Positions 1 through 25,953 of a stretch of 25,953 bases of DNA are shown in pieces. Source of the stretch: a virus; the IMG/VR virus record IMGVR_UViG_3300047560_000467, positions 1-25,953 of that record; one strand, given 5' to 3'. The notes under the pieces are model-generated. The model had not been told where the DNA came from and did not search any database. It saw nothing but the letters and a program-made list of their open reading frames with translations. Both the position numbers and the translations under genes were made by a program. Within the stretch, counting starts at the first letter, position 1, and every line of letters starts with the position of its first letter.

Positions 1-530
1 ACGGCATCAACACTTGTTGAATCCCCGCACATCAAACGATGCTTTCCAAGTATCCAAACATCGCCAAGTTTTGTTACAGGTTCTTCGGGTATTTCGGGGA
101 CGGCATCTTCATCCGTCAATCCCTCCACCACGGTCGGGGTCAGCAGCGCATTGATTTCGTCCGTTGAAAATCCTGTCAACGACAAATCGAAATCCATGTC
201 CTTCAGATCGCCCAGTTCTAGGGCTAGCATCTCATCGTCCCAACCCGCATTTAGCGCCAGCTTGTTGTCAGCGATGACATAAGCCCGCTTCTGCGCGTCA
301 GAAAGGTGGCTAAGCCGGATACAAGGCACTTCGGCCAGTTGCAGCTTACGGGCCGCTAGAAGCCGTCCGTGACCGGCAATAATGCCGCCCTGCTCGTCAA
401 TCAAAATCGGGTTGGTAAAGCCAAATTCCTTGATGCTGGCAGCAATTTGCGCCACTTGCCCGTCATCATGGGTGCGCGAATTCTTGGCAAAAGGGATTAA
501 ATCGCCAACAGGAAGGTGTTCAATCTTCAT
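1..530 (-). CDS. ParB-like domain DNA methyltransferase, partial (C-terminus beyond window)
   Basis: The frame opens with ATG at 530-528 and stays open for 176 codons to the window edge, so the product is cut at its C-terminal side. Residues 1 to about 90 look like a ParB/Srx-type nuclease-fold domain: an N-terminal IEHLPVGDLIPFAKNSRTH stretch, then GGIIAGHGRLLAARKL, which corresponds to the ParB box II region. Near residue 155 comes GDVWILGKHRLMCGDST, the usual entry into a beta-class DNA methyltransferase domain in phage ParB-methylase fusions. The SAM and SPPY motifs would lie off the window. Its ATG overlaps the TGA of the preceding small gene (ATGA), so translation is probably coupled. 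The likely role is base methylation of phage DNA, as protection or regulation. The fusion call rests on family knowledge; the methylase half is only glimpsed. Confidence 0.8.
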   Translation of the reverse strand, partial: MKIEHLPVGDLIPFAKNSRTHDDGQVAQIAASIKEFGFTNPILIDEQGGIIAGHGRLLAARKLQLAEVPCIRLSHLSDAQKRAYVIADNKLALNAGWDDEMLALELGDLKDMDFDLSLTGFSTDEINALLTPTVVEGLTDEDAVPEIPEEPVTKLGDVWILGKHRLMCGDSTSVDA

Positions 531-688
531 TTACCCATCCGTTTCATAGCTTCGGCTAACTTCTTGCCTTTGTCAGCTTGGTTGAATTCCTTGGCTACTT
601 TGACCGGTACGCCGACCTTCTTGGCGAACTCGGGATTGTGGGCGGCAGCCGCCATCATGCGGGCTTGGGCAGGGGAGTGACTGGGCAT
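527..688 (-). CDS. Small conserved phage protein, 53 aa
   Basis: I chose the internal ATG at 688-686, giving MPSHSPAQARMMAAAAHNP onward. A longer in-frame version would run back through the gene at 696. The protein is short, basic and helical, with alternating Ala/Lys, and ends in KKLAEAMKRMGK. Similar small proteins with an SPAQARLM start and a DKGKK segment occur in phages, but I know no function. It could be a nucleic-acid-binding or virion-associated peptide. Its TGA overlaps the ATG of the ParB-methyltransferase gene (ATGA), which puts it in the same transcript and suggests translational coupling. Confidence 0.6.
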   Translation of the reverse strand: MPSHSPAQARMMAAAAHNPEFAKKVGVPVKVAKEFNQADKGKKLAEAMKRMGK

Positions 689-695
689 TATGTCC

Positions 696-1064
696 TCACT
701 TGAGGAAGCGTAACTTGTAGAGGGTCGAATCAATCTGATCCGCAATCTCGTCCACGATGTTCTGAAGCTGGCTTTCTTCGGGCAAGTCCTTGCGGATATC
801 GTCCACAAAGTCCTTGATCTGCGTCAGATACTTGACCGGCTCAGTAGCCAGGTGGAACTCTTTGGGGTAATTCGTGATTATGTCGTAGCACCCCTGATAA
901 GCCTCTGCCCACTTGTCGGCAAGCTCTACGATTGCGTCGTAATACTCACCCAAAGCCATGTGCTGCGCAAACGACTTGGTTTGCAGGTGCATGAAGTGCG
1001 TAACGGTTGCCGAGTGAAAAAGAACACTAACAAACGCCGCCGCCGATTCGTTGTATTTCGACAT
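696..1064 (-). CDS. Ferritin/Dps-like helical protein (DUF5856-like), 122 aa
   Basis: The protein is predicted to be all-helical. The stretch HFMHLQTKSFAQHMALGEYY followed by DAIVELADKWAEAYQG has the spacing of His, Glu and Asp residues seen in the first helix pair of Dps/ferritin-like four-helix bundles. Phages carry a family of this length often labelled DUF5856; I assign it by pattern only. Iron or DNA binding is possible but unproven, since I cannot see a second complete metal-ligand helix. The start at 1064 is the first ATG after a 52-bp gap that follows the nuclease gene. It sits between the VRR-NUC gene and the small gene at 527. Confidence 0.6.
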   Translation of the reverse strand: MSKYNESAAAFVSVLFHSATVTHFMHLQTKSFAQHMALGEYYDAIVELADKWAEAYQGCYDIITNYPKEFHLATEPVKYLTQIKDFVDDIRKDLPEESQLQNIVDEIADQIDSTLYKLRFLK

Positions 1065-1116
1065 TTTTCACCCTTTTTCAGCAATATCCCGATGATATTC
1101 GAGATTTTTCATGGTG

Positions 1117-1413
1117 TCAAGCCCGTAATTTGACCATTTGAGCAATCATAATTTCGACCGTATCTTTCACGCCTTGCACATCCCGAACGATTGCCCTACA
1201 CCCAGTCCATTGCAACGCAAACTTTTGTTGACCCTCGGTTTCCTTACCTTTCGGGCCTTTGACTTCGACCAGCCATGTAACACCCCCAAAAGCGACGAGA
1301 AGGTCAGGTACGCCCTTTCCCATCGCCGCAAGGGATAGCACCGCACAGCCCCGCATTTTGAACTCTGTGACGATTTCCTGATGGTTAGCATCGACTTTGG
1401 CGGCGCGTCTCAA
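1117..1413 (-). CDS. VRR-NUC domain endonuclease, 98 aa
   Basis: This is a compact PD-(D/E)XK nuclease. A first-helix Glu (E13, in NHQEIV) precedes G34-V-P-D-L-L-V, with the catalytic Asp at 37, and WLVEVKG, with Glu50 and Lys52. That order and spacing match stand-alone viral VRR-NUC proteins of about 90-110 residues. The family is expected to cut branched or flap DNA structures, so a job in processing recombination or replication intermediates is likely. Its ATG overlaps the stop of the 76-aa gene upstream, and it lies in the same operon as Ref- and NinB-like genes, which supports a recombination role. The fold call is strong; the exact substrate is unknown. Confidence 0.85.
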   Translation of the reverse strand: MRRAAKVDANHQEIVTEFKMRGCAVLSLAAMGKGVPDLLVAFGGVTWLVEVKGPKGKETEGQQKFALQWTGCRAIVRDVQGVKDTVEIMIAQMVKLRA

Positions 1414-1640
1414 TGGGATGCCTTCTCAATAGCTTTTGCTGCCTCAATCTCTGCAATGACTTCCGGCCCAGTCTCAATCGTGATTCGCATATCCTGAACC
1501 AGCAGCTCCATGCATACCCCATCAGCAAGTTCTGTTTCAGAGTAATCGCTTTGCGCCTGGCCAAACGCAAGAAATGCCGAGCAAATTCCGTGAAGAACTT
1601 CTAACGCTTTTCGTTCGTTTACCGTTGAAAATTGGCACAT
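1410..1640 (-). CDS. Hypothetical protein, 76 aa
   Basis: I do not recognise a family. The protein has a mixed N-terminus with a hydrophobic ALEVLHGICSAFLAF segment and an acidic middle (YSETELADG). The C-terminal half resembles a small alpha/beta domain (MRITIETGPEVIAEIEAAKAIEKA). The reading frame is supported by position: it starts inside the last 22 bp of the Ref-like gene and its stop overlaps the ATG of the VRR-NUC gene (ATGA). It is therefore an integral member of the nuclease/recombination cluster. Competing frames over the same DNA lack these junctions. Confidence 0.55.
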   Translation of the reverse strand: MCQFSTVNERKALEVLHGICSAFLAFGQAQSDYSETELADGVCMELLVQDMRITIETGPEVIAEIEAAKAIEKASH

Positions 1641-1912
1641 AGCTGCTCCGTTTGTTGTAACAATTCTTGTTCTGTCCCATACCGATTCTCGAATTCCTTG
1701 CGCCAGGGATGCCGACTGACGTATTCAGGGGTGTTTCTGCCGCTCCTGTGATGCGTCGGACACAGGCATATCACAAACATTTCACCCGCCCGCTTGCTGC
1801 CCGACAGAACGTGGTGAATATCCCCATCGGATCGCACACCGTGGAACAACCGGCAAACAATACAGCCCAAGTCTCTGACCTTGAAATGCCATTCCTGTTC
1901 AGCTTTCGTCAA
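1619..1912 (-). CDS. Ref-like HNH nuclease (recombination enhancement type)
   Basis: The protein begins MTKAEQEWHF and has a zinc/HNH arrangement: C17-x2-C20, an IHHVLSG motif with H33 and H34, then C51-P-T-H-H with H54 and H55. After that comes EYVSRHPWRKEFENRYGTE, a signature shared with the P1 Ref family (RecA-dependent nuclease) and related phage proteins. At about 97 aa it is the short form found in many phages, lacking the long basic N-terminus of P1 Ref. The start is a TTG at 1912 with a GGGAG ribosome site just upstream; no in-frame ATG would keep the conserved TKAEQ start. It follows the NinB-like gene with a 14-bp overlap. Confidence 0.82.
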   Translation of the reverse strand: MTKAEQEWHFKVRDLGCIVCRLFHGVRSDGDIHHVLSGSKRAGEMFVICLCPTHHRSGRNTPEYVSRHPWRKEFENRYGTEQELLQQTEQLCANFQR

Positions 1913-2198
1913 GAGTCACTCCCGCATGGTGAGTTGCTGCCATCAGCCAGTCCAGCCATTCCGAGAACCGAGCCTTGGTGTATTTGCTCGTTCGCCTGCC
2001 AAGCATAACAACCCCTCCATTTAGCCCCATAGCCAGCCGTGGCGACGTTTCGCCCTCAAAAGCGGCTGTCAGTACGTCTTTCCATTCTTCGGCGTTCATG
2101 CGCGTTTTTGCGCCGTTCACCACCCATATTTTTTGCTTTGCCCAGGCTTCCAAGATAGGCCATTGCGCCGCGTTTTGGTCTAGGGTGCGGTCATTCAT
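1899..2198 (-). CDS. ninB: NinB-like recombination protein, 99 aa
   Basis: The sequence matches the NinB (lambda Orf) pattern: LDQNAAQWPILEAWAKQ, then AEEWKDVLTAAF, then GLNGGVVMLGRRTSKYTKA and SEWLDWLMAATHHAGV. Lambda NinB/Orf binds single-stranded DNA and SSB and can replace host RecFOR functions in Red recombination. This copy is shorter than lambda NinB (about 146 aa), but the conserved core is complete. Its ATG (2198-2196) overlaps the TGA of the upstream paralog gene, and it is followed by the Ref-like nuclease gene, as in other phage nin-type regions. Its partners may be the ERF and YqaJ proteins made from the divergent plus operon. Confidence 0.87.
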   Translation of the reverse strand: MNDRTLDQNAAQWPILEAWAKQKIWVVNGAKTRMNAEEWKDVLTAAFEGETSPRLAMGLNGGVVMLGRRTSKYTKARFSEWLDWLMAATHHAGVTLDES

Positions 2199-2434
2199 TC
2201 ATTTCCCCTTGCCCGTATAGCAGCGGCGCACATTTCAGGTGTAGGCCAATCACCGCACGATTCTTCGCCTGTGTAAGTATCCACACACACCTTTGCACAC
2301 GCCTCACGCTCATCAGCGCGAATTAACTCAGCAAATAATTCAATAAATTTTTTTGGAATCCGAACATTGTTGATTGATCCGTCATTTGCTTTGAGAAAAG
2401 CTTGTTCAGCAAGCTCTTTGATTCGTTCGTTCAT
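2195..2434 (-). CDS. Small accessory protein, paralog C of a tandem trio, 79 aa
   Basis: It starts MNERIKELAEQAFLKAND, contains FAELIRADEREACAKVC, and ends AAAIRARGNE. The REACxxxC core and IRARG tail recur in small early proteins of many phages of Burkholderiales-type hosts, where several copies per genome are usual; no function is known to me. Four Cys (two in or near REACAKVC, two later at SCGDW and EMCA) could bind metal, but spacing is loose. It is the third of three adjacent related genes; its ATG lies within an ATGA overlap with paralog B and its own TGA overlaps the ninB ATG. Confidence 0.7.
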   Translation of the reverse strand: MNERIKELAEQAFLKANDGSINNVRIPKKFIELFAELIRADEREACAKVCVDTYTGEESCGDWPTPEMCAAAIRARGNE

Positions 2435-2610
2435 TCATTACCCCTTGCTCGGATATTCTTCAACCCCAAATCAGCAACTTCAGCGTACTTTTGAATAATC
2501 AATTCGGCAAATTTTTCTAAAAATACATTTAGTTCTTTGTGGTTGAGGTCAAATAAATTGCCAGTCTCTTCATTGGCCTTGATTGCCAATTTTGTAATTC
2601 GTTCGTTCAT
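2431..2610 (-). CDS. Small accessory protein, paralog B of a tandem trio, 59 aa
   Basis: Direct translation from ATG 2610-2608 gives an uninterrupted 59-residue protein. It begins MNERITKLAIKANEETGN, contains FLEKFAELIIQKYAEV and ends NIRARGNE. It shares the start and the FAELI core with paralog C, and the last eight residues with both neighbours, but lacks the REACxxxC block, so it looks like a trimmed or internally diverged copy. ATGA overlaps join it to both neighbours, which is strong evidence that it is translated. Function unknown. Confidence 0.65.
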   Translation of the reverse strand: MNERITKLAIKANEETGNLFDLNHKELNVFLEKFAELIIQKYAEVADLGLKNIRARGNE

Positions 2611-2846
2611 TCATTACCCCTTGCTCGGATAGCCTCAGCACACGCTTCCACTGAGGATGTAGGCAAGCCAACTGCTTTGCACATTTGTTCTGTCAATATG
2701 CAAAGGTCTACACACGCCTCGCGCTCTGCGGCTGCAACAAGGGCGGCAAAGCGTTCGACCATATCCAGCGTCACTGTAACGCACATAAGATCAGGTGTGA
2801 AAATGCCAGCCTCTTGCGCCATTCGGATGATTTCATCAGTATTCAT
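2607..2846 (-). CDS. Small accessory protein, paralog A of a tandem trio, 79 aa
   Basis: It begins MNTDEIIRMAQEAGIFTPD, has a MVERFAALVAAAEREACVDLC core and ends CAEAIRARGNE. The layout is the same as paralog C: an N-terminal helix, FA(A/E)L(V/I), REACxxxC and the IRARGNE tail. Its N-terminal half has diverged strongly. The start lies 11 bp inside the end of the GNAT-like gene, and its TGA overlaps the ATG of paralog B. The function is unknown. The conserved Cys pair could be a metal or redox site; that is inference only. Confidence 0.68.
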   Translation of the reverse strand: MNTDEIIRMAQEAGIFTPDLMCVTVTLDMVERFAALVAAAEREACVDLCILTEQMCKAVGLPTSSVEACAEAIRARGNE

Positions 2847-3255
2847 AATTCACCGTTGTCTTGTTTGTTTGCAGTACCTTCGCGCCGTTCTTCAAGTGGA
2901 ATTGTCTCGCCATCTCAGTCTGCGGTGACATGGTGACAATCCGAAACCATCCTGGGCTTCTCATTTTCTTGACCAGCGCATTTACCAGTTTGCTACCGCA
3001 TCCCGGTTTGTAAGACCAAACCGAATACAGTACGACAAAATTTGAAGTAGGTATCCAGCCCGTGACGAAAAGTTCGCGCTCTGTTTTCGGTATTGATTCC
3101 GGCTGACTGACGCACACAATTGCGCATATCTGCCGATCTTCCACCCACGCATAAACGCCACGATTTTTACCTTCAATGCGTCGCTTCGGGCTGATATTGG
3201 GACGCACAGGGTCATCGCGCAGGATCGGATCGGGTTGGAGTATTTGGACTAGCAT
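2836..3255 (-). CDS. GNAT-like acetyltransferase-fold phage protein, 139 aa
   Basis: The N-terminus QPDPILRDDPVRPNISPKRR is a recognisable phage signature. It is followed by beta-rich segments (VYAWVEDRQICAIVCVSQ, FVVLYSVWSYKPGCGSKLV) and MARQFHLKNGAKVL. The last segment resembles the C-terminal strand-helix region of N-acetyltransferases, where the residue before xxxNGAxxL ends the fold. SYKPGCGSKL may stand in for the acetyl-CoA P-loop (usually Q/R-x-x-G-x-G/A), which is degenerate here. Acetyl-CoA binding is therefore uncertain. The start ATG overlaps the TAG of the gene upstream. Its target is unknown. Confidence 0.55.
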   Translation of the reverse strand: MLVQILQPDPILRDDPVRPNISPKRRIEGKNRGVYAWVEDRQICAIVCVSQPESIPKTERELFVTGWIPTSNFVVLYSVWSYKPGCGSKLVNALVKKMRSPGWFRIVTMSPQTEMARQFHLKNGAKVLQTNKTTVNYEY

Positions 3256-3740
3256 CCGTTTTTCTCCCGCAGCTTGGCTTCGATGGCTGTTGCTAAATGC
3301 GCCCAGTATTGTGTTCGTTTGTATCGACCTTGGTTGTAATCAGCTACAGCTAAACATAGCCGCATATCTTCGTCCGTTAGCCCAACCCATTCTCGCCGTG
3401 GTGCGTGTTTGTTTTTACCGTCATAAAATCCACTCATGTAGGCAACGGTAAGTTCATCAGGTTCTTGCTTCTCTGCGGCCTCGATGGCTTTGCGAGCCTT
3501 AATCGCTTCAGGTGCATCTGACCAACCTTGTGCTTCAGCCGTCTCCAAAATGCACTCCGGCGAGTGATTGTCTGCGTTAGGCATGCGGCAGTTCGTGCCC
3601 ATGCAGCGTGGCTCTTGCTTCTCTGCGGATGCGATGGCTTTGCGACCTGCCTCATACCCGCGACACCATGAGTTATATGCTGTCCCCGGATTAGCTTTTT
3701 TCTCCAATTCCCAAGCCTCATTCATTACTTCGATGCTCAT
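3249..3740 (-). CDS. Hypothetical phage protein with internal repeat, 163 aa
   Basis: I use the ATG at 3740-3738 (MSIEVMNEAWELEKKANPG), which has a GAGGAGGAA ribosome site 5 nt upstream and overlaps the preceding TGA. The longer version adds 14 unsupported residues. The segment KAIASAEKQEP recurs about 50 residues later as KAIEAAEKQEP. The C-terminal part, REWVGLTDEDMRLCLAVADY through AIEAKLREKNG, is like the WVGLTDED segments in many small phage early proteins. There are Cys residues in the centre (CMGTNCRMPN, SPEC), perhaps a zinc site. No function is known. Confidence 0.6.
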   Translation of the reverse strand: MSIEVMNEAWELEKKANPGTAYNSWCRGYEAGRKAIASAEKQEPRCMGTNCRMPNADNHSPECILETAEAQGWSDAPEAIKARKAIEAAEKQEPDELTVAYMSGFYDGKNKHAPRREWVGLTDEDMRLCLAVADYNQGRYKRTQYWAHLATAIEAKLREKNGC

Positions 3741-4015
3741 GCTTCCTCCTCGAGGCTGTGGGCGGCGATAGGTTTGTACCACTCTGCATCAAATGCTTTC
3801 ATGGCGGCAGCTGGTGAATCACCGAAACCGCAGACGCCAATTTGAATGTCCTCACCAAGAAGAGCACACCATTGGCTCCCATCACGAAACAGTTTTGGCT
3901 TGTAGAAAATGTTCGGATAGGTGTGCATGGCTGCTGCCTCTTGCCACGAGACTTGCACCATTTGCGCCGCATGGCAAATGGCGTTTGCCGCCATGTGTGA
4001 ATCTTCGATGCTCAT
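3737..4015 (-). CDS. Small conserved phage protein, 92 aa
   Basis: The start chosen is ATG 4015-4013 (MSIEDSHMAANAICHAAQ), which overlaps the stop of the winged-helix gene (ATGA). An ORF seven codons longer ignores that junction. The centre reads FYKPKLFRDGSQWCALLGED, then IQIGVCGFGDSPAAAMKAFDAEW. This pattern (R-D-G-x-x-W-C-A-L-x-G-E-x-x-x-x-G-x-x-G-F-G-x-S-P-x-x-A-M) is common in small early phage proteins and looks like a compact beta-beta-alpha domain. No biochemical function is known to me. Its first five codons resemble those of the gene downstream. Confidence 0.65.
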   Translation of the reverse strand: MSIEDSHMAANAICHAAQMVQVSWQEAAAMHTYPNIFYKPKLFRDGSQWCALLGEDIQIGVCGFGDSPAAAMKAFDAEWYKPIAAHSLEEEA

Positions 4016-4308
4016 TTCCGCACCCATACGCGACACATACGACCGCTCGCGCCTTTCTTTTTACCATCGGTGTAAACAAAGTCCAGCCGCTCTAGTTCGC
4101 TCATCCTGCGAGCAATTGCGTTGTGGTCTAGGGTTGTGCGGGAAGCAATATCGTAGATCGTGCCAGGCTGTTCTAACGCGTGCAGGATGATGCCGTGGTG
4201 CTTAGTGGCTAGTTCTGCTGCCTGATCCGCTGCTGCATGGCTGGTATCAGGATCGGTGTTGCGTACACGCGGAAACTGCAAGTTGGGAAACCATTTATCT
4301 AGCATCAT
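4012..4308 (-). CDS. Winged-helix-like DNA-binding protein, 98 aa
   Basis: NTDPDTSHAAADQAAELATKHHGIIL leads into a helix-turn-helix region, GTIYDIASRTTLDHNAIARR. MSELERLDFVYTDGKKKGAS then looks like a wing, and the protein ends in CRVWVRK. This matches a phage winged-helix family whose members begin RNTDP-T-S--AA. DNA binding is likely; the target is unknown. I place the start at ATG 4308-4306, within an ATGA overlap; an ATG four codons earlier (4320) is equally readable. It may regulate the operon or take part in replication, given the primosome-like gene just upstream. Confidence 0.6.
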   Translation of the reverse strand: MMLDKWFPNLQFPRVRNTDPDTSHAAADQAAELATKHHGIILHALEQPGTIYDIASRTTLDHNAIARRMSELERLDFVYTDGKKKGASGRMCRVWVRK

Positions 4309-4436
4309 TTTTTTATCCATTCATAGAAAAGGTTGTTTTCTGTTGCCCTAACTTCTACTACCGAAAACTCAGCCGCAAACGCCCTCACTATTGCCGCTGA
4401 TTCGGGCATTGCTGCTGCCCGTTCTTCTCGCGTCAT
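4305..4436 (-). CDS. Small hypothetical protein, 43 aa
   Basis: From ATG 4436-4434 the frame encodes MTREERAAAMPESAAIVRAF and a C-terminal FSVVEVRATENNLFYEWIKK. A longer frame reaches back to 4586 but would overlap the primosome-like gene by 108 bp with low-complexity Ser/Arg sequence, so I reject the extension. A GGAGG motif lies about 30 nt upstream, too far to be a normal ribosome site, so start assignment is the weak point. The TGA overlaps the ATG of the winged-helix gene. The function is not recognised. Confidence 0.45.
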   Translation of the reverse strand: MTREERAAAMPESAAIVRAFAAEFSVVEVRATENNLFYEWIKK

Positions 4437-4477
4437 ACCTTGAACGCGTACTGCTGTTGCTACTCTTTCCCTCCAAG

Positions 4478-4822
4478 TTACGCTGCCCGTAACCGCAGGC
4501 GATACTGCGTCATATCCTCGCCTGGTCTTGCTGGTACTCCGATCTTGCGACCGTGTTCCATCGTAAGCTGATCGCTTGTCCACCATGCGACTACCTTTTT
4601 CTCAGGCATTGAGATTTCATCATCAAAACGTTCGCCGTTAAGCCAGCTTGCAGGGTGAGGAATGAACTGTTTATCTCGTCCTTCAGCAGTCCACATCCGT
4701 ACATGATCGTCAATCGCCGTCAATGCTTTCTGTTGCTGCTCGGCAGTCAAACGCGACCATGCTTTGACTGCATCTTTACGCGCTACTTTTTTTGGGAACT
4801 TGCTGTAGAACTCGTCGAACAT
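4478..4822 (-). CDS. Primosome/replisome-organiser-like C-terminal domain protein, 114 aa
   Basis: It starts MFDEFYSKFPKKVARKDAVK, continues AWSRLTAEQQQKALTAIDDH and reaches FIPHPASWLNGERFDDE. This is the motif set found at the C-terminus of phage replication initiators and DnaT-like helicase loaders (F-x-x-F-W/Y-x-x-Y/F-P-x-K, then H-P-x-x-W-L-N). Here it stands alone without an N-terminal origin-binding domain. It may be a loader or accessory that contacts a host helicase; that is inference. The start overlaps the end of the gene upstream by 40 bp, and the TAA ends before the 43-aa gene. Confidence 0.65.
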   Translation of the reverse strand: MFDEFYSKFPKKVARKDAVKAWSRLTAEQQQKALTAIDDHVRMWTAEGRDKQFIPHPASWLNGERFDDEISMPEKKVVAWWTSDQLTMEHGRKIGVPARPGEDMTQYRLRLRAA

Positions 4823-4932
4823 TTTTTTGCCTCCATTTCACGAATGTCCATCGCTGCGTCTGCTACACCGTGCCAATCTTCTTGCCGAACTTTCAACAAC
4901 AAATATTGCAGCATGATCTCTTTGTCAGTCAT
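4783..4932 (-). CDS. Small conserved phage protein, 49 aa
   Basis: Direct translation from ATG 4932-4930 gives MTDKEIMLQYLLLKVRQEDW then HGVADAAMDIREMEAKK. That pattern (LLxYLLLKVxxxDWHGVADAAMDIRExEA) recurs in small early phage proteins. The last 12 residues (CSTSSTASSQKK) overlap the next gene in another frame by 40 bp and are probably a non-essential tail. The gene begins 8 bp after the methyltransferase stop, so the two are co-transcribed. No function is known; the amphipathic helices suggest a protein-binding adaptor. Confidence 0.6.
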   Translation of the reverse strand: MTDKEIMLQYLLLKVRQEDWHGVADAAMDIREMEAKKCSTSSTASSQKK

Positions 4933-4940
4933 AATTTTCC

Positions 4941-5882
4941 TTAAGCAAACTCAAAGGATGGTTGTTGGAGTCGTTTCTTTTGTAGTTCGGCATAAGCTGG
5001 ATTCAATTCGCATCCAAGGTACTTGCGCCCTAAGTGTTGTGCTACCTGTGCAGTCGTTCCGCTACCCATGAACGGATCAAGAACAACACCACCAACAGGC
5101 GCACCGGCAAGGATGCAAGGCTCTATCAAGTCTTGCGGGAATACGGCGAAATGAGCGCCCTCGTAAGGCTTGGTAGTAACAGTCCATACGCTGCGCTTGT
5201 TTCTTACGTCTTTGACCAATCTTTCACCAACCACATGAGTTTCATGCCCTTTCGTTGGTTTGCCGTTGTCATCTTCATATTTGCCATGACTTTTTACAGT
5301 AACGCCAGCATGAATTGAATTTTCTGTTATCGCTTCTGCATCGTAGTAATACTTTTGCGATTTGCTCAACAGGAAAATGTATTCATGCGCCTTAGTGCAA
5401 CGATCCTGCACGCTCTCAGGCATTGGGTTCGGTTTGTGCCAAATTATGTCTTGACGCAGATACCAGCCATCAGCGCGGAGTGCAAAGGCCAGCATCCAAG
5501 GAACGCCGATAAGGTCTTTTTCCTTCAAACCGTCTAGCTTGTTGCCACGCCTTGCACACGTTTGCGGTAAGTCTTGATCGTTGTTGGCAACTGACTGTTT
5601 TACCAAGGCTTGACCTTTGCCGGGTCTGTAGTTGTAGTAGCTGTCACCAATGTTCAACCACAACGTGCCGTTATCTTCCAGCACATCCCACACACATCGA
5701 AACACTTCAACCATAGCAGCGATGTATTGTTCCGGCGTTTCCTCTAGCCCGATCTGACCTTCATGCCCGTAGTCACGAAGTCCATAGTAAGGAGGCGATG
5801 TAACGCAGGTTTGCGCCTTTACGTTTTGACGCGCCCACTCTCGCATCGTTTCTCTACAGTCACCGAACTCTATAAGGTTCAT
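4941..5882 (-). CDS. Site-specific DNA methyltransferase (beta-class N4-cytosine/N6-adenine), 313 aa
   Basis: The catalytic motif IV is T28-S-P-P-Y32, followed by YGLRDYG. The SAM-binding motif I is DPFMGSGTT at 269-277, near the C-terminus. Motif IV before motif I defines the beta class. Between them are TLWLNIGDSYY, QDIIWHKPNPMPES and HEYIFLLSKS, typical of phage and R-M beta-class enzymes. An SPPY core is compatible with N4-cytosine or N6-adenine modification, so I leave the base open. Length and motifs are complete. It is the first gene after the 390-bp non-coding stretch, with AAGAG a few bases before ATG 5882-5880. No cognate restriction gene is nearby, so protection from host restriction or methylation-dependent control is likely. 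Confidence 0.92.
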   Translation of the reverse strand: MNLIEFGDCRETMREWARQNVKAQTCVTSPPYYGLRDYGHEGQIGLEETPEQYIAAMVEVFRCVWDVLEDNGTLWLNIGDSYYNYRPGKGQALVKQSVANNDQDLPQTCARRGNKLDGLKEKDLIGVPWMLAFALRADGWYLRQDIIWHKPNPMPESVQDRCTKAHEYIFLLSKSQKYYYDAEAITENSIHAGVTVKSHGKYEDDNGKPTKGHETHVVGERLVKDVRNKRSVWTVTTKPYEGAHFAVFPQDLIEPCILAGAPVGGVVLDPFMGSGTTAQVAQHLGRKYLGCELNPAYAELQKKRLQQPSFEFA

Positions 5883-5889
5883 AGTATCT

Positions 5890-5959
5890 CTTAGTAGTTA
5901 TCTGCTCTTTGGTGAGCGCACGTAGCCTTAGCCTGTGCGCCCTTTAGTAGCTGCTCTTC
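5890..5959 (-). promoter_or_regulatory. Leader hairpin with flanking repeats upstream of the methyltransferase gene
   Basis: A perfect 6-bp stem (GCGCAC 5916-5921 with GTGCGC 5935-5940) encloses a 13-nt loop that carries AGGCTA twice on the minus strand. Imperfect repeats of TTAGTAG followed by CTGCTCTT flank it (5891-5910 and 5944-5958). The unit ends about 10 nt before the methyltransferase start. It may control translation or bind a regulator; that is inference. Confidence 0.35.
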
Positions 5960-6097
5960 GGAGCCGCGACACGCGACAGTCTTTCGGTCAAGGGCACTAT
6001 CTTCGCCACCCTTCTGCGTGCTGTTGCAGACCCTAGCCACCAGTAGCACTTTCCAATCGCATCGCTGTTGCTCTCATTGCCCAATGCGTTGTAGTCC

Positions 6098-6187
6098 AAA
6101 AAAAAACCCTCTGATCTGGGCTTCAGGTCGCGGTGGTGGGTGAGCAAGAGATACTCGAAACACAACCGAAACCCAGATCAAAGGGTT
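6098..6187 (-). terminator. Strong intrinsic terminator or attenuator hairpin
   Basis: On the minus strand, arms 6187-6166 and 6126-6105 pair over about 22 bp with three G-U wobbles and no mismatch. The outer 16 bp are near-perfect: AACCCTTTGATCTGGG against CCCAGATCAGAGGGTT. A 39-nt loop separates the arms. The descending arm runs straight into nine T residues (plus-strand A run 6098-6106), the classic Rho-independent form. It lies downstream of the repressor gene and upstream of the methyltransferase operon, so it either ends the repressor transcript or acts as an attenuator. The plus-strand side has no comparable U tract. Confidence 0.75.
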
Positions 6188-6243
6188 CTTCTTCTCTTGT
6201 CGCCCCACCACAGAGCGGCCCGATCTTTCTCTCGGACAAACAC

Positions 6244-6272
6244 ACAGTAAACGACTTTTTTTTGTTTGTCAA
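6244..6272 (-). promoter_or_regulatory. Candidate leftward promoter directly after the repressor gene
   Basis: A perfect TTGACA (-35, 6272-6267) starts right at the repressor stop codon. Seventeen bases later comes TACTGT (-10, 6249-6244), a 3/6 match to TATAAT. A start near 6237 would give an RNA of about 140 nt ending at the strong hairpin. The -10 is weak, so this is tentative. Confidence 0.35.
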
Positions 6273-6494
6273 CTACTGCTGCGGGACGATCTCGGCAACC
6301 ATCTGCTCGACGGGGATGTAATCAACAGGATTGACCACCAGCGCCCCGTTCGTGATGACTTGGAGCTTGTACGCCACGCCCTCGGGAATCTGCCCCCGTT
6401 TAGCCCATTGGCTAACTGCCTGGCTTGTAATGCCCAATGCCTCTGCCAGTTTGCGCCGATTGCCGAAATGCAGCTCTGCCTGCTGAACTTTCAT
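6273..6494 (-). CDS. Cro/YdaS-like helix-turn-helix repressor, 73 aa
   Basis: A lambda-type helix-turn-helix spans about residues 11-35: GNRRKLAEALGITSQAVSQW then AKRGQIPEG. Residues LAEALGITSQAVSQW give turn Gly21 and recognition helix SQAVSQW, as in Cro/YdaS proteins. The length of 73 aa fits a minimal Cro-type regulator. It is read from a near-consensus promoter in the divergent region (6558-6529), with GGGGG just before ATG 6494-6492. It probably binds the repeated TTGCAAAG-like motifs and controls both its own gene and the rightward promoter at 6610, acting as the early switch. No CI-like partner gene is visible in the window. Confidence 0.85.
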   Translation of the reverse strand: MKVQQAELHFGNRRKLAEALGITSQAVSQWAKRGQIPEGVAYKLQVITNGALVVNPVDYIPVEQMVAEIVPQQ

Positions 6495-6519
6495 ACTGCC
6501 CCCTATAGTTAAAGAAAAC

Positions 6520-6603
6520 TTGCAAAGTATTGTATCCTGTGCAAAGCTATCTTGTCAAGCGCCGTTGCATTAGTTAACATTACTTTACAATTTTCCTTTG
6601 CAA
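6520..6603. promoter_or_regulatory. Cluster of operator-like motifs in the divergent control region
   Basis: Four copies of TTGCAAAG or a one-base variant occur here: 6520-6527 and 6539-6546 on plus (TTGCAAAG, GTGCAAAG), and 6603-6596 and 6590-6583 on minus (TTGCAAAG, TTGTAAAG). The plus copies are 19 bp apart and the minus copies 13 bp apart. They flank or overlap the leftward promoter elements, as expected for Cro/repressor binding. Binding is inferred, not shown. Confidence 0.45.
6529..6558 (-). promoter_or_regulatory. Promoter for the Cro-like gene
   Basis: A perfect TTGACA (6558-6553) and TACAAT (6534-6529, 5/6 match to TATAAT) are 18 bp apart on the minus strand. The start codon of the repressor follows 35 bp downstream of the -10. 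The surrounding TTGCAAAG-like motifs suggest autoregulation. Confidence 0.75.
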
Positions 6604-6609
6604 CAAGTG

Positions 6610-6638
6610 TTGACAATGTGCAATTAGGTAAGTAAAGT
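6610..6638 (+). promoter_or_regulatory. Rightward early promoter
   Basis: TTGACA (6610-6615) is a perfect -35. With a 17-bp spacer comes TAAAGT (6633-6638), a 4/6 -10. The first gene of the plus operon starts 44 bp further on. A TTGCAAAG-type motif (6603-6596) abuts the -35, so repression by the Cro-like protein is plausible. Confidence 0.75.
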
Positions 6639-6655
6639 CTGTCCTGTAGCACTTG

Positions 6656-6674
6656 ATTGACAACAACAAAGGAG
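6656..6674 (+). repeat. Repeated leader/RBS module, copy 1
   Basis: ATTGACAACAACAAAGGAG lies just before the ATG at 6682. A near-copy lies before the next gene (6913-6929). The GGAG is the ribosome site. The shared CAACAACA stretch may be a translation enhancer or a remnant of duplication. A similar GAGGAACAACA precedes mazG. Confidence 0.6.
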
Positions 6675-6681
6675 CAACAAA

Positions 6682-6885
6682 ATGAACCGCGACAAAATGA
6701 TCGAACTGATGGAAACCGGCGCAACGTTTGATTGGAACGAAGAAAAATTCTTCCACAGCAGTTTTCGCAAAGGTTGGAGGAAAGTGGAACGAAGCAACAT
6801 TTCATGGCAGGCAGTTAAACGGATGCACGGAATTGGTGGAACAAAACGGCTCGTAGAAGAAAACAAAATTTACCGATTGGTCTGA
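6682..6885 (+). CDS. Hypothetical basic protein, 67 aa, first gene of the plus operon
   Basis: It begins MNRDKMIELMETGATFDWNE and continues with a Lys/Arg/Trp-rich centre (FRKGWRKVERSNISWQAVKR), ending TKRLVEENKIYRLV. I do not recognise a family with function. Basic and aromatic residues would suit DNA or RNA binding, and as the first early gene it could be a regulator. The start is well supported: AAAGGAG eight nt upstream and a promoter 44 bp before it. A GC hairpin follows the stop. Confidence 0.65.
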   Translation: MNRDKMIELMETGATFDWNEEKFFHSSFRKGWRKVERSNISWQAVKRMHGIGGTKRLVEENKIYRLV

Positions 6886-6892
6886 ACAAACA

Positions 6893-6908
6893 GGGGGCGC
6901 AAGCCCCC
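6893..6908 (+). other. Small GNRA-type hairpin between the first two plus genes
   Basis: GGGGGC and GCCCCC form a perfect 6-bp stem around the tetraloop GCAA. No T run follows, so it is unlikely to be a full terminator. It may stabilise the mRNA end or tune expression of the downstream gene, whose ribosome site starts 17 nt later. Confidence 0.45.
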
Positions 6909-6912
6909 GCTA

Positions 6913-6929
6913 ATTGACAACAACAGGAG
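6913..6929 (+). repeat. Repeated leader/RBS module, copy 2
   Basis: ATTGACAACAACAGGAG is a copy of the module at 6656-6674 with AA removed before GGAG. It decides the start of the next gene: ATG at 6935, six bases after the ribosome site, not the in-frame TTG inside the module. Confidence 0.6.
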
Positions 6930-6934
6930 ACACC

Positions 6935-7141
6935 ATGAACCTCTGCAAAGACTGTAAGCACTACAAGAAAAACGCCGACAACATCGAGGCATCTGAATGC
7001 ACACGCAAGCCGCAATTCTCGCCCATCAGCGGAAGCGTACTGCCGACTTTCTGCAACCTTGAACGCGCTGCTTGGGGAACGTGCAAACACGAAGGCATCC
7101 ATTGGGCGCTGCCGGAAACCACAACGGCAATTGAATCATGA
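6935..7141 (+). CDS. Small zinc-ribbon-like Cys-rich protein, 68 aa
   Basis: From ATG 6935 the protein reads MNLCKDCKHYKKNADNIEAS and has Cys at 4, 7, 22, 40 and 50, with His at 9, 52 and 56. The opening CxxCKHY, a later CTRKP, and SPISGSVLPTFCNLER match a family of very short phage proteins with a likely structural zinc site. No activity is known. Possible roles are host-protein binding or transcription control. The start is fixed by the leader module just upstream; its TGA overlaps the ATG of the 24-aa membrane protein gene. Confidence 0.7.
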   Translation: MNLCKDCKHYKKNADNIEASECTRKPQFSPISGSVLPTFCNLERAAWGTCKHEGIHWALPETTTAIES

Positions 7142-7212
7142 CCGGCGACCGCGCAGTAGCTATTGGTTTCACCATCATTTTTTTACTGATCGTCACGGGG
7201 GTACTGGCATGA
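7138..7212 (+). CDS. 24-residue single-pass membrane microprotein
   Basis: The frame encodes MTGDRAVAIGFTIIFLLIVT followed by GVLA. Four or five polar N-terminal residues precede one hydrophobic helix of about 18 residues that reaches the C-terminus. Its ATG overlaps the TGA of the upstream gene and its TGA overlaps the ATG of erf (ATGA at both ends), which fits the pattern of real neighbours and makes translation likely. It may be a membrane peptide with its own role or a coupling peptide that sets erf translation. Too short for homology-based calls. Confidence 0.55.
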   Translation: MTGDRAVAIGFTIIFLLIVTGVLA

Positions 7213-7796
7213 ACAAATCCGAATCCATCGCAAATCTTGCGACCGCGCTGGCAATGGCGCAAATGAACATCAAAGGCGCAATCAAGGATAGTAACAATCC
7301 TTTCTTCAAATCCAAGTACGCCGACCTGTCCTCGGTGGTCGAAGCCATTCGTCCTGCCTTTGGTCAATGCGGGTTGAGCTACATTCAGCGGGTTGAGCCG
7401 TCCGATAAAGACGAAGTACGCGTTGAAACAATCCTGCTCCACGCATCCGGTGAGTGGTTGTCCTGTGGGGTGCTTAACTTGCCGGTCAGCAAGGCTGATG
7501 CCCAAGGCTACGGTAGTGCTTTGACGTATGCCCGCAGGTATAGCCTTGCCGCTGCCTGTGGTGTTGCTCCCGAAGATGACGACGGCAATGCGGCAAGCGG
7601 TAAGAATGCCCCTCAGAAACGCTTAGAAACGCTCAACACGCATTTGGACGCTATCGCCGCAGTTATTACACAGGATGCGCTGAAAACGGCTTACACGGTT
7701 GCCTATAAAGCCGCCAAAGAAGTTAACGATAACGAAGCCATGACAGCTATTGTCGCCGCCAAGAATTCCCGCAAAGCCGAACTGGAGGAAGCATGA
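7209..7796 (+). CDS. erf: ERF family single-strand annealing protein, 195 aa
   Basis: It begins MNKSESIANLATALAMAQMN, followed by NPFFKSKYADLSSVVEAIRP. This is the ERF signature: an alpha-helical lead, then F-F-x-S-x-Y-A-x-L. Further on are FGQCGLSYIQRV, LHASGEWLSCGVL, AQGYGSALTYARRYSLAAAC and GVAPEDDDGN, all typical of the N-terminal annealing core. The C-terminal part (about 135-195) is a helical, charged region. ERF proteins anneal complementary ssDNA during phage recombination and usually pair with an exonuclease; a YqaJ gene follows here. Earlier in-frame starts would overlap the two genes upstream, so I take ATG 7209. Confidence 0.93.
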   Translation: MNKSESIANLATALAMAQMNIKGAIKDSNNPFFKSKYADLSSVVEAIRPAFGQCGLSYIQRVEPSDKDEVRVETILLHASGEWLSCGVLNLPVSKADAQGYGSALTYARRYSLAAACGVAPEDDDGNAASGKNAPQKRLETLNTHLDAIAAVITQDALKTAYTVAYKAAKEVNDNEAMTAIVAAKNSRKAELEEA

Positions 7797-7996
7797 ACAA
7801 TCAACCAGCATTTCCTGCGCCATCAGGAGTCGCTCACATTACCGACCAAGGCATGACTCTGCGCGACTACTTTGCAGCGAAGGCACTACAAGTCTTTTAC
7901 AAAGATTTGGTTGGCGATGAATCCACACACCCCGACTCTGTTGCGTACTGGTGCTACCTGATGGCAGACGCAATGCTGAAAGCGAGGGAAGCATGA
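7793..7996 (+). CDS. Small conserved phage protein (GMTLRDYFAAKA type), 67 aa
   Basis: The protein contains GMTLRDYFAAKALQVFYKDL and ends in YLMADAMLKAREA. This DYFAAKA / (W/L)MADAMLxAR pattern is very common in small early phage genes, including in phages of Proteobacteria, but no function is known to me. It is predicted to be mostly helical. ATGA overlaps link it to both erf and the exonuclease gene. It sits between a recombination pair, so a supporting role is possible; that is inference from position. Confidence 0.7.
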   Translation: MNNQPAFPAPSGVAHITDQGMTLRDYFAAKALQVFYKDLVGDESTHPDSVAYWCYLMADAMLKAREA

Positions 7997-8607
7997 AAGT
8001 TTTGTCAATGCCGCAGGGTAGCCCCGAATGGCTCGCCGCTCGCGCCGGTAAGGTCACAGCCAGCCGGATCAACGATGTTATGGCATCCAAGACCACAGCA
8101 GCTTATCGGGATTACAGGGCGCAGATTGTGGCTGAGATTCTGACGGGTCAACCGCAGGAATCCGGCTTTACCAATGTTGCAATGCAATGGGGAACGGAGC
8201 AAGAAAAGTTTGCCCGCGCTGAGTACGAACTCGCTTGCGATTGGACGGTGGACGAAATCGGAATCGTGCTGCATCCAACAATTGAACGTGGCGCAGCTTC
8301 ACCTGATGGACTGGTGTCTACCAATGGCTTAGTGGAAATCAAGTGCCCTAAGACGGCTACGCACCTGCAAACGTTGGTGGACAAGAAACAGCCTCGCCAA
8401 TACGAAAATCAAATGCTGTGGCAAATGGCTTGCACCGGTCGGGAATGGTGCGACTTTGTGTCATACGATCCGCGACTGCCCGAAGATTTGCAGTTGTTTG
8501 TGCATAGGTTCGACCGCGATGACAAGCGCATCGAGGAAATCGAAGCAGCAGTAACTCAGTTCTTAAATGAAGTAACCGAAATGATTGACAACATAAGGAA
8601 GAAATGA
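7993..8607 (+). CDS. YqaJ-type phage recombination exonuclease, 204 aa
   Basis: This is a lambda-Exo-like PD-(D/E)XK nuclease. It begins MKVLSMPQGSPEWLAARAGK, then VTASRINDVM. WGTEQEKFARAEYE supplies the helix with conserved Glu69/Glu71. SPDG has catalytic Asp105, and VEIKCPK has Glu115 and Lys117. After this comes QYENQMLWQMACTG, the usual QxQxQ-like helix. It should degrade one strand of linear dsDNA 5' to 3' so that the ERF protein can anneal the ssDNA. The start ATG 7993 overlaps the preceding TGA; the earlier in-frame start adds 14 unsupported residues. The product is complete. Confidence 0.92.
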   Translation: MKVLSMPQGSPEWLAARAGKVTASRINDVMASKTTAAYRDYRAQIVAEILTGQPQESGFTNVAMQWGTEQEKFARAEYELACDWTVDEIGIVLHPTIERGAASPDGLVSTNGLVEIKCPKTATHLQTLVDKKQPRQYENQMLWQMACTGREWCDFVSYDPRLPEDLQLFVHRFDRDDKRIEEIEAAVTQFLNEVTEMIDNIRKK

Positions 8608-8855
8608 TGGCTTACATACCGAAACCTGGCAGCTTCACGCTGTTCAAAAACGCCAAGAAGGAAACCGACAATCATCCTGACTACAGGGGCGATGGCTTGG
8701 ACATGAACGGCGAACCTGTGTGGGTATCAGCTTGGATTCGTGAGGGCGCAAAAGGCAAGTTCATGTCGTGCAGTATGCAGCACAAGAACAAAGACCAGCC
8801 CAAACAAAAGAAAGCTGGCGATATGTCGGACTTAGATAACGACATCCCTTTCTAG
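8604..8855 (+). CDS. Small SSB-tip protein, putative ssDNA-binding accessory, 83 aa
   Basis: The body includes SFTLFKNAKKETDNHPDYRG and PVWVSAWIREGAKGKFMSCS, a short beta-rich pattern seen in phage DUF736-like/OB-type proteins. The C-terminus ends MSDLDNDIPF, nearly identical to the acidic DDDIPF tip with which bacterial SSB recruits partner proteins. It is shorter than a classical SSB (about 110 aa for the OB domain alone), so ssDNA binding is not certain. Immediately following the exonuclease with an ATGA overlap, it probably belongs to the ERF-YqaJ recombination module. A second ATG three bases later could also be the start. Confidence 0.65.
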   Translation: MMAYIPKPGSFTLFKNAKKETDNHPDYRGDGLDMNGEPVWVSAWIREGAKGKFMSCSMQHKNKDQPKQKKAGDMSDLDNDIPF

Positions 8856-8860
8856 TCAAC

Positions 8861-8947
8861 GGGGGAAAGTTGGTTAGCAATCCCGGCAGTAGGACAACCG
8901 ATATGCAAACTTGCCTTGCAAAATCGGGCTAACACAACAAGTACCCC
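8861..8947 (+). ncRNA. Candidate structured RNA leader upstream of mazG
   Basis: This 87-nt intergenic element folds on paper into nested helices. P0 is GGGG (8862-8865) with CCCC (8944-8947). P1 is GTTG-GTTAGC (8869-8878) with GCTAAC-a-CAAC (8928-8938), 10 bp with one bulged A. P2 is CCGAT (8898-8902) with ATCGG (8923-8927). P3 is TGCAA (8904-8908) with TTGCA (8916-8920), closing a 7-nt loop. P2 abuts P1 on the 3' side. A 19-nt unpaired strand (8879-8897) remains; its CCCG (8882-8885) could instead pair with CGGG (8925-8928), giving a switchable alternative. The ribosome site of mazG (GAGGA, 8956-8960) lies just outside. I cannot match it to a known riboswitch class. It could also be a DNA-level structure. 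Confidence 0.45.
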
Positions 8948-8966
8948 ACCAATTTGAGGAACAACA

Positions 8967-9275
8967 ATGGACTACGATTATTTTGGAAAAATTCGTGAAT
9001 GGGCAAATGATCGCAACTTAGTCAAAGGTAGCACCCTGCAAGCGCAAGTGGTCAAGCTGCTAGAGGAATCCGGTGAACTTGCTGCTGGCGTTGCTCGCAA
9101 TGACATAGACCGCATCGTTGATTCAATCGGCGACATTATGGTTGTGTTGACCATCATTGCCGCGCAGATTGATATGCCAGTCGAAGAATGCCTTGATCTT
9201 GTGTGGCAAGAAATCCGCTACCGCAAAGGCAAGATGGTTGACGGCATCTTTGTGAAAGAAAACGACAATGGATGA
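8967..9275 (+). CDS. MazG-like nucleotide pyrophosphohydrolase, 102 aa
   Basis: It contains the MazG/all-alpha NTP-PPase pattern: LLEESGELAAGVAR with E33, E34 and E37, then RIVDSIGDIMVVLTII with D52 and D56 as the second metal-binding helix. The ExxE/D-x-x-x-D set coordinates Mg in family members that hydrolyse (d)NTPs to (d)NMP plus PPi. Single-domain versions of about 100 aa are common in phages and may trim aberrant nucleotides or lower ppGpp-type signals; which applies here is unknown. It has a good ribosome site (TTGAGGA, 7 nt from ATG) and follows a structured leader, so its expression may be controlled separately. Confidence 0.87.
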   Translation: MDYDYFGKIREWANDRNLVKGSTLQAQVVKLLEESGELAAGVARNDIDRIVDSIGDIMVVLTIIAAQIDMPVEECLDLVWQEIRYRKGKMVDGIFVKENDNG

Positions 9276-9648
9276 AGAAGCTCAAACTGTAGCTTGCACA
9301 CAGTTGCTTGCAAATGTCGTAAGCCTTGCGGTACTTGATGCGTGTCTTAAGCCGGTCAAACGCAAAGGCCCGGAAAGGCACAAGGTTGACATAGCGCAAG
9401 ACAAAGCCATCGACGCAATGATGTTTCTAATGGACGGCGCACAGCACTACGTCGAAATGATCGGCATGGAAGGCGAGCGATTCAAGAAACAACTGATAAA
9501 AGCAATGTGGGACGAATCGCCAAACTATTTCACCAACACCATCACCGCAGAACAACGCCGCAATTTTCGATTCAATCTTTACTTTTGGCAAAACAACCCT
9601 GCTCGACGCAGGTTCTTACCGGAGGATGATAACGATGAGATTAGCTGA
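9268..9648 (+). CDS. Hypothetical phage protein, 126 aa
   Basis: I do not recognise a characterised family. The protein has a helical N-terminus (TQLLANVVSLAVLDACL), a basic patch (KPVKRKGPERHK), and AIDAMMFLMDGAQHYVEMIG. It ends in FNLYFWQNNPARRRFLPEDD. The basic and aromatic parts would suit a nucleic-acid or replication accessory role; this is inference. It overlaps the last 8 bp of mazG, and its own end overlaps the next gene's start region, so it is firmly in the operon. Confidence 0.6.
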   Translation: MDEEAQTVACTQLLANVVSLAVLDACLKPVKRKGPERHKVDIAQDKAIDAMMFLMDGAQHYVEMIGMEGERFKKQLIKAMWDESPNYFTNTITAEQRRNFRFNLYFWQNNPARRRFLPEDDNDEIS

Positions 9649-9898
9649 TGCAATTAACTGGATGATGACTTACGACGCATTGCAGCCCGATCTGATAGAC
9701 GTATCAAACTGGAGGCCACACGATCCACGCCGATACGACGAAAAACGCAAAGGCTGCATTGAGTACCTGCGGGAACGTAATCTCTACATTCTCGACGGCA
9801 AATTCACGCCTACCAAAGCCTCACACACCGACATTACCGTGATCTTCAACCGCGCCCGCCAGCAACAGGGCGAAACATTGATACAGGTAGCTAAATGA
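9635..9898 (+). CDS. Hypothetical phage protein, 87 aa
   Basis: I use ATG 9635 (MRLADAINWMMTYDALQPD), which has GGAGG nine bases upstream; an ATG three codons earlier overlaps that site. The centre reads DVSNWRPHDPRRYDEKRKGC, then a segment (YLRERNLYILDGKFTPTKAS) that suggests a small alpha/beta or helical domain. It is basic and Trp/Tyr-rich, and no family is recognised. Its TGA overlaps the ATG of the lipoprotein gene (ATGA), so it belongs to the same transcript. Confidence 0.6.
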   Translation: MRLADAINWMMTYDALQPDLIDVSNWRPHDPRRYDEKRKGCIEYLRERNLYILDGKFTPTKASHTDITVIFNRARQQQGETLIQVAK

Positions 9899-10155
9899 AA
9901 ACTTTACTTTGCTTCGCAGTCATCATGCTAAGCGGCTGTGCATCGCTGCAAACTGCCAGCACTACCGTTCCCGAAGCTGTCTCAAGTCTGCAAGTGGAAA
10001 AGGAAGTCCCACCGCTGTCCAGGCTGGAAGTTATCAACGGGATTGGCGAGTGCGAGAAAGCCGGTATGCGCCCCGTAGTCATCAGCACGAAGCGCAAGGT
10101 CAATAATCAGCTTGTTCCGTCTGTGGTGGATGTAACGTGCCTGCCCAAGCTCTGA
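9895..10155 (+). CDS. Small phage lipoprotein, 86 aa
   Basis: The N-terminus MKTLLCFAVIMLSGCASLQT is a lipoprotein signal peptide: Lys2, a hydrophobic core and the lipobox L-S-G-C with Cys15 as the lipidation site. The next residues (AS) do not signal inner-membrane retention, so the mature protein probably reaches the outer membrane. After a Ser/Thr/Val linker come LEVINGIGECEKAGMRPVVI and VDVTCLPKL, with two Cys that may pair. It is not proline-rich and has no overlapping Rz frame, so an o-spanin (Rz1) role is only one option. Superinfection exclusion is another. It sits in the early operon, not beside the lysis genes. Confidence 0.75.
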   Translation: MKTLLCFAVIMLSGCASLQTASTTVPEAVSSLQVEKEVPPLSRLEVINGIGECEKAGMRPVVISTKRKVNNQLVPSVVDVTCLPKL

Positions 10156-10547
10156 AACCCCGCGCCCGTCAGATCATCGCTGCCATGCGTGAAGTGTTAG
10201 CCCGCGACCTTGAAATGACTGGCTTCAACATAGCCGAAGTCTTGAATGAGGATGTGGGAACGATTGGCAGCTATCTCAACGGCATGGCAAAGGATGGCTT
10301 AGTGTTTCGCATGGGTCTTAGGCTGCAATACAACGGCAAAACACGGACGAAGCATATGCTGTGGCGGCTCAATCACAAACTAATCAGGGAATTGGAAAAT
10401 GGGTCAACCGCGACGATGGAGGCTGGAGGGGCATCCAGCGCAATGCTCCAAGTGCAAAGCAATCAAGGAATCAGACCAGTTCAATTTGACAAAATACGGG
10501 ACGCTCTCGTCTTGGTGCAAAGAGTGTCACCGCGTTCTGTGCCGTGA
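10137..10547 (+). CDS. Winged-helix-like protein with an overlapped C-terminal tail
   Basis: The only start that preserves the fold is GTG 10137, with GGTGGA just upstream, inside the last 19 bp of the lipoprotein gene. Residues ARQIIAAMREVLARDLEMTG, then NIAEVLNEDVGTIGSYLNGM and KDGLVFRMGLRLQYNGKTRT, look like a winged helix-turn-helix with a basic wing. The core seems to end near HKLIRELENGS. The last ~50 residues are low in pattern and share their DNA with the zinc-finger gene (10399-10572) in another frame, so the true tail or the present stop may have changed by frameshift. Likely DNA-binding; no target seen. Confidence 0.5.
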   Translation: MPAQALKPRARQIIAAMREVLARDLEMTGFNIAEVLNEDVGTIGSYLNGMAKDGLVFRMGLRLQYNGKTRTKHMLWRLNHKLIRELENGSTATMEAGGASSAMLQVQSNQGIRPVQFDKIRDALVLVQRVSPRSVP

Positions 10548-10572
10548 AAATTATCACAGGGGGAAAAAATGA
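10399..10572 (+). CDS. Small zinc-finger protein, 57 aa
   Basis: Translation from ATG 10399 gives MGQPRRWRLEGHPAQCSKCK, with Cys at 16, 19, 40 and 43 and another at 48. SSWCKECHRVLCRENYHRGK completes a CxxC-20-CxxC zinc-ribbon-like unit, similar to the short HNH-adjacent zinc proteins found in phage early regions. The frame shares 149 bp with the previous gene in a different phase, but its conserved Cys spacing argues that this is the functional frame there. Its stop overlaps the ATG of the small membrane protein gene (ATGA). DNA, RNA or protein binding is possible. Confidence 0.6.
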   Translation: MGQPRRWRLEGHPAQCSKCKAIKESDQFNLTKYGTLSSWCKECHRVLCRENYHRGKK

Positions 10573-10745
10573 TATTTTTTGGGGGCTTATTTATGGTTGC
10601 AGTATCGTTTTTAGTATTTGTTATGTTTGCTAATCTGGTCAATGACAAAAATTCATGGCTTGAGGATTTTTGCGCTGCTACGATGATGATGGGAGTCGGA
10701 ATAGCAATTATTGGCGTTCTAACTTGGATTGGAAAGTTTTTATGA
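10569..10745 (+). CDS. Small two-helix membrane protein, 58 aa
   Basis: Translation gives MIFFGGLFMVAVSFLVFVMF as a first membrane helix. A short polar loop (ANLVNDKNSWLEDF) follows, then CAATMMMGVGIAIIGVLTWI as a second helix. Two helices with a polar loop of about 15 residues resemble a class II holin or a superinfection-exclusion peptide, but it sits in the early operon, away from the lysis genes. Both ends are joined to neighbours by ATGA overlaps, which strongly supports translation. Role not known. Confidence 0.6.
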   Translation: MIFFGGLFMVAVSFLVFVMFANLVNDKNSWLEDFCAATMMMGVGIAIIGVLTWIGKFL

Positions 10746-10921
10746 AAGACTATTCAGAAAGCATCCTTGAAGTGGACAGGATTCGCAAAGCTATCCACAC
10801 CGCTGCATTGTCTCAGCAATGGTGGAAAGCCGACGCGCTTACCAATGATCTGTTGGTTGCGGTTTCGGAATTGAAAGTCGATCTCTACAAACGCAAAAGG
10901 GAAACTGATGGAAAACTATGA
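10742..10921 (+). CDS. Small helical phage protein, 59 aa
   Basis: The start at 10742 is fixed by the ATGA overlap; the longer in-frame ORF runs back into the membrane protein gene. The sequence MKDYSESILEVDRIRKAIHT continues AALSQQWWKADALTNDLLVA and ends in charged KVDLYKRKRETDGKL. It looks like a short helical hairpin; no family function is known to me. The next gene starts inside its last 14 bp. Confidence 0.6.
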   Translation: MKDYSESILEVDRIRKAIHTAALSQQWWKADALTNDLLVAVSELKVDLYKRKRETDGKL

Positions 10922-11078
10922 GCGTTGCAAAGTCTGTGATGTGGCTTTCAAGGCGGGCGATAAGGTCATGTGGTGCAAGATCAAAACTTGCCCTGAGACT
11001 GAACAGCGGGAAATGAGTGAACAGCAATACCGCTGGATCATGCACAAAAAAGCCGCGCTTCGTCAGTTCGACGCTTGA
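10908..11078 (+). CDS. Small Cys-rich (zinc-binding type) protein, 56 aa, last gene of the plus operon
   Basis: Translation from ATG 10908 yields MENYERCKVCDVAFKAGDKV, then MWCKIKTCPETEQREMSEQQ and a basic C-terminus. Cys7-x2-Cys10 and Cys23-x5-Cys29 suggest a small zinc site. A rival 32-codon frame from 10918 lacks any pattern. The last 41 bp run antisense into the 3' end of the endolysin gene, so two operons meet with overlapping coding ends. Function unknown. Confidence 0.55.
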   Translation: MENYERCKVCDVAFKAGDKVMWCKIKTCPETEQREMSEQQYRWIMHKKAALRQFDA

Positions 11079-11511
11079 CCAATCCTGGCAGGACTTTACC
11101 CCCTGCCTTGGTGAACTTCATGAATTCAGCCGCAGCAGCTTCATAATCCCGGCGCAGCACCTTCTGACGGAGGGTGCTGCGCTGTAGTGTTCCCAAACCA
11201 AGATTAAAAGCAAAACAGACAAGAGCATCGAATTTAGATTGAGTAAGCTCGCCGCAATACTGGGTAACGCCGCGCTCAAATCGCTCAAGATCGCTTGCAA
11301 GAATTGCATCCACTTCCTCCTTGCTCCACACCCGATTATCTGCGGGATGTAAGTCTACTTTCATTCGGTCAGCCATTGTCAGCTTAGCATGGTCGGGATA
11401 CATGACATGGCCTACCCCAACCGTCCACAAGTTTGCAGGGCATCGGTAAGGCTTGTATCTTACGCCCTCATGGTGTGCAATCATCTTGATGCACAGCGGC
11501 GAGACTTTCAT
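11038..11511 (-). CDS. Endolysin, GH24 (T4/P21-type) lysozyme, 157 aa
   Basis: The catalytic block is HHEGVRYKPYRCPANLWTVG: Glu15, Cys24 and Thr30 stand where T4 lysozyme has Glu11, Asp20 and Thr26, with identical 9- and 6-residue spacing. Asp-to-Cys at the second place is a known variant in phage GH24 enzymes and is active in T4 lysozyme mutants. Also present are LTQSKFDALVCFAFNLG and the C-terminal GLVKRRTDEARLF, both family landmarks. It cleaves the MurNAc-GlcNAc bonds of peptidoglycan. No signal or SAR helix is visible at the N-terminus, so it should await holin opening. Its ATG overlaps the holin gene's stop, and its end is antisense to the plus operon. Confidence 0.93.
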   Translation of the reverse strand: MKVSPLCIKMIAHHEGVRYKPYRCPANLWTVGVGHVMYPDHAKLTMADRMKVDLHPADNRVWSKEEVDAILASDLERFERGVTQYCGELTQSKFDALVCFAFNLGLGTLQRSTLRQKVLRRDYEAAAAEFMKFTKAGGKVLPGLVKRRTDEARLFCA

Positions 11512-12032
11512 CGCTTGAAAGCCTGCCCGCCAAAATAGAAAGCAATGATGCTGCTGAAAATGATCTGCGAGTCGTCATCCCATAGATTGTTCAGCGCCAC
11601 ATCAAACGCCACGCCCGTTTTGAAGGCGTACAGGAAGCCAAACACATCCACGAACACCAGCAGCAGGAACATCCCATAAGCGATGCCAGGACGCACCATA
11701 GCGCGAGCATTGACTACCCATTGACTTGCACCCCTTGCGCTGTCGGTGTCGTGCTGTAGCAGCGCCACCTTCTCGGTTACGGCTATCTGCTGCGACTGGA
11801 CGGCTAATTCCTCCGTCCGGCTTTGCGCCTGCACCCTGATCTGCTCGGTCTTGATTTCTTCAATTTGTTTTTCAATCTCAAAACCAGCTTTTCTGAGTTC
11901 TAGCTCCCGCTCAATCTGCATTTGCGCCAAAGCAAGTTCATGTTTCTTGTCGGCGCGGTCTTGGAAGAACGACAATATCGACGGCAACCCGCCCATAAGA
12001 AACGACAGCGAAGTGGAGACAAGAGATAGCAT
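11508..12032 (-). CDS. Holin-like membrane protein (3TM type), 174 aa
   Basis: I take ATG 12032-12030, with AGGGG eight nt upstream. Three hydrophobic parts are visible: residues 1-23 (MLSLVSTSLSFLMGGLPSIL), about 113-138 (MVRPGIAYGMFLLLVFVDVF) and about 155-172 (QIIFSSIIAFYFGGQAF). Between the first and second is a long charged coiled coil (HELALAQMQIERELELRKAG). This plan matches the large holins with three segments known from gene-transfer agents and phages. It should form the lesions that release the endolysin. It is directly followed by the endolysin gene with an ATGA overlap, and follows the coiled-coil membrane gene by one base. Confidence 0.72.
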   Translation of the reverse strand: MLSLVSTSLSFLMGGLPSILSFFQDRADKKHELALAQMQIERELELRKAGFEIEKQIEEIKTEQIRVQAQSRTEELAVQSQQIAVTEKVALLQHDTDSARGASQWVVNARAMVRPGIAYGMFLLLVFVDVFGFLYAFKTGVAFDVALNNLWDDDSQIIFSSIIAFYFGGQAFKR

Positions 12033-12033
12033 T

Positions 12034-12567
12034 TCAACCCCTAAAGTAAATGGCGACACCAACCGTGATGCAGCCGATCAATACGAATACGACAATCCCC
12101 GCCATCATCAGCAATTCTTCCTGTTCTTGTTTCTTCCTAGCGGCGCGGTCTTTAGCTAACCTGGCTTTGCGGATAGCTTCTCTAGCGGCTTCATCTTGCT
12201 CCCCAACAATACGCTGCCGTTCGGCGCACAGTTCGTGATACAGGTCTAGCTCGCCCTTGAGCGTAAACATATCGCGCAGTTCTTGTTCAAACTCGCGCAT
12301 CTGCTTGCGCTGCATGACAATGGTAAAAGCCTGTGACAGCGCCGATTCATGCTGTTCAGCTTCCTTTGGATCATCAGGCTTTGGTGCTGCCTTTGCCGCT
12401 TCGACTTGCTTAGCGGCTTTCTCAATCTGACCTTGCGCGGTAAAAAATTGGGACAGTTCTCCGTAACAATCACGGATTTCCTTACCCATGTTGATCGCCT
12501 CTTTGACAAAGGCGACCGACGTTTTAGCTACAGCAAACGCTGCTCCTATGGTAACGGGGTCGATCAT
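12034..12567 (-). CDS. Coiled-coil protein with C-terminal membrane anchor, 177 aa
   Basis: The sequence starts MIDPVTIGAAFAVAKTSVAF, resembling short proteins in pelagiphage-like podoviruses. A long charged helical stretch (about 45-150) rich in Gln/Glu/Arg is probably coiled coil. The C-terminus LLMMAGIVVFVLIGCITVGV is one membrane helix. It sits in the lysis region, between a tiny membrane protein and the holin, so a lysis or spanin-like role is possible. The anchor is at the C-terminus, unlike typical Rz i-spanins, so I do not call it that. It may also be a virion-associated membrane protein. Confidence 0.6.
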   Translation of the reverse strand: MIDPVTIGAAFAVAKTSVAFVKEAINMGKEIRDCYGELSQFFTAQGQIEKAAKQVEAAKAAPKPDDPKEAEQHESALSQAFTIVMQRKQMREFEQELRDMFTLKGELDLYHELCAERQRIVGEQDEAAREAIRKARLAKDRAARKKQEQEELLMMAGIVVFVLIGCITVGVAIYFRG

Positions 12568-12571
12568 TCAT

Positions 12572-12733
12572 TTAGCCCCCTGTTTTTGTCACCAAGTGCA
12601 GCAACAAAAGAATGATAGAGCCAGCACACGCCAGCAAAATTGATTCAAGGCGTTTGATGCGGAGGATGGATTCTTTCCATCGTTCGGCGCAAACGGCTTC
12701 ATGCGCTAGGAATTTTGCCGATAGGTCATCCAT
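12572..12733 (-). CDS. Small membrane protein of the lysis region, 53 aa
   Basis: Direct translation from ATG 12733-12731 gives MDDLSAKFLAHEAVCAERWK and a helix-like ESILRIKRLE. One membrane segment (SILLACAGSIILLLLHLV) follows, then TKTGG. A charged amphipathic N-terminus before a C-terminal membrane helix resembles XhlA-type hemolysin/holin helpers, though it is shorter. It precedes the coiled-coil membrane gene by 4 bp (TAAATGAATG) and starts just inside the end of the gene at 12726. A lysis accessory role is inferred from position. Confidence 0.6.
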   Translation of the reverse strand: MDDLSAKFLAHEAVCAERWKESILRIKRLESILLACAGSIILLLLHLVTKTGG

Positions 12734-13067
12734 TGTCCTCTACCCATGATTGAGAATCTTCACCCCATACATACATTTTTCCATCAGTCGGCATAGGAAC
12801 AGGCGCATTCCATTGACAAGTGTTCTCATCTAACACCCAAGACGCAAACGGCTGCGGAGGAATGAAAGCATCGCGCTGTGCATCGTAGATATAACCTATT
12901 CCCGCATAGTTTTTTCGGATTTGTCCATTATATGAAGTGCGTTTGCAAACTTGTTGACGAATTTCACCATAAAACAATTCCCAATCATGCGTTAAATCCG
13001 TTTCATCTTTGCCAACGATGACTTCGGTCACAATGTTATTTTCATCAAGAAAAGCATAATGTGCCAT
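12726..13067 (-). CDS. Phage tail-fibre-associated protein, 113 aa
   Basis: From ATG 13067-13065 (GAGG eight nt upstream) the protein is MAHYAFLDENNIVTEVIVGK. The centre has RTSYNGQIRKNYAGIGYIYD and AFIPPQPFASWVLDENTCQW, and the end WVEDNG. This set (N-x-V-T-x-V-I-V-G, TSYNGxxRKNYAGIGYxYD, P-x-P-F-x-S-W) is widespread in cyanophage, pelagiphage and other aquatic phage genomes, next to tail fibre genes. It is probably a small structural or fibre-tip component. An in-frame TTG five codons upstream also exists. Confidence 0.78.
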   Translation of the reverse strand: MAHYAFLDENNIVTEVIVGKDETDLTHDWELFYGEIRQQVCKRTSYNGQIRKNYAGIGYIYDAQRDAFIPPQPFASWVLDENTCQWNAPVPMPTDGKMYVWGEDSQSWVEDNG

Positions 13068-13074
13068 GTGCGCC

Positions 13075-13953
13075 TCAAGCAAAAGTTGCTGTGCCTGTGC
13101 CAGCCGTCACAGTCGTTGTTTTGTAGCCGCCGCTTGATGCCGTAGAACCCGTCAAGCCGCCGCTCAGAGTAATCGTCAATGTGTCAGGGTATTTGATAAC
13201 AACAACACCCGAACCGCCGCTGCCGCCGTTTCTGAAACCACCATCATAGCCGCCGCCGCCGCCCCCGCCCCCGGTGTTGGCAGTTCCATTGTTGCCTGGC
13301 CCGTTGGTCGTTGCTCCACCGCCGCCCGTTCCTGCTGTGCCTGGACTGTAATTTCTAGTGTCCGAGCCACCACCGCCGCCGCCAGCATAAGTGCTGCCTG
13401 TAATCGTGGAAGTGCTGCCATTGCCACCGCTGCCCGCACCGCCTGCGCCGCCCGATGTTCCAACGGCAAATGCACCACCGCCGCCACCTTGTTGAATCGT
13501 GCCGCTTTTAAGGCCGGTGTTTGCGCCACCGTTATTACCTTGACTTGGGCTAGTTGAAGGCGTGTTTCCAGCACCACCTGCGCCGTTTGTGGTCGGACTG
13601 TCACCATACGCGCCGCCGCCACCCGAGCCGCCATCCCCACCGTTGGCAATAGCCGCGCTCGTTCCGGAAGCATACGAACCGCCGCCACCACCGCCCGCCG
13701 ATGTGATGGTATTGAATACAGAATTAGAGCCTGATCCAGCGCGAAGGCTTGCGCCGTTCGTTGTGCCGCCTGCTCCTACTGTTACTGTGTAAGCAATGCC
13801 AGCGAGCAATGATTGCGATAGCAGTTCTCTGAAGCCACCCGCACCACCGCCGCCACCAGTATTGCCGCCAGCACCACCTCCTGCCACTACCAATACATCG
13901 GCAGAAAATGCCAAAGAACCACCAGCCAGCAAAAAGTTTTTAGCTGCAAACAT
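13075..13953 (-). CDS. Glycine-rich adhesin-like tail protein, 292 aa
   Basis: The start ATG 13953-13951 overlaps the stop of the tail fibre gene (TAATG). After a short N-terminus (MFAAKNFLLAGGSLAFSADV), residues ~25-250 are very rich in Gly/Ala/Ser/Asn, with blocks of three to eight Gly such as GGGGGGGGYDGG. The end, VVVIKYPDTLTITLSGGLTG through TATFA, is beta-like. Gly-rich segments of this form occur in phage receptor-binding proteins and distal adhesins (for example T4-family gp38), where they form stacked polyglycine II helices. It probably caps the fibre and sets host binding. Antisense Pro-rich frames are artefacts of the Gly codons. Confidence 0.75.
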   Translation of the reverse strand: MFAAKNFLLAGGSLAFSADVLVVAGGGAGGNTGGGGGAGGFRELLSQSLLAGIAYTVTVGAGGTTNGASLRAGSGSNSVFNTITSAGGGGGGSYASGTSAAIANGGDGGSGGGGAYGDSPTTNGAGGAGNTPSTSPSQGNNGGANTGLKSGTIQQGGGGGAFAVGTSGGAGGAGSGGNGSTSTITGSTYAGGGGGGSDTRNYSPGTAGTGGGGATTNGPGNNGTANTGGGGGGGGYDGGFRNGGSGGSGVVVIKYPDTLTITLSGGLTGSTASSGGYKTTTVTAGTGTATFA

Positions 13954-14939
13954 TATGGGGTGTATCCCTGTGCGATGCTGCCGTACCAATTCGTTCCGTC
14001 AGCGATGAAGGTCAGAATGTCCATTTTTCCGGCTGTTGCGGTAATCGTTGGAGCGCCAGCAGTACCCCACTTCACGCCGGTGAATGTTGCAGTACCGTTA
14101 CCCGTTGAAGCTGCTTGCTTGAGCAACAAGACAAAAGACTTACCAGCGGTTGCCGTGGGCATCGTGAACGTGCAAGCCGTCGAAGCGGTAAGCGTCGCGG
14201 TTTGAACCGTGCCATTTGTCAAAGCGATAGTGTTGGATGATGTAACCGTACCAATTGCGACCACGCTTTCGACGTAGTTAGTAACGGTCGGATTGTTGAC
14301 GGTTGGGCTGGTATCCAGCACCATCTTGCCTGTGCCAGTAACTGCATTGGTCAGCGTCACGCCGCCATAGGTCAGAGTCCCGCCGATAGTCTCGTTGCCT
14401 GAGACATTTAGATTCGTGAAACTGTTGCCATTCAGTAATTGGAATCGAGTGCCATCATATTCAATCAGCACCACTTGACCAGCCACCATGTCGCCAGCCA
14501 CTAGCGCAGTTGATCCTGTGCGAGTGATTGACTTTGAACCTACGCCGTCAATGTTGATCGTCACCGCGCCGGTGTTGGTGTTGGCAACCACAAATGAAAA
14601 TTGATTGCCCGCTGCGTAAGCAGTTAGCGCAGGGGTCAATGATCCGGTAAGCGTGTCAGTACCCGTCACCGTGATGAGCTTGTCCGTCCCGCCTTGAATC
14701 TGCGAGTATCGAGCGGCATCCGTTCCAACCGTTGCAGCCCCAAGACCTGTGATCTTAAATCCCGCCATCGGGATGTTGTTGGTAACAGTTGTTTGCCCGT
14801 CCTTAGTGATTGCGGTACTAAGTCCGTTTGCAAGATCAGACGTCAGCGCGTTAAACGCTGTCGAACTAATAACTGTGCCTGCAACGACAGGTTGCCCAGT
14901 CGTATTGATCTGAAAAGTACCGCTGCCGTTGTAGCTCAT
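13953..14939 (-). CDS. Tail fibre protein, 328 aa
   Basis: The start MSYNGSGTFQINTTGQPVVA and IPMAGFKITGLGAATVGTDA (at about 57-76) are classic phage tail fibre elements; the latter is the NNIPMGGFKITGL motif seen before shaft repeats. The remainder is low in charge and rich in Thr, Gly and Asn, typical of beta-helical or beta-stranded fibre shaft. It ends in IADGTNWYGSIAQGYTP, resembling other fibre C-termini. Its ATG overlaps the stop of the large internal virion gene (ATGA). The Gly-rich gene follows, so the two probably build one distal fibre. Confidence 0.85.
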   Translation of the reverse strand: MSYNGSGTFQINTTGQPVVAGTVISSTAFNALTSDLANGLSTAITKDGQTTVTNNIPMAGFKITGLGAATVGTDAARYSQIQGGTDKLITVTGTDTLTGSLTPALTAYAAGNQFSFVVANTNTGAVTINIDGVGSKSITRTGSTALVAGDMVAGQVVLIEYDGTRFQLLNGNSFTNLNVSGNETIGGTLTYGGVTLTNAVTGTGKMVLDTSPTVNNPTVTNYVESVVAIGTVTSSNTIALTNGTVQTATLTASTACTFTMPTATAGKSFVLLLKQAASTGNGTATFTGVKWGTAGAPTITATAGKMDILTFIADGTNWYGSIAQGYTP

Positions 14940-16864
14940 TGTTGTGCCCCTTGCGTGGTTGCTTGTCCTGTTGCTGCGCCTGTCATACCTGCACGCCTTG
15001 CCCGTTGTGCATTAATTTGCTGAATGAATTTATCCAAGTCTTGCAATTCCATCTTTGCCGCTGGCCCTTGTTTCATCAGCAATTCAGCCAGTTTGTTTCG
15101 CGTTGCTTCGGGCATCTGCCTTGCAGATAGCGCATTGCCAAAGTTCTGCATAGCACCCATCAAATTACCGCGCCCAATGTCCAAAGCCCCGCGACCTACA
15201 TCACCAGCCGCACCTAACTCCTCTGCCGCTGCAAGTCGTGACGCAGTCTGTGATCCCCTGCCAACTGTTTCTAGTTGTTTGAGTTTGCCTTCCTTGGCAA
15301 TCTCAGCAGAGAAGCGCCGGAAGTCATCACCGAATGCCATGCGTAGCGGATCGCTCGTCTTAGATTCCTTCCACATTTTCAGCAAAGAAGTTTGACCGCC
15401 CTCTGTGCCTGCCTTGTCGCGGATAGCTTGAATCGTGCCAATCCTAAAGGCTTCCAATTCGCCAGGGGTCATGCCCTTGATGATTGAGGGCAAATCAACC
15501 ACATCCTCGCGGAATATCTCTCGACCACGCTGCAATGCCGCCTGTGCTTCCGCTGGGCCTGCAAACGCATCCCGCGCCAGCTTGTAGATTGAATTGCCTT
15601 GCTTGTCTTTGGGAGACAATTCGTCTAGCTTGCGGGTCAATTCATTGCGAAGGCTGTCCGTTGCGCGGCTTTCTGCCGTGGCTTTAAAGTTGACTTTCTC
15701 TTTCTCGCCAATCGTCCACAAGGCTTTTTTCAGCGTATCCAATGCTTCAAACGACAAATCATCGCCAGGCTTGATTTTGGACAGGTCTAGCGATGTCTTA
15801 CCTTCACGCCTAGCCAAGTCTTGCGCGGCTTTCCACGAATCCGGTGCACGCTGAATCAGCTTGTAAAGGCTGTCATCCACCCGAACCGACATTCCTTGCA
15901 ATTGCTCGTATAACGGCGCTGCTTTTGCCGCTTGCTCTGCAATAAATGCTTCCTCGGTTTCCTTGAAACCTTTGCCCAATCCGGTAGCTTCTTCTGCTGC
16001 GCTTACGATCCTGCTTGGCCTTCCCGCTTGACGCTCACGGATAGCCCGTTCCATTGTCTCTTTAGACTTGCCAGGAAGGGTCGCCAGCACATCCGCAAGG
16101 CGAGTCGTACTCTGCCCACCAACATCGGCAATTCGTGCCTCAGGCCCTAGCGTTTCAAGCCTGGCCATGCCTCTTGTGGCTGGAGTGCTTAACGACCCCG
16201 GCTGTTCAAACACCGATCCGCGTGGCACATCCCTGAACAATGCTTCGGCAAGTCGCATCCGCGCTGCATCTGCTGCGACCGGAGGCATCATGCGTTGCGC
16301 GATTTGACCTCCGACAGCACCCAAAACGCCGCCAGTTGCTTGTCCTGCCGCTCCAAGACCGCCGCCCAAAGCCGCACCCTGTGCCACATCCCGCGCCATG
16401 CCGCTAACGTCTTGTGCTGTGGATTCACCCAAACCGCCAGCCGCACCAGTCACCGCGCCGCCTTTCAAGGCTTGAGCAATCCGCGCCGCAGGGGTCATCA
16501 TGGTTGCCGCTTGCGTAGCCGAACCTATTGGAATCAATGCCGTGGGCGCTGCGGTCATGCCTCGCGTGATTGCGCCGGTAATCGGGTATTCCTTGCCGAA
16601 TTGCTCAGTCATGCCGCGCACATAGTCGCGGGCAGACTTGTACCGCTCGCCCATAGACTGATCGCTAAACGGCGCACCAAACGCTGCCGCACCAGCACCC
16701 GCAAGCTCATCAAGGAAGCCAAATGTCGGCCCTTGCAAAGCGTTTACCGCGCCCGCAATTGATGAACCTCCAGGCGCATTGATTACTTCGCGCCCTGCCC
16801 GCATTGAGGGCGATTCTTCCCTCTCTGCGCTTGTCACTAATACAAAACCCTCCGGCAAAGGCAT
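14936..16864 (-). CDS. Large internal virion (ejection) protein, 642 aa
   Basis: This is the longest gene of the window. Early residues MPLPEGFVLVTSAEREESPS lead into a Gly/Ala-rich hydrophobic region (about 100-190: GAAAFGAP, GGAVTGAAGGLGESTAQDVS, ALGGGLGAAGQATGGVLGAV). A long charged helical part fills 200-600 and the C-terminus is Gln/Ala-rich. A glycine-zipper-like segment followed by long helices is characteristic of podoviral internal proteins that are ejected with the DNA to form a trans-envelope channel. It lies next to two further Gln/Ala-rich virion genes. Exact counterparts (T7 gp15/16 or P22 gp16/20) are not claimed. The start follows a TAAATG junction with the upstream gene. Confidence 0.75.
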   Translation of the reverse strand: MPLPEGFVLVTSAEREESPSMRAGREVINAPGGSSIAGAVNALQGPTFGFLDELAGAGAAAFGAPFSDQSMGERYKSARDYVRGMTEQFGKEYPITGAITRGMTAAPTALIPIGSATQAATMMTPAARIAQALKGGAVTGAAGGLGESTAQDVSGMARDVAQGAALGGGLGAAGQATGGVLGAVGGQIAQRMMPPVAADAARMRLAEALFRDVPRGSVFEQPGSLSTPATRGMARLETLGPEARIADVGGQSTTRLADVLATLPGKSKETMERAIRERQAGRPSRIVSAAEEATGLGKGFKETEEAFIAEQAAKAAPLYEQLQGMSVRVDDSLYKLIQRAPDSWKAAQDLARREGKTSLDLSKIKPGDDLSFEALDTLKKALWTIGEKEKVNFKATAESRATDSLRNELTRKLDELSPKDKQGNSIYKLARDAFAGPAEAQAALQRGREIFREDVVDLPSIIKGMTPGELEAFRIGTIQAIRDKAGTEGGQTSLLKMWKESKTSDPLRMAFGDDFRRFSAEIAKEGKLKQLETVGRGSQTASRLAAAEELGAAGDVGRGALDIGRGNLMGAMQNFGNALSARQMPEATRNKLAELLMKQGPAAKMELQDLDKFIQQINAQRARRAGMTGAATGQATTQGAQQ

Positions 16865-18316
16865 TTATCTTGCTCCTTGTACGGGTTGCCAAGTTTGCCC
16901 GCCATCGGTCGATATAATTTCTTGACCAGTAGAGGGGTTTCTTGCTCGCATTGGTTGTTGCGCTTGCTGTTGAATCCGCTGCATCCCCGGCCCTGCTTGC
17001 ACCGTAAGACCGGCAACGGCGTTGCGGCGGTTCGCGGCCTTCTGTGCAATGACTTGCGGAGAATCACCCGGTTGCGGGAAGTATTGCCGCTGAGCATTTG
17101 CAAATTCTGACGGACTGATAGACGCGCCGGATTCTTGACGAAGGATCGCATTTACAAAGTCGCGTTGCGCCTGCTCTACTTGCTGTTGTTGCGGGCTTTG
17201 CGTGACATTCAGCATTGCACCCACGCTTTCACCAACAAACGGCAATGATTCGCCTGCACGCTTGAGTATTCCAGGCTGAACCTTTCCACCTTGGCCAATA
17301 TCGTTTAGCACCTGATCCGCTGCCGCTGCGCGAGTTGCAAACAATGTTCCTTTTGCTTGCGCTTCGGTCAATGGCCTGCCGCTTTGTAATGGAGTGCCTG
17401 CCGGAGTCAAGACCGGAGTGGCTGTTCCGGTGCGCGGATTGAATGCCATCGCACCGCCCTCAGTTTCTTGGAAACTCATAGCGGGGTTTTGCGCTTGCCA
17501 TTGCCGCAGCTTCAAATCCTCAAGGCTGATACCCAACCGCTGCGCATCTAACCTTGCTTGCTGTTGCTGTGCAGCAGAAAGGCTGCTAAATGCTCGATCC
17601 GCGAGTGTTTTTTCTTGCGCGAGTCGTGCAGCAGTATCGGGAGAAACACCGCGTTGTGCAGGGCCAAGATTGCGACGCTCGCCCGACTTGGTAATGCCTA
17701 TCAAAGTCGGCACGCCATCAACCTCAAGGATTTGCGTTTCCTTGATTTCATCCGGTTTCGGCATATTAAAAACCGGCTTCATCGTGCGCGGGTCAAGCAA
17801 CGTCTCGCCTTCTTTAACTACAATCGGCGCTTTTGGCGTCATCTGTGACAGCAATTGCGACATGGCAAGTTGACGCGCTTGCGGATCGCGCAAAGCGGGC
17901 AAAATGCTCGGATCGACAATGCCAGGCGCACGCGCAGGAACAGCCGGACGGTTTGGCTCAAAGTTGCCTTGGTCATCAATAGCAGTTACTGGCGGGCGCT
18001 CCGGCAAGGCTTCTTGCCCTTTCATGTGCCCGAACAGCGTTGCAATGTCCGATGCGCTTTCCCGCTGCGCTCTTTCGCCTAATGCTTTCTGTTCTTCCAT
18101 CAAATCGCGTTGCGTCTTACCTGCCACATAACCTTGCAACAACTTGGCAAGTCCAGTTAGCGGAGACGTTTTCGCCTGTATGCCGCCATAGCTAAATGTC
18201 TCAGCAGGTTGGAATGCTTGCTGCTGCATCATCTCAGCCATGCGTTGACGGCGAGCAATATCAGCCATCTCCGTTTGATACGGACTTGGCAAAGTAAAAC
18301 TAATTTGTTCAGCCAT
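16865..18316 (-). CDS. Internal virion protein, 483 aa
   Basis: The ATG at 18316-18314 has GGAG about nine nt upstream; an alternative TTG adds two codons. MAEQISFTLPSPYQTEMADI opens the protein, followed by a Met/Gln-rich helical part (RRQRMAEMMQQQAF), LLQGYVAGKTQRDLMEEQKA and a long Gln/Ala/Arg-rich helical body. In the C-terminal third, RDFVNAILRQESGASISPSE is a segment found in pelagiphage- and T7-group internal proteins. It ends in STDGGQTWQPVQGAR. Its position between two other Gln/Ala-rich proteins suggests a co-assembled internal core complex. The exact role is inferred. Confidence 0.7.
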   Translation of the reverse strand: MAEQISFTLPSPYQTEMADIARRQRMAEMMQQQAFQPAETFSYGGIQAKTSPLTGLAKLLQGYVAGKTQRDLMEEQKALGERAQRESASDIATLFGHMKGQEALPERPPVTAIDDQGNFEPNRPAVPARAPGIVDPSILPALRDPQARQLAMSQLLSQMTPKAPIVVKEGETLLDPRTMKPVFNMPKPDEIKETQILEVDGVPTLIGITKSGERRNLGPAQRGVSPDTAARLAQEKTLADRAFSSLSAAQQQQARLDAQRLGISLEDLKLRQWQAQNPAMSFQETEGGAMAFNPRTGTATPVLTPAGTPLQSGRPLTEAQAKGTLFATRAAAADQVLNDIGQGGKVQPGILKRAGESLPFVGESVGAMLNVTQSPQQQQVEQAQRDFVNAILRQESGASISPSEFANAQRQYFPQPGDSPQVIAQKAANRRNAVAGLTVQAGPGMQRIQQQAQQPMRARNPSTGQEIISTDGGQTWQPVQGAR

Positions 18317-18331
18317 TTTCAATACTCCAAA

Positions 18332-19297
18332 TTAAAAGCCAAACAAGCCTTTAAACGCCGTTGGATTCGCGCCATACGCACCAAGACCAGCGCCAAGCAA
18401 CCCAGTCAATCCCGACATATTTGCGTTTTGCTGCGCTTGTTGCAGTCCATATTGATTCATGGCCGCTTGCCCTTGCGCTTGCGCTCCAGCAAAAATCGGC
18501 GCTGGCGCAACTTGTGCAGCCTGATAACCTTGGAATTGCGGCATCTGAATTTGCGAACCTGACAGCAAGCCAGTAATTTCGTTCAACGGTTGTTGACGCA
18601 TTGCCAACTGCCGCGACAGTTCTTGCTGCTGTGCCGCATTCTGTGCTGCCATTTGCGCTTGCTGTTCGTTAAATCCTTGCGCCCGCGCTCCGGTATCAAG
18701 GCTAATGCCCTGCAAAGCCGCTTGGCTCAACAGATCGTTGCGGTTCTGCGCTGCTTGCGTTTGTGCCGTCCTGTAAGCCTCTGATCCTGGCGTGATGCCC
18801 TGATTAGCAAGCTGATTTTCCATTGCAGCTTGTTGGCGTTGCAGTTGCGGCTCTAACCGCGCCATGATCGCTTGCTGCCCCGTCATTCCTGCATTGACCG
18901 GCATTTGTGCAAGGTTAGACAAATCAAGGCGGGTTTGCAGTCCTTGCCCTGCTGTTCCAGTAGGCGCAAAGGCTTTGTTAATCACATCTTGGGCTGTTGT
19001 TGCGCCAGTTTCACCAAGACTTGCAAGCAGTTTTTGAACTCTTTGCTGCGTGTTAAATGTTTCTTGCGCTGTTGGAGTTAGGGATTGCTTGACCGTTGGC
19101 TGGTTTGTGGTCGGATCAAACGTAACTAACTGCGTTCCAGCGGGCGAATAAATGTTTGGATTATTTATATAACCCTGTGCTATTGCTGTTTCTTTGTTAG
19201 CCGCGCCTTGCGCTGCCGCTGCGCCAGCATAATCAGGAACTGCTGGCGCTGCCGGTTGAGAACCGCCGCCAAATATCGTTTCGACAAGTTTAGCCAT
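18332..19297 (-). CDS. Internal/minor virion protein, 321 aa
   Basis: It opens with MAKLVETIFGGGSQPAAPAV, continues with Ala/Gln-rich helices (about 85-260: ARLEPQLQRQQAAMENQLAN, GFNEQQAQMAAQNAAQQQEL) and ends in GLLGAGLGAYGANPTAFKGL. Such Gln/Ala-rich helical proteins starting near F-G-G-G recur just after the tail tube/adaptor genes of pelagiphage-like podoviruses, where they are seen in virions. I judge it an internal or ejected protein; an adhesion helper cannot be ruled out. Its ATG lies within the last 8 bp of the GNAT gene. Confidence 0.68.
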   Translation of the reverse strand: MAKLVETIFGGGSQPAAPAVPDYAGAAAAQGAANKETAIAQGYINNPNIYSPAGTQLVTFDPTTNQPTVKQSLTPTAQETFNTQQRVQKLLASLGETGATTAQDVINKAFAPTGTAGQGLQTRLDLSNLAQMPVNAGMTGQQAIMARLEPQLQRQQAAMENQLANQGITPGSEAYRTAQTQAAQNRNDLLSQAALQGISLDTGARAQGFNEQQAQMAAQNAAQQQELSRQLAMRQQPLNEITGLLSGSQIQMPQFQGYQAAQVAPAPIFAGAQAQGQAAMNQYGLQQAQQNANMSGLTGLLGAGLGAYGANPTAFKGLFGF

Positions 19298-19718
19298 GAA
19301 CTTCCTCCAATTCCTGACGCATCCACTTTTGAGCGTCTTTTTTCATCAATCCATAAATGCACACATCGCCATTTTCATGTGCATTACGCATAACGCCTTC
19401 CAACTTAAAACCCATGTGATTCGCAAATCGCCGTGACTTTTTGTTGCTCTTGAGGATCGTTCCTGTAATTCGCTTGCATTGCAACTGCTCAAACGCATAA
19501 CGCACAATTGCATCCATGAAACCCCTGCTAATTCGTTCAGCAGCAATGTGCATCAAAATGTTCGGATGTTGGTAGCAATCAAACACCACACCAGCCACTA
19601 ATTCCTCATTGCTGTTAAGCAATCCGATTGCAGAGTAGTTCTGCCATTCCTCGGTTTGCCCTTGCTTGCTTGCCACATAGCGCCCGATGAGTTCTTTCGG
19701 CTCGGTAATGATCTTCAT
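19290..19718 (-). CDS. GNAT family N-acetyltransferase in virion operon, 142 aa
   Basis: The start ATG 19718-19716 overlaps the preceding TGA. MKIITEPKELIGRYVASKQG is followed by ELVAGVVFDCYQHPNILMHI, a GNAT-type beta-beta stretch. ISRGFMDAIVRYAFEQLQCK (R-G-F-x-x-A-I) is the acetyl-CoA region of a RimJ/RimL-like GNAT, then ITGTILKSNKKSRRFANHMG and FKLEGVMRNAHENGD follow, a standard RimI/RimL end. All main elements are present, so activity is plausible. Pelagiphage-like genomes carry such a gene at the same place; the substrate may be a virion protein or host protein. Confidence 0.82.
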   Translation of the reverse strand: MKIITEPKELIGRYVASKQGQTEEWQNYSAIGLLNSNEELVAGVVFDCYQHPNILMHIAAERISRGFMDAIVRYAFEQLQCKRITGTILKSNKKSRRFANHMGFKLEGVMRNAHENGDVCIYGLMKKDAQKWMRQELEEVHG

Positions 19719-21280
19719 ATACCAGCCCAACCCGTTTGATACACCACGTCAGTCGATGCCCATTCAATCTGTATGCCGCTACTGGCGCTTTTCAACTGAA
19801 TTGCGCCGCAGTACCCGATGCCGGTAATGCCTTGCCAGTTGTTTGTGATCGTCGAATCCGATCCCCACACGCCAACATCCCACAAAGACGTGCCCCAAAC
19901 GCCATAGCTTTGAGGACTGTAAGACAGCGCGGCAGTAGTGTCTTGAATGTCAAAATCGACGTTCATGCCGACAAAAATAGCCGGTTGTCCGTTGGTAAAC
20001 AGGCTAGGTCTTGCGCGAGTGAAATACTTCTTAACGCCGCGAGAACCATAGTAATTGAAGGCTTGTAGCGTGTTGGCAGGGATGTTTGCCGTATTGTCTT
20101 GATAGTCTAACGTCCACGCTTTGCCGACGAAGCCATTCCCGCCGAAATAAGGGTCATCGTTGTAGATTTCCCAACAATTAGCATTCCAACCGGTAAAGTT
20201 GCACCATGCTTTTGTGATGTTGTTCATGACATACTGCTGCTGCTGCGAACCTTCGGACGTTGGCACATTGACAAACAGCGCATTGTTTTTTGCGTTGTAA
20301 AGAATCTGCCAGCCAAAGTTGTCTTGATAAGCTCGCGTCGCTTCTGCAAATGCGCCTTGAATCTTGTCCGATAGCGCCACCCTTGGATCAAGCCGAGAAC
20401 TCTGCACAGCAGACGCAAGCGGATAAAGACCGTCAAGCGTAAGGATCAACAGATCGCCGGAATACTTGAACATACACCGCTTGCCAATGGGAGTGCCTAG
20501 CTTCCACACGCCAATCAGCGCCCATGTCGATGCGCTTGCAGGGTCAGTCCCTCGATACGCAACGATCTCGCCATTGCTGGTCACAAACACTAGGTTATCG
20601 TCAGCACCATAACCAGCATCAATCGTCCATGTTCCAATCGCAACAAGATAGCCACCAAACCGACAGATTGAACTCAGGTCTAGCTGTTCAGCCGCCCCAC
20701 CAATGGAGGAAGTAGGCAGATACCACGCCTTGAGGGTGTTCTTTTGAATGAACCAAACGCGGTTTTTGAACAGCGTCACATCGTCAAGCGTTGTCGTGGT
20801 AACGCCCGTTATTGCGGGAGTCGATGCCCCTGTGATCGATGTCCAGTTCGTGCCGTCATACAGCAAGGGAGCATCTACACCGTTGGCGCAATACATATAA
20901 GAGCCGCCAGGCGTAGAAACGTTGACGTATTCCCACCGGCTGTTGGTTAGTCCTGATACTACCGCTGCACCAACCGCACCGCCCGCTGTCACGTTGTAGA
21001 TTTTGCCGCCAGCAACTGCAAACAATCGTTCAGCAGAACCACCGGAATAATTGAACAGGCTTTCGACTTGTCCTGTAATGCCTGTCGCAAATTGCTGATA
21101 GCCGCCCCGTAGGTTGACGCTTGAGACAGTCGGGAACATATTGGTAAGCTGGACAGCGTCCGTTGCTTCCATATTGGCAAGCGAATCGCGGGCATTCCAG
21201 CCACCAATAGGCGCAGGCAAGGAAGCGACTTGCGCCGCTGTGCCTTGAATCATCATCCGACGGCGTGCGCTGGTTGCCAT
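19715..21280 (-). CDS. Tail/DNA-stabilisation structural protein, 521 aa
   Basis: The start MATSARRRMMIQGTAAQVAS is basic; then PIGGWNARDSLANMEATDAV and NMFPTVSSVNLRGGYQQFAT give a hallmark start of large podoviral tail proteins. The rest is beta-rich, with short strands such as NRVWFIQKNTLKAWYLPTSS and GDLLILTLDGLYPLA, which would fit a beta-propeller. The C-terminus has SYGVWGTSLWDVGVWGSDST. Position (after the adaptor, before the internal proteins) and length resemble P22 gp10-type stabilisation or T7 gp12-like tube proteins; I do not choose between them. Its ATG overlaps the stop of the adaptor gene (TGATG). Confidence 0.72.
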   Translation of the reverse strand: MATSARRRMMIQGTAAQVASLPAPIGGWNARDSLANMEATDAVQLTNMFPTVSSVNLRGGYQQFATGITGQVESLFNYSGGSAERLFAVAGGKIYNVTAGGAVGAAVVSGLTNSRWEYVNVSTPGGSYMYCANGVDAPLLYDGTNWTSITGASTPAITGVTTTTLDDVTLFKNRVWFIQKNTLKAWYLPTSSIGGAAEQLDLSSICRFGGYLVAIGTWTIDAGYGADDNLVFVTSNGEIVAYRGTDPASASTWALIGVWKLGTPIGKRCMFKYSGDLLILTLDGLYPLASAVQSSRLDPRVALSDKIQGAFAEATRAYQDNFGWQILYNAKNNALFVNVPTSEGSQQQQYVMNNITKAWCNFTGWNANCWEIYNDDPYFGGNGFVGKAWTLDYQDNTANIPANTLQAFNYYGSRGVKKYFTRARPSLFTNGQPAIFVGMNVDFDIQDTTAALSYSPQSYGVWGTSLWDVGVWGSDSTITNNWQGITGIGYCGAIQLKSASSGIQIEWASTDVVYQTGWAGI

Positions 21281-22188
21281 CAGTTCGTCCCGTAGCCGCT
21301 ATCGGGAATGTTGTCGTAGCCAATGAGAACTGTGCCAGGACGCGGAGCAAGGGACAAGTTAGCGGAGGACATATCAAGAGCCTTCGCTGCTTCCAATTCG
21401 GTCAGATAGTTACGCATCATTGCTGTGGTGTCAAAGCCTTTAGCCTCGAAATACTTCAGCTTTGTAGCGTTGACCATCAGTCGGTCAGGATAGATACAGG
21501 TGTCGGTGTCAGCAGTAAAGGAATTCTTGACAGTCCCATCCGCAGCTTGCGCCCATCCTTTGCTGCGGTACTCAAAGCCAAGATATTCAGCCGTAGACAT
21601 ACCGGGCCAAATCTGAAAGTATGCACCAAGCAAGCGCCAACGAATACGCGGGCCGGTTGAGATATAGCCCGACAGTAACCATTCCCATTGCTGTGCATCT
21701 TCCGGGCCAAGCATTTCCCAATGCTTCGACTTATCCCACATCGTGCGCGGGACAAGACTTTCGTAGTCGCTCGGTAGCGAATACTTGATTTTCTGAAAGT
21801 AGGCAGTAGCACCTGCGGCGCTTGCAGCAAAGTCCTGATTGACTGTAACTTGTGTACCTGAGTCAACCGAAACAATGTAGGTGTTCTGATTGATGCCTGT
21901 GCCTTGAACTTGATACGTCGTATCAAGTCCCGCAGTCGATGCCATCGTGATCGTGCGAGCTGCGGTTGTCCAAGTGCCGGTGGTCGTGATGTATTCGGTG
22001 TAAAACGCGTGCGGTTTCGTCAATTCCCGCCAAGCGTGACGGCGCAGAAACTCGTATCCGTTCGCGTTCATTAACGCAAGTATTTGGATTACGTCCTGAT
22101 TCGTGTTGCCTGCTACGCTTGTCGGGGTTGCAACGCCAAGCTCGTTAGTTACTTGCTGCACTAACTCCAGCATCGTTGTCGTTGACAT
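21280..22188 (-). CDS. Head-tail adaptor-like virion protein, 302 aa
   Basis: I take ATG 22188-22186 with GAGG upstream; the longer frame adds 20 Trp/Arg-rich residues and is unlikely. MSTTTMLELVQQVTNELGVA and QILALMNANGYEFLRRHAWR form the helical start. YSLPSDYESLVPRTMWDKSK and RWRLLGAYFQIWPGMSTAEY are the landmarks of podoviral adaptor/tail-tubular A-like proteins, which form a ring under the portal. It is 44 bp inside the end of the AT-hook protein gene. Relation to P22 gp4 or SU10-type adaptors is likely but not resolved. Confidence 0.72.
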   Translation of the reverse strand: MSTTTMLELVQQVTNELGVATPTSVAGNTNQDVIQILALMNANGYEFLRRHAWRELTKPHAFYTEYITTTGTWTTAARTITMASTAGLDTTYQVQGTGINQNTYIVSVDSGTQVTVNQDFAASAAGATAYFQKIKYSLPSDYESLVPRTMWDKSKHWEMLGPEDAQQWEWLLSGYISTGPRIRWRLLGAYFQIWPGMSTAEYLGFEYRSKGWAQAADGTVKNSFTADTDTCIYPDRLMVNATKLKYFEAKGFDTTAMMRNYLTELEAAKALDMSSANLSLAPRPGTVLIGYDNIPDSGYGTN

Positions 22189-22711
22189 TCTCTTTCCTCG
22201 GTCGGCCAGGTTTGCGCTGCTCCAATAGCATCGCCATCTGCGCCTCAAGTTCTTTCAGTTTTGCGCGGGTTTCTTCCAACTCACCGCTAGAAACCTTTTG
22301 ATTCTTGTTCAGCAAGTAATTCCGCGCGCGTTCGCGCAATCCTACGCCGCCCATGCCAATCCGTTGAAGCTGATTATCGCTTGCCGTGGCGACTTGTTCA
22401 ACCGTCTGAAACTTGAGAATCTGCAACTCAGCCAGTTGATTGTCGCTCAGTTCGTCGGGGCGGTCTTGAAACCAATCTTTCAGCGGCACGCCAATAACCG
22501 GGCCATCGCCGCTTTGCATCTGAAAATGCAGCCATTGCCGAGGAAACCGCTCTTTGTGGTCATCCCGAACCGGCTGGTCAATCACCGTGGTTTTGTCTCC
22601 TGGCACTACGATTCGCACAAACGGCTTTCCCTTGTAGGGGTCTTTCTCGTAGTTGTAAAACTCAACATAGAGTTGCGAATCTGCATTGTTAATATCTGAA
22701 TCGAGTGCCAT
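22145..22711 (-). CDS. Virion-module protein with C-terminal AT-hook-like tail, 188 aa
   Basis: The sequence SQLYVEFYNYEKDPYKGKPF, then PGDKTTVIDQPVRDDHKERF and PRQWLHFQMQSGD is a conserved phage pattern, and ELQILKFQTVEQVATASDNQ then QRIGMGGVGLRERARNYLL completes it. These proteins lie between the capsid and adaptor genes in many aquatic podovirus-type genomes; the function is unknown. The C-terminus has a heptad-like helix (TRAKLKELEAQMAMLLEQRK) and then KPGRPRKE, an AT-hook-like GRP core, so DNA contact near the packaged genome is possible. It begins 18 bp after the upstream gene and overlaps the adaptor gene by 44 bp. Confidence 0.7.
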   Translation of the reverse strand: MALDSDINNADSQLYVEFYNYEKDPYKGKPFVRIVVPGDKTTVIDQPVRDDHKERFPRQWLHFQMQSGDGPVIGVPLKDWFQDRPDELSDNQLAELQILKFQTVEQVATASDNQLQRIGMGGVGLRERARNYLLNKNQKVSSGELEETRAKLKELEAQMAMLLEQRKPGRPRKENVNDNDAGVSAASN

Positions 22712-22729
22712 AACGTTCTCCTGTGGGGA

Positions 22730-23095
22730 TTAGGTTTTCGTGCCGTTGATGCTGTACCACATACTGTTACTGACTGCGAAAAAAATGCTTGTATGGTCTT
22801 TGCTGATACTTGCCGAAGTTGTCTGATTGATCGTAGTAGTTGATTCGTACGGGTAGACCTTGAGCGTGCTTGCACCGCTGTTCGCAATGTAAATCACCTC
22901 CCCCATTTCGGTCGGGGGAAGTTTTACGCCTGTTCCCGATGCAACCGTGTCCACCGAATTGAACACGCTTACCAACTGCGTTGCGTCTGTTCTTGTCGAT
23001 CCCGCAGCCGTGATTTCGTCTTTGCCATCCCCGCAAATAGAAACGGTGGATAGTTGACTGACACCCGAACCGAGAACCCGCGAAGGTATGCTCAT
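22730..23095 (-). CDS. Small beta-rich virion protein, 121 aa
   Basis: The sequence starts MSIPSRVLGSGVSQLSTVSI, has a Thr/Val/Ser-rich centre (DATQLVSVFNSVDTVASGTG), a conserved LPPTEMGEVIYIANSGASTL and ends FFAVSNSMWYSINGT. It appears beta-structured and may be a head fibre or decoration protein; sequence alone does not say which. Its ATG overlaps the stop of the methyltransferase gene (ATGA), so the sugar cassette and the virion genes are on one transcript. Confidence 0.65.
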   Translation of the reverse strand: MSIPSRVLGSGVSQLSTVSICGDGKDEITAAGSTRTDATQLVSVFNSVDTVASGTGVKLPPTEMGEVIYIANSGASTLKVYPYESTTTINQTTSASISKDHTSIFFAVSNSMWYSINGTKT

Positions 23096-23568
23096 TTAAA
23101 TCCTAAAACGCGCAAATCTCGCTGCGGAATATGAAAAAAAGGTTCTTCAAATCGCACATTCTGAAAACCTGCTTCGGTCAACAACGCACCGATTTCAGCT
23201 TTAGAGTAGCACCAATGATGCCGCATCGTATCAGGTTCGGGCATTCCAAACAATGCTCGCCCGATCAAGTCATCATGCCGATAGCCCGCATTCCACAAAG
23301 CAATCACGTTATCAAGACACGGCATCTCAAGCGATAACTGACCGCCTGGCTTCAGCACCCGCCGCCATTCCAGTAAGGTTTGTTTCACCTTCAGGCGTTC
23401 GATATGCTCAAACAAGTGAATCGCAGAAATCTCGTCGGCATGGTCATCCGGCAAGTCAAGCTTTGTTACATCGGACAGCAAATCCTGATCCCCGACGCAA
23501 TCGACGTTGATCCAGCCAGGCCAAGACCTGTCACCCGCCCCTAAATGGAGTCGAATAGCGTATCCCAT
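23092..23568 (-). CDS. Class I SAM-dependent methyltransferase, 158 aa
   Basis: IRLHLGAGDRSWPGWINVDC holds the SAM-binding loop (L-G-A-G, motif I) with an acidic residue at the end of the next strand (INVD). SAIHLFEHIERL is the motif often found in COG4627-type predicted SAM methyltransferases. WRRVLKPGGQLSLEMP is motif III, and RHHWCYSKAEIGALLTEAGF is the standard C-terminal part. The enzyme is small but complete. COG4627-type members usually sit in polysaccharide or glycan modification gene sets, in line with the glycosyltransferase upstream, which it overlaps by 28 bp. The target, a sugar or lipid, is not known. Confidence 0.87.
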   Translation of the reverse strand: MGYAIRLHLGAGDRSWPGWINVDCVGDQDLLSDVTKLDLPDDHADEISAIHLFEHIERLKVKQTLLEWRRVLKPGGQLSLEMPCLDNVIALWNAGYRHDDLIGRALFGMPEPDTMRHHWCYSKAEIGALLTEAGFQNVRFEEPFFHIPQRDLRVLGFK

Positions 23569-24377
23569 GCCGCTCCAATCTGTTCGGGGGAATAGTGCAT
23601 TTGGATGTATCGCTGACCTTCGCGTACCAAATCATTCAATTCATGCCTGTAGGCTTGCGAGAACTGCAACCCGCCCTTGACTGGCCCAAGGTAACAAAAG
23701 TGTCTGAATTCCTTGTTTATAACAATCTTACTGGCGATTACAAAACAACCCGCCATGACTGCGTTAATGAGTCGATTCGGGCTTTTGTAGGTTTCTTCGG
23801 CGTTCGGTAGCAAAACAATGTTGCTTCGGTGCAGCAGTTGTTCTTGTGCGCTGTTCGACCACGGCACACAATCGATCAGGTCATTCGGCCCTGTGCAGTA
23901 GGTCATATCGTACTTTTTCAACATTTGTTGATAGGGCAAGATTTCTTTCAGATTGCTTTGATGCCCCATCCACAAAAATTTGTTGCCGTCTGCGTGCGGT
24001 TGACCGCGTTGCTCCCACGAATCGGGGATTACTTGGGCATCCCTTTCCGCATGGCGGCGAATTCGTCGCGCCATTTCCTCAGTCGGACACACAACTGCAT
24101 CAGCTTCTCGAGCCATTTCTTCATAAAGTTTCCCTAATTGCGGATGCTCAAAGTGGTCATCGCAAATATCGACCACCATTTTTACGCCTTGCCCCTTCAT
24201 GTGATGCCAAAGCATTGCATCATCGGGGTGCGGCTTGGCAAAGACGGCTATATCCGCGCCTTGAGCATTTAGCCTTGATTTGTGTTTGCAATACGCTGAA
24301 GGCAGTTGCGCCCTCAATCGGTAGGATGCCATGTCAGCACCCCCGCGATGCAGCCAGGTTACGCTGCGAGCTTCCAT
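23541..24377 (-). CDS. Glycosyltransferase (GT-B-like), 278 aa
   Basis: The N-terminal half (SVTWLHRGGADMASYRLRAQ, then ADIAVFAKPHPDD and MVVDICDDHFEHP) looks like a Rossmann-type acceptor domain, and ADAVVCPTEEMARRI follows. The C-terminal half has NKFLWMGHQSNLKEILPYQQ, a GT-B donor-domain start, and VLLPNAEETYKSPNRLINAV, equivalent to the E-x-x-x-x-x-S nucleotide-sugar contact. This plan matches GT4-family enzymes. The start ATG 24377-24375 has AGGAG four nt before it. It is embedded between DUF115 and SAM methyltransferase genes, so a shared substrate is likely: a virion protein, or a host surface glycan. Confidence 0.78.
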   Translation of the reverse strand: MEARSVTWLHRGGADMASYRLRAQLPSAYCKHKSRLNAQGADIAVFAKPHPDDAMLWHHMKGQGVKMVVDICDDHFEHPQLGKLYEEMAREADAVVCPTEEMARRIRRHAERDAQVIPDSWEQRGQPHADGNKFLWMGHQSNLKEILPYQQMLKKYDMTYCTGPNDLIDCVPWSNSAQEQLLHRSNIVLLPNAEETYKSPNRLINAVMAGCFVIASKIVINKEFRHFCYLGPVKGGLQFSQAYRHELNDLVREGQRYIQMHYSPEQIGAAWDTLFDSI

Positions 24378-25135
24378 GCGCTCCTAACCCGCAGGATTTC
24401 GGCTATCAGCCCGTCTCCCCGCGCTTCGATTGTAATGTCCGGCATCACGCTAAATACCAGTTGGAACTCGTTTGCCTGCTGTGCCATCGCCATGTTGCTT
24501 ACAAACTTCTTGCGGTGCGGCGCTTCACCCACATAAATTTCAATTGTCTGACCGGCTTTCTCACCGGTAAAGCGTTTCGTCCCATCCTCGCGGATGCAAG
24601 AGTCATAGCCATACAGGATGAACTTGCGGAAGCCTAGCAAGTAACCGATATTGATAGCCCGCAGGCCGGAAGTCGTTCCCCCGCCTACTGCAAGCCTTTT
24701 GCCAATTGCCTCGCATTCAGCGTCTTGCGACCACGAATGCCAAAGCAGCACATTCTTGTCAGCAAGCCAGTCGAACATCACCGGCGGGCATCGGGATGCC
24801 ACCATGTAGACCGTGTGATCGTTCTTTTTCTGAATGCAGTTAGTCCTGTCTCGTGGGTCTAAATCTACCCACAAATCAGGTTCTATGCCGTTGTCGCATA
24901 GGAAATCGTGTGCGCCCTTGATAGCGCAGATCGTCCTGCCTTGTTCGCGTTGTTGACGTATCTCGTCAACGAACTCAGGCATGGATGGGCCGCTCCCGAC
25001 CAGCACAAGTGTTCCATCGTGCCGAGCGGGAGCGGGTTGTAGCTCCGGAAGTCCCCGCGCAAGCGCAGAGCGGATGTAAGCCGAATTTTCGTCGGGCGTA
25101 CCGGCAGCCCGCACAGAGATTTCCAGTTTTTCCAT
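24359..25135 (-). CDS. DUF115/MptE-like putative glycan or diphosphokinase-fold protein, 258 aa
   Basis: TLVLVGSGPSMPEFVDEIRQ, then ICAIKGAHDFLCDNGIEPDL with WVDLDPRDRTNC, and GGTTSGLRAINIGYLLGFRK then FILYGYDSCI are the landmarks of DUF115 (6-hydroxymethylpterin diphosphokinase MptE-like; also found in flagellin glycosylation factors such as Maf). In bacteria, DUF115 proteins transfer nonulosonic acids to flagellin; phage versions are common but undescribed. Here it precedes a glycosyltransferase (19-bp overlap) and a methyltransferase. Its ATG overlaps the stop of the decoration protein gene (TAATG), so it is made with the virion proteins. A role in glycosylating virion or host surface is plausible; the substrate is unknown. 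Confidence 0.75.
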   Translation of the reverse strand: MEKLEISVRAAGTPDENSAYIRSALARGLPELQPAPARHDGTLVLVGSGPSMPEFVDEIRQQREQGRTICAIKGAHDFLCDNGIEPDLWVDLDPRDRTNCIQKKNDHTVYMVASRCPPVMFDWLADKNVLLWHSWSQDAECEAIGKRLAVGGGTTSGLRAINIGYLLGFRKFILYGYDSCIREDGTKRFTGEKAGQTIEIYVGEAPHRKKFVSNMAMAQQANEFQLVFSVMPDITIEARGDGLIAEILRVRSAWKLAA

Positions 25136-25614
25136 TAAGTACCTGCGATGCCCGAAGCGATATGCGGGTAACCGGCAATACAGGTCACCGCAGTTGCGTT
25201 GGAAATCGAAGTGGTAGCCACAAGGCCAAACACCGCGCCACCCGAAACCACAGCATCATCAAGCACGCCAGCGGTTGCGGTGGTGTAAAGCGGGACGTTC
25301 GGAGCACAGTTTGCAGCCAGGTTAACTTGCACCTTGCCGCCCAGTTGCACCCAACCGTAGTAGCCGGAAGCGATGGAAGTCTGAGCGAAGCCCACACGCT
25401 TGCAAGTTGCTGCAATCGTCGTGGTCATCATCTGAGCTTTCTGCGTGTCATAAACGGCGACAGCAGCATAGGTCGAGATTTCGGACAGAGCTTGAACATA
25501 CACGGCTTGACCGCCGTCAGACAGGTTAACCACCGTACCAGTCGTGAATTGCGAAGTCTGATCCACGTTGGTCAGGGTAACGCCTGCGGTATTACTTACG
25601 CTGAAAGTAGGCAT
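25135..25614 (-). CDS. Capsid decoration/head-associated protein, 159 aa
   Basis: MPTFSVSNTAGVTLTNVDQT opens a Thr/Val/Ala-rich, low-charge sequence. The centre (KAQMMTTTIAATCKRVGFAQ, GYYGWVQLGGKVQVNLAANC, then VPLYTTATAGVLDDAVVSGG) resembles small beta-sandwich decoration proteins that bind capsid surfaces (DUF2190-like), notably the G-x-x-G-W-V-x-x-G-K-V pattern. It lies directly after the capsid gene (12-bp gap) with GGAGAAACG upstream of ATG 25614-25612. It probably stabilises the mature head. Confidence 0.72.
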   Translation of the reverse strand: MPTFSVSNTAGVTLTNVDQTSQFTTGTVVNLSDGGQAVYVQALSEISTYAAVAVYDTQKAQMMTTTIAATCKRVGFAQTSIASGYYGWVQLGGKVQVNLAANCAPNVPLYTTATAGVLDDAVVSGGAVFGLVATTSISNATAVTCIAGYPHIASGIAGT

Positions 25615-25626
25615 ATTCGTTTCTCC

Positions 25627-25953
25627 TTAAGCAATCAGCACGCCGCAGAACTGCGGGCCGCTGCTAGTCAAGTTACCGGCCCAACCAATCAGCTTAACGA
25701 TTGCATCTTGGTTGACTGCTTGGCGCTCGCCACCGATAGGAACAAAGTTCCGGTCAGCGTGCGGACGGAACATCAGGTACTTGGTGTTCAAGAACCACAT
25801 ATGGTTTGCGGTAGCGGCAGAACCGATACCACCGTCCAGCACCACATCCGAAGCCATACCAGCGCCGAAGTATTTCAGCGAGGCAAAGCCAGCACCGGCC
25901 ATCGACGAACCGCTATCGGTAATGCGCTGAATCGACTGGAGCGATTGCAGGTA
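25627..25953 (-). CDS. Major capsid protein, partial (N-terminus beyond window)
   Basis: The frame is open from the right edge of the window and ends at 25627, giving the last 108 residues. An internal Met at 25902 is not a start. Readable landmarks are YLQSLQSIQRITDSGSSMAG, then NHMWFLNTKYLMFRPHADRN and NQDAIVKLIGWAGNLTSSGP. The pattern with MWFLNTKYL, R-P-H-x-D-R-N-F, and N-Q-D-A-x-x-x-L-x-x-W-A-G-N-L-T matches the C-terminal region of the major capsid protein of podovirus-type and related phages. It is followed by the decoration protein. Full fold is not visible. Confidence 0.82.
   Translation of the reverse strand, partial: YLQSLQSIQRITDSGSSMAGAGFASLKYFGAGMASDVVLDGGIGSAATANHMWFLNTKYLMFRPHADRNFVPIGGERQAVNQDAIVKLIGWAGNLTSSGPQFCGVLIA

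Follow-up and report, generated by a model that had tools for sequence, protein, structure and literature searches.

A DUF115 gene with a predicted Maf-like fold is exchanged together with a decoration-type virion gene in Mx8-like podoviruses

Gene Content of the Variable Slot

The DNA analysed here, called the window and taken over its full length, comprises positions 1 to 25,953 of IMG/VR record IMGVR_UViG_3300047560_000467. It belongs to an uncultured Mx8-like podovirus from freshwater, with homologous MCP and tail proteins encoded in the same order as in the Mx8 group; its MCP shares 54% identity with the 'major virion structural protein' of Mx8 and 59% with the MCP of Bradyrhizobium phage ppBjS10J-1. 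Behind the MCP gene lies a variable slot whose right-hand flank is V2, and the genes of this region are as follows.

25627..25953, minus strand: MCP, C-terminal part (the gene is cut off by the contig end); phrog_9953 (major head protein), E 1.2e-27
25135..25614, minus strand: DEC, decoration-type virion protein, 159 aa; phrog_29386 virion structural protein, E 1.5e-6
24359..25135, minus strand: DUF115, putative Maf-like glycosyltransferase, 258 aa; PF01973, E 7.5e-17
23541..24377, minus strand: GT, putative GT4/GT-B-like glycosyltransferase, 278 aa; family models below cut-off
23092..23568, minus strand: MT, class I SAM-dependent methyltransferase by family, 158 aa; PF13489 and PF08241
22730..23095, minus strand: V1, small Ser/Thr-rich putative virion protein, 121 aa; named from position, often duplicated
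22145..22711, minus strand: V2, conserved protein, homologue of Mx8 p50; phrog_20268, with matches in Mx8-like relatives

An earlier note on this DNA had described three overlapping genes at 23092-25135, with junction overlaps of 19, 28 and 4 bp. Both points are borne out: DUF115, GT and MT are real ORFs at those coordinates on the minus strand, and at the upstream junction the DUF115 start and the DEC stop additionally share one base. Among 24 distinct trio loci, 19 retain the 19 bp overlap between DUF115 and GT and five have one of 4 bp instead; dN/dS in four window pairs is 0.016-0.058 for DUF115, 0.065-0.194 for GT and 0.051-0.112 for MT. The low ratios and the kept overlap together argue that these reading frames did not arise by chance, and all three genes are under purifying selection. 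GC content was considered as a mark of foreign origin and rejected, as the cassette (0.50-0.55) matches its neighbours. Three matches in genome collections are all the same phage module within contigs of metagenome-assembled genomes, so that a host cannot be named from them.

The upstream neighbour had been called the head decoration gene, and its place in a virion structural family holds: the DEC family matches phrog_29386 (E 1.5e-6 for the window, E 1.5e-23 for a relative), and its members are similar to Mx8 p49, which carries the annotation 'major virion structural protein'. On the downstream side, the earlier placement of the trio against a 'next virion gene' follows solely from the position of V1, for which profile searches against Pfam and PHROG returned no family match.

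Family and Fold of the DUF115 Protein

The window DUF115 protein matches PF01973 (MptE-like, formerly DUF115) with 62.1 bits against a cut-off of 34.6. The best hit in a profile search is the flagellin glycosyltransferase Maf (5mu5, E 1.2e-10), ahead of the archaeal 6-hydroxymethylpterin diphosphokinase MptE (8sd5, E 1.1e-4). An AF2 model (pLDDT 86.6) again finds Maf 5mu5 as its best Foldseek match (E 1.6e-9), and VIA-align superimposes it on 5mu5 with Z 21.4 over 219 residues at 2.6 A, on 8sd5 as second best with Z 14.7, and on CMP-sialic acid sialyltransferases with Z of about 9-10. By its modelled fold, the protein belongs with the Maf catalytic domain and not with MptE.

A role as an MptE-type pterin, nucleotide or other small-molecule enzyme, with unrelated morons as neighbours, draws on the Pfam family and fold shared with 8sd5. 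It is nevertheless very improbable, given that Maf outscores MptE in all three comparisons and that DUF115 is linked to GT and MT in 24 of 91 intervals and carries a fused methyltransferase in another 22, a setting of sugar and methyl transfer rather than of folate. It may also count against this role that D93 is the only invariant residue in the DUF115 alignment of the stretch corresponding to the acidic DLDGD, which we take to be catalytic in MptE, and that its neighbours vary; elsewhere in DUF115, S51 is invariant too.

The central Maf_flag10 domain of the Maf enzymes is itself PF01973. As described in PMC11339370, Maf transfers nonulosonic acids from CMP-sugars onto flagellin Ser/Thr residues, and its domain resembles the sialyltransferase Cst-II; Maf was studied there in an E. 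coli laboratory strain producing CMP-Neu5Ac. The window protein corresponds to a single Maf-like domain and not to a whole Maf: its 258 aa align only to residues 244-504 of 5mu5, and identity with a full-length Maf was rejected for want of the three-domain architecture of about 630-670 aa. It differs as well in lying in a phage virion operon beside a decoration gene instead of a flagellin locus, and in that some relatives bear a C-terminal methyltransferase. Sequence searches with the window DUF115 and with that of one relative (L163) found no close DUF115 in cultured phages.

The GT and MT Genes

The sugar-handling signatures attributed to the trio in the earlier note are supported by the Maf-type fold of DUF115. 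MT passes the cut-offs of methyltransferase families (PF13489, 34.6 bits against 27; PF08241, 32.8 against 21.2); the family matches of GT fall below cut-off. All GT4-type Pfam models are in that position (PF13439 E 1.9e-4, PF13579 E 4.4e-4), and phrog_7162, a glycosyltransferase family, matches with E 8e-6. The GT model is poor (pLDDT 57.3), with BshA and GtfC as its best fold matches (Foldseek, BshA E 3.4e-4), and searching the PDB with the GT and MT sequences brought no useful match. The methyltransferase fused to DUF115 in some relatives shows no detected homology to the separate MT; a single family for both was rejected, as hmmsearch in both directions listed no match and hhalign gave a probability of 0.5%.

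Distribution in Related Phages

Across 130 distinct MCP-to-tail intervals from related phages, DUF115 occurs in 91, and a glycosyltransferase gene is linked to virion genes in the same 91/130. Every one of these 91 has a long decoration-type DEC directly after the capsid gene, and none of the 35 intervals lacking DEC has DUF115. The distribution of the other two genes is narrower. GT and MT always co-occur (24/24) and always with DUF115, yet 67 of the 91 DUF115 intervals lack both. The expectation that the trio stays together in related phages is thus upheld for GT and MT, which always follow DUF115, and fails for the trio as a whole, which was rejected as one conserved unit; the conserved unit is DEC plus DUF115. 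Long DEC without DUF115 is seen in four of four Mx8-type relatives, in which DEC is therefore independent of the enzyme. Genome-wide, PF01973 is absent from 20 of 23 searched records, including all nine cultured or named Mx8-type records; the three carriers are DUF115-type phages, and in none of the 23 was DUF115 found outside the virion slot.

Serine and threonine patterns in DEC were examined as markers. The Ser/Thr content is 0.215 with DUF115, 0.161 in the four DECs without it and 0.240 in the short genes without it; as an acceptor marker it was rejected as not diagnostic. Ser or Thr is kept at at least 90% in four columns of DUF115-type DECs (window residues 20, 114, 141 and 144), and among DUF115-less DECs, whose four rows are too few to use, Thr stands at these positions in 2/4, 2/4, 1/4 and 1/4, respectively; this marker was dropped on account of that small number.

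Co-exchange of DEC and DUF115

On the AMI tree (126 rows), DUF115 presence changes 10 times, giving nine independent pairs, and DEC type switches with it in 8.6 of the nine and never in the opposite sense (p 0.0039); independent-pair tests on the TAIL trees are not significant (p 0.0625 and p 0.5). Two breakpoint comparisons define the unit closely. In L140/L207 and in L162/L182, sequences are alignable up to the MCP end and again from the DUF115 stop, so that exactly DEC plus DUF115 has been exchanged, whereas in L172/L167 the unit includes V1. A related pattern separates the window from L145/L123, where divergence affects DEC and DUF115, and GT, MT and the flanks remain close. DUF115 lineages and DEC length types split the intervals identically, into 49 and 42, with one change on the DUF115 tree. 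In a strict adjacency test, partial correlations are 0.51 for DEC-DUF115, 0.47 for the non-adjacent DEC-V1, 0.13 for MCP-DEC and 0.01 for DUF115-V1 (p 0.40); the DEC-DUF115 value is 0.09 within the short-DEC group (n=12) and 0.67 within the long-DEC group (n=25). The 0/35 and 91/91 counts, together with the co-switching, suggest in our view that DUF115 may be matched to DEC.

Joint transfer of the two genes may nevertheless reflect linkage alone, with HNH endonuclease genes at the MCP/DEC junction as a possible driver. Six of the 130 intervals, three of each kind, carry mutually similar HNH_3-type genes between the MCP gene and the exchanged unit (the HNH_3 Pfam check covered L156), and the slot of cultured BUCT555 holds a holin and an endolysin, as a recombination hot spot that moves slot contents irrespective of functional match might produce. 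This account is improbable because DUF115 alone has been lost in none of the 91 intervals, despite identities down to about 25%, and because the adjacent pairs MCP-DEC and DUF115-V1 do not co-diverge as DEC-DUF115 does.

A further alternative is that the enzymes glycosylate another virion protein, V1 or a tail protein, with DEC as a linked passenger. V1 lies directly downstream of the trio, accompanies DUF115 in all 91 of its intervals, is rich in Ser/Thr (0.251) and often duplicated, travelled with the unit exchanged in L172/L167 and correlates with DEC. We consider this rather unlikely in view of the occurrence of V1 in 24 of 39 DUF115-less intervals, the absent DUF115-V1 correlation, and the two exchanged units that end at the DUF115 stop and leave V1 unmoved.

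Proposed Mechanism

These results point to DUF115 as a Maf-like O-glycosyltransferase acting on a virion protein, of which DEC is the likeliest; GT, GT8-type enzymes and MT would extend or methylate the glycan. We give this reading an even chance of being correct. As a cytosolic enzyme, DUF115 would O-glycosylate its virion protein before or during capsid assembly, using a host nucleotide-activated sugar as donor, by analogy with Maf perhaps a CMP-activated nonulosonate. As a point against the proposal, the scanned part of the window's ORFs yielded no recognisable genes for making sugar nucleotides. In part of the lineage the glycan would then be extended by a GT4-type enzyme, in a few members by a GT8-type one, and methylated by a separate or a fused methyltransferase. 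DEC and DUF115 would accordingly form a matched pair moved between phages as one unit, GT and MT being an optional second layer. The benefit, we infer, would lie in masking or altering the particle surface.

Polysaccharide clusters commonly hold GT, GT8 and MT types, and late in infection the enzymes might instead alter a glycan on the host surface, which could, for instance, keep out superinfecting phages or free progeny from receptors. The greater variability of GT relative to DUF115 (69-97% versus 95-99% identity in four close window pairs) is what a receptor arms race might give. The earlier note had weighed virion decoration and host-glycan change equally; operon position and co-exchange with DEC now favour the former, and the host-directed option appears unlikely. 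DUF115 presence switches with DEC type, and the gene is confined to the virion slot in the records searched. In the KD19 scan (maxima of 0.90 for DUF115, 0.68 for MT and 1.84 for GT), neither DUF115 nor MT showed a stretch as hydrophobic as a transmembrane segment, and an unrelated siphovirus also has a similar pair adjoining its capsid gene.

Relation to Known Systems and Implications

That siphovirus, ctUtU524 (MW202621.1, Manatee Spring), carries an MT gene immediately behind its MCP gene and, next to it, a gene resembling DUF115 and sialyltransferases; its MT is 36% identical to the fused MT. It differs from the window phage in its Gp13-like MCP and in a DUF115 match (E 0.0022) below the Pfam cut-off. 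Mx8 and its relatives ppBjS10J-1, BUCT555, RHph_I3_18 and ctMlz233 share with the window phage the morphogenesis gene order MCP, p49-like gene, p50, p51, p52, GNAT; the p49-like gene is DEC in Mx8, Mx9 and ctMlz233, while BUCT555 differs by the lysis genes in its slot.

Only a small number of phages are known to have glycosylated virions, and the enzyme has seldom been linked to its target. In mycobacteriophages, glycans are reported on the capsid and tail tube subunits (Freeman et al. 2023, as cited in PMC12619734 and PMC12691614); for the window phage, virion glycans are a prediction from its genes. The mycobacteriophages differ in host group, and the passages on them in the two citing papers make no mention of a Maf-type enzyme; the window enzyme, in turn, is partnered by a decoration gene and, in a subset of relatives, by a methyltransferase. 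A search of the open-licence PMC literature found no report of a DEC plus Maf-type pairing. Virion glycosylation is known, and the dedicated, exchangeable DEC plus Maf-type pair appears to be new.

Here, comparative genomics points to a Maf-like enzyme together with the protein it is likely to modify, in a two-gene pair small enough for co-expression and intact-mass readout. We tentatively suggest, with somewhat less than even confidence, that these podoviruses carry a self-contained, exchangeable capsid-glycosylation module of DEC and a cognate Maf-type enzyme, with extras recruited at least twice and a sugar coat that can be changed by a two-gene swap. If true, this would carry Maf-type O-glycosylation beyond flagella to virus capsids, account for the retention of DUF115 beside the capsid gene in these aquatic phages, and provide a modular route by which phages change their surface.

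Gene arrangement and phage identity

The window is an entire linear IMG/VR record of 25,953 bases, and the three overlapping genes of the earlier note lie where it placed them, on the minus strand, with junctions of 19, 28 and 4 bp; the DUF115 start falls inside the stop codon of DEC.

24359-25135, minus strand: DUF115, matching PF01973 (MptE-like, former DUF115; Pfam, E 7.5e-17)
23541-24377, minus strand: GT, middle gene of the trio, with GT4-type Pfam matches, all below cut-off
23092-23568, minus strand: MT, with two Pfam methyltransferase models above cut-off
25135-25614, minus strand: DEC, decoration-type gene matching a virion structural PHROG
22730-23095, minus strand: V1, putative virion gene with no family match in Pfam and PHROG searches

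V1 varies far more than the genes around it: among near-identical phages in which DUF115 is 95-100% identical, V1 shows 46-99% identity, and it is often duplicated.

The tail-stabilisation protein (AMI) and the C-terminus of the major capsid protein (MCP) match those of other phages, among them Mx8 and Mx9 (Myxococcus), Bradyrhizobium ppBjS10J-1 and Stenotrophomonas BUCT555 (about 28-59% identity for these four), and Mx8 has the same gene order: MCP, p49 (DEC), p50 (the homologue of which we call V2), p51, p52, GNAT. Judged from these matches and the shared order, the window is an uncultured Mx8-like podovirus. PF01973 is absent throughout nine cultured or named Mx8-like records, and two DUF115 proteins used as tblastn queries had no match in 50,697 phage records; a fused DUF115-MT protein as query matched one record, chiefly through its MT part. 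In BUCT555 (MW291508.1, L195:3322-4642), the DUF115 slot is taken by small genes, among them those for a putative holin and endolysin.

The virion operon also holds a GNAT acetyltransferase-like gene (19290-19730), found in most of the Mx8-like relatives examined, where its annotation varies: acetyltransferase, head assembly protein or, for Mx8 p53, potential holin. The PHROG label "amidase" at 19715-21280 looks wrong; relatives are annotated as phage stabilisation protein or tubular tail B.

Distribution of the cassette

Five scans plus cultured relatives gave 284 sequences, 174 of which carry both anchors, yielding 130 distinct MCP-to-tail intervals. DUF115 occurs in 91, each time alongside DEC and one or more V1 genes. 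The 39 intervals lacking DUF115 have a short gene, c6 (~98 aa), in the DEC position (22), other or no recognised genes (13, eight with a similar 88-89 aa gene), or DEC (4: Mx8, Mx9, ctMlz233 and the related sequence L201). GT and MT accompany DUF115 in 24/91 intervals, never one alone, and seven of these 24 add a GT8-type gene. A further 22 intervals, out of the 67 without GT and MT, carry a DUF115 protein joined to a methyltransferase at its C-terminus; homology of this domain to the separate MT is not detectable, which argues that methyltransfer has been recruited to DUF115 at least twice.

An apparently independent parallel, a single case with a match below cut-off, occurs in the Manatee Spring siphovirus MW202621.1, the Gp13-like capsid protein of which is unrelated to that of the window phage. 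Directly after its MCP gene comes a methyltransferase gene homologous to the fused one (36% identity), followed by a 277-aa gene weakly matching DUF115 (E 0.0022) and a sialyltransferase PHROG (E 0.0064).

MW202621.1 53256-54640 (L291:6151-7535): methyltransferase and DUF115/sialyltransferase-like gene, directly after the capsid gene

The earlier note had proposed that the trio may decorate the virion or alter a surface glycan. A host-surface glycan as target is unlikely.

Co-exchange of DEC and DUF115

DUF115 presence changes ten times on the AMI tree (126 rows), and in nine independent pairs DEC type changes in the same direction in 8.6 on average and in the opposite direction in none (p 0.0039); the tree of a second tail gene, TAIL, gives five pairs (p 0.0625). 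DUF115 lineage and DEC length type divide the rows identically, into 49 and 42. The DUF115 tree needs a single change and either tail tree three, too few events there for the pair test (p 0.5). DEC and DUF115 are exchanged together. The related sequences L140/L207 and L162/L182 are alignable to the end of MCP and again from the DUF115 stop, with sharp breakpoints that leave V1 in place; in L172/L167 the exchanged unit takes in V1. Between the window and L145 (on the same contig as L094) or L123, DEC and DUF115 have diverged while GT, MT and flanks remain close; identities to L094 are 64% (DEC), 55% (DUF115), 79% (GT) and 85% (MT).

Such an association could arise from plain linkage at a hot spot of recombination. 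HNH genes occupy the MCP/DEC junction in 6/130 intervals (three DEC+DUF115 phages, three short-gene phages), the HNH_3 Pfam match being confirmed for the L156 gene only; they may plausibly drive cassette exchange.

L156:5073-5549, L249:2811-3266, L284:2662-3153, L230:596-1099, L262:1042-1557, L266:1774-2238: mutually similar HNH-type genes, between MCP and the swapped unit

Given MCP, TAIL and V2, however, the distance correlation is 0.72 for DEC-DUF115 (p 0.001) and 0.00 for DUF115-V1 in 52 thinned rows. In the 37 rows with DEC, DUF115 and V1 as direct neighbours, partial correlations are 0.51 (DEC-DUF115), 0.01 (DUF115-V1) and 0.13 (MCP-DEC); but the non-adjacent pair DEC-V1 reaches 0.47, and the short-DEC group gives only 0.09 for DEC-DUF115 (n=12). 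In either set, Mantel permutations do not remove the dependence among rows. Adjacency as the whole explanation is improbable. A virion protein other than DEC as acceptor is somewhat less so, though still doubtful.

DUF115 as a probable Maf-like enzyme

An AlphaFold2 model from an alignment of 31 relatives (pLDDT 86.6) has the Maf flagellin glycosyltransferase 5mu5 as best match in Foldseek (E 1.6e-9) and VIA-align (Z 21.4, 2.6 A, 219 residues); searching by profile also puts 5mu5 first (E 1.2e-10). S51, D93, R95, T155 and D178 are among the invariant residues. The archaeal pterin kinase 8sd5 ranks second (Z 14.7), and SteA, a cell-division protein (Z 10.5-11), precedes CMP-sialic acid sialyltransferases (Z about 9-10); a pterin-type enzyme is very improbable.

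Maf enzymes are known for flagella. PMC11339370 describes their O-glycosylation of flagellin from CMP-nonulosonates and a central Maf domain, pfam01973, resembling Cst-II. Unlike Maf proteins, the window's DUF115 has this central domain alone; it is therefore Maf-like, not a Maf protein. Phage virion glycosylation has precedent (as cited in PMC12619734 and PMC12691614); the pairing of a Maf-type enzyme with a capsid decoration gene appears new, no report having been found in the open-licence PMC papers searched. The fold, the linkage and the co-exchange are observed, and the enzyme's activity, sugar donor, acceptor and purpose are inferred. On the best reading, which we hold at about even strength, DUF115 would transfer a host-supplied activated sugar in the cytosol to a protein of the virion, DEC being the likeliest, with GT and GT8 extending the glycan and MT methylating it.
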